Source: Halomonas organivorans (lineage in GTDB: Bacteria; Pseudomonadota; Gammaproteobacteria; Pseudomonadales; Halomonadaceae). Taken from it: DNA of 64,000 nucleotides. Of the stretch, positions 1-64,000 are shown one piece after another. Numbering within the stretch: position 1 is the first letter of the stretch; each line of letters starts with the position of its first letter. The notes beneath the pieces were generated by a model. That model was not told where the DNA came from, did no database searches, and was given only the letters and a program-made list of their open reading frames with translations. The stretch covers positions 126,746 to 190,745 of the forward strand of contig NZ_JACHXM010000006.1 in NCBI RefSeq assembly GCF_014192055.1. Direction: 5' to 3'. Made by a program: the position numbers and the translations under genes.

Positions 1-135
1 AAGTGGTGAGTGGCTAAAACCGAGTGCGGTGGTCGGGATTGTCAGGGCGCGGGGAGTCGCTTACCATGAAAGGCAACACCTCATACCGGCCCGTGCCAAG
101 GCCGTTCCCGGTACGGCTCGACCAGCGAGAGAGCA

Positions 136-726
136 ATGAGCGAGAGCATCCAGATCACCGACAGCGCCCAGGACTACCTTGCCGAACTGCTGGCCAAGCA
201 GAACGTCGAGGGTATTGCCGTGCGTATCTTCATCACTCAGCCCGGCACGCCCTACGCCGAGACCTGCCTGGCCTACTGCCGGCCCGGCGAGGAGGAGCCC
301 AGCGATGAGCGCCTGGAGCTCGACAAGATCGCCGTCTATCTGGACACCAACAGCATCCCCTTCCTGGAAGAGGCCGTAGTCGACTTCAACGCCGATCGCA
401 TGGGCGGTCAGCTGACCATCAAGGCGCCCAACGCCAAGATGCCCAAGGTCAACGCGGATAGCCCCTTGGCCGATCGCGTCAACTACGTGCTCTACAGCGA
501 GATCAACCCGGGGCTTGCGGCCCACGGCGGCGAGATCAAGCTGGTCGAGTTGACCGACGAGCAGGTCGCGGTACTGGCTTTCGGTGGCGGCTGCCAGGGC
601 TGTGCCGCCGTCGACCTGACCCTCAAGGAGGGCGTCGAGAAGACCCTGCTGGAGCGGATCCCCGAGCTTGCCGGCATACGCGACGTGACCGACCACACGG
701 ACACCACCAACGCCTACTATCAATAA
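136..726 (+). CDS. nfuA: Fe-S biogenesis protein NfuA
   Basis: NfuA is a cytosolic carrier that receives Fe-S clusters and delivers them to apo-proteins, above all under oxidative stress or iron limitation. The 196-residue product has the family layout: an N-terminal degenerate A-type scaffold domain (about residues 5-95) and a C-terminal Nfu domain (about 110-185). The Nfu domain carries the cluster-binding motif GGCQGC with Cys153 and Cys156. Length matches the E. coli protein (191). The ATG follows a purine-rich stretch (GCGAGAGAGC). It is transcribed toward the KfrA-like gene, with about 40 bp between the convergent stops. Confidence 0.95.
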
Positions 727-766
727 GCACTGACAGTCGGCGCGCGGGAGGCGTGCCCGCCAGGTG

Positions 767-1819
767 CTATTCGTCTTCCCGCTGCTCGGGCCCCGCATCG
801 TCGGGGCCCGAGGCGTTTTCGGCCGCGGCTTCGAGCCGGGCCTGACTCTCCTGCATCATCTCCAGCGATGACCACAGTCGCGCCTCGAGCTGTTTCTCCA
901 ATCCCTCCACGCGAGCCTGGCGAGCGGCCAGGGCCGCCTGGCTATCCGCCAGCCGTGCCTCGAGGCGGGCCCTCTCCTGATCCAGGCTGTCTCGAGAGGT
1001 TTCGACATCGCGCCTTGCCTGTTCTTCGCTGCGCCGTCGCTTCTCTTCCTCCTGCAGCGCCTCACGCAGTGACTGCTGCTCCGAGCGCGCCGCCTCGAGC
1101 CGCTTTTCCAGCCGTTCGATTCGCGTCGCATGCGCTTTTTCGGCGCTTTGACGCTCCTGCCGCGCCTCGTCCACCAGTCCCATGAGGCGCGCCTCGGCGG
1201 CCTCATGACGCTGCTCCTCCTGGGCCAGGCGCCGCTGCTGGGCGGCCTCCTGGTCCTCCAGGGCCTGGCGGTGGGCCTGCGCCTGGCGTTCCAGCTCGCC
1301 CTGCAGCTCATCGAGCCGCGCCTCCAGGCGGCCGCGGGCGTCTCGCTGGCGAGCCTCGGCGGCCTGCAGGCTGTCGTGGTCGGCCTGCAGGCGTGCCAGC
1401 TCGGCGGTTTGCTCAGTCAGTCGCTCATCGGTGCGCGTCAGGTGTGCGGACAGGGCGGCTTCTCGCTGCTCGGCATCCTCGGCTCGTCGCTCGGCGGCGG
1501 TAACGCTCTCCTGCGCCTCGTCCACCTTGTCGTCGGCCTCGCGGCGATAGTGGACCAGCGCTTCGTTGGCGGCCTCCTGCGCCTGCTGCCATAGCGACTC
1601 GGCGAGCTCCTGTAGCGGCGCCGGCATGCCGCGCGGCGGTGGCACGTCGCGGTTCTCCTCGCGGCGCTTGCGCCATTCGCGCAGATGCTCGCTGATGGTG
1701 GTGAAGCTGCCGGTGCCCAGCGTCTCGCGGATCCGCTGCACGCTAGGCGCCTGGCCGGCGGCCATCAGTTCGTCGATCGCCCGCTGCACGTCTTCAAAGC
1801 GTACGCCGCTGCGTGCCAT
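767..1819 (-). CDS. KfrA-like DNA-binding coiled-coil protein
   Basis: The first 60 residues form a KfrA_N-type DNA-binding domain (plasmid replication region DNA-binding domain), recognisable from VRFEDVQRAIDELMAAG and the segment with TGSFTTISEHLREW. Residues 75-345 are one long Glu/Gln/Arg/Ala-rich coiled coil. Plasmid KfrA proteins are autorepressors that form filamentous oligomers and help plasmid segregation; chromosomal homologues are common in Halomonas and Pseudomonas and their role is unclear. A TATAGT -10-like hexamer lies upstream at 1868-1873 and the start has a GAGGAG ribosome site. The gene is divergent from a tyrosine recombinase across an AT-rich gap full of dyads that could be its own operator. 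Confidence 0.85.
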   Translation of the reverse strand: MARSGVRFEDVQRAIDELMAAGQAPSVQRIRETLGTGSFTTISEHLREWRKRREENRDVPPPRGMPAPLQELAESLWQQAQEAANEALVHYRREADDKVDEAQESVTAAERRAEDAEQREAALSAHLTRTDERLTEQTAELARLQADHDSLQAAEARQRDARGRLEARLDELQGELERQAQAHRQALEDQEAAQQRRLAQEEQRHEAAEARLMGLVDEARQERQSAEKAHATRIERLEKRLEAARSEQQSLREALQEEEKRRRSEEQARRDVETSRDSLDQERARLEARLADSQAALAARQARVEGLEKQLEARLWSSLEMMQESQARLEAAAENASGPDDAGPEQREDE

Positions 1820-1900
1820 ACCGTTCTCCTCGCTCTGATGTCGGCCCTGAGGGGCCTCATGGATCGCACTATACCCGTCTCGGGGCGTGCGATAAAGATA

Positions 1901-1975
1901 ATTACATTAAACGTAAAACGTAATTTACATTATGAAATTGAAGAGAAAATCAAGATTACGCGGCTTATCTTGATT
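1901..1975. promoter_or_regulatory. AT-rich intergenic block with dyads, candidate KfrA operator
   Basis: The 332-bp gap between the KfrA-like gene and the recombinase (1820-2151) is far richer in A+T than its neighbours. It holds a direct repeat TTACATTA (1902-1909 and 1925-1932), an ACGTAAAACGT dyad between them (1911-1921), and a 9-bp perfect inverted repeat AATCAAGAT/ATCTTGATT (1948-1956 and 1967-1975, 10-nt spacer). KfrA proteins repress their own promoter by binding such repeats, so an operator is the first guess. A recombination site for the adjacent recombinase is the alternative. No gene is seen in the gap. Confidence 0.45.
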
Positions 1976-2151
1976 ATTTGTGGCGTAACGCCGATACTGC
2001 GTTCGGGTAGAGCAGATGATTGAATTCAAAGGGCAAAATGGCGACAGAAGGGCAGCAGGTGGCCTGTTGTCGACTGTCGGTGACGGCTCAGCCGCCAATG
2101 GGGGTGGTGTAAGTGCCCAGGAAGGAGGTTAAAGGAAGGGGGGTTAAAGGA

Positions 2152-3378
2152 ATGGCTCAGGGCAGTGAGAAAAAGGGACAGCGGGAAGCGCTGACGGCTC
2201 GGGCGGCGGCGCTGAATGAGCGGATGGGCGAGGTGCTGGATCGCAGCGAGCTGTCGGCGCACCAGGCGCCGCAGGCCGGTCGTGCACATATCGCGGCGAA
2301 CAGCGATGCCGAGGCGGTCGCGCAGTGGCTCGGCGAGTATCGCGCCAGCCCGAATACCCAACGGGCCTATCGGCGCGAGGCGGAGCGGCTGCTGCTGTGG
2401 CTGGGCGAGCAGCACCTCGCGCTTGCCGAGGTGCGCCGCAACCAACTGGACGCCTTCGAGGCCTTCCTGAGCGATCCGCAGCCCCGCGAGCGCTGGGTCG
2501 GGACAACCCGGCCGCGCCATGACCCGCGCTGGCGGCCGTTCCGTGGTCCGCTGTCGCCGGCCAGCCGCCGGCAGTGCCTGGTCATCCTGCAGGGGCTCTT
2601 CGCCTGGCTGGTGGAGGCGGGCTGGGTCGGGCATAACCCGTTCCGGCTGATGCGCGACAAGCGCCGCCGCCTGGACAATCGCCAGGGCAGGGTGGAACGC
2701 TACCTGGAGAAGCCGCTGTGGGACTGGCTGTGGCAGTGGCTGAATGAGGCGCCGGGCGAAGATGCCGCTCCGCGGGCGCGCTTCGAGCACGAGCGCCGCC
2801 GCTTCGCGTTCGGCTTCGCCTACCTGCTCGCACCCAGGATCGGTGAGATGGCGGCGGCGAGCATGCAGGACGTGCATCGCCGGGAGGGGCGCTGGTGGTG
2901 GCACACGGTGGGCAAGGGCGGCAAGGCGGCGAGCATCCCCGTGCCGCCGGACATGATGCGCCTGCTCGCCCGGTGGCGAAGCGCGCTCGGCCTTGCGCCC
3001 GAGCCGGGGCCGGACGAGGTCACGCCGATGCTGCGAGGACTCGACGGCCGGCGCGGGCTCGGCGAGAACCGGCTCTATCGGTTGATGCGCGAGACCTTCG
3101 CCCGGGCGGCGGATGATCTGGAGGCGCGCCAGGGCGAGGAAAGCGCCCGCGAGGCCGCGCTGCTGCGGCGCGCCACGCCGCACTGGCTGCGCCACACGGC
3201 GCTCACCCACCAGGCCCAGGCCGGCGTCGAGCTACGCTATCTGGCCGAGACGGCTCGCCACTCGCGGCTCGATACCACCGCCCGCTACCTGCACGCCGAG
3301 GATGCCGAATGGCATCGCCAGCAGTCGCGCCACGGCCTGTCGCCGGGGGCGGACGACGAGGGTGCTCAAGCGGTATAA
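2152..3378 (+). CDS. tyrosine recombinase / site-specific integrase
   Basis: A 408-residue tyrosine recombinase. Residues about 55-150 form the N-terminal SAM-like core-binding domain (PNTQRAYRREAERLLLWL). The catalytic domain keeps the full set: Arg in LAPRIGEMAA, Lys in GKGGKAASIPVP, HxxR in PHWLRHTALTH, then His in ARHSRLDTTARY and the nucleophile Tyr in that same stretch. The ATG at 2152 is preferred over a GTG at 2113 because AGGAAGGGGGG lies just upstream of it. It is not beside a tRNA or phage genes, and its partner is the divergent KfrA-like gene, so it looks like a resident chromosomal recombinase rather than an active island integrase. The target site is unknown. Confidence 0.88.
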   Translation: MAQGSEKKGQREALTARAAALNERMGEVLDRSELSAHQAPQAGRAHIAANSDAEAVAQWLGEYRASPNTQRAYRREAERLLLWLGEQHLALAEVRRNQLDAFEAFLSDPQPRERWVGTTRPRHDPRWRPFRGPLSPASRRQCLVILQGLFAWLVEAGWVGHNPFRLMRDKRRRLDNRQGRVERYLEKPLWDWLWQWLNEAPGEDAAPRARFEHERRRFAFGFAYLLAPRIGEMAAASMQDVHRREGRWWWHTVGKGGKAASIPVPPDMMRLLARWRSALGLAPEPGPDEVTPMLRGLDGRRGLGENRLYRLMRETFARAADDLEARQGEESAREAALLRRATPHWLRHTALTHQAQAGVELRYLAETARHSRLDTTARYLHAEDAEWHRQQSRHGLSPGADDEGAQAV

Positions 3379-3405
3379 TGGCACCAACAGCAGTGAGGAG
3401 TTTGC

Positions 3406-3828
3406 ATGACCACCATGACCGCCGAGCAGGCCCAGCAGGAACTCGTCGACGAGTTCGAGATGTTCGACAACTGGATGGATCGCTACCAGTACATCATCGA
3501 CCTTGGCAAGCAGCTGCCGGCCTTCCCAGAGGAGTGGAAGACCGACGAGCGCAAGATCCAGGGCTGCCAGTCCAACGTCTGGATGCACCACGCGCGCGAC
3601 GGCGAGCGCCTGCATTTCCAGGCGATCTCCGATGCCGCCATCGTCTCCGGCCTGATCGCCGTGCTGATGCGCATCTACAACGATCGTCGGCCGCAAGACA
3701 TTCGCGACACCAGCCCGCACTTCCTCAAGGACCTGGGCCTCGACAAGCACCTGTCGCCGACGCGCAGCAATGGCCTGAATGCCATGCTGGAGCGCATCTA
3801 TCGGGTCGCCGAACAGGAAGCCGCCTGA
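3406..3828 (+). CDS. sufE: SufE family cysteine desulfuration protein
   Basis: SufE takes persulfide sulfur from the cysteine desulfurase SufS, or CsdA in the CsdE paralogue, and passes it to the Fe-S scaffold. The 140-residue product has the SufE fold signature, including the acceptor cysteine Cys54 in KIQGCQSNVW, which aligns with Cys51 of E. coli SufE. It starts 27 bp after the recombinase stop, with GTGAGGAG upstream. No sufS or csdA is in the window, so SufE and CsdE cannot be told apart here. It ends in a stem-loop shared with the convergent yidD. Confidence 0.9.
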   Translation: MTTMTAEQAQQELVDEFEMFDNWMDRYQYIIDLGKQLPAFPEEWKTDERKIQGCQSNVWMHHARDGERLHFQAISDAAIVSGLIAVLMRIYNDRRPQDIRDTSPHFLKDLGLDKHLSPTRSNGLNAMLERIYRVAEQEAA

Positions 3829-3845
3829 GTTTTTTCGGCATCGAG

Positions 3846-3887
3846 AAACCGCCCGCAGGTGATCGGGGGATTTCCTGCGGGCGGTTT
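3846..3887. terminator. bidirectional stem-loop terminator between sufE and yidD
   Basis: A perfect 14-bp inverted repeat (AAACCGCCCGCAGG at 3846-3859, CCTGCGGGCGGTTT at 3874-3887) with a 14-nt loop lies between two convergent genes. The arms end in AAA/TTT, and a T-run precedes it on the + strand (TTTTTT at about 3831-3836), which serves the minus-strand direction. Confidence 0.75.
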
Positions 3888-3919
3888 GCGTTCGGGTACC
3901 GATACGCCACGTACTGCGG

Positions 3920-4276
3920 CTACCGCGCTGCCTTGTCGTTTGGCGATGCCTCGTCAGGATCGCGACAGCGGAAATGCTCGTCGAGCTCGGGGTCTTCCCG
4001 GCACAGCCGCTCGCTGGGGCCCCCGGGAACCGGATCGATGCCGCCATCGGCGCCCGGATGGCAGCGCGCAATGCGCCTGATGGCAAGCCAGCCGCCCTTG
4101 AGTGGGCCATGAACCTTCAGGGCTTCTGACGTGTAGTGGGAGCAGCTCGGCCAGTAGCGACAGCGCGGGCCGAGCAGAGGGCTCAGGATCAGTTGATAGG
4201 CCTTGACCGCCCCCAGCAGAGGTAGCACCAGCAGGCGTCCGGCGTGATGCCGGATGCGGTGGAGAAGGGCGGTCAT
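3920..4276 (-). CDS. yidD: membrane protein insertion efficiency factor YidD
   Basis: YidD is a small inner-membrane-associated protein that helps YidC-dependent membrane protein insertion. The signature is clear: [20 protein letters not shown] followed by CSHY and the downstream [13 protein letters not shown]. At 118 residues it is longer than E. coli YidD (85); the extra charged C-terminal tail (about residues 85-118) is variable in the family. It is not next to rnpA/yidC as in many bacteria. It starts only 4 bp after hisI, so it is probably in one transcription unit with zur and hisI. Confidence 0.92.
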
Positions 4277-4280
4277 GGCA

Positions 4281-4721
4281 TCACGACTGGCCGTAGAGCG
4301 CCGCGGGGTCGATCAGCGGCGCGGAGGCGATCCGTGCCTGCTCGCCTTCAAGAACCACGTAGAAGCAGCTGCGACGCCCGGTGTGACAGGCGGGCCCTGT
4401 CTGCTCGACCTGCAGCAGCAGGGTATCGCCGTCGCAGTCGAGAGCGGCGCTCTTCAGGCGCTGCTGCTGGCCCGATGACTCTCCCTTGCGCCACAGCTTG
4501 CCTCGCGAACGCGACCAGTAGCAGACCTGGCTGGTGGCGAGCGTTTCTTCCAGGGACTCGCGATTCATCCATGCCATCATCAGCACCTCCCCGCTGTCAT
4601 GCTGCTGGGCGATGGCGGGAATCAGGCCGTCGTCATTGAAGCGGATGGCATCCAGGATCTCGCCGAGCGGGCGCCGGCTGTCGCGCTCGGCGCCTTCCAG
4701 GCGCTTGAAGGTATCGGTCAT
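4281..4721 (-). CDS. hisI: phosphoribosyl-AMP cyclohydrolase HisI
   Basis: HisI opens the purine ring of phosphoribosyl-AMP in the third step of histidine biosynthesis. It is the single-domain form (146 residues, no HisE fusion). The Mg-binding Asp cluster and first Zn cysteine are in DCDGD, and the other two Zn cysteines are in [13 protein letters not shown]. The ATG at 4721 is chosen because it overlaps the stop of the upstream Fur-family gene (ATGA), indicating translational coupling. Lying behind a Zur-type regulator rather than with other his genes suggests a link to zinc supply. Confidence 0.93.
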
Positions 4722-5197
4722 GAGCTCTCCGATGCTCGAGGTGTCGCAGAGGTCGATCGGCAGGCCTCGCATTGGCCAAGCAGCTCGATGGTCTGACGCT
4801 GCACGGCGAAGCCTAGTTCACGGGCGCGGCGGCCGAGCTGGGCGTTGATGTCGTCGAGATGCAGCTCTTCTACCCGCCCGCAGTCCCGGCAGATCAGCAG
4901 CTGGAAGCCATGGGCATGCTCCGGGCAGGGGCAGGCCACGTAAGCATTGAGCGACTCGATTCGGTGCACCAGGCCCTGGTCGATCAGAAACTCCAGGGCA
5001 CGATACACGGTCGGGGGGCGGGCGGACGCATGCTCGGTGGCGAGGCGATCGAGCAGCTCGTAGGCCTTCAGTCCGCCACGGGTGTCGGCAATCAGTTGCA
5101 GCACGCGCTGGCGGATCGGCGTGAAGCGCACGCCACGCTGACGGCACTGTCGCTCAGCCTGTTGCATCAGGGCGCTGGAATCGGTCATGCGGGCCAT
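4718..5197 (-). CDS. zur: Fur family regulator, Zur type
   Basis: A 159-residue Fur-superfamily repressor. The N-terminal winged helix (about residues 10-85) has the recognition segment [20 protein letters not shown]. The C-terminal dimerisation domain carries two CxxC pairs, Cys103/Cys106 and Cys143/Cys146, typical of the structural zinc site. The segment with [17 protein letters not shown] and the absence of the Fur HHDH motif favour Zur over Fur. A second in-frame ATG at 5188 is also possible; neither start has a strong ribosome site. It overlaps hisI by 4 nt, and zinc-enzyme synthesis may share its control. Confidence 0.82.
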
Positions 5198-5269
5198 GCG
5201 GTGTTGGATTGAGGGTCATATTCTACGCGCCCGGCATGTTCCGAGCCAGCCGACCGGGGCAGGGCGGCC

Positions 5270-6250
5270 TCAGGCCTCGGCCGTTTCCCGGGCCACCCGT
5301 TCGAGTTCGCTGCGCCGGGCAAAGTGGTGCTGGGCGAAGGCGACGCGCTCATCGGGGGCGATGCCATCGGGCTGCTGCTCGATGAGGTCGAGCCGGGGCC
5401 GCAGCCCTTCGCCGTTGGCCATCTGGATGGCCAGGCCGGGGCGAGCGTTCAGCTCCAGCAGCATCGGGCCATGCTGGCGGTCCAGCACCATGTCGGTGCC
5501 GAGATACCCGAGCGCCGTCATCTCGTAGCAGCTGGCCGCCAACTCCAGCAGCGTCTTCCAGCCGGGGATCTGCAGGCTGGCCAGCTCGTGGCCGGTATCC
5601 GGGTGGTCGTGGCGGGCACGGTCGAACTGCACGCCGCGGATCGCCGTGCCGCTGGCGATGTCGATGCCCACCCCCACGGCGCCCTGGTGCAGGTTGGCCT
5701 TGCCGTCGGAGGCGGCGGTCGACAGCCTCATCATGGCCATCACCGGGTAGCCCTTGAAGACGATGACTCGAATGTCGGGGACCCCTTCGTAGCTGTACTC
5801 GGCGAAGGTCTCGTCGAAATCGATCAGCGCCTCGATCAGCGCCACGTCTGGCGAACCGCCCAGCGAGTAGAGCCCGGACAGGATGTTGGAAACGTGACGT
5901 TCGACGTCCTCGAGGCTGAGGTGCGCGCCGCTGGGCTTGACGAAGTGCACGCCGTCGCGGCGCTCGATGACCAGGATCCCCTTGCCGCCGCTGCCCTTGG
6001 CCGGCTTGATCACGAAGCCGGAGTGGGCGGCCAGCATCTCGTGGATGTGCTTGACGCCGAACTGGGTGGTCACCGTGCCGATCAGCGCCGGCGTGGTGAT
6101 TGCATGCTGCTGAGCGAGCAGCTTGGTCTTGAGCTTGTCGTCGACGAGCGGGTACAGCCGTCGGTCGTTGTAGCGGCCGATATAGCGAATGTTACGCCGA
6201 TTCATGCCGATGATGCCCTTGGCGCGCAGCCGTGCCGGGGAGGTCCACAT
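5270..6250 (-). CDS. RimK-like ATP-grasp ligase (alpha-L-glutamate ligase-related)
   Basis: A 326-residue ATP-grasp enzyme of the RimK-related group. The nucleotide-binding segment GFVIKPAKGSGGKGILVI is clear, and the metal-binding Glu/Asn are in LLELNARPGLAIQMANG. ATP-grasp ligases activate a carboxylate as acyl-phosphate and form an amide, here presumably adding an amino acid to a peptide or small acceptor. The start is 3 bp after the stop of the 7TM transglutaminase gene, with GGAGGA upstream, so it is the last gene of a three-gene operon. The substrate is unknown. This set has been noted in comparative genomics of amidoligases, but I know of no settled function. Confidence 0.85.
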   Translation of the reverse strand: MWTSPARLRAKGIIGMNRRNIRYIGRYNDRRLYPLVDDKLKTKLLAQQHAITTPALIGTVTTQFGVKHIHEMLAAHSGFVIKPAKGSGGKGILVIERRDGVHFVKPSGAHLSLEDVERHVSNILSGLYSLGGSPDVALIEALIDFDETFAEYSYEGVPDIRVIVFKGYPVMAMMRLSTAASDGKANLHQGAVGVGIDIASGTAIRGVQFDRARHDHPDTGHELASLQIPGWKTLLELAASCYEMTALGYLGTDMVLDRQHGPMLLELNARPGLAIQMANGEGLRPRLDLIEQQPDGIAPDERVAFAQHHFARRSELERVARETAEA

Positions 6251-6253
6251 GCG

Positions 6254-7768
6254 TCAGTCGTCCTCCGTGACCGGCTTGAAGCGGCGCAGCTCGAGCAGCC
6301 GGTAACCGGTGTAGTTGCCGAGCATCAGGATCAGCGCCATCAGGATCAGCTGGACGCCGAGGAAATTGAAAGTGATGTGCCGGATCCACGGGTTGTTCAT
6401 GGCCAGATAGGCAAGCACCGCGGTGAGCAGGCTGCCCCCGCCTTGTATCAGCACTTCCTTGGGCCCTTCCTCTTCCCACAGGATCGACATGCGCTCGATG
6501 GTCCACGACAGGATGATCATCGGGAAGAAGGTGATCTGCAGCCCGGCGTTGAGGCCGAGCCGGAACGACAGCACGGAGAACAGCGAAATGATGGCGATCA
6601 CCGTAATGATGACCGCCGTCACCCTCGCCACCAGCAATAGATTCAAGTAGGACAGGTAGTTACGAATCACCAGCCCCACGGCGACCACCAGCAGGAAGCC
6701 GACCAGGCCGGTGAGCAGGGTAGTCTGTATGAAGGCCAGGGCGATCAGCACCGGCATGAAGGTGCCCGACGTCTTGATACCGATCAGCACACGCAGCAGC
6801 ACCACGACCAGGGCGCCGATGGGAATCAGCAGGATGGTCTGGAACAGCGCCTGCTCTTCGAGCGGCAGGCTATGGATGGAGAAGTTGAGCAGGGTACCGG
6901 CGTCCTCTGCCAGCTGGCTGCGAACCGCGGCGGCGGCCGGCTGGCTACGCGAGATCATCGAGAAGCTGACCCGCGAGTTGGTCCCGCCCTGGACCTCGAG
7001 CACCGAGCGGCCGGCATTTTCCCACATCAGCAGGTTGTCCGGACGCCCCTGGTCGCCGGTGGCCGGGTCGAACAGGGCGCTGTCATTACCATCGTAGACC
7101 TGGATCCATGAGGTCAGGGTCTGGCGGCGCCGGCCATTTTCCAGCAGCAGCCCGCTGACCTCGCGGGCCGGCACTCCCGCCTGGTCCAGCAGGCGCAGAA
7201 GCAGCGGCCCCCGATCGAACTGGGTCAGCAGCAGGCGGGCGTTCTCACCCTGGCGCTCATCACTGAAGTCGTTGATCAGCTGACGGGCGAAGGTGAAGGG
7301 ATTGGCGCTGCGCGACCAGGCATGATCGATGACTTCCTGGGCGGCGGTATCGTAGGGTGGCTCCCAGACCACGTTGGGATCCGGCGTCGGGGGCGGGACG
7401 TCGTTGGCCCGGGCCTGGGGGGCGACCAGGATCTGGGCGCTGTAATAGAGCTGCTGGTTGCCCTGGGCGTCGCGTACCGACCACAGGGCACGCCGGGCAC
7501 CGTCTTCTTCCAGGTAGTTCAGGCCATAGCCAGGGGAAGCGGTATGTTCGGTGAGCACCCGGAAGCCGCGCTGGGTGGAAGGCAAGGCCATTTCCACCTT
7601 GGCGGGACCGCCGTCGGCGCGGAAATTCACCTGCGCTTCGATCTCCCAGACCTGGCGCTGCTCGCCCGGCGTCCAGGGGACCTCGAACTGGACGTGGCGA
7701 TGCACGCTCATGGCAATGCCGGCGACCAGCAGCAGGGCGACGATGAGATAGAAGGGCAGTCGGGTCAT
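6254..7768 (-). CDS. inactive transglutaminase fused to seven TM helices
   Basis: A 504-residue membrane protein. One N-terminal membrane anchor (residues 5-22) leads into a periplasmic domain (about 30-290) resembling a transglutaminase-like protease but without an evident Cys-His-Asp triad. The C-terminal half (about 305-500) is a run of hydrophobic helices starting at LFQTILLIPIGALVVVLLRV. This fits the Inactive_transglut plus 7TM_transglut architecture. In the family the inactive domain is thought to bind a peptide or protein ligand. It lies between the protease and ATP-grasp genes (35 and 3 bp gaps), so it is likely the membrane component of one system. Confidence 0.85.
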   Translation of the reverse strand: MTRLPFYLIVALLLVAGIAMSVHRHVQFEVPWTPGEQRQVWEIEAQVNFRADGGPAKVEMALPSTQRGFRVLTEHTASPGYGLNYLEEDGARRALWSVRDAQGNQQLYYSAQILVAPQARANDVPPPTPDPNVVWEPPYDTAAQEVIDHAWSRSANPFTFARQLINDFSDERQGENARLLLTQFDRGPLLLRLLDQAGVPAREVSGLLLENGRRRQTLTSWIQVYDGNDSALFDPATGDQGRPDNLLMWENAGRSVLEVQGGTNSRVSFSMISRSQPAAAAVRSQLAEDAGTLLNFSIHSLPLEEQALFQTILLIPIGALVVVLLRVLIGIKTSGTFMPVLIALAFIQTTLLTGLVGFLLVVAVGLVIRNYLSYLNLLLVARVTAVIITVIAIISLFSVLSFRLGLNAGLQITFFPMIILSWTIERMSILWEEEGPKEVLIQGGGSLLTAVLAYLAMNNPWIRHITFNFLGVQLILMALILMLGNYTGYRLLELRRFKPVTEDD

Positions 7769-7803
7769 GTCGGCTTCCTTGGATGCGGGGCGTGACTCAC
7801 CAC

Positions 7804-8643
7804 TCAGGGGGCCGTCGCGTCATCTTGTGTTTCGGGAGCGGCGTCGGCCTCCGCTGCCGACGAAGAGGGATATTCGGGGCGGTCATACACGTGCCGGCGC
7901 GCAACATCGACGATGGCAATGTCCATGAGGAAGCGGCGCCCGAGCAGGACGGGATAGTCGAGATGCGTGCGATCGTTGAGGGTGAACTCCACGGCCTCGC
8001 GAAGCGGCCCCAGCGTCATCAGCAGACGGATCACCGGGCGCGATTCCTCGCCGGCGGCCTGGACGACCTTGACCCGGCGTTCCACCGGCGCCTCGATCCA
8101 GTCGTCACGCACGGCCTCGACCACGGCATCTTCATCGTTGAGGCCCAGCTTGAAGCGCACCCAATCCTCGCCGTCGCGTTCGAACGAGGTGATCTCCGTC
8201 GCCGACAGCGAGGACGTGTTGGCACCGGAATCCACGCGGGCCTCCAGGTAGGTCCCGACCTTGGGCAGGCCGATCCACTCGTTGCGGCCCACCAGGGTCT
8301 TGTTGTCCAGGCGCTCGTCCGCGGCCGGACACTCGCGGGTCACCGGCTCCTGTGGCGTGTCGTCTCGCAGGCCGGACAGGTCGCGTCGCACCTCGCGCAG
8401 CAGGTGGCCCACCTCGCGCACGTCGGCACGCAGGCCTAGCTGTTCGTCACGCTGACGCATCAGCGCCTGGTCTCGCGCATCGCAGCGGGCCTCGAGCTGT
8501 GTCTCGAGGCGGTCGATGCGTGTCTCGAAGGCCTGGGGCGTCAGCGGCTCGGGCGGCTCCTCGCGGTGCATGGGCACCAGACCACAGCCTCCGAGCGACA
8601 GCAGGACGGCGAGCGGCAGAATCAGCGAGGGGCGAATCGGCAT
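7804..8643 (-). CDS. retropepsin-like lipoprotein of the RimB / ATP-dependent Zn protease family
   Basis: A 279-residue lipoprotein. The start at 8643 gives a signal peptide ending in LSLGGC, with Cys20 lipidated. Residues 35-95 form a short coiled coil, and the C-terminal domain (about 115-265) is the 'putative ATP-dependent Zn protease' family. The family name is misleading: the domain has the aspartyl-protease signature DSGANTSS (Asp138) and the ending PVLLGRRFLMD, as in retropepsins. It is first in an operon with a 7TM inactive transglutaminase and a RimK-like ligase, echoing RimB beside RimK in pseudomonads. It probably trims or binds whatever the ligase makes, at the periplasmic face. 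Confidence 0.85.
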   Translation of the reverse strand: MPIRPSLILPLAVLLSLGGCGLVPMHREEPPEPLTPQAFETRIDRLETQLEARCDARDQALMRQRDEQLGLRADVREVGHLLREVRRDLSGLRDDTPQEPVTRECPAADERLDNKTLVGRNEWIGLPKVGTYLEARVDSGANTSSLSATEITSFERDGEDWVRFKLGLNDEDAVVEAVRDDWIEAPVERRVKVVQAAGEESRPVIRLLMTLGPLREAVEFTLNDRTHLDYPVLLGRRFLMDIAIVDVARRHVYDRPEYPSSSAAEADAAPETQDDATAP

Positions 8644-9035
8644 GTCGAGGACATCCTTGGCTGGGGCGAGTGGAACGGCATGGGCCACGCGAATGGCCGC
8701 AAAGATGATAAGGAGCAGGACACGGCCTGTCCACGATGGGTGGGGAGCGGCAGCCCATGCCATCAAGCCTTGCACGACTTCTTCACAATGCCAATTTAAC
8801 ATGCATGCACACCAAATATGTATTTATCTAGCAAAATCAACATGTTATATTTTCTATAGTGTCAGCTATGGATTTTGCTGTGTTGGCATGCATCCAGCCA
8901 GGTAGCGCTATTTCGGCCTACCTATTCTTAGGGTTAGCGATAAGAAATCTCAGGTAACACTATTATTGTGCAATGTCGGAATGCTTGCGCGAACCCTCAT
9001 CAAAGCCGGTCGTGAATACACAGCGCTTCAAATAG
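8644..9035. other. AT-rich intergenic region upstream of the protease-ligase operon
   Basis: No convincing gene is seen. The part nearest 8644 is GC-rich leader, while 8800-9000 is sharply AT-rich with -10-like hexamers (TATATT, TATAGT around 8850). It must hold the promoter for the minus-strand operon starting at 8643. The base composition change marks the left edge of the MerR-controlled island. Confidence 0.5.
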
Positions 9036-9060
9036 CCTTAAGTTAAAGTAAACTTGAAGG
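9036..9060. promoter_or_regulatory. MerR-type dyad upstream of merR gene
   Basis: The sequence starts CCTTAAGTT and ends AACTTGAAGG, an inverted repeat of CCTT(C)AAGTT with one base missing in the left arm. It resembles the SoxR/MerR operator class and matches the dyads upstream of the divergent and downstream genes (11297-11327, 12454-12484). It ends 32 bp before the merR start, so autoregulation is the likely role. Which strand is transcribed from it is unclear. Confidence 0.6.
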
Positions 9061-9092
9061 ACGAGGGTGACAGTCTTACATAGGGAGCCGAC

Positions 9093-9548
9093 ATGCAGAT
9101 GAAGATAGGCGAACTCGCGGAACGCACTGGCCTTGCTACATCGCGTATCCGCTATTACGAACGCATCGGGCTGCTGACGACAGTCGAGCGCACTGCCAAC
9201 GGTTACCGAACCTATCCGCCAGAGGCCGAAACCGTACTTAACCTGATTCTGAAGGGGCAGGCGGCCGGCTTTAGCCTTGATGAGCTGCACAAGCTAATCC
9301 CGAAAGACTTGACGCATTGGGATCATGACTCGCTGCTCGAGGCACTGTACCGCAAGGTGGCCGACATCGAATCGCTCGAAAAGCAGCTCGCCAGAAGCAA
9401 AGAACAGGTTCGCGCCGTCATCGCCGACATCGAAACCAAGCCGGACGACATTGACTGTAAGGCTAATGCAAAGCGTGTATTGTCACGGTTTGGACTAGGC
9501 GATACGACCGAGGCCGCCCATGACACCAGCACGGAATCATCGACATAG
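9093..9548 (+). CDS. MerR family transcriptional regulator
   Basis: A 151-residue MerR-type regulator. The winged helix-turn-helix is textbook: KIGELAERTGLATSRIRYYE (residues 4-23), then GLLTTVERTANGYRTY. A coiled-coil dimerisation helix covers residues about 80-118, and a single cysteine, Cys122, lies in the short C-terminal tail. The lack of a metal-binding loop with paired cysteines argues against a metal sensor. A lone cysteine and the neighbouring reductase, DJ-1-like and hydrolase genes suggest sensing of reactive electrophiles. It faces the DJ-1-like gene, with 47 bp between the stops. Confidence 0.9.
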   Translation: MQMKIGELAERTGLATSRIRYYERIGLLTTVERTANGYRTYPPEAETVLNLILKGQAAGFSLDELHKLIPKDLTHWDHDSLLEALYRKVADIESLEKQLARSKEQVRAVIADIETKPDDIDCKANAKRVLSRFGLGDTTEAAHDTSTESST

Positions 9549-9595
9549 GGCTTTCGTTGCCTGAATCAGGGAACATTGCACCTTGCACTGAATAT

Positions 9596-10279
9596 CTACA
9601 AAAGTGCAACGACGTGTTTCGCCGTCGCTTTCGCCGACTGCGGGTTCTGACCGGTCACCAGCCGCTCGTCGACGCTGACCTTGCTGACGAACGGTAGCCA
9701 AGCCTTCTCGTACCGCGCACCGCGTTCTCTCATTGTCTGCTCCGCGTTATAGGGCATCTTCTTGGCCACACCAGCGAGCACTTCCTCTGTCCAGGAGAAT
9801 CCGGTCACGCGTCGATGGGTGACCAGCAGTGAGCCGTCCGACAGATCGACGTTCAGTAGCCCGCAATAGCCGTGGCAGACGGCCGAGACGATGCCGCCGC
9901 CCTCGAAGATCTCGCGAGCGATCCGCTGTAACCCTTTGTTATCCGGAAAGTCCCACATCACAGCATGTCCGCCGGTGAAATAGATGGCATCGAAGTCGGC
10001 GGCGTCGATGTCATTTGGGGAAGCAGTAGCGGAGAGCAGCGATCGGCGATCGGCATCGGCGAGCCAGGCACGGGCCGACGTGTCGAGCAAGGGCCACTTG
10101 AGTGCCCGTGGTTCGAGCGGTATGGCACCGCCGCAGGGGCTGACCAGATGCTGGTCATGCCCCTCGGCAGCGAAGATGTCCCACGCGTGGGTCAGCTCCG
10201 ATAGCCAAAGCCCGGTCGGATGGACCGAGTCAGCGTAGTGCGCGACATTGCTAACGACATGCAGGATACGCTTGGCCAT
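9596..10279 (-). CDS. DJ-1/PfpI superfamily protein, Hsp31-like
   Basis: A 227-residue class-I glutamine-amidotransferase-like protein of the Hsp31/DJ-1 group. The nucleophile elbow is AVCHGYCGLL with Cys135 followed by His136; the usual upstream glutamate is Glu28 in LWLSELTHAW, and FTGGHAVMWDF fits the Hsp31-like GGH motif. Relatives act as glyoxalase III (methylglyoxal to lactate), protein deglycases or redox chaperones; which applies here cannot be read from sequence. ATG 10279 is preferred because homology starts at MAKRILHVVS. It lies 62 bp behind the acetoacetate-decarboxylase-like gene in the same orientation. Confidence 0.85.
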   Translation of the reverse strand: MAKRILHVVSNVAHYADSVHPTGLWLSELTHAWDIFAAEGHDQHLVSPCGGAIPLEPRALKWPLLDTSARAWLADADRRSLLSATASPNDIDAADFDAIYFTGGHAVMWDFPDNKGLQRIAREIFEGGGIVSAVCHGYCGLLNVDLSDGSLLVTHRRVTGFSWTEEVLAGVAKKMPYNAEQTMRERGARYEKAWLPFVSKVSVDERLVTGQNPQSAKATAKHVVALL

Positions 10280-10341
10280 GCGGTGTCTCTCTCGGTGAGT
10301 GTTGTGGGCGCGCGGCTGAAATGTGTCCGGCACGTGGCGGG

Positions 10342-11250
10342 CTAGCGGTCGAAGGCAGGGAGTGGTACGGGTAGATCCAATACAATCTGGGCGTGTCGCA
10401 CCACATCCATGCGAAGGGCCGTGCTGGCCCCCAGACCATCGAGCAGCTGACTCATTGGTCCGCCCTGGCGGGACAGCGTCACATCGCGCGGGAACATGCG
10501 TTGAGCGTATGACAACGTATTCGTGCGGACGACGGTGCGATGCCAGCGGCCGTCTACCTGATGGAGCATGGTGCTTGTGGCCATGCGTGACTGCGACGTG
10601 ACATCGGTGAAAGCGGGTGTCGGCGCGCTCAGCACCAGATCGGTCGCACCGCCCGTTGTCTGGATACCTGCCCGCATCTCTTTCTCGTCACCGATGCTGA
10701 CATCAATAGCCGTGCGCCATTTAGGCAATTGATAACCCTGCACGCCGCGTACCCATGCAATTTCGGTGTCGACCGGGAGCGCCAACACATGGGCGAAAAA
10801 GCTGCGTCGTCGCACGGAATCTGACAGTTCCAGCGCGTGTGAGCCGCGCGCGCCTGGTCGGCGCACAACCGCCGCGATGGAGACTTCCTGGTAGGGGTCG
10901 TTATCGCATACATCGTAAGTAAAGAACGTCAGCGCCACGAGACCGCGCCCTGGGGTTGCCCGCAACGGTTCGAGGGGCTCCGGGAGCATGGCACGAAGAC
11001 GTGCGATAGGGGTAGCGAGCAGGAGCTGTAGGCTGCGAGCGTGATAGTAGAAGTTCGGCGCCCAGATGGGGCCAACACGTGACGCGACCTGCTGTTTAGG
11101 AATCCGACGAAACCAGTCCACGTCGCTTACCGCAGAATCTTTCTCGACCTCGTCCAGATCGGGATTCATTCGGAAGCGATCATAGTACCCCCCTCTGAGA
11201 ATGGCGACCCTCTGCGACCCGAACTCGATCTCGGCGACCCCTTCTTTCAT
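10342..11250 (-). CDS. acetoacetate decarboxylase-like protein
   Basis: A 302-residue protein with the acetoacetate decarboxylase (ADC) fold pattern: LTFFTYDVCDNDPYQEVSIA resembles the ADC substrate-pocket segment, and QGYQLPKWRTAIDV matches the region carrying the Schiff-base lysine in true ADC. Divergent ADC-like proteins can be decarboxylases, aldolase-dehydratases or hydratases, so only the family is claimed. The start at 11250 has AAGGGGGAG upstream. Its promoter at 11297-11327 has a MerR-type 19-bp spacer. It is probably co-transcribed with the DJ-1-like gene. Confidence 0.65.
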   Translation of the reverse strand: MKEGVAEIEFGSQRVAILRGGYYDRFRMNPDLDEVEKDSAVSDVDWFRRIPKQQVASRVGPIWAPNFYYHARSLQLLLATPIARLRAMLPEPLEPLRATPGRGLVALTFFTYDVCDNDPYQEVSIAAVVRRPGARGSHALELSDSVRRRSFFAHVLALPVDTEIAWVRGVQGYQLPKWRTAIDVSIGDEKEMRAGIQTTGGATDLVLSAPTPAFTDVTSQSRMATSTMLHQVDGRWHRTVVRTNTLSYAQRMFPRDVTLSRQGGPMSQLLDGLGASTALRMDVVRHAQIVLDLPVPLPAFDR

Positions 11251-11296
11251 GACTCCCCCTTGGCGATGGCATGGCTCGATCCGACTACCTGCCATG

Positions 11297-11327
11297 ACTC
11301 TAAGGTGAAACCAAACTTTAAGGTCAA
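11297..11327 (-). promoter_or_regulatory. MerR-type promoter of the ADC-like / DJ-1-like operon
   Basis: Read on the minus strand: TTGACC (11322-11327), a 19-bp spacer, then TAGAGT (11297-11302). The spacer starts TTAAAGTT and carries a partial dyad. An overlong 19-bp spacer with TTGACCTT at the -35 is shared with the promoter at 12454-12484, as expected for MerR-activated promoters. Confidence 0.65.
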
Positions 11328-11488
11328 GCGAAGTCGGGCGTTCTACCTTTCTAGAGGGCCCATTCACATGATCAGCGTTGACCTTGAACCCGGCTTCAAC
11401 CCTAGATTGGAGGGGCGGTATGGTGCCTGGCTTCGCAAGAAGCGCGCAGCACGGCACAACATCGACCAACGGCACAGGAGATACCGAT

Positions 11489-12319
11489 ATGGGGTACGCA
11501 ACCACAACCGATGGCGTCGAGATATTCTACAAGGACTGGGGGCCCCGCGATGCGCCGGTCATCTTCTTTCACCACGGCTGGCCGCTGAGCGCCGATGACT
11601 GGGATGCCCAGATGCTGTTCTTCCTGGCGGAGGGCTACCGAGTCGTAGCGCACGACCGGCGCGGGCATGGACGTTCCAGCCAAGTCTGGGATGGCCACGA
11701 CATGGATCATTACGCCGATGATGTGGCCGCGGTGGTCAACCACCTTGGCGTGCAGGGGGCGGTACATGTTGGTCATTCCACCGGTGGCGGCGAGGTGATC
11801 CACTACGTGGCCCGTCACGGCGAGGACAAGGTGGCGAAGGCCGTACTGATCAGTGCAGTCCCTCCTTTGATGGTCAAGACCAATGACAACCCCGACGGGC
11901 TGGACAAGTCCGTGTTCGACGATTTCCAGTCTCAGGTGGCGAGCAATCGTGCACAGTTCTATCAGGATGTACCGGCGGGGCCTTTCTATGGTTATAACCG
12001 TGATGGGGCTACGCCATCGGAGGGCATCATCCGCAACTGGTGGCGTCAGGGCATGATGGGCAGCGCCAAAGCGCACTATGATGGCATCGTGGCGTTTTCC
12101 CAGACCGATTTTACCGAAGACCTGAAAAACGCCAGCCTACCGGTGCTGGTCATGCACGGGGAGGACGATCAGATCGTGCCGTTCGAGCTCTCCGGCAAGA
12201 AATCCGCCGAGTTGGCTCCCAACGCGATGCTGAAGACCTACCCGGGCTTTCCGCACGGTATGCCCACGACGCACGCCGATACGATCAACGCCGATCTTTT
12301 GGCCTTCATTCGTGACTGA
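11489..12319 (+). CDS. alpha/beta hydrolase, non-heme chloroperoxidase-like arylesterase
   Basis: A 276-residue cytosolic alpha/beta hydrolase of the arylesterase/cofactor-free haloperoxidase family. The nucleophile elbow is GHSTGGGE (Ser97), the acid is in HGEDDQIVPF, and the histidine is in the segment GFPHGMPTTH. HHGWPLSADDW forms the oxyanion side. Family members hydrolyse esters or lactones; the old bromoperoxidase activity is a side reaction. The ATG at 11489 has ACAGGAG before it and lies in the divergent region shared with the ADC-like gene, so the same regulator probably controls it. It is followed by a stem-loop and then an Old Yellow Enzyme gene. Confidence 0.88.
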   Translation: MGYATTTDGVEIFYKDWGPRDAPVIFFHHGWPLSADDWDAQMLFFLAEGYRVVAHDRRGHGRSSQVWDGHDMDHYADDVAAVVNHLGVQGAVHVGHSTGGGEVIHYVARHGEDKVAKAVLISAVPPLMVKTNDNPDGLDKSVFDDFQSQVASNRAQFYQDVPAGPFYGYNRDGATPSEGIIRNWWRQGMMGSAKAHYDGIVAFSQTDFTEDLKNASLPVLVMHGEDDQIVPFELSGKKSAELAPNAMLKTYPGFPHGMPTTHADTINADLLAFIRD

Positions 12320-12327
12320 TCCTGTAT

Positions 12328-12358
12328 GGGCACCGCGAGGCATCGCCACGTGGTGCCC
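12328..12358 (+). terminator. stem-loop terminator after the esterase gene
   Basis: GGGCACC at 12328-12334 pairs with GGTGCCC at 12352-12358, with an inner GGC/GCC pairing, and is followed by CTTTATT. It lies just after the hydrolase stop and before the separate promoter of the Old Yellow Enzyme gene. Confidence 0.6.
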
Positions 12359-12453
12359 CTTTATTCAATTCAAGCCTGCCGCATCATGAGATGGCGATGC
12401 ACCATCCATCCTTTACCCGTGGCTTGTTCGAACCGTCATGGCGAACCCCACCA

Positions 12454-12484
12454 TTGACCTTGAAGTTAACTTCAACGATAAGCT
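12454..12484 (+). promoter_or_regulatory. MerR-type promoter with perfect 16-bp palindrome, upstream of OYE
   Basis: TTGACC at 12454-12459 is followed directly by the perfect palindrome TTGAAGTTAACTTCAA (12460-12475). A -10-like TAAGCT at 12479-12484 gives a 19-bp spacer. An operator placed inside an overlong spacer is the hallmark of MerR-family activation, and the palindrome core resembles the SoxR box. The start codon of the controlled gene lies at 12512, with AGGAG before it. Confidence 0.75.
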
Positions 12485-12511
12485 CCTCGCATAACCACTG
12501 AGGAGCCGCTA

Positions 12512-13744
12512 ATGAGTGTTTTTGATGACCTGGTCCTGCCCAATGGCTCACGTATGCCTAACCGTATCGCCAAGGCGGCGATGGAAGAGAACATGGCTGA
12601 CGGTTCACAGGCGCCATCTGAACGATTGATGCGCCTGTACCAAGCTTGGGCCGACGGTGGTGCCGGTCTGCTGATCACCGGTAACGTGATGGTCGATAGC
12701 CGGGCAATGACAGGCCCGGGCGGGGTAGTACTGGAGGATGATGGCCAACTCGACAAATTCGAGCGCTGGGCAGCGATCGGACGCACCAGCGGCACGCAGT
12801 TCTGGCTACAGATCAATCATCCCGGTCGACAGATGCGCGCCAACCTCGGTCAGCAGACTTGGGCGCCCTCGGCGGTATCACTCGATCTGGGTTCGTCCTC
12901 GAAGCTGTTTGACACTCCGAAAGCGATGACGCAGTCCAATATCGACGAGGTAATAGCACGCTTTGCCCGTACGGCGCAGCTCGGAGAGCGAGCCGGTTTC
13001 ACCGGTGTCGAGATTCATGCCGCGCACGGTTACCTGCTTAGCCAGTTCCTGTCGCCGCTGAGCAATCGGCGCGAGGACGAGTGGGGCGGTTCTCTGGTCA
13101 ACCGTGCGCGCCTGCTACTGGAGATCGTCAGAGCCGTGCGTGCAGCCGTATCGCCCGGTTTTGCGGTAGCCGTCAAGCTCAACTCTGCGGACTTCCAGCG
13201 CGGTGGTTTCAGTGCTGAAGACGCACAACGAGTCGTCGAGATGCTGAATGAGGAGGACGTGGATCTGGTTGAGCTCTCAGGGGGCAGCTACGAAGCCCCA
13301 GCTATGCAAGGGAAGGCCCGCGACGGACGGACACTCGCTCGGGAAGCCTATTTCCTGGAATTTGCCCGCGACATCCGCAAGGTGGCAAATATGCCCGTCA
13401 TGGTCACCGGTGGAATACGCCGGCGCGAGGTGGCTGAACAGGTGGTCGAAGCTGGCGTGGACATGGTAGGCATCGGCACGGCCTTGGCGATCAATCCGAC
13501 ACTGCCCAATGCTTGGCTGGCCGGCAGGGACCCAGCGCCGACGTTGCCACCGATTCAATGGAAGAACAAAGCGATTGCTTCCCTGGCGAACATGGCCGTG
13601 GTTAAACACCAGCTACGCCGGATTAGCCGGGGCAGGGTGCCCATCCCTTATGTCTCGCCCGTCCGTGCCTTACTGCAGCAACAAGTATGCGACATCCACC
13701 GAACACGTCAGTATCGCCATCGGATGGCACAGCGGTTGGAGTGA
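12512..13744 (+). CDS. Old Yellow Enzyme family NADH:flavin oxidoreductase
   Basis: A 410-residue FMN-dependent ene-reductase family protein. Family landmarks in order: N-terminal VLPNGSRMPNRIAKAAM, NHPGRQM, the active-site histidines in GVEIHAAHGYLLSQFLSP, SNRREDEWGGS, and the FMN-phosphate region MVTGGIRRREVAEQ followed by VDMVGIGTAL. OYEs reduce alpha,beta-unsaturated carbonyls and some nitro compounds or quinones. A MerR-type palindromic promoter lies immediately upstream, which fits induction by electrophiles. A stem-loop at 13746-13785 follows the stop. Confidence 0.9.
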   Translation: MSVFDDLVLPNGSRMPNRIAKAAMEENMADGSQAPSERLMRLYQAWADGGAGLLITGNVMVDSRAMTGPGGVVLEDDGQLDKFERWAAIGRTSGTQFWLQINHPGRQMRANLGQQTWAPSAVSLDLGSSSKLFDTPKAMTQSNIDEVIARFARTAQLGERAGFTGVEIHAAHGYLLSQFLSPLSNRREDEWGGSLVNRARLLLEIVRAVRAAVSPGFAVAVKLNSADFQRGGFSAEDAQRVVEMLNEEDVDLVELSGGSYEAPAMQGKARDGRTLAREAYFLEFARDIRKVANMPVMVTGGIRRREVAEQVVEAGVDMVGIGTALAINPTLPNAWLAGRDPAPTLPPIQWKNKAIASLANMAVVKHQLRRISRGRVPIPYVSPVRALLQQQVCDIHRTRQYRHRMAQRLE

Positions 13745-13745
13745 T

Positions 13746-13785
13746 CATCAATTGCCGGCCGGTTTGGAACAGCCGGCAATTGATG
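13746..13785 (+). terminator. stem-loop after the OYE gene
   Basis: A perfect 14-bp inverted repeat, CATCAATTGCCGGC (13746-13759) and GCCGGCAATTGATG (13772-13785), with a 12-nt loop, begins at the stop codon. There is no long T-run, so it may be a Rho-assisted end or an mRNA-stabilising hairpin. Confidence 0.55.
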
Positions 13786-13823
13786 GTCGACGTCGTTCCT
13801 CTCACGGCACATCTCGTATTTAA

Positions 13824-13839
13824 CATAATATATATTATG
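13824..13839. promoter_or_regulatory. perfect 16-bp AT palindrome upstream of lipoprotein gene
   Basis: CATAATATATATTATG is a perfect palindrome in an AT-rich patch 100 bp before the DUF3833 lipoprotein start. It includes a TATATT -10-like hexamer. It is an operator or promoter candidate for the lipoprotein gene; no regulator can be named. Confidence 0.4.
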
Positions 13840-13938
13840 CGAACATTCCGGCATGAAGGTGGTCGGACCCGCCCGGATGGCATTCCTGCGCGATACGCTC
13901 TACATTTTCTATACCAAACGTCTACACGGAAAATATCG

Positions 13939-14481
13939 ATGTATAGAAAAATGCGTGTCGCCGCCTGTTGGCTCTCCCTGCTGTTGCTGTCGGGCTGTGC
14001 CGGCGTCGACGTCGAGCAGTATGCCGGCACCACGCCGCGGCTGGATATCGCCGAGTACTTCGAAGGCCAGACGAGAGCCTGGGGAATGGTCCAGGACTAC
14101 AGCGGCGAGGTGCAGCGACGCTTCACCGTCGATATCGAGGGACGGATCGACGGCGACACCCTGACCCTCGATGAGCGGTTCACCTATGCCGACGGCGAGA
14201 CCGACCGCCGCGTCTGGACCTTCGAGCGGCGCGACGACGGCCGCTGGCTAGGCCATGCCAGCGACGTCGAGGGGCCTGTGGAGGCACGCCAGGCCGGCCA
14301 CGCCTTCCACATGAGCTACCCGCTCGAGGTGACGGTCGACGGCCGCGACATCACCTTCAGCATGGATGACTGGATGTACCTGCAGCCAGATGGAAAGTTG
14401 ATCAATCGCACGGCCATGCGCAAGTTCGGCCTGACCCTGGCCGAGATCACGATCGCCTTCGAGCGTGATAACTCGCCCTGA
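13939..14481 (+). CDS. DUF3833-type lipoprotein
   Basis: A 180-residue exported lipoprotein: a basic N-terminus, a hydrophobic stretch and a lipobox ending LLSGC with Cys20. The mature part matches the DUF3833 pattern, including IAEYFEGQTRAWGMVQDYSG and the late FSMDDWMYLQPDG. Function is unknown; the predicted beta-rich fold suggests a small outer-membrane-anchored binding protein. An ATG at 13951 is an alternative start that keeps the signal peptide. It stands alone, with the formate-dehydrogenase-like gene convergent 38 bp downstream. Confidence 0.8.
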   Translation: MYRKMRVAACWLSLLLLSGCAGVDVEQYAGTTPRLDIAEYFEGQTRAWGMVQDYSGEVQRRFTVDIEGRIDGDTLTLDERFTYADGETDRRVWTFERRDDGRWLGHASDVEGPVEARQAGHAFHMSYPLEVTVDGRDITFSMDDWMYLQPDGKLINRTAMRKFGLTLAEITIAFERDNSP

Positions 14482-14519
14482 CTTACGGATCTCGTCGCCT
14501 CGTCGGTCCGACGGGGGAT

Positions 14520-16844
14520 TCAGGCTTGTTTTGCAGGCAAGATATTGGTTTTCTTTGCCTTTTCCAGCACGATCGCGATGAATTTCGAGGTCGGCGTGAA
14601 GGTCTGATCGCCGTAGCTGTCGAGCGGCACCAGCGGATTGGTTTCCGGATAGTAGGCGGCGGCCTGGCCCGGTGGCAGGTCATAGGCGACCAGCACGAAG
14701 TTCGTGACGCGGCGCCGACGCTCGTCATCCCAGAGCGAGACGATATCCACCCTGTCCCCGGGTTCGAAGCCCAGGCGACGAATATCGGCTTCATTGACGA
14801 ACAGCACCTGGCGCAGCCCGAAGACGCCGCGATAGCGGTCATCCAGCCCATAAAGCGTGGTGTTGTACTGGTCGTGGGAGCGCATCGTCTGCAGGATCAG
14901 GTCCGGCGTTTCACCGCGTGCCAGCACGCTGGCGTTGACCAGCTCGTCGGGCAGCTCATGGGCCCGGAACCGTGCCTTGCCGCTGTCGGTGTGCCAGACC
15001 CGCTCGGCGGCGGCATTGCCAAGGTGAAAGCCGCCGGGCTGCTCGAGCCGCGCGTTGAAGTTCTCGAATCCGGGAATGGTGTCCGCGATCAGCTCGCGGA
15101 TGCGGCCATAGTCGGCGATCAGCCACGACCAGTCGACCGGACGATCGCCCAGGGTCGCCTCGGCGATGCCGGCGATGATCGCCGGTTCGGAACGCAGGTG
15201 TGAAGAATGCGGCTTCAGCTGGCCATGGGAAATATGCACCATGCTGAAGGTGTCCTCGACGGTGACGCCTTGCGGGCCCTCGGCCTGCCTGTCGATTTCC
15301 GTACGCCCCAGGCATGGCAGGATCAAGGCGTCCCGGCCGGTCACCAGGTGCGAGCGATTCAGCTTGGTGGCGATGTGCACGGTCAGCTCGCAGCGTCGCA
15401 GCGCCGCATGTGTACGCTCGGTATCCGGCGTCGCCTGGGCGAAGTTACCCCCGAGGCCGAGAAAGACCCTCGAGCGCCCTGCTTCCATCGCCTGGATCGC
15501 CTGCACCGTATTGTGACCGTGGCCACGCGGCACCTCGAAACAGAAGCGCCGCGCCAGTGCATCCAGCAGCTCGGCCGGAGGCCTCTCGTCGATGCCCATG
15601 GAGCGGTCGCCCTGGACATTGCTGTGCCCGCGTACCGGCGACAGGCCTGCGCCCGGTTTGCCGACGTTGCCACGCAGCAGCTGGAGATTGATGATCTCCT
15701 GTACCGTGGCCACCGAATGGCGATGCTGGGTGATGCCCATCGCCCAGCACATGACGACCCTCTCGGCACGGCGATACATGCGAGCCGCCAGCTCGATATC
15801 CTCAAGGCCAAGACCCGACTGCTCGACGATATGCTCCCAGGAGGTGGCATCGAGGCTCACCAGGTAGGTATCCAGCCCTGTGGTATGCGCCGCGATGAAC
15901 GCGTGATCGAAGACCGGCGGCTCCCCTTTCGCCGCCGCCTCGCGCTCCCAGGCCAGCAGGTACTTGGCGATGCCACGCATCAGCGCCATGTCACCGCCGA
16001 GCGCGGGTCGAAAATAGGCGGTGTTGGTGGGTTTCGAGCCATTGCTGAGCATTTCCAGCGGATGCTGAGGATGCTGAAAGCGCTCCAGGCCGCGTTCCTT
16101 GAGCGGATTGATGCATATCACTTGCGCGCCGCGCTGTACGGCCTCACGCAGTGGCTCGAGCATGCGCGGATGATTGGTGCCGGGATTCTGGCCGATCACG
16201 AAAATGGCATCGGCGTGTTCCAGGTCATCGAACACGACGGTTCCCTTGCTGACACCAATGCTGTCCGCCATTCCGATGCCGCTGGCCTCATGGCACATGT
16301 TCGAGCAATCGGGAAAGTTATTGGTACCAAAGGCCCGTACAAAGAGCTGATACAGATAGGCCGCCTCATTGCTGGCCCGGCCGGACGTATAGAATTCCGC
16401 CTGATCCGGAGATTCGAGATCCTGTAGATGTCGCGCTACCAGCGCGAATGCGTCGGCCCATGTCGTCTCCACATAGTGGTCCGTACTGGCGTCGTAGCGC
16501 ATGGGGTGAGAGAGACGCCCCTGATACTCCAGCCAGTAGTCGGTCTGTTTCAGGAGTTCTGCCACAGGGTGCCTGGCGAAGAAATCCGGATCGACGGAGC
16601 GTCCGCTAGACTCCCAGTTGACGGCCTTGGCGCCATTCTCGCAGAATTTCACCAGTCCACTTTCCGGCGACTCTCCCCAGGCGCAGCCGGGGCAATCAAA
16701 GCCATGATCCTGGTTGGTCTTGAGCATGGCGCGAATGTTCTTCACCGCGTTGTCGCTACCCAGCCAGCTCCTGGTCACGCTCTTCAGAGCCCCCCACCCG
16801 GCGGCGGCCCCACTGTAGCCCTTGATATGTTCGTCGTTGCTCAT
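14520..16844 (-). CDS. FdhF/YdeP-type molybdopterin oxidoreductase (copy 1)
   Basis: A 774-residue Mo-bis-MGD oxidoreductase of the formate-dehydrogenase-alpha-like YdeP family. N-terminal cysteines Cys51, Cys54 (FDCPGCAW) and Cys68 (FCENGAK) precede the pterin-binding domains. FPDCSNMCHEASG places Cys184-His185 where formate dehydrogenase H has Sec-His, so Cys184 is the expected Mo ligand. NPGTNHPRM and RGHSNVQGDRS are family landmarks. E. coli YdeP is linked to acid resistance, and the physiological substrate is unsettled. A paralogue lies at 19977-22244. No fdhD or electron-transfer partner is adjacent. Confidence 0.88.
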   Translation of the reverse strand: MSNDEHIKGYSGAAAGWGALKSVTRSWLGSDNAVKNIRAMLKTNQDHGFDCPGCAWGESPESGLVKFCENGAKAVNWESSGRSVDPDFFARHPVAELLKQTDYWLEYQGRLSHPMRYDASTDHYVETTWADAFALVARHLQDLESPDQAEFYTSGRASNEAAYLYQLFVRAFGTNNFPDCSNMCHEASGIGMADSIGVSKGTVVFDDLEHADAIFVIGQNPGTNHPRMLEPLREAVQRGAQVICINPLKERGLERFQHPQHPLEMLSNGSKPTNTAYFRPALGGDMALMRGIAKYLLAWEREAAAKGEPPVFDHAFIAAHTTGLDTYLVSLDATSWEHIVEQSGLGLEDIELAARMYRRAERVVMCWAMGITQHRHSVATVQEIINLQLLRGNVGKPGAGLSPVRGHSNVQGDRSMGIDERPPAELLDALARRFCFEVPRGHGHNTVQAIQAMEAGRSRVFLGLGGNFAQATPDTERTHAALRRCELTVHIATKLNRSHLVTGRDALILPCLGRTEIDRQAEGPQGVTVEDTFSMVHISHGQLKPHSSHLRSEPAIIAGIAEATLGDRPVDWSWLIADYGRIRELIADTIPGFENFNARLEQPGGFHLGNAAAERVWHTDSGKARFRAHELPDELVNASVLARGETPDLILQTMRSHDQYNTTLYGLDDRYRGVFGLRQVLFVNEADIRRLGFEPGDRVDIVSLWDDERRRRVTNFVLVAYDLPPGQAAAYYPETNPLVPLDSYGDQTFTPTSKFIAIVLEKAKKTNILPAKQA

Positions 16845-17288
16845 TTTGCCTCCCGGGTTGTGAAGAAATGTCGTGTATCGACATCATGGATGTGCCAGGA
16901 AACCCGAAATGCAGCGGAGATAAGTCTGCGCTAGATCATCAAGCAGCAGATGAATGCGGTATGTCTGGGGGTGAAGCATGGCCTGGTGACTCGCGGCCAC
17001 TGTGTCGTTCCGAGTGGAGCCTGGCATTCTTCCCATATCGTATGAACGGCTCGGGAGAGCGTCTAATCGAACGTCTTTAAGACATGATCATTTTGCTCTA
17101 TCGGCCATCGTTTTTGACATCACGATATGATGCCACCATCCAGAAGTCCGCCGAATAAAGCCGGTCATAGAGGGGGCTTATGATCTGTTCAGAACTGACT
17201 ATTTGACGTTGCAAAGTGACCTGGAGATGATGTTCAGGATGTCGAGAAAAGCACTATCAGTCCTGGCTCCTGACCACTGGAAAACATC
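16845..17288. other. divergent intergenic region between FdhF-like copy 1 and bestrophin
   Basis: No convincing gene. The distal half (17080-17140) is AT-richer and contains TTGACA (near 17114) and GATATGAT, so promoters for the bestrophin-LysR-channel genes and for the divergent oxidoreductase likely lie here. A LysR-type binding site is expected because the LysR gene sits in the rightward unit, but no clear T-N11-A dyad stands out. Confidence 0.4.
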
Positions 17289-18194
17289 ATGATCGTTCAT
17301 TCCAATCCCAGTCCTGGATGGATCGAACTTCTGATCACCCTTAAAGGCTCCATCGCCAAGCGTATTGCCATACGCTGTCTCCTCATCACTGTGCTGGCGG
17401 CATTGATCGTGTTCATCGAAGGGATGTATCCGGGCGGCTTTCACCGAGTCAGTGCCACGCCGTTTACGCTACTCGGCCTGTCGCTCTCCATCTTCATGAG
17501 CTTTCGCAACAATGCTTGCTATGCCCGCTGGTGGGAGGGCCGCAAGGCGTGGGGACGAGTGGTGTGGGAAGTACGCTCCTTTGCTCGCGAAAGCCACGTC
17601 ATTGCGGACGCACAGCTACGTGCCACGCTGCTTCAGGCGCTATGCGGCTATGCGCATGCCTTGAATGCCAGGCTGCGCAACGAAGATGAATTCGACGCCG
17701 CGAGGACTTGGCTTGACGCCGAAAGAACGCGCTACGGTCATAACGTGACCGACGGTATCCTGCGCGACATCGGGGGCCGTTGTTCGGCGCTGGCCAGCGA
17801 CGAGGCGATCAGCGAATGGCGCTACATCACGCTGGAGCAGCGCCTGCTGGGCCTGTCCGAAGCCCAGGCGAGCTGCGAGCGCATCCAGAATACGCCACTG
17901 CCCTTCCCTTACACGCTGCTGCTGCACCGCACGACGTTGATCTTCTGCCTGCTGCTGCCCTTCGTGCTGGCCCAGCCGCTGGGCTGGCTGGCCCCCCTGT
18001 TCACGACCATCGTCAGCTACACCTTTTTCGGCTTGGATACGATCGGTGACGAACTCGAGAACCCTTTCGGCTACGATGACAACGATCTACCCACCGACGC
18101 CATCGTCCGACACATCGAGCGGGATATGCTGGATTCGGCGGGACACGTCGAGCTCCCGCCGGCAAGAGAGCCCTCGGACGGCGTGCTGACTTGA
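17289..18194 (+). CDS. bestrophin-family ion channel, YneE-like
   Basis: A 301-residue bacterial bestrophin. Two N-terminal hydrophobic helices include IRCLLITVLAALIVFIEGMY and the family segment FMSFRNNACYARWWEGRKAW. Two later helices lie in LIFCLLLPFVLAQPLGWLAP and the segment SYTFFGLDTIGDELENPFG, where the acidic cluster matches the bestrophin gating region. Bacterial bestrophins are pentameric channels, cation- or anion-selective depending on the neck residues. It is followed by a LysR regulator, then by a second channel-like gene, between two molybdopterin oxidoreductases. Confidence 0.9.
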   Translation: MIVHSNPSPGWIELLITLKGSIAKRIAIRCLLITVLAALIVFIEGMYPGGFHRVSATPFTLLGLSLSIFMSFRNNACYARWWEGRKAWGRVVWEVRSFARESHVIADAQLRATLLQALCGYAHALNARLRNEDEFDAARTWLDAERTRYGHNVTDGILRDIGGRCSALASDEAISEWRYITLEQRLLGLSEAQASCERIQNTPLPFPYTLLLHRTTLIFCLLLPFVLAQPLGWLAPLFTTIVSYTFFGLDTIGDELENPFGYDDNDLPTDAIVRHIERDMLDSAGHVELPPAREPSDGVLT

Positions 18195-18259
18195 CCCGCA
18201 TTGGGCCTCGTGTCCGGGGATCGCCTGTCTGCGTCTCACTTCTGCCACCTGGAATCAAC

Positions 18260-19162
18260 ATGGACATCAAGCAGCTCAAGTTCCTGATCGCGCTCGAGGA
18301 AACCCGGCATTTCGGCAAGGCGGCCGAGCGCTGTCACGTGACCCAACCGACGCTGTCCATGCGACTGCGCGCCCTCGAGGATGAGCTGGAGTTGACCCTG
18401 GTGAACCGGGGGCAGCGCTTCGAAGGACTCACCGAGGCCGGGGAGCGAATCCTGGCATGGGCCAGGACACTCCTGGCGGCACACGATGGCCTCCAGTCCG
18501 AGGCGGCGAACTGTCGCGGCCAGCTGGTCGGAACGCTGCGGCTTGGCATGGTGCCGCTGGCGGCGCTGAATCCGATGCGGCTCATCGAGCCGCTGTCACA
18601 GGCGTATCCGGAACTCCGCTTCGAACTTCATTCGCGGAGTTCGGAACGTATCATCGACGATCTGAACCGCAATCAGCTGGATATCGGCCTGTGTTACCTG
18701 GAGCAGGCGGACGCCGATGATTTCGACGTCATCCGGCTCGGCACCACCGATATGGGGCTCCTTCACGACACGCGCTTCTTCAGCTTCGACCGACAAAGGC
18801 TGGAGTGGACCAGTCTCGGCGACCTGCCCCTGGGCTTGCTGAGCAAGGGCATGCACTATCGCCATTCCATCGGCATGAGCTTCAGCCGTCACGGCCTGGA
18901 TCCCGCCCCGGTTGTGGAGAGCGATTCGACCTTCCAACTGGTCCAGGCCGTCAGCGCCGGTATCTGCTGTGCCATCATGCCGCTGGAGAGCGGCATCGAC
19001 ACCTTGAGCGAGCACCTGCAGATCGTGCCCATTGCCGACGCCAGCACCTATGCTCCCATGGGGCTCGTGATGCGCCGCGCCGAGCCCCGCTCCGCCCTGG
19101 CGGAGGAATGCTTCGCGAAAGCGCGCCTGCTGTTCCCCGCCACCGATGCGCTCCAGCCCTGA
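18260..19162 (+). CDS. LysR family transcriptional regulator
   Basis: A 300-residue LysR-type regulator. The helix-turn-helix is at residues 1-60 (MDIKQLKFLIALEETRHFGK, then RCHVTQPTLSMRLRALEDEL), and the effector-binding domain runs from about 90 to 295. An earlier in-frame ATG at 18191 is rejected because homology starts at MDIKQ. By position it is the best candidate regulator of the flanking oxidoreductases and channels. The effector is unknown. Confidence 0.9.
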   Translation: MDIKQLKFLIALEETRHFGKAAERCHVTQPTLSMRLRALEDELELTLVNRGQRFEGLTEAGERILAWARTLLAAHDGLQSEAANCRGQLVGTLRLGMVPLAALNPMRLIEPLSQAYPELRFELHSRSSERIIDDLNRNQLDIGLCYLEQADADDFDVIRLGTTDMGLLHDTRFFSFDRQRLEWTSLGDLPLGLLSKGMHYRHSIGMSFSRHGLDPAPVVESDSTFQLVQAVSAGICCAIMPLESGIDTLSEHLQIVPIADASTYAPMGLVMRRAEPRSALAEECFAKARLLFPATDALQP

Positions 19163-19187
19163 TCACCGACAGTATCGAGGAGGACGC

Positions 19188-19607
19188 TTGAAACAGCCGG
19201 GTCAAGACATCGACAAGCGAGCCTTGCGGTTCCGATTGTTCGGCGACCTGTGGGACCTCGCTCGCGCGGCGAGCCCTACCCATCTGCATCTTCGCAATCG
19301 ACTGCTGACCGTCATCCTGTTGAGCGTGGTGATCGACCTCGCGGCCTCGGGGACGATTCTCGTGGTCGAGGGAGCAGCGCCAGGCTCGAACATCGCTGGC
19401 TTCTGGGACGCCTTCTACTGGACGACCTCGCAGCTGCTGACCATTTCCTCGACCATGGCCAATCCCGTCACCACCGCGGGACAAGCCCTCTGCCTGCTGC
19501 TGGACCTGTACGCCATCACCGTCGTATCGACGCTGGCCGGCATGTTCAGTGCGTTCTTCTATCGTCGAGGCGAAGAGCGCGACCCGGTGCGCGGTGGCAG
19601 GCCCTAG
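19188..19607 (+). CDS. two-TM potassium-channel-like protein with degenerate filter
   Basis: A small membrane protein of 139 residues: TM1 in RLLTVILLSVVIDLAASGTI, a pore-loop-like segment FWDAFYWTTSQLLTISST, and TM2 in LCLLLDLYAITVVSTLAGMF. The layout is that of a bacterial two-TM ion channel, but the TVGYG selectivity filter is replaced by LTISSTMANP, so K+ selectivity is doubtful. A TTG start at 19188 is chosen for its GAGGAGGA ribosome site; an ATG at 19146 inside the LysR gene is the alternative. It is the last gene of the bestrophin-LysR unit. Confidence 0.75.
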   Translation: MKQPGQDIDKRALRFRLFGDLWDLARAASPTHLHLRNRLLTVILLSVVIDLAASGTILVVEGAAPGSNIAGFWDAFYWTTSQLLTISSTMANPVTTAGQALCLLLDLYAITVVSTLAGMFSAFFYRRGEERDPVRGGRP

Positions 19608-19626
19608 GTCTGCATCCGCCCCGGGA

Positions 19627-19929
19627 TCAGAAATCATGGCCGGCATCGACGGCCTTGGGGGCGCCGGGATGAAAACGCTTGAGGTGCACGCGCCGGGCGA
19701 GCCGAATGATCGGTCGAATCATCATTTCGATACTGCCGATCAAAAACAGCCAGGTGCCGTCGTAGGCCAACGACTCGTAGAAGAAGAAAATGCTGCCGAT
19801 GATGAACCAGGTGCCGATCAGGATATCGTTGACGATGCTGATGACTTCGTAGCGCTGGCGGATGATGAGCTCATCGTGGCCGAAATGCAGCGTGACGGTG
19901 TCCGAATCGGTTGTCGTTGCTCTATCCAT
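19627..19929 (-). CDS. YrhK-domain small membrane protein
   Basis: A 100-residue protein matching the YrhK domain: IIRQRYEVISIVNDILIGTW, then a segment with FIIGSIFFFYESL, and GTWLFLIGSIEMMIRPIIRL. Two transmembrane segments are visible. Function is unknown in the family. It lies 47 bp behind the second FdhF-like gene in the same orientation and is likely co-transcribed, which suggests a membrane accessory role for that enzyme. Confidence 0.8.
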   Translation of the reverse strand: MDRATTTDSDTVTLHFGHDELIIRQRYEVISIVNDILIGTWFIIGSIFFFYESLAYDGTWLFLIGSIEMMIRPIIRLARRVHLKRFHPGAPKAVDAGHDF

Positions 19930-19976
19930 GGCGTCTCTCCACTGGTAGCGATGCAGGCGTTAACCGGAGACCGATG

Positions 19977-22244
19977 TCATCGATGCGGCAGCACCCGAAC
20001 AGGAACCGACTTGTAGGAAGGTGTTCCGCTGTCGGGGTCGATGTGATCGAGCGGTACCAGCCGGTTGGCCTCCGGGTAGTAGGCCGCGACCGATCCCGGC
20101 GCGATCGCGTACTCGACGGCGGTCAGGTCATCGTAGCGCAGTGCCTCGCCGTCCATGACCGTCTCCAGGTCGACCCGGTCCCCATGCTCGAGTCCGCGGG
20201 CGGCCAGGTCCGCCTCGTTCATGAACAGCACGTCGCGCCGGCCGAAGACGCCCCGATAGCGATCATCCATGGCATAGATGGTGGTGTTGTACTGGTCGTG
20301 GCTGCGGATGGTAATCAAGCGCAGTACATCCTCACCATGGACGTGTCGATCCTCGTGCAGTCCCTCGAACACATGGAACTCTGCCTTGCCGGAGGGTGTG
20401 TTCCAGACCCGTTCGGTCGCGGGCAGCGGCAGGCGGAAGCCACCCGGCACCCGAATGCGTTGGTTGAAATCCTCGAACCCCGGGATCGTCTTGTCGATCA
20501 GCTCGCGGATCCGGTCGTAATCCGCCACCAGTTCTGACCAGGGCACCCTGCTCTTCGGCAGCGCCGCCTTCGCCATGCCGGCGACAATGGCCGGCTCCGA
20601 TTTCAGGTGAGGCGATGCGGGGTCAAGCTTGCCGGCCGAGGCATGCACCATGGACATCGAGTCTTCGACGGTCACCGACTGGGGGCCGCCTTCCTGCATA
20701 TCCTTCTCCGTACGTCCAAGGCACGGAAACACGTAGGTTTCCCTGGCGACCAGCAGATGGGAGCGGTTCAGCTTGGTGCCCACATGCACGCTGAGATCCA
20801 GCTTGCCCACGGCCGGGAAGCACTGCTCGGAATCCGGCAAGGCCACCGCAAAGTTGCCTCCCAGACAGATCAGCGCCTTGGCGGTACCGTCGATGATCGC
20901 CTGCATGGCTTTCACGGCGTCGTGCCCTTGCCTCGTCGGCGGCTTGAAGCCGAACGTATCCTCGAGCCGCTCCAGGAACTCGGTCGTCGGCTTTTCGGTG
21001 ATCCCGACCGTACGGTTGCCCTGAACGTTGGAGTGCCCCCTCAGCGGGCAGATGCCGGCACCCGGCTTGCCGATATTGCCGCGCAGCATCAGTAAATCGC
21101 AGATCAGGCGGACATTGGCCGTCCCCTGGTTGTGCTGGGTGATGCCCATGCCGTAGCTGACGATGGTGGCATTGGAACGGGCATAGGCGGCGGCGACCAT
21201 CTCGAGGTCGGTTCGCCCGAGTCCGCTGACGGCCTCGATGTCCGACCATTCGGTCGCGGCAAGATCCACGGCCAGCGCCTCGAAGCCGTTGGTATGCTCG
21301 GTGATGAAGGCGTGGTCGAGAATATCGCCGTGCCTGGCTTCCAGCTCCAGCAACGCCTTCATGATGCCCTTGATGGCGGCGGCATCCCCCCCCGCTCTGA
21401 CCTGGAAGTAGGAAGAAGCGATCGGCGTGGAACGGTAGGTCGCCATCTCGACCATGTCCTGTGGATCGGCGAATCGCTCCAGGGCTCGCTCGCGCAGCGG
21501 ATTGAACACCATGATGGGCACTTTTCGCCGCGAGGCCTCGTGCAGCGTCCCCATCATGCGAGGATGGTTGGTGCCCGGGTTGTGGCCGATGGCGATGATC
21601 ATCTCGCACTTGTCGAAATCTTCCAGCGACACCGTCCCCTTGCCGATACCGATCGAGCGTGGAAGCCCCACGCTGGTGGGTTCGTGACACATGTTGGAGC
21701 AGTCGGGAAAGTTGTTCGAGCCGTACTCCCTGGCAAACAGCTGATAGAGGTAGGCCGCCTCGTTGGAGGCTCGGCCCGAGGTGTAGAACTCGACCTGCTC
21801 CGGCGACAGCTGCCGAAGGAGCGCGCCGATGCGGGAAAACGCCTCCTCCCATTCCACCGCGCGGAACGTATCGGTGTCACGGTCATAGACCATCGGGTGC
21901 GTGAGGCGCCCCAACCCCTCCAGCTCGTAGTCGGATCGCTCGAGCAGCGAGGAGACCGTATGCGCAGTGAAGAAGTCCGGACGAACCCGCTTGGTGGTGG
22001 CTTCCCAGGTCACTGCCTTGGCGCCATTCTCGCAGAACTGGAAGGTCGAGCGGTGTTCCTTGTCGGGCCAGGCGCAGCCCGGACAGTCGAAGCCGTCGGG
22101 CTGGTTGGTTCGCAGCAGGGTGAGCGGCGCCTTGACGGTATCCATCTGCTCGCGCACGGCGGTGGCGGTTGCCTTCAAGGCGCCCCATCCGCCGGCGGGG
22201 CCGCCATATTTCCTTACGCCGGGAACCTTCTTCTGCTTGGCCAT
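19977..22244 (-). CDS. FdhF/YdeP-type molybdopterin oxidoreductase (copy 2)
   Basis: A 755-residue paralogue of the gene at 14520-16844, with the same motif order: Cys54/Cys57 in FDCPGCAWP, Cys71 in FCENGAK, YTSGRASNEAAYLYQLF, and FPDCSNMCHEPTS with the expected Mo-ligand Cys186. RGHSNVQGNRTVGI and the C-terminal RSHDQYNTTIYAMDDRYRGV are conserved between copies. The ATG at 22244 is preferred over a GTG at 22259 because GGTGGAG precedes it. The copies are clearly diverged, so this is an old duplication. YrhK-like follows it. Confidence 0.88.
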   Translation of the reverse strand: MAKQKKVPGVRKYGGPAGGWGALKATATAVREQMDTVKAPLTLLRTNQPDGFDCPGCAWPDKEHRSTFQFCENGAKAVTWEATTKRVRPDFFTAHTVSSLLERSDYELEGLGRLTHPMVYDRDTDTFRAVEWEEAFSRIGALLRQLSPEQVEFYTSGRASNEAAYLYQLFAREYGSNNFPDCSNMCHEPTSVGLPRSIGIGKGTVSLEDFDKCEMIIAIGHNPGTNHPRMMGTLHEASRRKVPIMVFNPLRERALERFADPQDMVEMATYRSTPIASSYFQVRAGGDAAAIKGIMKALLELEARHGDILDHAFITEHTNGFEALAVDLAATEWSDIEAVSGLGRTDLEMVAAAYARSNATIVSYGMGITQHNQGTANVRLICDLLMLRGNIGKPGAGICPLRGHSNVQGNRTVGITEKPTTEFLERLEDTFGFKPPTRQGHDAVKAMQAIIDGTAKALICLGGNFAVALPDSEQCFPAVGKLDLSVHVGTKLNRSHLLVARETYVFPCLGRTEKDMQEGGPQSVTVEDSMSMVHASAGKLDPASPHLKSEPAIVAGMAKAALPKSRVPWSELVADYDRIRELIDKTIPGFEDFNQRIRVPGGFRLPLPATERVWNTPSGKAEFHVFEGLHEDRHVHGEDVLRLITIRSHDQYNTTIYAMDDRYRGVFGRRDVLFMNEADLAARGLEHGDRVDLETVMDGEALRYDDLTAVEYAIAPGSVAAYYPEANRLVPLDHIDPDSGTPSYKSVPVRVLPHR

Positions 22245-22627
22245 GATCGTCCGCTCCACCGAGGCACTCGTTGGCCCTAAGGCCTAAGCCCTGCCACCGC
22301 GGATGTCAAGGAAGGTCACACCATGCGGTCCCCTTATCGCGCTATCGGAAGATTCTTGATATGTGCCTCGATAGCTTCACGAACCTGCCTTGTTCGGGAG
22401 ATGGTACTTTTCGGCCTGACAGTGCTGGTGGAAGCGTGTGACAGTCTCGTGGCCGTATCCAGAACGAGCCTTTCGGGAATCGCGGCCTTGGCTGCCAAGT
22501 GCGCCGAATTCATCCTTGAAGGCCAGTCCCAGGGTCGGCCTGTCAGGATTGTCGATATAGGCGTCATCAATAGCGCGTCGTACCGACGACCACGTCGGAC
22601 CCGCTTCGGCACTCCCACAAACGAGAT
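22245..22627. other. intergenic region between FdhF-like copy 2 and ectC terminator, possible gene relic
   Basis: No recognised gene. Minus-strand reading frames around 22375-22600 have protein-like composition; one contains IDDAYIDNPDRPTLGLAF followed by KDEFGALG, and another frame (22334-22567) ends RTRQVREAIEAHIKNLPIAR. Neither has a good start and neither matches a family I know. It may be a decayed gene. The promoter for the FdhF-like gene must lie at its left end. Confidence 0.3.
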
Positions 22628-22658
22628 GGCCCCGGTTCCCATGGCGGGAACCGGGGCC
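22628..22658 (-). terminator. terminator of the ectABC operon
   Basis: A perfect 13-bp inverted repeat, GGCCCCGGTTCCC (22628-22640) and GGGAACCGGGGCC (22646-22658), with a 5-nt loop, lies 21 bp after the ectC stop. It is very GC-rich and only a short T-containing stretch follows on the minus strand. Confidence 0.75.
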
Positions 22659-22679
22659 GAGACGTGTTTCGCCGGGGCC

Positions 22680-23096
22680 TTACAGCGGCTTGCTGTCGTC
22701 GGCTTCCTCGTCGGCGGGCGCGTAGGAGCCATCCTCGCGATGCACTTCCTTGCCGGTCAGGCCGGGAGTGAACACGCACGCCAGGTGCATGGTCTTGCTG
22801 GCCCGCAGCAGATGGTCATCGTGCTGGTCGAGGATGTAGATGTCGCCCGGCTTGATCGGCCAGATCTTGCCGTCGGCCAGGGTCTCGACCTCGCCTTCAC
22901 CTTCGATGCAGTAGACCGCCTCGAAGTGATGCTTGTAGTGAATGTGGGTCTCGGTGCCCTCGAAGATACGAGTGATATGGAAGGAGCAGTTGCCTCCGTC
23001 CTCGGCCAGCGACAGGCGAGTGCTGTCCCAGTTGCCGTTTTCGGCGGTGACCAGGCGGTCGGTCTTGCGTGCTTCCTCGAGATTGCGAACGATCAT
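22680..23096 (-). CDS. ectC: L-ectoine synthase EctC
   Basis: EctC closes N-gamma-acetyl-L-2,4-diaminobutyrate to ectoine with loss of water, the last step of ectoine synthesis in the cytosol. The 138-residue cupin protein has the metal-binding region in [20 protein letters not shown] and the later [15 protein letters not shown]. The start at 23096 ([12 protein letters not shown]) has GGAGA 6-7 nt upstream and matches the known N-terminus. From memory it is nearly identical to the H. elongata protein. A 108-bp gap with a strong hairpin separates it from ectB. Confidence 0.97.
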
Positions 23097-23151
23097 GGCG
23101 TTCTCCATATCCTGTCTGTTTGAAAGCCGCCCGGTCTCACCGGTCGGCACG

Positions 23152-23188
23152 ATGACCGCAGGCGAGCCGCGAAGACGCCTGCGGTCAT
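23152..23188 (-). promoter_or_regulatory. intercistronic stem-loop between ectB and ectC
   Basis: A perfect 13-bp inverted repeat (ATGACCGCAGGCG at 23152-23164, CGCCTGCGGTCAT at 23176-23188) with an 11-nt loop starts 17 nt past the ectB stop. It has no T-run, so it is more likely an mRNA-processing, stabilising or attenuating element than a full terminator. H. elongata ectC has been reported to have its own promoter; I do not see a clear one here. Confidence 0.6.
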
Positions 23189-23204
23189 GATGCGAAGGCT
23201 CGGC

Positions 23205-25132
<1,928 letters not shown>

Positions 25133-25163
25133 TGTCGTGTTCGCTGTAGCGAATTTGGAAAGC

Positions 25164-25192
25164 ATCATAACAGCCGCTTACCCGCTTTTCAA
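25164..25192 (-). promoter_or_regulatory. sigma-70-type promoter of ectABC
   Basis: On the minus strand TTGAAA (25187-25192), a 17-bp spacer and TATGAT (25164-25169) make a near-consensus promoter 32 bp before the ectA start. A second AT-rich block upstream (25232-25247) holds TATAAT and TATACT hexamers. H. elongata ectA is reported to have tandem osmoregulated sigma-70 and sigma-38 promoters, and this layout is compatible. Confidence 0.75.
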
Positions 25193-25321
25193 AAACCAGA
25201 TTATCCTGCTGCGGGAAAACCATAATGCAAGATTATAGTATAGGCAAAAGCGTCGGTGGTGCGGGCTTTTTTCTCAGCGTAGCCGGTCCCTGAGCGAAGG
25301 GTATCTGTTGCCTCCAACGCA

Positions 25322-25350
25322 AACGGGCCACCCCTTCAGGGTGGCCCGTT
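25322..25350 (-). terminator. terminator of gor
   Basis: A perfect 12-bp inverted repeat (AACGGGCCACCC at 25322-25333, GGGTGGCCCGTT at 25339-25350) with a 5-nt loop lies 43 bp after the stop of the glutathione reductase gene and upstream of the ectA promoters. Confidence 0.75.
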
Positions 25351-25393
25351 CGTGTGGCGAAAACGTGACGACGAGATGTCGCCACCTGTCGTA

Positions 25394-26755
25394 TCAGCGA
25401 CGACTTGGCGTACGCATGGTCACGAATTCCTCGGCACCGGTCGGATGGATGCCCACCGTCTGGTCGAACTGGGCCTTGGTGAGTCCGGCACGAACGGCAA
25501 TGGCGATGCCCTGGATGACCTCGCCAGCCTCCTCGCCGACCATATGGGCCCCGACCACCACGTCGCTCTGGTCATCGACGATCAGCTTCATCAGGCAGCG
25601 TTCGTCGCTGCCGGACAGGGTGTGCTTCATGGGCCGGAAGTCGGCGCTGTAGACGCGAATGGCCTCGTAGCGCTCGCGGGCGGCCTCCTCGGAGAGCCCC
25701 ACGGTGCCGATGTTGGGGTGACAGAACACCGCCGTGGCGATGCGCTCGTAGTCCAGCGGCTCGGGGGTGGTATCGCCGAAGTGGTGCTCGACCAGCTTCA
25801 TGGCCTCCTCCAGCGCCACCGGGGTCAGCTCGGGGCCGCCGGTCACGTCGCCCAGCGCCAGGATCGAGGGCACCGACGTCTCGAAGCGCTCGTTGACGGC
25901 AAGCGTGCCGTCGTCATGGGTGGCGATGTCGAACTGGTCCAGCCCCAGCCCTTCCAGGTGCGGACGGCGCCCGGTGGCGGCCAGCACCGCGTCGACCTCG
26001 AGGCTCTCGCCGTTGGTCAGGGTCACCTTGAGGCCCCCTTCGACCTTTTCGATGGCCTCGACGTTGGTCTCGAAGTGCAGGTTGACGCCCTTCTTGGCCA
26101 TCTCGTCGCGGGTGAATTCACGCACCTCGCGATCGAAGCCGCGCAGGAACAGCTCGCCGCGGTAGATCAGATGGGTGTCGCTGCCCAGGCCGTTGAAGAT
26201 GCTGGCGAACTCGACGGCGATGTAGCCGCCGCCCAGCACCAGGAAGCGCTCGGGGAAGCTGTCGAGGTCGAAGACCCGGTTGGAGTCCAAGGTCAGTTCC
26301 TTGCCCGGGAAATCGGGCACCCAGGGCCAGCCGCCCACGGCGACCAGGATCTTCTCGGCGCTGACGGTCTCGCCGGCCACGCTGACGTGATGGGCATCGA
26401 GCACCTTGGCGCGGCCGTTGATCAGGCGCACACCGGCGTTGTCCAGCAGTCGGCCGTAGATGCCGTTCAGGCGCTTGATCTCGCCGATCTTGTTGTCACG
26501 CAGGGTCGCCCAGTCGAATTGCGGCGCCGCGGGCAGGCTCCAGCCGAAGCCGCCGGCATCCTCGAAGCTGTCGTGGAAGTGGGCGGCATACGAGTACAGC
26601 TTCTTGGGCACGCAGCCGACGTTGACGCAGGTGCCGCCCAGGTAGCGGTCCTCGGCCACGGCAACGCGCGCCCCTGTAGCGGCGGCGGTGCGCGCGGCAC
26701 GCACTCCGCCGGACCCAGCCCCGATGACGAAGAGGTCGTAATCGTACTTGGACAC
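25394..26755 (-). CDS. gor: glutathione-disulfide reductase
   Basis: Gor reduces glutathione disulfide with NADPH. The 453-residue flavoprotein has the FAD motif [13 protein letters not shown], the redox disulfide Cys43/Cys48 in [13 protein letters not shown], an NAD(P)-binding [10 protein letters not shown], the second FAD motif [15 protein letters not shown], and the catalytic His-Glu pair in [11 protein letters not shown] at the C-terminus. Length is typical (E. coli 450). It is a single-gene unit with its own terminator, next to ectABC. Confidence 0.96.
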
Positions 26756-26905
26756 AGTGATCTCCCGATGGTCGGATCGTCTTCAATTCGCGAGGATCAT
26801 ACCAGTCGGGGGCAGCCCCCGGGAGGCCCGAGCCATTGACCATGGCTATGCAGGTAATAAAAAATATGACTCGTCAGTGATCCTGATCATAAGAGACTCC
26901 TCCCC

Positions 26906-27559
26906 ATGAAAAACGAAATGAAGCAGCTGCTCGAGCGCAACCGCGAGTGGGCGGAAAGCGTCAGCCAGCAGGACCCCGAGTTCTTCGCCCGCCTGTCCCA
27001 GCAGCAGAACCCCGACTACTTGTGGATCGGCTGCTCCGACTCCCGGGTGCCGGCCAACCAGATCATCGATCTGCCGCCGGGCGAGGTGTTCGTGCACCGC
27101 AACGTGGCGAACCTGCTCCATCACAATGACATGAACGCCCTGTCGGTGGTGCAGTTCGCCGTGGACGTGCTCAAGGTCAAGCACATCATGATCGTCGGCC
27201 ACTACGGCTGCGGCGGCGTGAAGGCCGCGGTGACCGGCGGCGAGTGCGGCATCGTCGACTACTGGCTGCACTCGGTGCGCGAGCTCTACAGCCTGCATCG
27301 CCCCGACCTCGAGCATCTGCCGCTGGAAGAGCAGGTCGATCGCATGTGCGAGCTCAACGTCCAGGCCCAGGTCAACAACCTGTGCCGCACCAAGATCATC
27401 CAGCGTGCCTGGCAGCGCGGACAGCCGCTCGCCGTGCACGGCTGGGTCTACGGCCTGAGCGACGGCCGAGTCACCGATCTGGACTGCAGCGTGACCGGCC
27501 TCGACCAGGTCTCCACCCTGTATCGGATCGACCGCGTGACGCCCTCCAGCGAGGACTGA
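26906..27559 (+). CDS. can: beta-class carbonic anhydrase Can
   Basis: Can interconverts CO2 and bicarbonate in the cytosol. The 217-residue product has all zinc ligands: Cys43 and Asp45-Arg47 in IGCSDSRVPA, His99 and Cys102 in VGHYGCGGVKAA. Length and the segment HGWVYGLSDGRVTDLD match the E. coli Can type. The upstream gap (26756-26905) holds an AT-rich promoter-like patch and a TGATCCTGATCA palindrome. A stem-loop follows the stop. Confidence 0.96.
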   Translation: MKNEMKQLLERNREWAESVSQQDPEFFARLSQQQNPDYLWIGCSDSRVPANQIIDLPPGEVFVHRNVANLLHHNDMNALSVVQFAVDVLKVKHIMIVGHYGCGGVKAAVTGGECGIVDYWLHSVRELYSLHRPDLEHLPLEEQVDRMCELNVQAQVNNLCRTKIIQRAWQRGQPLAVHGWVYGLSDGRVTDLDCSVTGLDQVSTLYRIDRVTPSSED

Positions 27560-27567
27560 TCCCTCGC

Positions 27568-27595
27568 CGCCCGGCGAGTCCTCATTCGCCGGGCG
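27568..27595 (+). terminator. stem-loop after can
   Basis: CGCCCGGCGA (27568-27577) pairs with TCGCCGGGCG (27586-27595) over an 8-nt loop, 9 bp after the can stop. No T-run follows. Confidence 0.55.
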
Positions 27596-27727
27596 TATGA
27601 AGCCTGTCATTATTTCGATTGTCTTCCTGCCGCGTAACTCTCTATGTTGAGGGTCGGACCGGAACAAACGGTCGTTCGCCTCGAATGAGGCGGAACACAT
27701 AACAATCCATCCGGCATGGAACGACAC

Positions 27728-29302
27728 ATGACAATCAAGAAGACAATACTGGCTAGCGTCATCGGCGCTGCCATGACCACGGCTGCCATCGCCCCGGCCG
27801 CCCAGGCCGAAAACACCCTGCGCATGGCCTACGACGCCGACCCGGTGTCGCTCGATATCCACGAGCAGCTCTCCGGCGGTATCCTGCAGCTCTCCCACAT
27901 GACCTTCGACCCGCTGGTGCGCTGGACCCAGGACCTCGATTTCGAGCCACGCCTGGCCACCGACTGGGAACAGGTCGACGACACCACCATGCGCATGTCG
28001 CTGCGCGAAGGCGTCGAGTTCCACAGCGGCAACCCCTTCACCGCCAAGGACGTGGTGTGGACCGTGGAGCGCCTCAAGCGCAGCCCCGACTTCAAGGCGA
28101 TCTTCGAGCCCATCGCCTCGGTCACCGCGGTCGACGATCACACCGTGGAGTTCACCACCGAGAAGCCCTATCCGCTGCTGCTCAACCTGGCCACCTATAT
28201 CTTCCCCATGGACAGCCAGTTCTACAGCGGTGACGACGCAGACGGCGACCCCAAGGACGAGATCGTCAAGAACGGCAATTCCTACGCCTCGCGTCATCTG
28301 TCCGGTACCGGGCCCTATGAGGTCACCGAACGCCAGCAGGGCGTGCGCATTGCCTTCGAGCGCAACGACGACTACTGGGACGAAGACTCCCCGGGCAACG
28401 TCGACAAGATCGTCATGACGCCGATCAGCGAGAACGCCACTCGCGTGGCCGCCCTGCTCTCCGGCGACGTGGATTTCATCGCCCCGGTGCCGCCCAACGA
28501 CCTGGAGCGCATCCGCAACGACGACGACAACCAGCTGGTCACCATGTCCGGCACCCGGATCATCCTCTTCCACATGAACGAGGAGCGCGTCGAGGCCTTC
28601 CAGGACCCGCGGGTGCGCCAGGCCTTCGCCTATGCCATCAACCAGGAAGGCATCGCCGACCGGCTGATGAAAGGGTTCGCCACCCCGGCCGCGCAGTTCT
28701 CGCCGGATGGCTATGCCGGCCACGTCGACGGCCTGGAACCGCGCTACGACGTCGAGAAGGCCAAGCAGCTGATGGCCGAGGCCGGCTACGAGGACGGCTT
28801 CGAGATCACCATGATGGCGCCCAACAACCGCTACGTGAACGACGCCAAGATCGCCCAGGCGGTGGCCGCCATGCTGGCCCGCATCAACGTCACCGTGGAC
28901 CTCAAGACCCTGCCCAAGGCCCAGTACTGGGGCGAGTATGACGACCGCGCCGCCGACATGATGATGATCGGCTGGCACGCGGATACCGAGGACTCGGCCA
29001 ACTTCCACGAGTACCTCACCGCCTGCCCGGACGCCGACACCGGGGCCGGCCAGTACAACGCCGGCAACTACTGCAACCCGGAACTCGACAAGCTCGTCGC
29101 CGAAGCCAACCTGGAGGTCGACCGCGACAAGCGTGCCGAGATGCTCCAGCAGGTCGAGCAGACCCTGTATGACGAGGCGGCCTTCATTCCGCTGCACTGG
29201 CAGGATCTGGCCTGGGCCTCCGCCGACAACGTCGACATCGCACCGGTCCTCAACGTGATGAACTTCCCCTACCTCGGGGATCTGGTCATCGAGGAAGAGT
29301 GA
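27728..29302 (+). CDS. peptide ABC transporter periplasmic binding protein, DppA/OppA type
   Basis: A 524-residue SBP_bac_5 (cluster C) binding protein. The Sec signal peptide ends at AQA-EN (about residue 27). The mature part begins NTLRMAYDADPVSLDIHEQL, and the family segment TMRMSLREGVEFHSGNPFTA followed by KDVVWTVERL is evident. These proteins capture di-, oligopeptides or other ligands for the inner-membrane permease. Four transporter genes follow in the same orientation, and strong hairpins separate it from the permeases, as expected for a highly expressed binding protein. The ligand cannot be told from sequence. Confidence 0.9.
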   Translation: MTIKKTILASVIGAAMTTAAIAPAAQAENTLRMAYDADPVSLDIHEQLSGGILQLSHMTFDPLVRWTQDLDFEPRLATDWEQVDDTTMRMSLREGVEFHSGNPFTAKDVVWTVERLKRSPDFKAIFEPIASVTAVDDHTVEFTTEKPYPLLLNLATYIFPMDSQFYSGDDADGDPKDEIVKNGNSYASRHLSGTGPYEVTERQQGVRIAFERNDDYWDEDSPGNVDKIVMTPISENATRVAALLSGDVDFIAPVPPNDLERIRNDDDNQLVTMSGTRIILFHMNEERVEAFQDPRVRQAFAYAINQEGIADRLMKGFATPAAQFSPDGYAGHVDGLEPRYDVEKAKQLMAEAGYEDGFEITMMAPNNRYVNDAKIAQAVAAMLARINVTVDLKTLPKAQYWGEYDDRAADMMMIGWHADTEDSANFHEYLTACPDADTGAGQYNAGNYCNPELDKLVAEANLEVDRDKRAEMLQQVEQTLYDEAAFIPLHWQDLAWASADNVDIAPVLNVMNFPYLGDLVIEEE

Positions 29303-29308
29303 TCGCCA

Positions 29309-29377
29309 CCTCGCCGGCTCGCCGGCGAGGCCTTCCCCATCCTGACCCGGTGGTGCGCTCGGGACGAGCGCGCCACC
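29309..29377 (+). promoter_or_regulatory. two stem-loops between binding-protein and permease genes
   Basis: The first is CCTCGCCGG (29309-29317) with CCGGCGAGG (29322-29330), a 4-nt loop. The second pairs GGTGGTGCGCTC (29349-29360) with GAGCGCGCCACC (29366-29377), with one G-U pair. Such hairpins after binding-protein genes stabilise the upstream mRNA and lower read-through into the permease genes. Confidence 0.6.
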
Positions 29378-29402
29378 CCGTATTACCTACGGGACGCCAC
29401 TC

Positions 29403-30449
29403 ATGATCGCCTTTCTGATCAAGCGCCTCTTCCATGCGCTGCTGGTGATGTTCGTCATCAGCGTGATCGCCTTCGCCATCCAGGACAACCTGGGCGACCC
29501 CATCCAGCAGATGGTCGGCCAGTCGGTGCCGGAGAGCGAGCGCGCCGCGCTACGCGAGGAACTCGGCCTCAACGACCCCTTCGCGGTGCAGTACCTGCGC
29601 TTTGCCGCCAATGCGGTGCACTTCGACTTCGGCTATTCCTACGTCTTCAATGAGCCGACCACCGACGTCATCCTGCGCCACCTGCCGGCGACGCTGGAGC
29701 TGGTGGCCGCCTCGACCTTCCTGATCATCGCTCTGTCGATTCCCATCGGGGTCTACAGCGCCATCAAGCCGCGCGCCTGGCTGTCGCGCTTCTTCATGGG
29801 CGTGTCGATCATCGGCATCTCCATCCCGGTGTTCCTCACCGCCATCGTGCTGATCCAGCTGTTCGCCATCGGCGTGAGCTTCTCGCCCTTCCCCGCCGAT
29901 ACCGGCTGGGGCGCCTGGCTCAATGACCTGGTCAGCACCGAGGGCGGCATGCCGGCCTACGGTCGCGGCAACCCGGTCCCGGTGTTCGGCACCTGGGAGA
30001 CCAACTTCGCCTCGCTCGAGGGGCTGTCCTACCTGGTGCTGCCCGCCATCTCGCTGGCCTCGATCATGCTGCCGCTGTTCATCCGCCTGATCCGCGCCGA
30101 GATGCTCGAGGTGCTGCAGTCCGAGTACGTCAAGTTCGCCCGCGCCAAGGGCATCTCGCCGCGCCGTATCTACTTCCTGCATGCGCTGAAGAACACCATG
30201 CTGCCGGTGATCACCGTCGGCGGGGTACAGATCGGCACCCTGGTGGCCTACACCATCCTCACCGAGACGGTGTTCCAGTGGCCCGGCATGGGACTGATGT
30301 TCCTCGACGCCATCGAACGCTCCGACATTCCGCTGATCGTCACCTACCTGATGATCGTGGGGCTGATCTTCGTGATCACCAACACCCTGGTCGACCTGAT
30401 CTACGGCCTGGTCAACCCCACCGTCAAGCTGACAGGAAAGCCCGCATGA
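29403..30449 (+). CDS. peptide ABC transporter permease, DppB type
   Basis: A 348-residue inner-membrane permease with an N-terminal helix (FLIKRLFHALLVMFVISVIA) and a BPD_transp_1 domain. The ATPase-docking EAA loop is in the segment EYVKFARAKGISPRRIYFLH. About six transmembrane helices are visible. The stop overlaps the next permease gene (ATGA), so the two are translationally coupled and form the heterodimeric channel. Confidence 0.92.
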   Translation: MIAFLIKRLFHALLVMFVISVIAFAIQDNLGDPIQQMVGQSVPESERAALREELGLNDPFAVQYLRFAANAVHFDFGYSYVFNEPTTDVILRHLPATLELVAASTFLIIALSIPIGVYSAIKPRAWLSRFFMGVSIIGISIPVFLTAIVLIQLFAIGVSFSPFPADTGWGAWLNDLVSTEGGMPAYGRGNPVPVFGTWETNFASLEGLSYLVLPAISLASIMLPLFIRLIRAEMLEVLQSEYVKFARAKGISPRRIYFLHALKNTMLPVITVGGVQIGTLVAYTILTETVFQWPGMGLMFLDAIERSDIPLIVTYLMIVGLIFVITNTLVDLIYGLVNPTVKLTGKPA

Positions 30450-31402
30450 CCACCACGACTCCAACCGTTGCGAGCTCGTCCACGGCGAGCCGCTGGGAGC
30501 GCTTCCGCGACTCCTACCTGCTCTACAGCTTCAAGCGCGACCTGATCGCCCAGCTCAGCCTCGCGGTGTTCATCGTCATGGTGGCGTGCGCCGTGCTGGC
30601 GCCGTGGCTGGCGCCGATGAACCCCTACGACCTGGCGCAGATCGACATCCTGGCCTCGGAGCTGCCGCCCTTCTGGGTCGACGGCAGCGACCCGGCCTAC
30701 GTGATGGGTACCGACGCCCAGGGCCGCGACCTGCTCTCGACGATCCTCTACGGCCTGCGGGTCTCTCTGATCATCGGCTTCGGCGCGGTGGCCATGCAGG
30801 CCACCCTCGGGGTCTGCTTCGGCCTGCTGGCCGGTTACCTGGGCGGTCGCGTCGACGCCTTCCTGATGCGCCTGGCCGATATCCAGCTGTCGTTCTCTAC
30901 CCTGATGGTGGCGATCGTGGTCGGCGCGCTGTTCAAGGCGATCTTCGGCGGCGCCACCTTCAGCGCCTACGCGGTGCCGCTGCTGGTGCTGATCATCGGG
31001 CTTGCCGAGTGGCCGCAGTATGCGCGCACCGTGCGTGCCTCGGTGCTGGCCGAAAAGGGCAAGGAATACGTCGACGCGGCCCGCGTGATGGGGCTGCGCA
31101 GTCGGCGCATCATGTTCCGCCACATTCTGCCCAACACCCTGTCGCCGATCTTTGTCATCTCCACCGTGCAGGTGGCCAACGCCATCATCTCCGAGGCGGC
31201 ACTGTCGTTCCTCGGCCTCGGCATGCCCGAGACCCAGCCTTCGCTGGGCTCGCTGATCAAGTCCGGCTTCGACTACATCCAGTCCGGCTCCTGGTGGATC
31301 ACGCTGATCCCGGGCCTGGTGCTGGTGGTGCTGGTGCTGGTGATCAACCTGCTCGGCGACTGGCTGCGCGACGTCCTCAACCCACGCCTGTACAAGGGCT
31401 GA
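30446..31402 (+). CDS. peptide ABC transporter permease, DppC type
   Basis: A 318-residue permease. An N-terminal cytosolic tail of about 45 residues, the first helix LAVFIVMVACAVLAPWLAP, the OppC_N segment with GTDAQGRDLLSTILYGLRVS, and the EAA loop in EYVDAARVMGLRSRRIMFRH. It pairs with the DppB-type permease. The ATG overlaps the previous stop. The dppD-type ATPase starts 15 bp downstream with AAGGAG. Confidence 0.92.
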   Translation: MTTTTPTVASSSTASRWERFRDSYLLYSFKRDLIAQLSLAVFIVMVACAVLAPWLAPMNPYDLAQIDILASELPPFWVDGSDPAYVMGTDAQGRDLLSTILYGLRVSLIIGFGAVAMQATLGVCFGLLAGYLGGRVDAFLMRLADIQLSFSTLMVAIVVGALFKAIFGGATFSAYAVPLLVLIIGLAEWPQYARTVRASVLAEKGKEYVDAARVMGLRSRRIMFRHILPNTLSPIFVISTVQVANAIISEAALSFLGLGMPETQPSLGSLIKSGFDYIQSGSWWITLIPGLVLVVLVLVINLLGDWLRDVLNPRLYKG

Positions 31403-31417
31403 GGCCAAGGAGTTCTC

Positions 31418-32440
31418 ATGTCACTTCTCGAAGTCAATCACCTCGACGTGCGCTTCGCGCTGCGCCGCGGCGACGTCCAGGCCCTGCGCGACGTCTGCTT
31501 CAGCCTGGACCGCGGCGAGCGCCTGGGCATCGTCGGCGAGTCCGGCGCCGGCAAGTCCGTGGCCGCCTTCAGCCTGCTCAACCTGATCGCCAAGCCCGGC
31601 TACATCGCCGGCGGCAGCATCCGTTTCGACGGCCAGGAACTGATCGGCCTGTCCGACCGTGCACTGCGCCGCATCCGCGGGCATCGCATCTCGATGATCT
31701 TCCAGGATCCGATGATGACGCTCAATCCGGTGCTGACCATCGGCGAGCAGATGGTGGAATGCCTCAAGGCCCACCGTCGGATCTCGACCCGCGACGCCCG
31801 TGCGATCTCGCTGCGCAAGCTCGAGCAGGTACAGATTCCCTCGCCCGAGGCACGCCTGGACCAGTACCCCCACGAGCTGTCCGGCGGCATGCGTCAGCGG
31901 GTGATCATCGCCATCGCCCTGCTGCTCGATCCGGACATCATCATCGCCGACGAGCCTACCACGGCGCTCGACGTGACCATCCAGGCCGAGATCATGGCGC
32001 TGCTGCTGGAGCTGTGCGAGGAGCACAACGTCGGCCTGGTGCTGATCACCCACGATCTGGGCGTGGTCAGCCAGGTCACCCAGCGCATGCTGGTGATGTA
32101 CGCAGGCAGGGTCATCGAGCAGGGGCCGACGCGGGAGATCATCAACGACCCGCAGCACCCCTATACCCAAGGGCTGATCAATGCCCTGCCCCAGATGGCC
32201 ACGCCCGGCGAGCGGCTCAACCAGATCCCGGGCAGCATGCCGTCGCTCAGCCACCTGCCGAGCGGCTGCGCCTTCCATCCGCGCTGCGGCTTCGTGACCC
32301 GGCCCGACGGCTCCACCCGCCAGGCCTGCGTCGACGAAGTGCCCGGTTTCGTCACCTCCGGCAACTGCCAGGCGGCCTGCCACATGGTCGCCGAGATGAT
32401 CGAGCGCGAACGCATTCCGGCCGAGGAGCAAGACTCATGA
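31418..32440 (+). CDS. peptide ABC transporter ATP-binding protein, DppD type
   Basis: A 340-residue ABC ATPase of the oligopeptide type. Walker [10 protein letters not shown]-loop [11 protein letters not shown], signature LSGGMRQR, Walker [13 protein letters not shown] and H-loop THD are all intact. The C-terminal oligo_HPY extension has the cysteines ([10 protein letters not shown] and later) that bind an Fe-S cluster in DppD-type ATPases. It overlaps the next ATPase gene by ATGA. Confidence 0.93.
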
Positions 32441-33543
32441 CCACTGCCTCTCTTTCCACCGCTGGCTCATCCAAGGGCTCCTCCGCCGCCGCGTCTACCG
32501 CCTCGATGGACTCAGGCGCCGCGGTGCCGGAAGCGGCCGAGCCGCTGCTGTCGATCCGCGGCCTGGAGAAGCGTTTCTCGCTCTCCGGCGATTTCCTGGA
32601 GCAGCTCAAGTTCAAGGGCGGCAAACTGGTACGCGAGCAGAAGCACGTGCACGCCATCAACGGCGTCGACCTGGATATCCAGCGCGGCGAAGCGCTGTGC
32701 GTGGTCGGCGAGTCCGGCTGCGGCAAGTCCACCGTGGCGCGCACCGTGATGGGCCTGATCCATCCCAGCGCCGGCGAGATCCGCTACGACGGCGAGCGCA
32801 TCGACGACCGCTCGACCAAGGAACTGCTGCCCTTCCGCCGTCGCATGCAGATGATCTTCCAGAATCCCTACGCGTCGCTGAACCCGCGGATGACCATCCA
32901 GCAGACCCTGGAGGAGCCGATTCGGCTGCACCATCCCGACTGGTCGCCGGCGCAGGTCAAGGACAAGGTCGCCGAGGTGATGAACGCGGTGGGTATCGCG
33001 TCGGACTGGGGGGGGCGCTACGGCCACGAGTTCTCCGGCGGCCAGCGGCAGCGTATCGCCATCGCCCGCGCCCTGGCGGTCGACCCCGAGTTCATCGTCG
33101 CCGACGAGCCGATCTCGGCGCTGGACGTCTCGATCCAGGCCCAGGTGCTCAACCTGCTGATGGAAGCCCAGCAGCAGCGCAATCTGACCTATCTGTTCAT
33201 CACCCACGACCTGGCGGTGGTCGAGCACTTCGGCACCCGCGTGGCGGTGATGTACCTGGGCAGGGTCTGCGAGGTGGCGCCCACGGCGACGCTGTTCGCC
33301 ACGCCCCGCCACCCCTACACCCAGGCGCTGATGTCGGCGATCCCGCGGCTCGAGGATGATCGTCCTCAGCATATTCGCCTGGAAGGCGAAGTGCCCACGC
33401 CGGTCAAGCTGCCGTCGGGCTGCGTGTTCCACGGCCGTTGCCCTCACGCCAATGCGCGCTGTCGCGACGAGGTGCCGGCGCTGATCGCCACCGACGAGGG
33501 TGGGCAGGTGGCCTGTCATGGGGTCGAGGAAGGCCGAATCTAG
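32437..33543 (+). CDS. peptide ABC transporter ATP-binding protein, DppF type
   Basis: The second ATPase of the transporter, 368 residues. A Ser/Ala-rich N-terminal extension of about 35 residues precedes the ABC domain: Walker A GESGCGKST, Q-loop FQNPYASLNPRMT, signature FSGGQRQR, Walker B FIVADEPISALD. The oligo_HPY extension has GCVFHGRCPHANARC. The start ATG overlaps the DppD-type stop. The same frame stays open far upstream by chance. REP-like elements follow the stop. Confidence 0.93.
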   Translation: MTTASLSTAGSSKGSSAAASTASMDSGAAVPEAAEPLLSIRGLEKRFSLSGDFLEQLKFKGGKLVREQKHVHAINGVDLDIQRGEALCVVGESGCGKSTVARTVMGLIHPSAGEIRYDGERIDDRSTKELLPFRRRMQMIFQNPYASLNPRMTIQQTLEEPIRLHHPDWSPAQVKDKVAEVMNAVGIASDWGGRYGHEFSGGQRQRIAIARALAVDPEFIVADEPISALDVSIQAQVLNLLMEAQQQRNLTYLFITHDLAVVEHFGTRVAVMYLGRVCEVAPTATLFATPRHPYTQALMSAIPRLEDDRPQHIRLEGEVPTPVKLPSGCVFHGRCPHANARCRDEVPALIATDEGGQVACHGVEEGRI

Positions 33544-33572
33544 GCGCTTTCGTCGGGTTCTTGGCAGCGATC

Positions 33573-33693
33573 TTCGTGGGAGCGATCTTCAGATCGCGAT
33601 CCGCCGCGCAGCGGCGGTGGTACCGCCAGGCGCCTTGGGCTTTGCCACTGATCGCGCAGCAAGCCGGAGCGCCGGACCGTACGCTCCCACGAA
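33573..33693. repeat. inverted-repeat intergenic element, copy A1
   Basis: About 121 bp bounded by TTCGTGGGAGC (33573-33583) and its inverse GCTCCCACGAA (33683-33693). The first arm is followed by the self-complementary core GATCTTCAGATC (33584-33595), then an internal CCGCCGCGCAGCGGCGG hairpin. The same design is found at 44152, 48065 and 48219. It lies after the transporter operon and before a LysR gene. Confidence 0.8.
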
Positions 33694-33716
33694 AACCTGC
33701 TCGGTGGCACTGAGCC

Positions 33717-33768
33717 TTCGTGGGAGCGATCTTCAGATCCGGTCCGACGCAGTGGCGGTGGCACGCTG
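33717..33768. repeat. inverted-repeat intergenic element, half copy A2
   Basis: TTCGTGGGAGC and the core GATCTTCAGATC (33728-33739) reappear in direct orientation 144 bp after copy A1, followed by CCGGTCCGACGCAGTGGCGG, but no closing inverse arm is seen. It is a truncated or single-ended copy. It resembles the left part of copies at 48065 and 48219. Confidence 0.7.
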
Positions 33769-33840
33769 ACCTGACCGCCTGGTCAACGGCGACTAACCTG
33801 AGTAGACGCCCTGGCCCCGTGATCCGGCACAAGGAACACT

Positions 33841-34761
33841 ATGGAATTACGCTGGCTGGAAGACTTCATCGCCCTGGCGCGCACGCGCCATTTCTCTCGG
33901 GCGGCGGAGACCCAGAACGTGACTCAGCCAACCTTCTCGCGACGCATCAAGCTGCTCGAGGAGGAAATGGGCACGACCCTGATCAATCGTCAGACCCTGC
34001 CACTATCGCTGACACCGGCCGGAGAGGAATTCCTGGCCCTGTGCCAGGACGTTACCCGCCGGGTCGCCACGACCCGTGAGCGACTGGAACAACTGACCCA
34101 GGCCGATGCCGGGCGCATTCGCCTGGCAGCGCCCCAGAGCCTGCTGGCCAATTTCCTGCCGGAATGGCTGGCCGGCTTCGCATCGGCGCCACCGGTGGTG
34201 CCCTATCTGCGTGCCACCGGCTGGCTGGTCGATGACTACTTTCAGGCGCTGAGGCGCAACGAGTGTGATCTGGCACTCTGCTACTGGCCTGCCGGGGCCT
34301 GTTCGCTGAGCTTCGACACCGAGGGACTCGATGTCGTGACGCTCGGCGAGGAGCGCCTGGTGCCGGTTTCGCAGCCCGACGCCGACGGGCGTCCGCGTTT
34401 CTCGCTCGAGGACGCCGGGCGACGCCCCCTGCCGCTGATCGCCTATCACCCGCGAGGACTGATCGACCAGAGCATTCGCGCCCATCTCGAGGGCCTCGGC
34501 GAGATACCCACTTTCAGCGTGCTCAACGAGAGCATCCAGAGCGGCAATATCCGTGAGCTGGTCGGACTCGGCTATGGCCTTGGCTGGCTGCCCAAACGCA
34601 CCGTCCAGGCGGCGCTCAGCGCCGGCAGCCTGGTGCCTGCCGGCGGAATACGCTGGGAGGTGCCGCTGGAGGTCCGCCTCTACCGGCACCGGGGCAATCC
34701 TCACTCGGCGGTGGACGCCCTATGGCAGCGGCTCGCCACCGCGCCGGTCGACGGCACATGA
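33841..34761 (+). CDS. LysR family regulator, HypT-like
   Basis: A 306-residue LysR-type regulator. The helix-turn-helix region RWLEDFIALARTRHFSRAAE, NVTQPTFSRRIKLLEEEMG and [13 protein letters not shown] closely follows the E. coli HypT (YjiE) N-terminus. HypT is activated by hypochlorite through methionine oxidation, but this protein has only two methionines (residues 1 and 43), so that mechanism cannot operate here. Four cysteines are present. The stop overlaps yheT (ATGA), so the two are coupled. Confidence 0.8.
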   Translation: MELRWLEDFIALARTRHFSRAAETQNVTQPTFSRRIKLLEEEMGTTLINRQTLPLSLTPAGEEFLALCQDVTRRVATTRERLEQLTQADAGRIRLAAPQSLLANFLPEWLAGFASAPPVVPYLRATGWLVDDYFQALRRNECDLALCYWPAGACSLSFDTEGLDVVTLGEERLVPVSQPDADGRPRFSLEDAGRRPLPLIAYHPRGLIDQSIRAHLEGLGEIPTFSVLNESIQSGNIRELVGLGYGLGWLPKRTVQAALSAGSLVPAGGIRWEVPLEVRLYRHRGNPHSAVDALWQRLATAPVDGT

Positions 34762-35780
34762 CCCCCGGACGCCATACGGCACGATTCCGGCCGCCGCCGG
34801 GGCTGGCCAACCGCCACGTCCAGACCCTGCTGCCCCGGCTGCTGCCGTGCCGGGAACCGACGCTGGCCTGGGAAGAGTTGCCGCTGCCTGACGGCGACGT
34901 GGTCGAGCTGGCGTGGGTGACGCCATCGCCAGAGGACGCGACGGCGCCGCTGTTGGTGCTGTTCCATGGCCTGGAGGGCTCGGTGGACTCGCCCTATGCC
35001 AGGCAGCTGTTGACCGCCGCCGGGAATGGCCATCGAGCCTTGCTGATGCACTTTCGCGGCTGCGGGCGCCGGCCCAACCGACGCCCACGTGCCTATCACA
35101 GCGGCGACACCGCCGACGCTCACTGGCTGCTGACGCGATTGCGGCACCGGTATCCTCGAGCGGCGCTGTTCGCCTGCGGGGTGTCGCTGGGTGCCAACAT
35201 GCTGCTCAAGCTGGTGGCAGAGGATAGGGCGAATGTCCTGGGGCTGGGGGGAGCGATCGCCATTGCACCGCCCGTGAATCTGGCCGCCAGTGCCGACACC
35301 CTGGAACGCGGCTTCGCCCGCCTCTACCAGCGTCATCTGCTCGGCGCCCTAAAGGCCAAGGTGGCGTCCCGGCTGGTCACCGGGGAACTGCCCCTGTCGC
35401 TGACGCCCGCAGACCTCGCCGGTTTCACCACCCTTCGCGAGTACGACGAGGCGGTCACCGCGCCGCTGCACGGCTTCGATGGCGCCGCCGATTACTATCG
35501 ACGCGCCGCGGCCGGCCCCCTGCTCGGCGGCATTCGCCTGCCGACCCTGATCCTGCATGCCGATGACGATCCCTTTATGCCGGTTGACCTCTACGCAGGC
35601 GTCGAGCTCGGCCCCGGTATTCGCCTGGAGACCGCCCGCCACGGCGGCCATGTGGGCTTCGTCGAGTGGCGCGACGGACGCCTGGACAGTTGGCTGGCGC
35701 GGCGAGTGGCCGACCAGTTGACGGCCTGGTCGACCTCTCTGAGCCGGGCCCGGAAAGCGATCAGCCGATCGGGCAGCTGA
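34758..35780 (+). CDS. YheT-type alpha/beta hydrolase
   Basis: A 340-residue COG0429 hydrolase. [15 protein letters not shown] at the N-terminus is the YheT family signature. The nucleophile is in [12 protein letters not shown], the acid in HADDDPFMP and the histidine in [10 protein letters not shown]. Relatives are esterases or lipases with unknown physiological substrates. Its ATG overlaps the LysR stop. The end overlaps the convergent msrA by 20 bp. Confidence 0.88.
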
Positions 35781-36375
35781 CGCCGGTGCCCTTGAGGCCG
35801 CAGTAGCCGCCGGGGTTCTTGTCGAGGTACTGCTGATGGTAGTCCTCGGCGTAGTAGAAGGTCTCGAGCGGAACGATCTCGGTGGTGACCGGACCGCGCC
35901 CGACGCGTGCCAGCGCCTCGCCGTAGGCGGCTCGGCTGCGCTCGGCAACGTCGCGCTGGGCCTCGTCGGAGGTGAGGATGATCGAGCGATACTGGGGGCC
36001 GATATCGTTGCCCTGCCGGTCGCCCTGGGTGGGGTCATGGGCCTCCCAGAAGTGGCGCAGCAGGGTATCCAGGTCGATCACCTCGGGGTCGTAGACCACT
36101 CTCACCACTTCAGCGTGGCCGGTGCGACCGGTACAGGTCTCGCGATAGGTCGGGTTCGGCGTCTCGCCGCCGGCATAGCCCACGGCCGTGACATGCACGC
36201 CGGGCAGCTCCCAGAACAGGCGCTCGGCGCCCCAGAAGCAGCCCAGGCCCAGCACGATCTCCTCCAGGCCCTCCGGCCAGGGGGGCATCATGGCGCGGCC
36301 GCTGACCGTGTGCCGGCCGTCGATCGACATCGGCGTATCGCGACCCTCCGGGGCGGACTGGGAAGAGGCAGGCAT
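35761..36375 (-). CDS. msrA: peptide-methionine (S)-S-oxide reductase MsrA
   Basis: MsrA reduces methionine-S-sulfoxide in proteins and free methionine. In the 204-residue product the catalytic Cys46 is in [13 protein letters not shown], with resolving cysteines near the C-terminus (Cys192 and Cys201 in [16 protein letters not shown]). [20 protein letters not shown] is the family core. It lies 13 bp behind tamB and is probably the last gene of the tamA-tamB unit. Confidence 0.96.
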
Positions 36376-36388
36376 GACAGTGCTCCTG

Positions 36389-39300
36389 TTATCGGTTCAG
36401 CACCGGGGGATCGCCCGGCAGGCTGAAGGTGTAGATCAAGTCCACCGCCTGGGAGGCACCGGATATGGCCTCCAGGTAGAGGTTCCGCCATAGCTTGTAG
36501 CGCAGGCTCAGCTCGGCGATCGGCGAGAACACGCCGACACCATAACCGACGCTCAGCCGATCCGTCAGGTTCCCGGTGACGACCACCTGGCTGTCCTCGC
36601 CGCTACCGGCGGTGTCGAGGCTCAGGTCCTGGATGCCGAAGGCCTCGCCGATGGCGCCCACGGCGCCGCCGGCCTGCCCAAGGGTAACGCCGAGCAGCGC
36701 AGAGGTCAGGGCGCCGTCGGCGCCGCCGCCATCATCCGGGGCGCGTCCGCGCAGCACGTAGGACAGCGCCCGGGATTCGTCCATGGCCGGCTCGGAGAAG
36801 ATCTCCAGGCTGGGGCTGGCCGCCGGGCCGGTGACGCGCAGGCCGGCGACGACGCCATCCTCGGTGTTGTCCGGGTTGCGCACGGCTTCGAAATCGAGCA
36901 GCGGCTGGCCGGGCGGGCCGCTGAAGTAGAGGATCCCTTCGCGAATGATCAGGTCCTGGCCAAAGGCACGGAAGCGCCCGTCCTCCAGGTTGACGTTACC
37001 GAACAGCTGGACGGGGCCGTTGGACTGGCGAACCTCGAGGCCTCCGGCCAGCTTGGTCTTCAGGCCATAGGCCGCCAGCCGCATGTCCGGGCCAAGTGCC
37101 AGGGTCACGCGCACGTCCAACGCCATGCCGGCCTTCTGCATCGCCTCGGCGGTGGACTCACCCGCCTCGCCATCGGCGGCGCGACGGTCCGCCGCCTCGG
37201 CCTCCTCGCGGGTGATGATCACCTCATCCGGACTCGGCGACACCGCCGATGCCGGCACCTGGCCCACCTCGAGCCGTGCCCACGGCACTCCGACCTCGCC
37301 GCGGACTCGCAGCCGCTCCGGCGTTGCCCGGATAGACAGGTCCGGTGCCAGGCGCAGCCGACCGAATCCCGGCAGTGCAGCCTCGAGCGGCGCGTCACGC
37401 CCTTCCAGGTCGAGGGAGGCTCGCCAGGCGTCTGCCGATGGCCAGCGAGCATCGCCGGTGATGTTCAGTCTTCCCTGCTCGCTGGCCAGGTAACCGTCGA
37501 TGTCGGCGCGGTCGCCGCTCAGGGCGACCGTCAGGGCACCATCGGCCACCGACAGCGGCAGGCCGAGCCCCTCCGCGCGCAGGCCGCCGAGTTCGAGGCG
37601 ACCGTCCAACTGGGGCTGGTCGCGGGAACCGCCGATCGCTACGTTACCGCCGAGCGTGCCTTCCAGGGTCTCCAGGTCGGCGACCAGCGGGCGATAGGGA
37701 CTCAGCCGCACCTCGTCGACCGTCAGTCGGCCGTCCAGCTGCCCTGCCCCCATGGGATCGATGATTCCCAGGTCCAGGCGTAACGCGCCACTATCGCCGA
37801 GGGTCAGTGCCAGGCCGATATCGGCACGGGCCTGACTGGCCTCCAGGTCGAGGGCGAGCCCCGTACCGGGAACCGACCAGGGCTGCCCGTAGGCATCCTC
37901 GCCGGCGACCTCGACCTGGCTGTCGAGGTCGGCCGTGGCCTGCCAGGCGCTGCCACCGCGCGACCATTCGGCCTCCAGGTTGCCCTCGCTGTCGCCATCG
38001 ATGCGCCATCCCGGCGGCATGGCATCGTTGATCAGGTCCATGGGCAGCTCGCGGATGGCCAACACGGCGCGTCCGCTGTCCGCTGAGGCCGACAAGGCCT
38101 CGGTCAGGCACAGGCCGCCGCCCTGTTCGCGACGCAGGCAGAAGGGCTGCACCTCTACGCCGCTCGCGCCCAGGTCGGCATCGAAGGCCAGCGCCTGGTC
38201 GAGGGCCAGCCGGCCATAGGCGGTGTCGGCTTCGAGCGGGGTCAGTCGGCCGGTGTAGTGCTGACGGGCCTTGTCGAGGGCCCCCTCGAGGGCCAGGTTC
38301 AGCGACGCCAGTGGCCCGTCGGAATCGCCGTCCACGGCCAGCGTCAGACGGTGCTCGGAGAGCCGGCCGTCGAGGGCCAGGTCGATCGTATCGAAGGTCT
38401 GGCCAGCGGCCGCGACCTCTCCGGCTTCAAGGCTCAGGTCCAGAGCCGGATCCTCCAGCCCGGCGACGTTCCCCGCGAGGCGCAGCCGGGCGAGCCGGTT
38501 GTCGGCAAAGGCCAGTCGGTCGCCGTCGAGGGTCAGCGATAGCTGCGGCTGCTCGAAGCTGCCGGTGGCCTCGATATCGCCGGAGAGCGCTCCGGCGAGC
38601 CCGGGATAGAGAGTGTCCAGCCGAGGCATGTCGAGGCGGGCATCCAGGTTCAGATCGCTGGGGGCCACCGTGCCGGATGCCTGCAGGCGATTGTCGCCCT
38701 GGCGCAGGCTCAGCGTATCGACCTCCCAGTTCATGTCATGGTCACCGGAAAGCTGCCCTTCCAGCGAGAACGGTTGGTCGGCGAGTTCGCCGTCCACCGC
38801 CAGTGCCGGTACCCCGAGTCGCCAGCCGTCGGCGCTCTGGGTGAAGGCCAGTTCGAGGTTGCCGTCGAGTCGACCCGCCAGCCCCTCGACGAAGGGCTCC
38901 GGGTCGAAGCCATCGACGTTCAGCCGTGCCGAGACCGAAAGCGCCTCGGACCAGTCGACACGCCCCTGGCTAGTCAGTGTGCCCTTGGGCGGCGTCAGGC
39001 GCAGCGGCGCCCAGTCGAAGCGTTTCAGGTTGCCCTGGCCGCTCAGCTCGAGCCCGCTGCGTGGCAGCGACGGCCCCTGGGCGGTCAGCCCCAGACTGAC
39101 CCGGTAGTCGGTCAGCGACCCTTCGACGTTGAGCGCCAGATCCTCGACCTTCCATGGTTCGGCCGCTTCGGCCGGGCCCTCTTCGGCTCCAGCTGCGGCG
39201 CCGTCGGTCTCGCTGTCGGCGGTCGGCGTAGCACCGGGCAGCGGCCATTGCAGCGCATCGCTCTCCAGGCGGGCGGAAAACGGCAGCGTCGGGTCCAGGG

Positions 39301-40417
39301 CATCGAGATGCGCCTGAAGACTGGCCGCCATGGGGCCGCTGGCGATGAGCGAGACGCTGAGGTCGCGCAGGTCGCCGGTCACGGCCAGCTCGAGCCGTTG
39401 CCCGGCCAGCGCCGGCAGTCGCTCCGGCAGATAGAAGTCTGCGCCCAGGTGGGCCTCGAGGGGATAGTCACCGCTCAGCGTGACCTCGGCCTCGAGGGTG
39501 GCATCGGCCTCTCGGGACGCCACCGCCAGCGGATGCACGGTCACCTTCTGGCCGCGGGCGGTGACGCTGAGGTCGAGCCGGTCGATCACGTAGGCCTGGG
39601 GCCCTTCGAGAGCGGCATCTTCCAGGGTCAGGCTGGGAACGTTGACCGCCAGCGGCAGGGTAATGTCCGGCAGCGTCAGCGGCTCACGCTCCTCCAGCGG
39701 CTTGTCGCGAACCCCCGCCGCGGCCGGAGCAACGCTGGCAGGCAGCGGCGAGCGCACGGCCACGGCGGCGTCGATCGATGCCGCGGTGAGGACCGGCTCG
39801 GGACGCTCCGACTCGCTGAGGGCCAGCTGGTTGCCCGGCGAGATCGGCAGGGTCAGTCGCAGCCCGGCGAGGCGTGTCGGGTCAAGCGTCAGGGTATCGT
39901 CCGCGGCCTCTGCGCCGCTGGAGAAGTGCTTCCAGGCCAGGCGGGTGCCGTCGGCGAGACGCACCTCGACATCGTTCAGCACCAGCTCGCGCAGGGCCAC
40001 CGGGAACGGCAAGCGAACCGGCCCCGGAGCCGTCCCGGCGCTATCCTCGGGCGCCTCGTCGGCAGCTGTCGGCTCGCTCTCCCCGAGCCGAATCCGCGCG
40101 CCTTCCACGACCAGACGATCCAGGCACAGACGCCCATCGAGAAGGCAGTCGTCGGCCCAGGCCAGCTCAAGGTGTGCGATCGCCACGCTCGCCGGACCGG
40201 CCTCGAGGCGCAGCCCCTCGATGCGCAGGGCATCCAACGGCGCGCCCTCGACGTCCTCGACGTCGATCAGGCCGAGACGCTGGCCCTGATCGATCAGCAG
40301 GCCGGTGCCCCAGGGCGACAGGGCCAGACCCAGCAGCAGCAGAACAAGGCCCAGCAACCACAAGGGCAGCAGGACCAGCAGGCGGACGACTGCCCAGCTC
40401 AGGCGACGCACTCTCAC
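36389..40417 (-). CDS. tamB: translocation and assembly module protein TamB
   Basis: TamB is a large inner-membrane-anchored, periplasm-spanning protein that works with TamA in outer-membrane protein assembly and in lipid transport. The 1342-residue product has one N-terminal helix ([20 protein letters not shown]), a very long repetitive beta-taco region with alternating hydrophobic residues, and the conserved C-terminal TamB/DUF490 domain ending in [14 protein letters not shown] and later residues. A GTG start at 40417 with GAGGGG upstream is chosen; an upstream extension would overlap tamA. Length fits the family (E. coli 1259). Confidence 0.92.
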
Positions 40418-40490
40418 GATGATGCCCCTCGCAGGATCAACGGGCGGGCCGCGGCCCGGCTCGAACGGTGTAGGCTCACGGTGGCGATAC

Positions 40491-42353
40491 TCAGAACTCC
40501 GGTCCGATGGCGAAGTGGATGCGGTAGGCATCCTGGTTGTCGAAGGGGTGGGCGACATCGAAACGGATCGGGCCCACCGGCGAGATCCAGCGTACCCCCA
40601 GGCCGGCGCCGGTGTTCAGCTCCTGTGGCCACCAGTCGGTGAAGGCGTCGCCGACGTCGACGAAGCTGGCCAACCACCACTTGCCGGTCAGGCGGCGCTG
40701 CGCCTCGACGCTGGCCACCAGACGCTGCTCGCCGCCGATCAGCTGCCCCTCGTCGTCTTCCGGGGCCAGCGACTCGTAGGCATAGCCGCGTACGCTGTTG
40801 TCGCCGCCGGTGAAGAAGCGCAGTGACGGTGGGATATCGGCGAAATCGTCGGTGACGACGCTGCCCGCCCCGACGCGGCCAACGAAACGATAGTTGTCGC
40901 CGAGGCTGCGGATCCACTGCGAGTCGGCATTCATGCGCAGGAATTCGGCCGACGAGCCCCAGGCCTCGCTGGAATACTGCAGGGTGATCTGCTGGCGGTC
41001 TCCCCAGGTGGGGAACGTCGGATTGCGGGCGCGGGTCCGCGTCCAGCGCACCCCGGGATACAGCAGCAGCACCTCGTTGTCCTCGTCGGCCTGGGTGAAG
41101 TCCTCGTAGGTACTGCGCAGGTAGAGATACTGTTCCCATCCATTGTCGAACTTCCAGCGTCGGCCGAACTCCACGGTGGCTTCCATGGTGCGGGTATCTT
41201 CGTCGTCCTTGTTGCGCAACCCGTACTGCAGTTCATAACTGTCTCGCAGCGGATCCTCGAGTGGCATCTCGTAGACGCCGCTGAACTTCTGCTCGGGGCC
41301 GGATACGTAGAGATCGTGGTTCCAGCTGTGCCCGTAGCGATTGACCCAGGGCTGGTCCCAGGAGAAACGGGCCCGAGGGCCGACATCGGTGGCAAAGCCG
41401 AGGCCGACCTCGAACTGGTGGCGGTCGGCCGGCGTGAGTGTCACCTCGATCGGCACCTCGGGGACGGCCGGGGCCTGGATGTCCCCCGCCGAGGCCAGCG
41501 CATCGGCGCTCAGCCGGGGCGCTGGCGGCGCGCCGGGCGGCAGACCCTCCACGTCAAGGGCGTTGAGGAACCCCAGGCGCGCCGGCGGCAGGGCCAGTTC
41601 GCGCACCCCGGCATCCAGCCGTGGACGCACGCTGACCGATGCGAACCACTCGGTCTGGCCGAGACGCTGGTTGAAGGTGGCGATGTCGCTGGCCAGGTAG
41701 GGCTTCCCCTCGCTGAACGGTGCGAGGGCCTCGAGCCGTTCGGTCTCGATATGCTGGCCGCGGAAGCTCACTGGCCCGAAACGATGGCGGGGGCCGCTGT
41801 CGAGAGCCAGCGACAGGCGGGCGCTGTGCGCCCAGGGACGGATTTCCATGCGCCGTTCGGTGAAGCGCCAGTCGAAGTAGCCGCGTTCCAGGGCCAGGCC
41901 GGCAAGCTTGCTGCGCAAGGCGTCGAAAGGCGCATGCTTCAGCACGTCGCCTTCCTGCTGCGGATAGCCGGCGATGGCCGAGCGAAACGGCGGATCCTCG
42001 GCGGCCTCGCCGGCCAGCCGGAAACGGAGGCGTTCGATGCGTACCGGCTCGCCGAGCTCGACGCGCAGCGTCACCTCACTGGGGGCCTCGGGATCGTCGA
42101 AGGTCACCTCCAGCGTGGGCGCATAGTAGCCGTAGACCTTCAGGGCCTCGCGGGCGAGGCGTCGTATCTCCGCTTCGAGCCGCTGCGGCGAGTACTGGTC
42201 GGCCTCCAGTCCGTCGAGGTAAACCTCGAGATTCTCGGCGGGATCGCCCTCGACGCCCTCGATGCGCGCGTCCATGGCCAGGGCCACACCCGGGCTGGCG
42301 AGACCGATCGACAAAGAGACGACAGCGAGGCGCTTGATGAAACACTTATCCAT
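40491..42353 (-). CDS. tamA: translocation and assembly module outer membrane protein TamA
   Basis: TamA is an Omp85-family barrel. The 620-residue precursor has a signal peptide ending ALA-MD (about residue 26), POTRA-like domains to about residue 290, and a C-terminal 16-strand barrel. The barrel has the Omp85 motif in GGDNSVRGYAYE and a terminal phenylalanine (AIGPEF), the outer-membrane sorting signal. A Pro/Ala-rich insert around residues 255-295 is unusual. tamB follows 73 bp downstream. Confidence 0.92.
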   Translation of the reverse strand: MDKCFIKRLAVVSLSIGLASPGVALAMDARIEGVEGDPAENLEVYLDGLEADQYSPQRLEAEIRRLAREALKVYGYYAPTLEVTFDDPEAPSEVTLRVELGEPVRIERLRFRLAGEAAEDPPFRSAIAGYPQQEGDVLKHAPFDALRSKLAGLALERGYFDWRFTERRMEIRPWAHSARLSLALDSGPRHRFGPVSFRGQHIETERLEALAPFSEGKPYLASDIATFNQRLGQTEWFASVSVRPRLDAGVRELALPPARLGFLNALDVEGLPPGAPPAPRLSADALASAGDIQAPAVPEVPIEVTLTPADRHQFEVGLGFATDVGPRARFSWDQPWVNRYGHSWNHDLYVSGPEQKFSGVYEMPLEDPLRDSYELQYGLRNKDDEDTRTMEATVEFGRRWKFDNGWEQYLYLRSTYEDFTQADEDNEVLLLYPGVRWTRTRARNPTFPTWGDRQQITLQYSSEAWGSSAEFLRMNADSQWIRSLGDNYRFVGRVGAGSVVTDDFADIPPSLRFFTGGDNSVRGYAYESLAPEDDEGQLIGGEQRLVASVEAQRRLTGKWWLASFVDVGDAFTDWWPQELNTGAGLGVRWISPVGPIRFDVAHPFDNQDAYRIHFAIGPEF

Positions 42354-42383
42354 GATATCGAGACTTCCCTGGCTGACGTCCTG

Positions 42384-43199
42384 TCACTGCCGCAGCGCTT
42401 CGAGCCGGGCGCTCGTGGCCAGCTGCGCCTGGCGCAGTTCCCGCAGCTCGGACTGCACGTCCGTGAGGCGCTCCTCCAACGAGGCCGCCCGCTCACCGAC
42501 ATCATCGCGCGATGCCCCCAGGGCTTCAACGTCATCGTCGAGACTATCCAGGGCATTCCGGGCCTCGTCGAGCCGCTGGGTGAGCGCCTCATGGCGCTGC
42601 TCGACACGCTGCGTCAGGGCGGCGATCCGCTCGACATCGGCGTCGAGCGCGCTTTCCAGCCCTGTCAGCCGTTCACCGAGGGCGGCATGACTCTCGCGGC
42701 TCGCCTTCTCGAGCGCATCCATCGAGTCGCGCACCGCCGCCAGGGTATCGGCCCGAACCTGTCCGTCTTCGGCCAGGGTCGCCAGCCGGGCGTCGAGGTC
42801 GGACTGGGCATCGGCCAGCGGCGCCAGGTGCTGTGACTGCCAGCCGTCGAGGCGTTCCTCGAGGCGGGCATCGAGATCGTCCTCGAGGGTCGACAGTTCG
42901 CCGAGACGCCGCTGTATCTGCGACAACAGTTCACCACGGCCCTCAGAGGCATCGAAGCGGGCATGCACGTTGGAGATCTCGCCGTCGAGGCGGGCCAGGC
43001 GCTGTTCCAGGCGCTGGCGCTCCAGCCAGCCGGCCCCGGCCAGGGCGAGCAGCGCCGCCATGAGCAGCAGAATCAGCAGCCACAGCGGCCAGGTCCTGGC
43101 ACGAGACGGTGGATGCGACCGGTGATGGCCGGCCAGGCTGGCATCCGGGTCCGGAACGATCGGTCGGGGCTGCCGGCTGTCTTCCGGGCGCTCTGCCAT
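42384..43199 (-). CDS. coiled-coil inner-membrane protein of unknown function
   Basis: I do not recognise the family. The 271-residue product has a Pro-rich cytosolic N-terminus, one transmembrane helix (residues 37-58, WPLWLLILLLMAALLALAGA) and a long C-terminal coiled coil (60-270) with many Asp/Glu/Arg/Leu heptads, presumably periplasmic. The start at 43199 has AAGGAGA. It ends 30 bp before tamA in the same orientation, so it may be part of that unit. A spacer or scaffold in envelope assembly is conceivable but unproven. Confidence 0.75.
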   Translation of the reverse strand: MAERPEDSRQPRPIVPDPDASLAGHHRSHPPSRARTWPLWLLILLLMAALLALAGAGWLERQRLEQRLARLDGEISNVHARFDASEGRGELLSQIQRRLGELSTLEDDLDARLEERLDGWQSQHLAPLADAQSDLDARLATLAEDGQVRADTLAAVRDSMDALEKASRESHAALGERLTGLESALDADVERIAALTQRVEQRHEALTQRLDEARNALDSLDDDVEALGASRDDVGERAASLEERLTDVQSELRELRQAQLATSARLEALRQ

Positions 43200-43283
43200 G
43201 GAGGTCTCCTTGCTCTGTGGGTGACGGCGTCCTGCCGGCGCTGATGCCGGCTTGCGACCCAAATCCGAGTCCGGCGATCGGAA

Positions 43284-43312
43284 TTGGCGGACCCCGAACC
43301 GGGTGATATGAT
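43284..43312 (+). promoter_or_regulatory. sigma-70-like promoter, probably sodB
   Basis: TTGGCG (43284-43289), a 17-bp spacer and TATGAT (43307-43312). It would give sodB a leader of about 150 nt, long enough for small-RNA control as seen for sodB elsewhere. No Fur box was identified. Confidence 0.45.
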
Positions 43313-43468
43313 GCCGTGACCTGACTGGCACAGCATACTGATAGTGTACGGTTTTTTATCGAGGGAGCGAACGGGCACGGCCAATTCGTGCCGCCAAGGA
43401 CCTTGCATATCCCTCGCGCACTGGCACACCATGGGTCGCCGACCCGAGACTGACGAGGAGAAACGACA

Positions 43469-44047
43469 ATGGCATTCGAACTGCCTGCACTGCCGTACGA
43501 GAAGAACGCTCTGGAGCCGCACATCTCCGCCGAGACCCTGGAGTATCACTACGGCAAGCACCACCAGACCTACGTCAACAAGCTCAACGAGCTGACCGAC
43601 GGTACCGACGACGCGAACAAGTCGCTGGAAGAGATCATCAAGTCCTCCTCCGGTGGCCTGTTCAACCAGGCGGCTCAGGTCTGGAACCACACTTTCTACT
43701 GGCACTGCCTGTCGCCGAACGGCGGCGGCGAGCCGACCGGCGCCCTGGCCGACGCCATCAACGCCAAGTTCGGTTCCTTCGACAAGTTCAAGGAAACCTT
43801 CAACGCCCAGGCCGCAGGCAACTTCGGCTCCGGCTGGACCTGGCTGATCAAGACCGATGACGGCGGCGTCGACATCGTCAACACCAGCAACGCCGACACC
43901 CCGGTCGCCCACGGCCAGACCCCGCTGCTGACCATCGATGTGTGGGAGCACGCCTACTACATCGACTACCGCAACGCGCGTCCGAAGTACCTCGAGAACG
44001 TCTGGAAGGTGCTGAACTGGGACTTCGTCGCCCAGAACTTCGCCTGA
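43469..44047 (+). CDS. sodB: superoxide dismutase, Fe type
   Basis: Cytosolic SodB converts superoxide to peroxide and oxygen. The 192-residue product has the metal ligands in [20 protein letters not shown] and [11 protein letters not shown]. The motif [19 protein letters not shown] and length 192 fit the Fe-cofactored form (E. coli 193) rather than SodA. It is a single-gene unit with a strong terminator downstream. Confidence 0.96.
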
Positions 44048-44070
44048 TCCCCAGCGGACTCGCGAACGAC

Positions 44071-44098
44071 AACGGCCCCGCCTTATGGCGGGGCCGTT
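44071..44098 (+). terminator. intrinsic terminator of sodB
   Basis: A perfect 12-bp inverted repeat (AACGGCCCCGCC at 44071-44082, GGCGGGGCCGTT at 44087-44098) with a TTAT loop and the tail TTTTGTTTT. It is the clearest Rho-independent terminator in the window. Confidence 0.92.
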
Positions 44099-44151
44099 TT
44101 GTTTTATTCATCGCCGATCAGCGTGAAACCACTCGGCATGGATTGGGGGTG

Positions 44152-44270
44152 CCCTTCGTGGGAGCGATCTTCAGATCGCGAAAGCGGTAGCTCGGGGCAT
44201 CATCCCATCGTAAATACGACTGCCGCCGCTTCGCGGCGGATCGCTCTGCAAGCAGAGCTCCCACGAAGGG
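44152..44270. repeat. inverted-repeat intergenic element, copy B
   Basis: A complete 119-bp copy with perfect 14-bp terminal inverted repeats, CCCTTCGTGGGAGC (44152-44165) and GCTCCCACGAAGGG (44257-44270). The core GATCTTCAGATC is at 44166-44177, and an internal GCCGCCGCTTCGCGGCGG hairpin lies near the right end. It sits between the convergent ends of sodB and the dehydrogenase-like gene. Confidence 0.85.
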
Positions 44271-44286
44271 CGGCAGCCACTTTCCG

Positions 44287-45576
44287 TCAAGGATCGGCGC
44301 GGCGCCCTATGCCCCGATAGTGCAGCCCCATGTCGGCGACGTGGTCGGGATCATAGATATTGCGACCGTCCAGCAGCAGCTTGCCCTTCAGGCGCCCGAC
44401 CAGCGTCGGCCAGTCCGGATTCCAGTAGGCCTTCCACTCGGTGACCAGCATCAGCGCATCGGCGCCGTCCAGGACGTCCTCGGGATCGTCATCGAACAGC
44501 TCGAGCAGCGGATGCTCGCCGAGACGCTCGCGCAGCGCCCCCACCGCAGCGGGATCATGCAAGCGAACACGAACGCCCTGAGCCCACAGGGCTCGCAGCA
44601 GGGTCAGTACCGGCGCATGATCGATGCGCGCGGTGCCCGGCTTGAAGGCCGCCCCCCAGATCGCCACGGTCAGGCCCTCGAGACGACCGTGGTAATGGGC
44701 CCATAGCTTGCGGAACAGCGTTTCCTTCTTGTGCTCGTTGATGTCCAGCACCTGATCGAGCAGCGCCGAATGTCGGCCACTGGCCGACTGGACATCGGCC
44801 AGCCGCATCAGGTCGCGGGAGAAGCTGGGGCCCCCGAAGCCGCAGCCGGGATAGAGGTATTCGTAGCCGATGCGGGTATCGGCGCCCATGCCCTCGCGAA
44901 CGTGCTCCACGTCCACGCCGAGCGTATCGGCCAGGCCGGCGATCTCGTTCATGTAGCTGATGCGGGTCGCCAGCATGCCATTGATGGCCAGCTTGCTCAG
45001 CTCGGCGGCGCGACGCGGCATGCGCTGGAATACCTCACGGCGCCGGTTGAAGGCCCGCAGCAGCTCGCGCACTCGTCGCTCGGCGTCGCGCTCGTCGCAG
45101 CCCAACAGCCAACGGGAGGGCCTGGTGAAGGCCTCCCAGGCCCGACCTTCCTCGAGCAGGTCGGCCAGGGCCACGGCGAATCGACCGTTTCCCAGGCAGG
45201 CCGCCAGGCGATCCGTCTCGCCGACCGGGAAGGTCGAGTTGTTGACCAGCACGGCATCCGCCGTCAGCAATGACGACAGCTCGGCCACGGTAGCCCGTCC
45301 GGCTTCCCGCTGCTCCGGCGACAGGGCCAGCCACAGCACCTCGAAGCGTTCGTCATCCGGACGCTCCTCGGGGCCCAGTATCCTCAGATGACCGTGCTCC
45401 CTGCCCTCCTCGAGCCGCGCCATCAGCTGCGGCTCGCTGGTCAGCCAGCCGCTCTTGGCCAGCGTCGGCCAGTCGGCGCTGCCATGGGGCCACCACACGA
45501 CTCGGTGGCCCACCCAGGCCAGGGCCGCCGCTGCGGTGGCTGCGGCCAGCTCACTGCCATGGACCAGTACGCGCAT
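44287..45576 (-). CDS. divergent UDP-glucose 6-dehydrogenase-like protein lacking the catalytic cysteine
   Basis: A 429-residue nucleotide-sugar dehydrogenase homologue, 3 bp behind galU, whose product would be its natural substrate. The fold is clear: SKLAINGMLATRISYMNEIA (Lys195, Asn199 kept), AIWGAAFKPGT, VTEWKAYWNPD, LLDGRNIYDP. But the catalytic GGSCFPKD reads GGPSFSRD, with Ser251 at the cysteine position; the Rossmann GxGYxG reads GSELAA (residues 7-12); and the PEFL glutamate is replaced (ADLLEEG). It cannot use the normal two-step thiohemiacetal mechanism and may bind NAD poorly. A pseudoenzyme, regulatory or repurposed role is likely. Confidence 0.85.
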   Translation of the reverse strand: MRVLVHGSELAAATAAAALAWVGHRVVWWPHGSADWPTLAKSGWLTSEPQLMARLEEGREHGHLRILGPEERPDDERFEVLWLALSPEQREAGRATVAELSSLLTADAVLVNNSTFPVGETDRLAACLGNGRFAVALADLLEEGRAWEAFTRPSRWLLGCDERDAERRVRELLRAFNRRREVFQRMPRRAAELSKLAINGMLATRISYMNEIAGLADTLGVDVEHVREGMGADTRIGYEYLYPGCGFGGPSFSRDLMRLADVQSASGRHSALLDQVLDINEHKKETLFRKLWAHYHGRLEGLTVAIWGAAFKPGTARIDHAPVLTLLRALWAQGVRVRLHDPAAVGALRERLGEHPLLELFDDDPEDVLDGADALMLVTEWKAYWNPDWPTLVGRLKGKLLLDGRNIYDPDHVADMGLHYRGIGRRADP

Positions 45577-45579
45577 CGG

Positions 45580-46470
45580 TCACTCCTCGCCGGCGTAGCG
45601 GGCAAGCAGCTCGCGGAATCCTTGCCCATAGCGGGCATGGCGGCGGCCATAGGCGAGAATCGCCTCCAGGTAGCCGAGCTGGTGGCCGCAGTCATACGTC
45701 CGCCCGCGCATCCGCCAGGCGTCGACGCCGGCCTCGCGGCGCAGGGTCTCGATGGCGTCGGTGAGCTGGATCTCGTTGCCGGCGCCGGGCGGCGTCTCGG
45801 CGAGCAGCGGGAAAATACGCCCGGGCAGCGCATAGCGACCGATCACCGCCAGGTCGGAGGGCGCGTCGTCCACCGCCGGTTTCTCGACCAGCCCGGCCAG
45901 GGGGCCGGCCTGGCCGGCGGCCGGCGGCTCACCCTCGGGGGCGACGATGCCGTACTTGTAGACCAGTTCGTGAGGCACCTCCTCGACCATCAGCTGGCTA
46001 TGGCCGGTGGTCTCGTAGGCCTCGATCATGCCGGCCAGGTCATTGCGCTCGAGGCCGGTGTCGTCGACCAGCACATCGGGAAGCAGCACGGCAAAGGGTT
46101 CGTCGTCGCCGATCACCGGCCGGGCGCAGAGCACCGCATGGCCGAGGCCCAGGGGTTCAGACTGGCGCACGCTGATGATATTGACGTCCTCGGGGACGAT
46201 CGAACGCAGCTCCTCGAGCAGCTCATGCTTGCCCTTTGCCTCGAGGCTGGCCTCGAGCTCGAAGTGCTTGTCGAAGTGGTTCTCGATCGCGCTCTTGCTG
46301 CCGTGGGTCACCAGCACGATATCGCGGATACCGGCGGCAACGGCTTCCTGCACCACATACTGGATCACCGGCCGATCGACGATGGTGATCATTTCCTTGG
46401 GAATCGCCTTGGAGGCAGGCAGGCAGCGAGTGCCGAAACCGGCGACGGGAAGAACGGCCTTGCGAATCAT
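45580..46470 (-). CDS. galU: UTP-glucose-1-phosphate uridylyltransferase GalU
   Basis: GalU makes UDP-glucose from UTP and glucose-1-phosphate. The 296-residue product has the nucleotide-binding VLPVAGFGTRCLPASKAIPK and the segment KPAVDDAPSDLAVIGRYAL. A downstream GNEIQLTDAI and GRTYDCGHQLGYLEAI complete the family pattern. The start at 46470 is followed 3 bp after its stop by the dehydrogenase-like gene, one operon. It is divergent from ubiG. Confidence 0.94.
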   Translation of the reverse strand: MIRKAVLPVAGFGTRCLPASKAIPKEMITIVDRPVIQYVVQEAVAAGIRDIVLVTHGSKSAIENHFDKHFELEASLEAKGKHELLEELRSIVPEDVNIISVRQSEPLGLGHAVLCARPVIGDDEPFAVLLPDVLVDDTGLERNDLAGMIEAYETTGHSQLMVEEVPHELVYKYGIVAPEGEPPAAGQAGPLAGLVEKPAVDDAPSDLAVIGRYALPGRIFPLLAETPPGAGNEIQLTDAIETLRREAGVDAWRMRGRTYDCGHQLGYLEAILAYGRRHARYGQGFRELLARYAGEE

Positions 46471-46608
46471 GATGCGGTTCCTGTCTGTCGTATTGATTCC
46501 CGGGGAGCGGGCATGGGCCGGCGCCCCGGGAACGAGTAGAATGGCATGATACCGAACCAGACCCAAGCTGCCACAGTGGCAGGGCGGCGACACCTAGGGA
46601 GAGGACAG

Positions 46609-47334
46609 ATGACGGCAAGCGAGTCCCCGGCGGGCAACGTCGATCCAGCGGAGATCGCCAAGTTCGAGGCCCTGGCGCATCGCTGGTGGGACCCCGACGG
46701 CGAGTTCAAGCCGCTGCACGAGATCAATCCGCTGCGACTCGACTTCATCGATGCTCGCTCGGGCCTGGCCGGCCATCGCGTACTCGATGTCGGCTGCGGT
46801 GGCGGCATCCTCGCCGAAGCCATGGCCCATCGCGGCGCGGACGTCACCGGCATCGATCTGGGCGAGGCGCCGCTGGCGGTCGCCAGGCTTCACGCCGAGG
46901 AAAGCGGCGTCAGCGTGGACTATCGGCAGATCAGCGTCGAGGAACTGGCCGCGGCCCATCCCGGCGAGTTCGATATCGTCACCTGCCTGGAGATGCTCGA
47001 GCACGTGCCCGATCCGGCCTCGGTGATCCGCGCCTGCGCGCAGCTCGTCAAACCCGGCGGCCAGGTGTTCTTCTCGACGCTCAACCGCAACCCCAAGGCC
47101 TATGCCCTGGCCGTGCTCGGCGCCGAGTACCTGTTGCGCATGCTGCCTCGTGGCACCCACGACTACGCCAAGTTCATCCGCCCCTCGGAGCTCGCCGCCT
47201 GGTGTCGCGAAGCCGGCCTGGAAGTGCGTGAGCAGAACGGCCTGACCTACCAGCCGCTGACCCGCCGCTATCGGCTATCCGCCACCGACGTGTCGGTCAA
47301 TTACCTGATGCACTGCCAGCGGGAGGCATCGTGA
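46609..47334 (+). CDS. ubiG: ubiquinone biosynthesis O-methyltransferase UbiG
   Basis: UbiG performs the O-methylation steps of ubiquinone synthesis with SAM. The 241-residue product has the SAM-binding motif [18 protein letters not shown] and typical N-terminal [22 protein letters not shown] 46609 has AGGGAGAGGA upstream and is preferred over an ATG at 46546. The stop overlaps the next gene's GTG start (GTGA), so the two are coupled. Confidence 0.95.
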
Positions 47335-48011
47335 GTCGCGATCTGCCGCCCCCCGAGGCGCTGCTCTTCGATCTCGACGGCACCCTGGTGGATACTGCAC
47401 CGGACCTGGCCCGGGCCACCAACGCCCTGCGCGCCCATCACGGTCTCACTCCCCTGCCCTACCCGATGATTCGTGCCCAGGTCTCCAACGGCGGCAGTGC
47501 CCTGGTGACCCTGGCGCTGGGCCTGGAACGCGACCACCACGACCATGACGACGCCCGCAGCTTCCTGCTGTCCGCGTACGGCGAGGCGGTGGCCGTGGAA
47601 AGCCGGGTCTTCCCGCCGCTGGACCGCCTGCTCGACGACTGGCATGGGAGCGGGCGTCCCTGGGGCATCGTCACCAACAAGCCCCGCGCCTATGCCGCCC
47701 CGCTGGTGGAGGCGTTGGGCCTGACGCCGGGAGTGTTGCTGTGCGCCGACGACCTGCCGGTCAAGAAGCCCGACCCGGCACCGTTGTTCGAGGCGGCAAG
47801 ACGTCTGGGGTTGGTTGCCGCCGACTGCTGGTACGTCGGTGATCACCTGCGCGACATGCAAGCCGCCAGGGCCGCCGGCATGCCGGCGATAGCGGTGGGC
47901 TACGGGTATATCGCCGAGGAAGACGACTTCCGCCACTGGCCGGCGGACCTGTGGTTCGAAACCGCCGAGGCGTTGACCCATGCCCTCTCGCCGGTTCATC
48001 CCAAGCGTTGA
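47331..48011 (+). CDS. mupP: HAD phosphatase, MupP/Gph type
   Basis: A 226-residue HAD-superfamily phosphatase: nucleophile Asp in [15 protein letters not shown], motif II in GIVTNKP, motif III Lys in KKPDPAPL and [10 protein letters not shown]. Sequence alone would say phosphoglycolate phosphatase (Gph). The order ubiG, this gene, then a YciK-like reductase matches pseudomonads, where the gene is mupP, the N-acetylmuramate-6-phosphate phosphatase of peptidoglycan recycling; here the reductase is inverted. The GTG start overlaps ubiG. The symbol is inferred from this context. Confidence 0.72.
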
Positions 48012-48064
48012 TGTCCCGCCACGGCGACACCACTGCACGGCTCTGCCTGGCAAGGTAGCAGGAC

Positions 48065-48183
48065 TTTTCGCAGGAGCGATCTTCAGATCCAGCCCGGCGC
48101 ATCGGCGGCGGTAGTGGCACCGCCGTAGATATCCCGGGCGCCTGCGGCGCCATTCGCGCAGAAAATCTGCGCTCCCACGAAAA
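48065..48183. repeat. inverted-repeat intergenic element, copy C1
   Basis: Left arm TTTTCGCAGGAGC (48065-48077) with a changed base pattern, core GATCTTCAGATC (48078-48089), and right arm GCTCCCACGAAAA (48171-48183). Internally it has GGGCGCCTGCGGCGCC and GCGCAGAAAATCTGCGC hairpins. It lies downstream of the MupP/Gph gene, in tandem with copy C2. Confidence 0.75.
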
Positions 48184-48218
48184 CCTGCCTGGTGGCTCTG
48201 ACTCGCCGAGGGGCGCTT

Positions 48219-48329
48219 GTCGTGGGAACGATCTTCAGATCCGTTCCGACGCATCGGCGAAAGCGGTGCCGCGAGGCATCAAGCCATCGTGCAGCGGTGC
48301 CGCAGCGCCGGAGCATGTGCTCCCACAAT
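48219..48329. repeat. inverted-repeat intergenic element, copy C2
   Basis: Left arm TGTCGTGGGAACG, core GATCTTCAGATC (48230-48241) and right arm GTGCTCCCACAATG. It shares CCGACGCATCGGCG with copies A2 and C1. The arms are more diverged than in copy B. Between it and the YciK-like gene lies only that gene's terminator. Confidence 0.7.
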
Positions 48330-48363
48330 GGGATTCACGCCAGGGAGCGAAGCACCCAAGAAA

Positions 48364-48389
48364 ACGGGCCTCCCCGGAGGGAGGCCCGT
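48364..48389 (-). terminator. terminator of the YciK-like gene
   Basis: A perfect 11-bp inverted repeat (ACGGGCCTCCC at 48364-48374, GGGAGGCCCGT at 48379-48389) with a 4-nt loop, 21 bp after the stop. On the minus strand it is followed by TTTTCTTGG. Confidence 0.8.
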
Positions 48390-48410
48390 GCTACGTCCGG
48401 CTGCCGGCGA

Positions 48411-49175
48411 TCACTGTTTGGGCGGCTGGGCGTCGAACCGCTCGCCGCTGTGCCCCTGGCTATCGGGGCCCATCAGCCACAGGTAGGTGGGCATGATCTC
48501 CTCCGGCGTGCGCAGCGCCTCGGGGTCCTCCGCCGGATAGGCGGACTTGCGCATGGCGGTGCGGGTGCCGCCCGGGTTCAGGCTGTTGATGCGCAGCGTG
48601 CCGAGGTGCTCCACCTCATCGGCCAGCACCTCCATGAACCCCTCGGTGGCGAACTTCGACACCGAATAGGCGCCCCAGTAGGCACGCCCGCGGCGCCCCA
48701 CCGAGGAAGACGTGAAGATCACCGAGGCATCCGGCGAGGCCTCCAGCAGCGGCAGCAGCGCCTGGGTCATCCAGATCGGGCCGTTGATGTTGACCTGCAT
48801 CACCTGTTCCCAGAGCTCGGGGTTGTACTGCGCGAAAGGCGTGATGCGCCCCAGCAGCCCGGCGTTGTGCAGAATGCCGTCGAGCCGGCCGAACTCCTTG
48901 TCGAGCGTCTCGGCCATGTCGTGGAAGTCCTTGACCGTCGCGCCCTCGAAGTTGAGCGGGAATATCGCCGGCTGCGGCAGTCCCTCGGCCTCGATGGCGT
49001 CGTAGACGGCCTCCAACTTGGCGATGGTACGCCCCAGCAGGATCACCGTCGCGCCGTGGCGAGCGTAGCTCAGGGCAGCGGCGCGACCGATGCCGTCGCC
49101 GGCACCGGTGACCAGTATCACCCGACCGGCCAGCAGGTCGGCGGGTGCCTGATAGTCGATCTTGCAGATGGTCAT
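48411..49175 (-). CDS. YciK-like short-chain dehydrogenase/reductase
   Basis: A 254-residue classical SDR. The NAD(P)-binding motif is VTGAGDGIGRAAALSYA, followed by HNAGLLGRITPF, the catalytic Ser in IFTSSSVGRRGRAYW, and YSVSKFATEG with Tyr and Lys. It matches the YciK group, whose substrate is unknown. It lies 14 bp behind cpoB in the same orientation, so it may be read from the tol-pal operon, and it faces the ubiG-mupP pair. Confidence 0.88.
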   Translation of the reverse strand: MTICKIDYQAPADLLAGRVILVTGAGDGIGRAAALSYARHGATVILLGRTIAKLEAVYDAIEAEGLPQPAIFPLNFEGATVKDFHDMAETLDKEFGRLDGILHNAGLLGRITPFAQYNPELWEQVMQVNINGPIWMTQALLPLLEASPDASVIFTSSSVGRRGRAYWGAYSVSKFATEGFMEVLADEVEHLGTLRINSLNPGGTRTAMRKSAYPAEDPEALRTPEEIMPTYLWLMGPDSQGHSGERFDAQPPKQ

Positions 49176-49189
49176 GGCAAAGCTCCGCG

Positions 49190-49981
49190 TCAGTTGCCCG
49201 CCTGGCGCAGGAAGTCGCTGGCCAGGCTGGCGGCGCTGCTGTCGGGATACTCCTCGCGCACCCGCTCGAGCAGCTCGCGACTGGCATCCGGCTCACCCTG
49301 GCGGGCCTTGAGCAGACCCAGCTTGTAGAGCGCGTCGGGCACCTTGTTGCTGTCGGGGAAGTCATCCAGGACACGACGGAAGGCGCCCTCGGCCGCCTCC
49401 AGGTCGGACCCCGCCGAATGCAGCTCGCCGAGCCAGTAATAGGCGTTGGCGGTCAGCTGGGTGTTCGGGTGTTCCGAGACGAAGGCTTCGAAGGCCTGGG
49501 TCGCCGCCTCGAACTCACGGGCCTGCACCTTGGCGAACGCCGCCTGGTAGTCGGCGCGGGCACCCGCATCCGAAGCGCCGGATGCTCCCCCGCCCTGGCT
49601 CGGCGACGAGGCCTCGTCACTCGGGGAGGACCCCTCGTCAAGCGCCGGCTGGCTGTCTTGCCCGCCAGGCGCAGGCCCCGCCGCCAAACGGTCCTCGAGG
49701 TCCATGTACTGCTGCCGAGTCTGGCGCTTCAGCTGCTCGAGCTGGTAGCGCAGTTCCTCGACCTGCCCGCGCAGCTGGCGCATCTCTTCCTGATTGCGCT
49801 GCACCTGGTTGAACAGCACCAGGCTGCCCCCCGCCTCCTCGCGGGTGGCGGTCTGGTCATAGAAACTGCTGCGGCCCGAGCCGGGGGAGAGATCCTCCAC
49901 CACAGGCTGCTGGGCCAGCACCGGGGCCGCCAGCAGGCTAAGCGCCCCCGCGGTGTACCAGGCTTTGAGACGAGGTCTCAT
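49190..49981 (-). CDS. cpoB: Tol-Pal coordinator CpoB (YbgF)
   Basis: CpoB is a periplasmic TPR protein that couples peptidoglycan synthesis by PBP1B to Tol-Pal-driven outer-membrane constriction. The 263-residue precursor has a signal peptide ending VLA-QQ, a short trimerising coiled coil (about residues 55-95), a low-complexity Ser/Gly/Pro linker (100-140) and C-terminal tetratricopeptide repeats (NAYYWLGELHSAG and the following DALYKLGLLKARQG). It is last of the conserved tol-pal genes. Confidence 0.93.
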   Translation of the reverse strand: MRPRLKAWYTAGALSLLAAPVLAQQPVVEDLSPGSGRSSFYDQTATREEAGGSLVLFNQVQRNQEEMRQLRGQVEELRYQLEQLKRQTRQQYMDLEDRLAAGPAPGGQDSQPALDEGSSPSDEASSPSQGGGASGASDAGARADYQAAFAKVQAREFEAATQAFEAFVSEHPNTQLTANAYYWLGELHSAGSDLEAAEGAFRRVLDDFPDSNKVPDALYKLGLLKARQGEPDASRELLERVREEYPDSSAASLASDFLRQAGN

Positions 49982-50024
49982 CGCGTCCTCCCTTCGCTAT
50001 CGTGTTGCCGTGCGTGGCCCGTGC

Positions 50025-50561
50025 TCAGTAGGCGAAGACCACCCGGCGATTCTGGGCATAGGCTTCCTCGTTGCTGCCACGGGCCGCCGGACGTTCCTCG
50101 CCATAGCTGACCACTTCCACCTGGGAAGGCGAAACGCCCTCAACGCTCAGGAACCGCTCCACGGCCCCGGCACGACGCTCGCCGAGCGCCAGGTTGTACT
50201 CGCGGGTACCGCGTTCGTCGGTGTGGCCCTGGAGCACCACGCTGGCACTGGGATTGCTGCGCAGGAAGTTGGCATGGGACTCGAGTACTGACTGGAACTC
50301 GGGGCGGATCGCATCGCTGTCGTAGGCGAAGTAGATGGTGCGGACCTCGGGGATACGCGAGCCGGCCATCTGGCCGGCGCCCTCGCCGAGTCCGCTGCCG
50401 CTGACCTGGCCGCTACCGGCGGTGCCGGTACCCACGCCGCCGCTGCCGGCAGTGCCGTCCATGCTGCCCTCCTGGGTGCCGCCGGTGCTGGAACAGCCGG
50501 CCATCACGGCCAGAGACATGGCGACGGCCAGGGTGCGGGCATAAGGCTTGAATTGCATCAT
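50025..50561 (-). CDS. pal: peptidoglycan-associated lipoprotein Pal
   Basis: Pal is an outer-membrane lipoprotein that binds peptidoglycan and TolB. The lipobox is LAVMAGCSS. A Gly/Ser/Thr-rich linker (about residues 26-66) precedes the OmpA-like domain, with IYFAYDSDAIRPEF and the peptidoglycan-binding QGHTDERGTREYNLALGERR. The length of 178 is usual. The second codon is also ATG, so the start may be 50558. Confidence 0.95.
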   Translation of the reverse strand: MMQFKPYARTLAVAMSLAVMAGCSSTGGTQEGSMDGTAGSGGVGTGTAGSGQVSGSGLGEGAGQMAGSRIPEVRTIYFAYDSDAIRPEFQSVLESHANFLRSNPSASVVLQGHTDERGTREYNLALGERRAGAVERFLSVEGVSPSQVEVVSYGEERPAARGSNEEAYAQNRRVVFAY

Positions 50562-50587
50562 TCGACTCCTTTCCTTGCGGGATACGT

Positions 50588-51874
50588 TCAGTTCAGAAAC
50601 GGGGACCAGGCGGGCTCGCGCACATCGCCCTGGGCGGCGGGCAGCCGGAACGATGCCCGTCCATCCGCGGAGACGGCCCCCAGTACGCCATTACCGCCCT
50701 GTTGGGTGGCGAAGATTACCATGGTGCCATTAGGCGCGACACTGGGTGATTCGGCCTGGCCGGCATCGCCGAGCTCCACCAGCCGTCCGCTCTCCAGATC
50801 CTGCTTGGCCACCCGGTAGCCGTTGGCCCCGCCATGGATCAGGAAGATGGACTCGCCGTCCGGGGCGAAGCGTGCCCGGGCATTATAGTTGCCGGTGAAG
50901 GTGATGCGCTCGGGCGAGCCACCCAACGTCTGGCGATAGACCTGCGGGCCGCCGCTGCGATCCGAGGTGTAGATCAGGCTGTTGCCGTCCGGCGCCCAGG
51001 CCGGTTCGGTCTCGATGCTGGGGCTGTTGGTGATGCGCTGCAGGTTCTGCGAGCCGATATCCATGACGTAGATGTCCGGCTGGCCATCCTTGGACAGCGC
51101 CATGGCCAGGCGCCGACCATCCGGCGACCAGGCCGGTGCACTGTTGAGCCCCTCGAAGGAGGTGAGGCGTGCCCGGCGACCGCTCGCGACTTCCTGGACA
51201 TAGATGCCCGGTCGACCGGACTCGAAGGAAACGTAGGCAAGCTTGCCACCGTCCGGCGACCAGGCCGGCGACATGATCGGCTGGTCGGAGCTCAGCACCT
51301 GCTGGCTATTGCGGCCGTCCGCATCGGCAATGAACAGCTGGTAGGCGGTGGCATCGCCGACGCCCTGGGAAGTGACGTAGGCGATGCGAGTGGAGAAGGC
51401 ACCGCGAATGCCGGTGATCTCCTCGAAGATCTGGTCGCTGATGCGATGAGCGGCGGCGCGCATCTGATCCTGACCGGCGGTGATCACCTCACCAAGCATC
51501 CGCGATTCGCCGCTGACGTTCATCAGCTCGTACTGGATCTCGACGCCGCCGCCGGTGCGGCTGACGCGGCCGACCACCAGATAGCGGGTGTCGAGGGCTT
51601 GCCAGTCGCCGAAGCTGACGTCGTCGCCGCTGCTCGGCTTGGCGAACATCGCCTCACGATCCAGGGGCGCGAAATAGCCGCTACGCTCCAGGTCATCGGA
51701 AATGATCTGTGCCACGTCCTGCGGTAGCGACTGGCCGTCATCGGCGAAGGGCACCACGGCGATGGGTGTGGCGCGCTCGTTGCCACGCGTGATGTCGATG
51801 GTCAGGTCGGCCTGGGCAAGCGACGTGCAAAGCAGCAGCACGGTCGCCAGCCAGGTGGTCATCAAGGCTCTCAT
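50588..51874 (-). CDS. tolB: Tol-Pal translocation protein TolB
   Basis: TolB is the periplasmic component that binds Pal. The 428-residue precursor has a signal peptide ending AQA-DL, the TolB N-terminal domain (to about 135) and a six-blade beta-propeller with repeated AWSPDG motifs (for example [16 protein letters not shown]). Its ATG overlaps the tolA stop by one base (TGATG), showing coupling. Confidence 0.95.
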
Positions 51875-52992
51875 CAGCGAATGTCCCCCGGTCGGAATCT
51901 GAGGTTGAACTCACGGTACTGGCGTTGCACCGCAGCGGGCAGCTCACGCAGCTCGGCAAAGGGTGCGGCGGTTTCCACGGCCTCCAGGGCCGAGCGGTCG
52001 AAGGCGCTGTTGCCACTGCTACGACCCACGCTCGCGGCGAATAGCTCCCCGGAGGGGCCCAGGCGGACGGCGATCTCGGCGGCGGCGCCGTCCGGGACGT
52101 TGGGCGGAATCACCCAGGATTGCTCCACGGCCTGGCGCACCAGGTTGATGAAGCCGTTGGCCGCCTGCTCGGCCTGGCGAGCATTGGCCACGGACTCGGA
52201 TTCGCCGGCGATCGCCTGGTCGAGACTATTCTGCGCGGCTTCGGCGGCGCGACGAGCGGCTTCTTCCTTGCGCCGCTGTTCTTCGGCCTCGCGCTGCTTG
52301 CGGGCCGCTTCCTCGGCCTGACGCTGGCGTTCGGCTTCTGCCTCTTGCTCGCGACGCTTCTGCTCCTCGGCTTCGCGCTGCTTGCGGGCTTCTTCCTCGG
52401 CCTGGCGCTGGCGTTCGGCTTCTGCCTCTTGCTCGCGACGCTTCTGCGCCTCGGCTTCGCGCTGCTTGCGCGCCTCTTCCTCGGCCTGGCGCTGGCGTTC
52501 GGCCTCGGCCTCCTGCTGGCGTCGCTGCTCGGCCTCGCGTTCGCGGCGAGCCGCTTCCTCCTGACGCTGGCGCTCCGCCTCTTGGCGTTCGGCTTGCTGG
52601 CGGGCCGCTTCTTCCTCGCGCCTCTGGGCCTCGGCCGCGGCCTGCTCGGCGGCCTGGCGAGCCTGTTCACGGTCCTCGGCCTTGGCCGCCTCCTCGGCCT
52701 GACGCTGGCGTTCGGCCTCGGCTTGTTGCTCGGCTTCCGCCTGGGCGGCCTGCGCCTCCTCGCGTTGGCGCTCCGCTTCGGCCGCGGCCCTGGCCCGCTG
52801 CTGCTGTGCCTGCTGCGCCTGATCGGTGGCGGTCTCGGCGCGCACCAGCGTGGCCTGGACGATAGCCTGGTTCGGCGGCTCGCGCTCGGCGGTCGGAAAG
52901 CGGATGACGCTGATCACCAATAACCCCAGGTGCAGGCCAATGGCGAGGATCAGCGGCAGCCCATAGCCGACGCGACGATGGTATCTGGCCAT
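51874..52992 (-). CDS. tolA: TolA, inner-membrane-anchored Tol system protein
   Basis: TolA links the TolQR motor to TolB-Pal. The 372-residue product has one N-terminal helix ([19 protein letters not shown]), a long Ala/Glu/Arg/Gln helical domain (about 55-255) and a C-terminal globular domain with [20 protein letters not shown]. The helical domain includes a near-perfect 28-residue tandem repeat (84 bp in DNA). Confidence 0.93.
52239..52550 (-). repeat. 84-bp tandem repeats inside tolA
   Basis: The segment GCTGGCGTTCGGC recurs at exactly 84-bp spacing (52323, 52407, 52491 on the + strand), with near-identical units encoding [20 protein letters not shown] plus eight more residues. The outer units are more diverged. 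Unit number would change TolA length in 28-residue steps. Confidence 0.85.
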
Positions 52993-53001
52993 GCGCGCTC
53001 C

Positions 53002-53442
<441 letters not shown>

Positions 53443-53455
53443 GGCGTCGCCCTCC

Positions 53456-54145
53456 TCAGCCGGCAGCGGCGTCGCCGCGCCCTTGCAGGTTACGGTGCAG
53501 GATGGAGTGGAACTCCTCGGCGAAGTCCTCGTACTTGCCGAGCATGCGCGACGATTCGGCCGACAGCCGGTTGTAGAAGATCACCGCGGGAATAGCGGCG
53601 AACAGGCCCATGGCGGTGGCGATCAGCGCTTCTGCGATCCACGGCGCCACCGTGGCCAGGGTCGCCTGCTGGGCCATGGACAGCGACTGGAAGGAGCCCA
53701 TGATGCCCCAGACCGTGCCGAACAGCCCGATATAGGGGCTCGATGATGCCACGGTGGCCAGGAACACCAGGTGCAGGTTGAGGCGATCTTCCTCGCGGGA
53801 CCAGGCCACGCGCATGCTGCGCTGCACGCCGTCGAGGATCGCCTGGGGGCTCCGCGTCTTGGGCATCAGGCGATTGAACTCGCGAAAGCCGGCACGAAAG
53901 ATATGCTCGGCGCCCTGGGTCTCCTGCTCGGCGGGCGTTTCGCGATACAGCTCGTTGAGGTCGACCCCTGACCAGAAGCGGTCCTCGAAGTCGCGGTGGG
54001 CCTTGCGCGCCCGGCGCATCACGAAGCTGCGCTGGAAAATCACCACCCAGGACAGCAGCGAGCCCAGCAGCAGCAGCAGCATCACCGCCTGCACCACGCC
54101 GCTGGCGTTCATGATCAGGTGGGGAATGGACATGGCGTCGTTCAC
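53456..54145 (-). CDS. tolQ: TolQ, Tol-Pal proton channel subunit
   Basis: TolQ is the ExbB/MotA-type partner of TolR. The 229-residue product has three transmembrane helices; the conserved later ones are in SSPYIGLFGTVWGIMGSF and the segment EALIATAMGLFAAIPAVIFY. The start may be MSIPH at 54133. ruvB ends 25 bp upstream with no ybgC between. Confidence 0.94.
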   Translation of the reverse strand: MNDAMSIPHLIMNASGVVQAVMLLLLLGSLLSWVVIFQRSFVMRRARKAHRDFEDRFWSGVDLNELYRETPAEQETQGAEHIFRAGFREFNRLMPKTRSPQAILDGVQRSMRVAWSREEDRLNLHLVFLATVASSSPYIGLFGTVWGIMGSFQSLSMAQQATLATVAPWIAEALIATAMGLFAAIPAVIFYNRLSAESSRMLGKYEDFAEEFHSILHRNLQGRGDAAAG

Positions 54146-54170
54146 GGGAATCCTCGTCGTCTCGTCGGAG

Positions 54171-55199
54171 TCAGTCTTGGGAAGGCGCCGGGGCGCGGTC
54201 GTCCGGCGCCAGGCCGAAATGCTGCCAGGCCTGGCGGGTCACCACTCGCCCTCGGGCGGTACGCATCATCAGCCCCTGCTGGATCAGGTAGGGCTCGATG
54301 ACGTCCTCGATAGTGTCGCGCTCCTCGCCGATCGCCGCGGCCAGCGAGTCGACGCCCACCGGCCCACCGTCGAACTTCTCGATCATCGCCAGCAGCAGCC
54401 GGCGGTCCATGTGATCCAGGCCATGGTGATCGACGTGGAGCATGTTGAGCGCCCGGTCGGCGATCTCGGCGTCGATGTCGCCACTGCCTCGCACCTCGGC
54501 GTAGTCACGCACCCGGCGCAGCAGGCGGTTGGCGATCCTCGGGGTGCCTCGGGAGCGCCGCGCGACTTCGCGGGCGCCGCCGTCGTCGGCGGCCACGCCC
54601 AGCAGCCGCGCCGAGCGGGCGACGATCTCGCTGAGTTCCTCGATCGAGTAGAACTCAAGGCGCTGGACGATACCGAAGCGATCGCGCAGCGGCGAGGTCA
54701 GAAGACCCGCCCGGGTAGTCGCGCCGACCAGGGTGAACGGCGGCAGGTCGAGCTTGATCGAGCGCGCCGCCGGACCCTCGCCGATCACGATGTCGAGCTG
54801 GAAATCCTCCATGGCGGGATAGAGGATCTCTTCCACCACCGGCGAGAGGCGATGGATCTCGTCGATGAACAGCACGTCGCCGGGCTGCAGGTTGGTAAGC
54901 ATCGCGGCGAGGTCGCCGGCGCGCTCGAGTACCGGCCCCGACGTGGACTTAAGTCCTACGCCCATTTCGGTGGCGATGATGTTGGCAAGCGTCGTCTTGC
55001 CCAGCCCCGGCGGGCCGAACACCAGGGTGTGATCGAGGCTCTCCTCGCGACCGCGGGCGGCGTGGATGAAGATCTCAAGCTGCTCGCGGACGCGGGGTTG
55101 GCCGATATAGTCGTCGAGGTGCTTGGGCCGGATGGCGTGGTCCAGTGGGCCTTCGCCGTCGCGGCTGTCGGCGCCGATCAGGCGATCAGTCTCCAGCAT
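54171..55199 (-). CDS. ruvB: Holliday junction helicase RuvB
   Basis: RuvB is the hexameric AAA+ motor that drives branch migration with RuvA. In the 342-residue product: Walker [12 protein letters not shown], Walker B DEIHRL, sensor segment [20 protein letters not shown] and the C-terminal winged helix with [16 protein letters not shown]. It is 49 bp behind ruvA. Confidence 0.97.
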
Positions 55200-55248
55200 G
55201 GGGCCCCTCCGCCGGCATCAGGATGAAACGCTGCGAGTCACGCATGGG

Positions 55249-55857
55249 TCAGCTCGCCATGCGGCGGGCGAGCGCCGCCTTGATGATCGCCTCGGTGCTG
55301 CCCTCTTCCTCGAGGCCGCCGAGCATCCGCGCCGCCTCGGCGGGCTTGTAGCCGAGACTGACCAGCGCCGCCTCGGCCTCGGCCAGCGGATCCTCGCGCG
55401 CCGCGGGGGCCGCCGACTGCCCCTCGCCGGGCAGGGTGACGCCCTCGCCTTCCCAGTGGGGGAAGCGATCACGCATCTCGACGATCAGACGCTCTGCGGT
55501 CTTCTTGCCCACCCCGGGCAGGCGCGTCAGCGACTTGACGTCGTCGTCCATCACGCAGCGGATGAAGGCGTCCTCGTCCATCCCCGAGAGAATGGCCAGG
55601 GCCAGCTTGGGGCCAACGCCGTTGACCTTGATCAGGGCGCGGAACAGCGCACGTTCCTGCTCGCGAGCGAAGCCGTAGAGCAGGTGGGCATCGTCGCGTA
55701 CGGTGAGGTGCGTATGCAGCGACACCTCCTCTCCGAGCCCGGGCAACGCCACCAGGGTGGTCATGGACGCCTCCAGCTCATAGCCGACGCCAGCCACGTC
55801 CACCATCAGCCAGGGGGGCTGCTTGTCCACCAGGGTGCCTCGCAAGCGTCCGATCAT
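55249..55857 (-). CDS. ruvA: Holliday junction DNA-binding protein RuvA
   Basis: RuvA binds the four-way junction and loads RuvB. The 202-residue protein has an OB-fold start (MIGRLRGTLVDKQPPWLMVD), two helix-hairpin-helix motifs (VNGVGPKLALAIL, LPGVGKKTAERLIVEM) and the C-terminal RuvB-contacting domain (SLGYKPAEAARML). Confidence 0.97.
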   Translation of the reverse strand: MIGRLRGTLVDKQPPWLMVDVAGVGYELEASMTTLVALPGLGEEVSLHTHLTVRDDAHLLYGFAREQERALFRALIKVNGVGPKLALAILSGMDEDAFIRCVMDDDVKSLTRLPGVGKKTAERLIVEMRDRFPHWEGEGVTLPGEGQSAAPAAREDPLAEAEAALVSLGYKPAEAARMLGGLEEEGSTEAIIKAALARRMAS

Positions 55858-55981
55858 GGTATGTCACTGTCCTTGAAGATGAATCCGCGGCGCGTTGGGC
55901 TCACTATACTGGTCCCCCCGACGCCATGCCAGCCCGTGAAACGGCGTTCGACAACCTTTTCGGCGTCGCCGAAAAGCGACA

Positions 55982-56524
55982 TCACTCGGGGCGAAAATCC
56001 CGCCATGATGCCCCTTTGGCGCGCCGCCGGCCGCCGCCGTAACTGCCCTCGCGTATCAGCCCGAGCCGCGCGTGAGCATGCGTCAGGGCGATGGCCAGGG
56101 CATCGGCGGCATCGGCCTGGGGCGTGCCGGACAGCCCCAGGATGGCCGTCACCATGTGCTGTACCTGGGCCTTGTCGGCGCCGCCGCCGCCGGTCACCGC
56201 CTGCTTGATCTGGCGCGGCCCGTACTCGCTGACCGGCAGGCCGTGATTGGCGGCGCAGACGATGGCGGTGCCGCGCGCCTGGCCGAGCTTGAGTGCCGAG
56301 TCGGCGTTCTTCGACATGAACACCTGCTCGATGGCGAACTCGCCCGGACCGTGCAGGCCGATCAACTCGCTGATGCCGGCGTAGACCTGGGCCAGGCGCT
56401 GGGCCAAGTCGTCGCCGCGGGTGCGGATGCAACCGCTGGCCACGTGCTGCGGCTTGGGCGTGGTCACGTCCAGCACCCCATAGCCGGTGATCCGCGATCC
56501 GGGATCGATGCCCAGGATCAGCAT
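55982..56524 (-). CDS. ruvC: Holliday junction resolvase RuvC
   Basis: RuvC cuts Holliday junctions symmetrically. The acidic active-site residues are visible in [21 protein letters not shown] and [15 protein letters not shown]. The 180-residue length is normal. A 124-bp gap separates it from ruvA, which may hold another promoter. It is 24 bp behind yebC. Confidence 0.97.
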
Positions 56525-56548
56525 GCAAGCCCCTTCGTCATGGGAGAT

Positions 56549-57304
56549 CTACGCATCGTGCAGCTCGTCGAGGATGGCATCATTGAAGCCGGCATTGGTG
56601 TAAACATTCTGCACATCGTCCAGATCCTCGAGCATGTCGACCAGCTTGACGATGCGTCGGCCCAGGTCGACGTCATCGATGCGGGTGTAATTGTCCGGAA
56701 ACAGACCGACGTCGCTGGCCTCGGGCTCGATGCTCGCCGCGGCCAGGGCATCCTTGACCGCCCCGAAGCTCTCCACCGTGGTCACCACCTCCAGCCGGCC
56801 ATCCTCGAGGGCCTCGATGTCCTTGGGCTCGGCCGCCAGGGTGGCCTCCATGGCCGCTTCCTCGTCGATCTCTTCCGGCAGGGTCAGTCGGCCCTGCTTA
56901 TGGAACATGAAGGCCACCGAACCGGAGGTGCCCAGGTTGCCGCCGTGCTTGTTGAACGCGTGTCGCACCTCGGAGACAGTGCGGTTGCGATTGTCGGTCA
57001 TCGCCTCGACCATCACCGCCACGCCTTCGGGGCCGTAGCCCTCGTAGACGACCTCTTCCATGTCGTCGCCGTCGGTGTTGCCGGCGCCGCGGTCCACCGC
57101 GCGCTGAACGGTGTCCTTGGGCATGTTGTTGCCCAGCGCCTTGTCGATGGCGGCACGCAGGCGAGGATTGTCCTCCGGGTCGCCGCCGCCCTGCCGTGCG
57201 GCCACGGTGAGCTCACGAATCAGCTTGTTGAAGATCTTGCCCCGCTTGGCGTCCTGAGCCGCCTTGCGGTGCTTGATATTGGACCATTTGCTATGGCCGG
57301 CCAT
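56549..57304 (-). CDS. yebC: YebC/TACO1-family protein
   Basis: A 251-residue YebC-family protein; members act as transcription regulators (PmpR in Pseudomonas) or as translation factors relieving stalling at proline stretches. The start at 57304 gives the invariant N-terminus MAGHSKWSNIKHRKAAQDAK with GGAGGG upstream. The central YEGYGPEGVAVMVEAMTDN is also diagnostic. It leads the ruvCAB genes. Confidence 0.95.
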   Translation of the reverse strand: MAGHSKWSNIKHRKAAQDAKRGKIFNKLIRELTVAARQGGGDPEDNPRLRAAIDKALGNNMPKDTVQRAVDRGAGNTDGDDMEEVVYEGYGPEGVAVMVEAMTDNRNRTVSEVRHAFNKHGGNLGTSGSVAFMFHKQGRLTLPEEIDEEAAMEATLAAEPKDIEALEDGRLEVVTTVESFGAVKDALAAASIEPEASDVGLFPDNYTRIDDVDLGRRIVKLVDMLEDLDDVQNVYTNAGFNDAILDELHDA

Positions 57305-57632
57305 ATTCCCTCCTTCTGTGTAGCCCGTCAGTCGGGATACGCCCATGCCGCCGTGCCCAGCGGGATGAGCGCCGAGGACAAGGGGGAGCGAGGTTCTTTT
57401 GACAAGGGTGAGGCGAACCTCGCCGAACGGGTTGGCCAAGGATGGCCAACACCGGTCCTGCAAGCGGTGCAGGATGCACATTAGCGCGGCAGGTCAAAAG
57501 AAGCGCCCAAGGATGGGTTTACCGCGTCCTCGCGACACCTTGGCGTCGGTAAAGCGAACATGAAGCATCGCCCCCCAGAAACGACACCGGCGCCACAGGG
57601 GCGCCGATGCGATGACGGTCGAGCCGGCCGGC
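57305..57632. other. intergenic region between aspS and yebC
   Basis: No gene is seen. Near the aspS end, CGGCGCC (57588-57594) and GGCGCCG (57600-57606) form a 7-bp stem-loop followed on the minus strand by TGTCGTTTC, a possible aspS terminator. The rest must carry the yebC-ruv promoter; no clear hexamers stand out. Confidence 0.4.
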
Positions 57633-59414
57633 TTATTCGCCGGCGGTCTCGGCCTTGGCCTTCTGACGCAGCCGAATGTTGAGCTCCTTGAGCTGCTCGG
57701 CGCTGACCTCGCCCGGGGCGTCGGTCATCAGGCAGGCGGCGCTCTGGGTCTTCGGGAAGGCGATCACCTCGCGAATGGTGCGGGCACCGCTCATCAGCAT
57801 CACCAGGCGATCGAGGCCGAAGGCCAGGCCACCGTGGGGCGGTGCGCCGTACTGCAGGGCGTCGAGCAGGAAGCCGAACTTCTCGCGGGCCTCTTCCTCG
57901 TCGATGCCGAGCACCTCGAGCACGGTCTGCTGCATGGCCTGGTCGTGGATACGGATCGAGCCGCCGCCCAGCTCGGTGCCGTTGAGCACCATGTCGTAGG
58001 CGCGGGACAGCGCCTCGGCCGGGTTCGCCTTGAGCGTCTCCACGTCGCAGGACGGCGCAGTGAACGGATGGTGCAGGGCCTGCAGGCGAGCGCTGCCGTC
58101 ATCCTCGAACATCGGGAAGTCGACCACCCACAGCGGCGCCCACTCGGCGGTGTAGAGCTCGAGATCCTCGCCCAGCCTGACGCGCAGCGCGCCCAGCGCC
58201 TCGTTGACGATGCGGGTCTTGTCCGCGCCGAAGAAGATGATGTCGCCATCCTCGGCACCGACGCGATCCAGCAGCTGCTCGACCACGCCTTCCATGAACT
58301 TGACGATCGGCGACTGCAGGCCCTCGAGGCCCTTGGCACGCTCGTTGACCTTGATCCAGGCCAGGCCGCGGGCGCCGTAGATGCCGACGAACTTGGTGTA
58401 CTCGTCGATCTCCTTGCGGCTCAGCGACGCGCCGCCCTTGACCTTCAGCGCGGCCACGCGGCCGTCATCGGCGTTGGCCGGGCCGGAGAACACCTTGAAG
58501 TCCACGTCCTTCATCAGGTCGTCGACGTCGGTGAGCTCGAGCGGGATGCGCAGGTCGGGCTTGTCGGAGCCGAAACGCTGCATGGCCTCGGCGTAGGGCA
58601 TGCGCGGGAACTCGGGCAGTTCGACCTCGAGCACTTCCTTGAACAGGTTGCGCACCATGCTCTCGGTGATCGCCATGATGTCCTCCTCTTCGACGAAGGA
58701 GGCCTCCAGGTCGATCTGGGTGAACTCGGGCTGGCGGTCGGCGCGCAGGTCCTCGTCGCGGAAGCACTTGGCGATCTGGTAGTAGCGATCGAAGCCGGAC
58801 ACCATCAGCAGCTGCTTGAACAGCTGCGGCGACTGCGGCAGCGCGAAGAAGCTGCCCGGATGGGTGCGGCTCGGCACCAGGTAGTCGCGGGCACCTTCAG
58901 GCGTGGCACGGGTCAGTACCGGCGTCTCGATGTCCAGGAAGCCCTGCCCTTCGAGATAGGCGCGCACGCTGTGGGAGATGCGCGAGCGCAGGCGCAGCTT
59001 GTCGATCATTTCCGGGCGACGCAGATCGATGTAACGGTACTTGAGGCGTACTTCCTCGCCGACCTTGCCGTGCTCGTCGAGCTGGAACGGCGGCGTGGCG
59101 GCGGTGTTGAGGACTTCCACATCCTTGGCCAACACCTCGATCAGGCCGGTCGGCATGTTGGGATTCTGGGTGCCCTCGGGGCGCAGACGCACGCGGCCGC
59201 TGATGCGCAGCACGTATTCGCTGCGGGCGCGGTCGGCATTGGCGAAAGCCTCGGCGGTGTCGGGGTCGACCACGACCTGGGCGATGCCGTCCCGATCGCG
59301 CATATCGAGGAAGATGACCCCGCCATGGTCACGGCGGCGATGTACCCAACCGCACAGGGTGACCGTCTGATCCACCATGGTCTCGTTCAGCTGGCCGCAA
59401 TAATGGCTGCGCAT
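57633..59414 (-). CDS. aspS: aspartyl-tRNA synthetase, probably non-discriminating
   Basis: A 593-residue bacterial-type class-II synthetase: N-terminal OB anticodon domain, motif 2 in [20 protein letters not shown], the GAD insertion domain and motif 3 [13 protein letters not shown]. The specificity positions read His30 (RRRDHGG) and Gly in [14 protein letters not shown]; the same pair marks the non-discriminating Pseudomonas aeruginosa enzyme, which also charges tRNA-Asn and needs GatCAB. That reading is inference from memory of that enzyme. Confidence 0.95.
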
Positions 59415-59509
59415 GTCGTATCCTGTCTTGTTGCGTGAAATGAAGTAGCTGACAGCCTGTGGGACTCACGATCGATCAAGCCCGACAGGCTGCAGGGCGG
59501 CGGACGCGG

Positions 59510-59764
59510 TCAGGCCGCCGCCCCGTCCTTGCTCGACGACCCGGACGACGTCTCGCCGCCTCCGGCGAGGTTCTTCTTGCTACCGGTCTTGAAATCGGTC
59601 TCGTACCAGCCGCCGCCGGCCAGACGGAAACCCGCCGCGGAGATCAGCCGATCGAGCTCGGCCTGCTCGCAGGCAGGGCAGTCGGTCAACGGCTCGGCGC
59701 TCACCTTCTGCAGTTTTTCCAGGCGATGGCCGCAGGCCTTGCACTCGTATTCGTAGATGGGCAT
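59510..59764 (-). CDS. FmdB-type zinc ribbon protein
   Basis: An 84-residue protein starting MPIYEYECKACGHRLEKLQK, the FmdB/CxxC zinc-ribbon signature, with the second pair in DCPACEQAEL. The C-terminus is Gly/Ser/Ala-rich and disordered. Function is unknown. It lies upstream of aspS in the same orientation, as in many gammaproteobacteria. Confidence 0.88.
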   Translation of the reverse strand: MPIYEYECKACGHRLEKLQKVSAEPLTDCPACEQAELDRLISAAGFRLAGGGWYETDFKTGSKKNLAGGGETSSGSSSKDGAAA

Positions 59765-59957
59765 GGTTTGGGTCTCCCGGTAACGACGTCCCAAGGGGCA
59801 ATGCGACGCCGCAACCTCGCTCGGTCGCGGTGCGTTCTGCGATATAGGGTCGGGCGGCCGATATTCCAAGCCTGCCGCGAAAGCCCGATATTATAGCCTG
59901 CCGACGGGCCTCAGGCCCAGCCCCGACCGAGCACCACCACCGACAAGGAAGCCCACC

Positions 59958-60890
59958 ATGCATGCCGTGATCCTCGACGCCGCCAGCCTCGGCCCCGACA
60001 TCGACCTGTCGCCGATCCGCGCCGGGGTGACCCGGCTCGACGTTCACGACTTCACCGAACGCGACGAGGCCGTGGCACGACTCGAAGGCGCCGATGTCGC
60101 CATCGTCAACAAGGTGGTGCTGGATGCGCAATCCCTCGCCGCCCTGCCCGACCTCAAGCTGATCTGCGTGCTCGCCACCGGCACCAACAACATCGCCATG
60201 GAGGAAGCCGAGCGGCGAGGCATCGCGGTGCGCAATGTCAGCGCCTACGGCACGGCGAGCGTCGCCCAGCATACCCTGATGATGATGCTGTCACTGGCCG
60301 GCCGCCTGCCCCGTTACCAGCGCGACGTAGCCGACGGCCGATGGGGCAAGAGCGCCTTCTTCTGCCTGATGGACCACACCACCCTTCAGCTCGAGGGCAA
60401 GCGGCTGGTGATCGTCGGCCAGGGAGAGCTCGGCACTCGCGTCGGCCAGCTCGCCGGCGCGTTCGGCATGGACGTGGTCTTCGCCGCACGCCCGGGCGCC
60501 GAGCACGACACTCGTCCCACGCTCGCCGAACTCGCCCCCACGGCCGATGCCATCAGCCTGCATTGCCCGCTGACCGAGGCCACCCATCATCTGGTCGGCG
60601 AGGCCCTGCTCGCGCGCTTGAAACCCGAAGCACTGCTGGTCAACTGCGCGCGGGGCGGCGTGATCGACGAGATTGCGGCCCTCGAGGCATTGCGCGACGG
60701 TCGCCTGGGCGGCCTTGCCGTCGATGTGCTGCCCGAAGAGCCGCCTCGCCAGGGACATCCGTTGATCGACGCGCTCGGTGAACCGCTGAACCTGATCGTC
60801 ACGCCTCACAGCGCCTGGATCAGCCCCGAGGCGCGACAGCGGATCGTCGAGCTCACGGCCGAGAACCTGGCCTTCCCCCTGCGCGATTGA
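59958..60890 (+). CDS. D-2-hydroxyacid dehydrogenase, glycerate/hydroxypyruvate type
   Basis: A 310-residue NAD(P)-dependent 2-hydroxyacid dehydrogenase. The Rossmann motif is VGQGELGTRVGQLAGAFG, the substrate-binding Arg is in NCARGGVIDE, the catalytic Glu in LPEEPP, and His in VTPHSAWIS. LATGTNNIAMEEAERRGIAV suggests the hydroxypyruvate reductase (HprA) branch. It is divergent from fmdB, with AAGGAAG before the ATG. Confidence 0.88.
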   Translation: MHAVILDAASLGPDIDLSPIRAGVTRLDVHDFTERDEAVARLEGADVAIVNKVVLDAQSLAALPDLKLICVLATGTNNIAMEEAERRGIAVRNVSAYGTASVAQHTLMMMLSLAGRLPRYQRDVADGRWGKSAFFCLMDHTTLQLEGKRLVIVGQGELGTRVGQLAGAFGMDVVFAARPGAEHDTRPTLAELAPTADAISLHCPLTEATHHLVGEALLARLKPEALLVNCARGGVIDEIAALEALRDGRLGGLAVDVLPEEPPRQGHPLIDALGEPLNLIVTPHSAWISPEARQRIVELTAENLAFPLRD

Positions 60891-61044
60891 CCGACGGCAG
60901 CAAGGCTAGGTTGTATTTGGGTTCATGAAGGAAGATAACGGTATAAAACCAGTATCGACCCTTCCTGACGGCTTGCGCCGTCCCCGGTAGGCCTCGATAC
61001 TCACGCCGATACACACAGACTCACGCTCCTATTCGGACGACGGC

Positions 61045-61953
61045 ATGCTCCACAACTTCGGCTCGATCAATCTCGACCACTTCTATCGGGTTCCCCACCT
61101 GGTGGCGCCCGGCGAGACGCTGACCAGTCGCGACTACCGCGTCGGCCTCGGCGGCAAGGGGGCCAACCAGTCGCTGGCCATGGCCCGCGCCGGCGGCCAG
61201 GTGCGCCATTGGGGGCGACTCGGCCGCCAGGATGCCTGGGCCCGCGACCTGCTCTTCGAGGCCGGCGTCGACGTCTCGGCGATCACCCTGGTGGACGAAC
61301 CCGGCGGCCATGCCATCATCCAGGTGGACGACCGCGGCGAGAACGCCATCCTGCTCTTCCCTGGCGCCAACCACGGCTTCACCCAGGACGATCTCGATGC
61401 CCGGCTCCGCGACACGGCGCCCGGGGATTGGCTGCTGGCACAGAACGAATGCAACGCCCTGCCCCATGTGCTGAACGCCACCCGCGACCGGGGCCTGAAC
61501 GTCGCCTTCAATCCGGCCCCGATGACCGCCGATGTCGCCGCCCTGCCCCTCGAGGCGTGCCGGCTGCTGTTCGTCAACCGTGGCGAAGCCGAGATGCTGA
61601 CCGGCGAGCCCGCCGGCAGCGAGGCCGAGGCGCTGCTCGACGCTCTCGCCCGGCGGCTGCCGGACACCGAGACGGTGCTGACCCTGGGCGGCGACGGCGC
61701 CTGGTACCAGCACGGCCAGACACGCCACTTCCAGCCGCCCCTGCCGGTGACCGCCGTGGACACCACCGGCGCCGGCGACACCTTCATCGGCTATTACCTG
61801 GCCGCCGTCCAGGCCGGCGAGTCTCCGGTTGCCTGCCTGGCCCGTGCGGCGGCTGCCGCGGCGCTGGGCGTGCAACGCCACGGTGCCGCCGAGAGCATTC
61901 CCCGGGCCGCCGAGGTGGAGCGCTGGCTCCGCCAAGCCAAACACGACCACTGA
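61045..61953 (+). CDS. rbsK: ribokinase (PfkB family)
   Basis: RbsK phosphorylates ribose, here probably ribose released by the next gene. The 302-residue product has FGSINLDHFYRV, the sugar-binding GLGGKGANQSLAMARAG, and the anion hole with catalytic Asp in VDTTGAGDTFIGYYLAA. The stop is 19 bp before a nucleoside hydrolase, making a nucleoside-salvage pair. The upstream gap has a GACGGCTTGCGCCGTC hairpin. Confidence 0.9.
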   Translation: MLHNFGSINLDHFYRVPHLVAPGETLTSRDYRVGLGGKGANQSLAMARAGGQVRHWGRLGRQDAWARDLLFEAGVDVSAITLVDEPGGHAIIQVDDRGENAILLFPGANHGFTQDDLDARLRDTAPGDWLLAQNECNALPHVLNATRDRGLNVAFNPAPMTADVAALPLEACRLLFVNRGEAEMLTGEPAGSEAEALLDALARRLPDTETVLTLGGDGAWYQHGQTRHFQPPLPVTAVDTTGAGDTFIGYYLAAVQAGESPVACLARAAAAAALGVQRHGAAESIPRAAEVERWLRQAKHDH

Positions 61954-61972
61954 CCATCAACGAGGACCCTTC

Positions 61973-62914
61973 ATGCCACAGCCGATCATCTTCGATACCG
62001 ACCCCGGCGTCGACGACGCCCAGGCCATCGCCATCGCCCTGCGCCATCCCGACATCGAGCTGCTGGGCATGACCACCACCTTCGGCAACGTCGACGTCGG
62101 CACCGCGACGCACAATGCCCTGCTGCTGGCCGAACTCGCCGGCGAGCGGATCCCGGTGGCCCAGGGTGCCGCGGCGCCGATGGTCAAGCCACGCCATCCG
62201 GCCCCGGCGCACATTCACGGCGCCAACGGCCTCGGCGACATCGACCTGCCGGCGGTCAGCGGCCAGGCGGATTCGCGCAGTGCCGCCCAGTTCATCGTCG
62301 ACACCGTGAACGCCCGTCCGGGCGAGGTGACCCTGGTGGCGGTGGGTCCGCTCGGCAACCTGGCCGCCGCCCTCCAGCTCGACCCGACCCTCATTGAGCG
62401 GGTCAAGCGCGTGGTGGTGATGGGCGGTTCGGTGAAGGAAGGCGGCAACGTCACGCCGGTGGCCGAGGCCAATATCTTCAACGATCCCCACGCCGCCCAG
62501 CGGGTGTTGACCGCCGGCTGGCCGCTGACCCTGGTCGGACTGGACGTGACCCATCGCTGCGTGCTGGCCCCGAGTCACATGGCGCGCATCGCCGCCGGCC
62601 AGGGCGCGCTGGGCGAAGTGCTGGCCGGCAGCTATGACTTCTACCGCCGGTTCTACCAGGGCGCGCTGGGCATCGACGGCTGCTGCCCCCATGACAGCCT
62701 GGCCCTGGCCTGGCTGGCATGTCCGGAGCTGTTCACCGTCGCCCGCGGCCACCTCAACGTGGCCACCGAGGGCCCGGCGGAAGGCCAGACGCTCTTCGCA
62801 CCGGAGCAGCGCGAGTTCATCGCCCCGCGCTGGTCACAGACGCCGCTGGCCGACGTCTGCCTCGGCGTCGACGGCGACGCCGTGGTGGAATGGATCACCC
62901 GAACCCTCGAGTGA
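61973..62914 (+). CDS. inosine/uridine-preferring nucleoside hydrolase
   Basis: A 313-residue nucleoside N-ribohydrolase. The Ca-binding DTDPGVDDAQAIAIAL motif and the later MGGSVKEGGNVTPVAEANIF are diagnostic. It splits nucleosides to base and ribose. It is paired with ribokinase upstream. ATG 61973 is chosen, with CGAGGACC before it. Base preference cannot be read safely. Confidence 0.92.
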   Translation: MPQPIIFDTDPGVDDAQAIAIALRHPDIELLGMTTTFGNVDVGTATHNALLLAELAGERIPVAQGAAAPMVKPRHPAPAHIHGANGLGDIDLPAVSGQADSRSAAQFIVDTVNARPGEVTLVAVGPLGNLAAALQLDPTLIERVKRVVVMGGSVKEGGNVTPVAEANIFNDPHAAQRVLTAGWPLTLVGLDVTHRCVLAPSHMARIAAGQGALGEVLAGSYDFYRRFYQGALGIDGCCPHDSLALAWLACPELFTVARGHLNVATEGPAEGQTLFAPEQREFIAPRWSQTPLADVCLGVDGDAVVEWITRTLE

Positions 62915-62993
62915 TGACGGGAGCCGGTACCCGGGACGAATGCCAGGAGCGCCCCATCATCGAGGACACCGGTGCCGCTGACTCGAGGCACGG

Positions 62994-63266
62994 CTAGCCC
63001 GTCGTGAAGCCCTGCGGCACCCGGACCTCCACGGTCTCGAGCTCGACGTCGGTGACCCGAGCGGCGGGCGGCCCCTGCCACAGCCATTCACTGACCTCAT
63101 GCACCGCCTCACGGCGGCCGCACAGCAGCACCTCGACGCGCCCATCGGCGAGATTGCGCGCGTGGCCGGTGACCCCGGCCTGCTGCGCGCGCTCCTGGGT
63201 GGCGCGGCGATACCAGACGCCCTGGACCTTGCCGGCCACCAGGGCCTTGATGCAGTACTCACCCAT
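62994..63266 (-). CDS. acyP: acylphosphatase
   Basis: A 90-residue acylphosphatase that hydrolyses carboxyl-phosphate bonds. The signature [20 protein letters not shown] carries the active arginine, and [16 protein letters not shown] the active asparagine. Its start has GGAGGA upstream. It is divergent from the leucine-dehydrogenase-like gene and faces the nucleoside hydrolase. Confidence 0.94.
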
Positions 63267-63463
63267 GCGTCCTCCTCCTGTGTCATGGCACGAATCGCCG
63301 ACTCGCCCTCTTCCCGACAGCCCGTGGCCAAGGCTTCCCGGGCGATGGGCGATGCTCTAGTCTTCAAGGTGTCACACGGGCGTCCGCTCGGCCACAAGCC
63401 ACGGCGACGTCGCCCCTCGCCCACCCATGGCGAACCCCATCATCCTCACGAGGGAGACACCCC

Positions 63464-64000
<537 letters not shown>

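Follow-up and report, generated by a model that had tools for sequence, protein, structure and literature searches.

A predicted MerR regulon with shared 19-bp-spacer promoters and a putative electrophilic-carbonyl signal in Halomonas organivorans

Introduction

Old Yellow Enzymes (OYEs) are controlled by thiol-based electrophile sensors in NemR-NemA and similar systems, which act in methylglyoxal and quinone stress; NemR is a TetR-type repressor. Within the MerR family, promoters are marked by spacers of 19-20 bp, metal-sensing members hold their ligand at a C-terminal loop with two cysteines, and SoxR uses four cysteines for a [2Fe-2S] cluster (PMC9909328). NmlR/AdhR proteins carry one conserved cysteine (Cys54/52) and are linked to carbonyl detoxification genes (PMC4776306 and PMC9909328).

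Here, we analyzed a module of Halomonas organivorans located in a stretch of 64,000 nucleotides (the window), for which a preliminary description had proposed a MerR regulon induced by electrophiles. The module shares with NmlR/AdhR (PMC4776306 and PMC9909328) the MerR fold, a single conserved cysteine and genes for aldehyde/carbonyl detoxification. However, the cysteine of those proteins lies at about position 52-54, whereas the only cysteine of the window's regulator is Cys122, after the dimerisation helix, and neither an adhC-type aldehyde enzyme nor an adhC/estD pair was found in the window's module. The overall fold, promoters with 19-20-bp spacers and a C-terminal loop as ligand region are shared with CueR, MerR, CadR and ZntR (the latter two traits as given in PMC9909328), but the regulator has one cysteine instead of two, and its predicted targets, as far as identified, are oxidoreductases, hydrolases and similar enzymes, not metal transporters. 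An ene-reductase accompanied by a putatively electrophile-linked thiol regulator resembles NemR-NemA, although the regulator here is of MerR type and the module has its own set of acetoacetate-decarboxylase-like (ADC-like), DJ-1 and hydrolase genes. No account of this regulon turned up in the papers searched, which took in little of the subscription literature. With a rough probability of 0.65, we favor the reading that a MerR switch acting on dyads in promoter spacers would respond to an electrophilic-carbonyl signal and induce carbonyl-handling enzymes.

Results and discussion

Three predicted promoters in the window have the dyad within a spacer of 19 bp that is typical of the MerR family. 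P_adc (11327-11297, minus strand, TTGACC-N19-TAGAGT) precedes the ADC-like and DJ-1 genes, P_hyd (11378-11408, plus strand, TTGACC-N19-TAGATT) an alpha/beta hydrolase gene starting at 11489, and P_oye (12454-12484, plus strand, TTGACC-N19-TAAGCT) the OYE gene. The preliminary description had placed P_adc and P_oye, with TTGACC and 19-bp spacers on opposite strands, exactly here; its total of two was too low, P_hyd having been missed. The perfect 16-bp palindrome that it reported in P_oye (TTGAAGTTAACTTCAA, 12460-12475) is present, yet unremarkable by itself because the window holds seven further perfect palindromes of at least 14 bp (eight in all). A related dyad does lie upstream of merR (CCTTAAGTTAAAGTAAACTTGAAGG, 9036-9060, best read on the minus strand as 9064-9034), though it is imperfect, with a one-base offset between its arms, and no -35 or -10 hexamer can be recognised in it. 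This element (9034-9064) probably represents a self-operator or the leftover of a divergent promoter, and several relatives (among them loci L016, L018, L020, L023, and L034) have weaker hexamer-free dyads in front of merR.

A weight matrix trained solely on 37 ene-reductase promoters of relatives ranked P_oye (score 42.2), P_adc (38.2), P_hyd (25.1), and the merR dyad (19.5) as the top four sites of the window; the next scores were 15.9, for the OYE palindrome read on its other strand, and 3.0. The highest score in 200 random windows of the same first-order base make-up was 5.3, and the reversed control sequence of 80 loci gave 0 matches at a score of at least 14. A sequence model (R1), built from 74 of 127 distinct sites of relatives that were hand-picked and mostly higher-scoring, was searched against the 4.8-Mb genome, with 150 of the 632 candidates let through by the first pass being scored. 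With an E-value limit of 10, it gave five matches, each of them within the merR locus: P_oye was the best of the genome (2.3e-5), followed by P_hyd (3.1e-3) and P_adc (8.8e-3), and the core of the merR dyad (0.34) was not significant alone. The motif search for further sites, proposed earlier as a check, thus returned matches solely in this locus. A regular expression derived from the three sites of the window matched these and no others genome-wide, and 0 in the control; since it had been fitted to the very sites it finds, we relied on the relative-trained models.

The switch and its promoters recur in many proteobacteria: such sites were present in 79 of 80 related merR loci across many genera, comprising 146 sites (173 at a score of at least 16, minus 27 opposite-strand or overlapping duplicates); locus L034 has merR and no full site within ~8 kb. 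TTGACA/C occurred in 87 of 131 promoter regions, 82 of which had TANNNT at spacer 19, compared with 28 at spacer 13 (inside the dyad) and one each at spacers 21 and 25. The genes behind the sites, classified by sequence clustering (with Pfam on 1/16 epimerase-like and 3/5 saccharopine-dehydrogenase-like proteins), were mostly OYE, ADC-like, DJ-1, epimerase-like, merR, and hydrolase genes; six sites lacked a clear downstream gene, the automatic open reading frame being missing, short or in the wrong frame (L088:7984, L022:5478, L051:10333, L042:3590, L049:528, and L018:782). ADC homologues followed 36 of the 146 sites, 15 of them from the close subfamily (50% or more). Hydrolase promoters of the P_hyd kind recurred in L037, L051, L061, L068, and L071, and sites upstream of a hydrolase also in L022 and L042. 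An OYE homologue was found near merR in 50 of the 80 loci, and at least one of OYE, ADC, DJ-1, and hydrolase in 69; among the 11 loci without any of these four enzymes, 10 still carried a site. Two loci (L024 and L034) apparently duplicate records G004 and G121, and hence are not independent of alignment A1. Footprinting in relatives, the genome-wide site search and the recurrent neighbors strongly support the MerR regulon originally noted, and the module genes very probably form one with shared promoters. Because the same promoters stand beside the same kind of regulator in nearly all sampled loci (79/80), one experiment would be informative for many species.

The enzymes encoded in the module have the identities first assigned to them. 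The OYE family ene-reductase (12512..13744, plus strand; PF00724, 170.9 bits, cut-off 27) has 7fev and YqjM-type proteins as PDB relatives. The DJ-1/PfpI-family protein (9596..10279, minus strand; PF01965, 50.9 bits) is of the Hsp31/glyoxalase III type, with PDB relatives 1u9c, 4p5p, and 4lru (glyoxalase III); its residues E28, C135, and H136, with a conservation of 95% or more among 24 sequences, are presumably the catalytic Glu and Cys-His of DJ-1/Hsp31 proteins. The alpha/beta hydrolase (11489..12319, plus strand; PF00561, 103.5 bits), of the cofactor-free chloroperoxidase/esterase type, is related to the esterase 1zoi (E 1.3e-160) and to 4dgq and 1a88, and we take S97, D227, and H256 (conservation of 95% or more among 16 sequences) to be the Ser-Asp-His triad of its family. 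For the ADC-like protein (10342..11250, minus strand; PF06314, 32.1 bits, cut-off 29.8), a PDB sequence search gave no match at E up to 1. Its predicted fold was closest to 3c8w (Z 20.8, rmsd 3.2 over 214 residues) among twelve entries at Z 17.2-20.8, all of the ADC superfamily (by entry title or, for MppR, as a member of that superfamily), the next row being at Z 5.2. Lys177 (YxLPKW), invariant in 40 of 40 sequences, is a candidate for the catalytic Schiff-base lysine of the superfamily. The ADC-like and DJ-1-like genes lie on the minus strand with a 62-bp gap and likely form an operon.

The regulator gene merR (9093..9548, plus strand) encodes 151 amino acids with a MerR winged-helix DNA-binding domain (PF13411, 54.9 bits, PF00376, 53.9 bits, and PF09278, all above cut-off). 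In NCBIfam, the protein scored below the cut-off of every listed MerR subtype: CueR (67 vs 147.4 bits), ZntR (58.8 vs 167.95), MerR (56.7 vs 150.85), CadR-PbrR (55.6 vs 151.45), NmlR (46.7 vs 175; no cysteine at ~52-54), and SoxR (31.9 vs 116.9; one cysteine vs four). Its predicted structure resembles SoxR, CueR, and CadR, and the similarity to SoxR (Z 13.2, rmsd of 3.0 over 117 residues) differed by no more than 1 Z from that to MtaN and other proteins, effectively a tie. The model has a helix at 78-114, a loop, and a helix at 122-132 that begins at Cys122. As the preliminary description had it, this is the protein's single cysteine; it occurred in 86 of 86 MerR copies, a set that counts the window's own, and such invariance is what the idea of electrophile sensing requires. 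One cysteine only was counted in 78 of 85 readable copies, and Trp76 was found in 85 of 85 aligned rows, of which 78 had His and five (Burkholderia homologues) had Cys at position 78.

We propose that a dimeric MerR-class repressor-activator would bind the dyads that lie within the unusually long 19-bp spacers of the three promoters, and also the hexamer-free dyad at its own gene. Upon a signal, it would distort the DNA such that RNA polymerase could use the promoters and the carbonyl-handling enzymes would be made. Most likely, the signal would be a small carbonyl compound, electrophilic or unsaturated (enone, quinone, dicarbonyl), and would be captured close to Cys122, in the C-terminal region that corresponds to where metal-sensing MerR proteins hold their ligand. 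Gene content and the one conserved cysteine make the inducer class suggested at the outset (unsaturated carbonyls, methylglyoxal, quinones) plausible. An electrophile is our choice of inducer by a narrow preference, and the odds that Cys122 is the covalent sensor fall slightly below even.

The main rival to an electrophile is a catabolic substrate, with the enzymes forming or flanking a breakdown route for a ketone, unsaturated or cyclic. The regulator would then bind the substrate, or else an intermediate, non-covalently, and Cys122 would be structural or just part of the pocket. A substrate-induced regulon would also fit the same gene set, as the ene-reductase, the ADC-superfamily enzyme, the hydrolase, the epimerase-like reductase and the aldehyde dehydrogenase (found in 8 loci of relatives) resemble carbon-skeleton steps. 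The ADC relatives in the fold comparison include 6eej, an aldolase-dehydratase with a dienone product, and the invariant Trp76 is compatible with a hydrophobic pocket. However, gene content varies freely among loci, so independent detoxifying enzymes fit better than a fixed pathway; moreover, the window's module contains no transporter, and it includes DJ-1/Hsp31, an enzyme of stress responses and not of catabolism. We consider a catabolic inducer unlikely, if still worth serious attention.

Oxidation of Cys122 to an intersubunit or mixed disulfide by hypochlorite, hydroperoxide or disulfide stress is improbable. It would suit one thiol per subunit and two per dimer, the second cysteine (position 78) of the five Burkholderia homologues, and a hydrolase of the chloroperoxidase type. 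Yet 'chloroperoxidases' of the alpha/beta hydrolase fold are mostly esterases in practice, and the gene classes recognized downstream of the 146 sites (6 without a clear gene) included neither peroxiredoxin nor catalase.

That the promoters are genuine but owned by another MerR protein has very little probability. The genome contains nine MerR-like matches at E 0.001, this one included, and in relatives such sites also serve a different MerR cluster: among 250 genomes of the family, R1 matched at E 0.01 in 35, only 2 of which encode this merR (E 1e-25), and the two that were inspected lie at a peroxiredoxin/DsbD-like/MerR cluster. Because 33 genomes of the family have similar promoters but lack this merR, the motif alone cannot identify the regulator. 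By contrast, no further site was found elsewhere in the genome of H. organivorans, the sites accompany this kind of merR throughout many genera, and sites and merR lie together on a probable insert. A metal sensor of the CueR/ZntR/CadR/MerR type is the least credible reading, for CueR, though the best NCBIfam similarity and alike in fold and loop position, stays far under its cut-off, the loop has one cysteine and not the two of metal sensors (PMC9909328), and the gene classes recognized downstream of the sites include no metal transporter.

The electrophile reading can be extended, tentatively and with somewhat less confidence than covalent sensing itself, to a widespread unnamed MerR subfamily in which the metal loop may have turned into a one-thiol sensor of a mobile, mix-and-match OYE/ADC/Hsp31 regulon that includes ADC-like enzymes without an assigned reaction. 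Cys122, where the last helix begins, would capture electrophilic carbonyls and, by analogy with CueR, may face Trp76 and His78 of the partner subunit. This would be a testable case of a metal-sensor scaffold re-used to sense reactive organic molecules, would connect a number of enzymes with poor assignments (the ADC-like protein foremost) through a single stimulus, and could make the promoters and sensor usable as carbonyl or enone biosensors. The module probably arrived as a single ~5-kb insert, since its flanking genes are adjacent in 9 of the 13 genus relatives that have both. The MerR protein was also matched by 19 plasmid records, the best annotation being 'MerR family transcriptional regulator'.

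Results and discussion

The regulatory module occupies 9034–13744 and comprises merR (+), DJ-1/PfpI and acetoacetate-decarboxylase-like (ADC-like) genes (−) that likely form one operon, an alpha/beta hydrolase gene (+) and an Old Yellow Enzyme (OYE) gene (+). The preliminary description had proposed a MerR regulon with shared 19-bp-spacer promoters, probably an electrophile response. The two promoters it named were exact in sequence and spacing: P_adc, preceding the ADC-like/DJ-1 pair (11327–11297, −, TTGACC-N19-TAGAGT), and P_oye, preceding the OYE gene (12454–12484, +, TTGACC-N19-TAAGCT). A third, P_hyd, upstream of the hydrolase gene (11378–11408, +, TTGACC-N19-TAGATT), had been overlooked and lies back to back with P_adc. 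The dyad described before merR (9036–9060) is real, but imperfect and without −35 and −10 hexamers.

A TTGAC-type site was present in 50 of 50 upstream regions of OYE homologues in relatives, and a 31-bp weight matrix was trained on 37 distinct promoters upstream of these homologues, with no data from the window. The highest scores in the window fell at 12454+ (42.2), 11327− (38.2), 11378+ (25.1) and the merR dyad, 9064− (19.5); the OYE palindrome on its other strand came fifth (15.9), and the next score was 3.0. The best score in 200 random windows of equal first-order composition was 5.3. A scan of the genome collection with the MerR alignment returned at least 580 relatives; the best 80 loci were kept and include Pseudomonas, Burkholderia, Paraburkholderia, Stenotrophomonas, Marinobacter, Shewanella, Sphingomonas, and others. 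In these loci, the matrix found 173 places scoring ≥16 (versus 0 in reversed sequences) and 223 scoring ≥8 (versus 2). R1, a sequence-only site model trained on 74 sites of relatives, gave five matches at E ≤ 10 in the own genome (4.8 Mb in 72 contigs), all within the module's locus: the three promoters (2.3e-5, 3.1e-3, and 8.8e-3), the core of the dyad before merR (0.34), and the OYE palindrome read on its reverse strand (1.06); 632 candidates passed the first look and 150 were scored, so a weak distant site may have escaped.

After removal of duplicates, 146 sites were spread over 79 of the 80 loci; only L034 lacked a full site, carrying instead a weak hexamer-free dyad before merR. The downstream genes encoded OYE (49), ADC-like (36), DJ-1 (19), an epimerase-like NAD(P) protein (16), MerR (10), hydrolase (5), and saccharopine-dehydrogenase-like reductases (4 + 1), with no clear ORF behind six sites. 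Homologues of the window enzymes (tblastn ≥140 bits, ≤8 kb from merR, shorter at contig ends) neighbored merR in 69 of these best 80 loci (OYE 50, ADC-like 43, DJ-1 22, hydrolase 15). TTGACA/C occurred in 87 of 131 regions upstream of these homologues, 82 of them with TANNNT at a spacer of exactly 19 bp (OYE 47/50, ADC-like 18/43, DJ-1 15/23, hydrolase 2/15), a count that covers 150-bp upstream regions and misses sites farther upstream and genes inside operons. The back-to-back ADC and hydrolase sites recur in two loci (L022 and L068), and a second merR copy lies between them in three (L042, L061, and L071). Five loci (L037, L042, L050, L061, and L071) each hold a pair of MerR paralogues of this type. 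An aldehyde dehydrogenase is a recurrent merR neighbor (L050, 9399–10907, and seven other loci; PF00171 in the one scanned).

The matrix built from relatives, the confinement of R1 matches to the locus, and the sites in 79 of 80 merR loci strongly support the proposed regulon under this MerR regulator; its link to the promoters rests on shared locus, co-occurrence, and a search of the own genome that found no other sites. Among 250 family genomes, 35 held R1 matches, 33 of them lacking this merR. Both matches inspected lay at a peroxiredoxin/DsbD-like/MerR cluster; the 19-bp promoter type is therefore common to more than one MerR subfamily. This second cluster, noted at L114, L099, and further R1 matches in the family genomes, has 19-bp promoters of the same type and encodes a two-cysteine MerR together with a peroxiredoxin of the 1-Cys type and a DsbD_TM/CcdA-like protein. 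Many family genomes have a second R1 match ~9 kb from the first.

Upstream of merR, relatives differ: several (for example L016, L018, L020, L023, and L034) carry a weaker dyad without −35/−10 elements within ~60 bp, in 10 loci a complete 19-bp promoter is directed toward merR, others have a site reading away into a divergent gene, and in some nothing dyad-like was found there. The window dyad fits the hexamer-free kind, a putative self-operator or a relic of a divergent promoter.

Judged by family, all four enzymes are expected to act on or beside carbonyl groups. The OYE (PF00724) has 7fev as its nearest solved relative, the DJ-1 protein falls on the Hsp31/glyoxalase III side of its family, and the hydrolase is very near 1zoi, 4dgq, and 1a88. 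A PDB sequence search found no relative of the ADC-like protein; its predicted fold (pLDDT 92.1) matched twelve ADC-superfamily entries at Z 17–21 (next match 5.2), including an aldolase-dehydratase with a dienone product, and Lys177 is invariant (40/40) across two subfamilies ~30% identical. An electrophile is a plausible candidate inducer, at about even odds; the possibility that the regulon is catabolic ranks second.

Pfam assigns the regulator to the MerR family, and it scores well under the cut-off of all 13 NCBIfam models listed for it (bits/cut-off: CueR 67/147.4, NmlR 46.7/175, SoxR 31.9/116.9). We tested the defining features of NmlR, SoxR, and metal sensors and found them lacking, which sets the regulator apart from these groups. 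Its structure model (mean pLDDT 84.8) comprises a DNA-binding part, a long dimerization helix (78–114), a loop, and a last helix (122–132); SoxR, MtaN, CueR, and CadR are the closest folds (Z 12–13, tied within ~1 Z). Cys122, at the start of the last helix, aligns with Cys120 of CueR. It is kept in 86 of 86 copies, including the window's and five second copies, and is the sole cysteine in 78 of 85. Across 85 aligned rows, P70 and W76 are invariant and H78 is kept in 78, with Cys in five Burkholderia homologues. In CueR, Ser77 of the partner subunit extends into the ligand site (PMC9909328); since H78 aligns next to this residue, a Trp-His-Cys pocket may fairly be inferred by analogy. The second cysteine of the Burkholderia homologues (L039, L043, L055, L061, and L071) would lie in this presumed ligand pocket, offering a natural test for disulfide sensing.

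This merR (E 1e-25) occurs in three of 250 family genomes, the own genome among them, and the OYE (E 1e-80) only in the own genome among 41 of the genus. The flanking genes, PF05618 zinc-protease-like (7804–8643, −) and PF12915 DUF3833 (13939–14481, +), are 5.3 kb apart in the window and 0.28–0.70 kb apart in 9 of the 13 further genomes of the genus that carry the two genes (G165, G179, G201, G217, G233, G238, G244, G251, and G254), so the regulon most likely arrived as a single insert. Gaps of 3.9 kb (G141), 5.0 kb (G189), and 12.7 kb (G159) suggest that the site has also taken up other DNA and may be an insertion hot spot; in G197, the flanks lie on different contigs. Near the insert's right edge, upstream of the DUF3833 gene, a perfect 16-bp palindrome, CATAATATATATTATG (13824–13839), could represent either an operator or the end of an insertion. 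Elsewhere, the window contains a perfect 18-bp palindrome, GAACTCGTCGACGAGTTC (3439–3456), and a Fur/Zur-family regulator gene (PF01475, 4718–5197, −).
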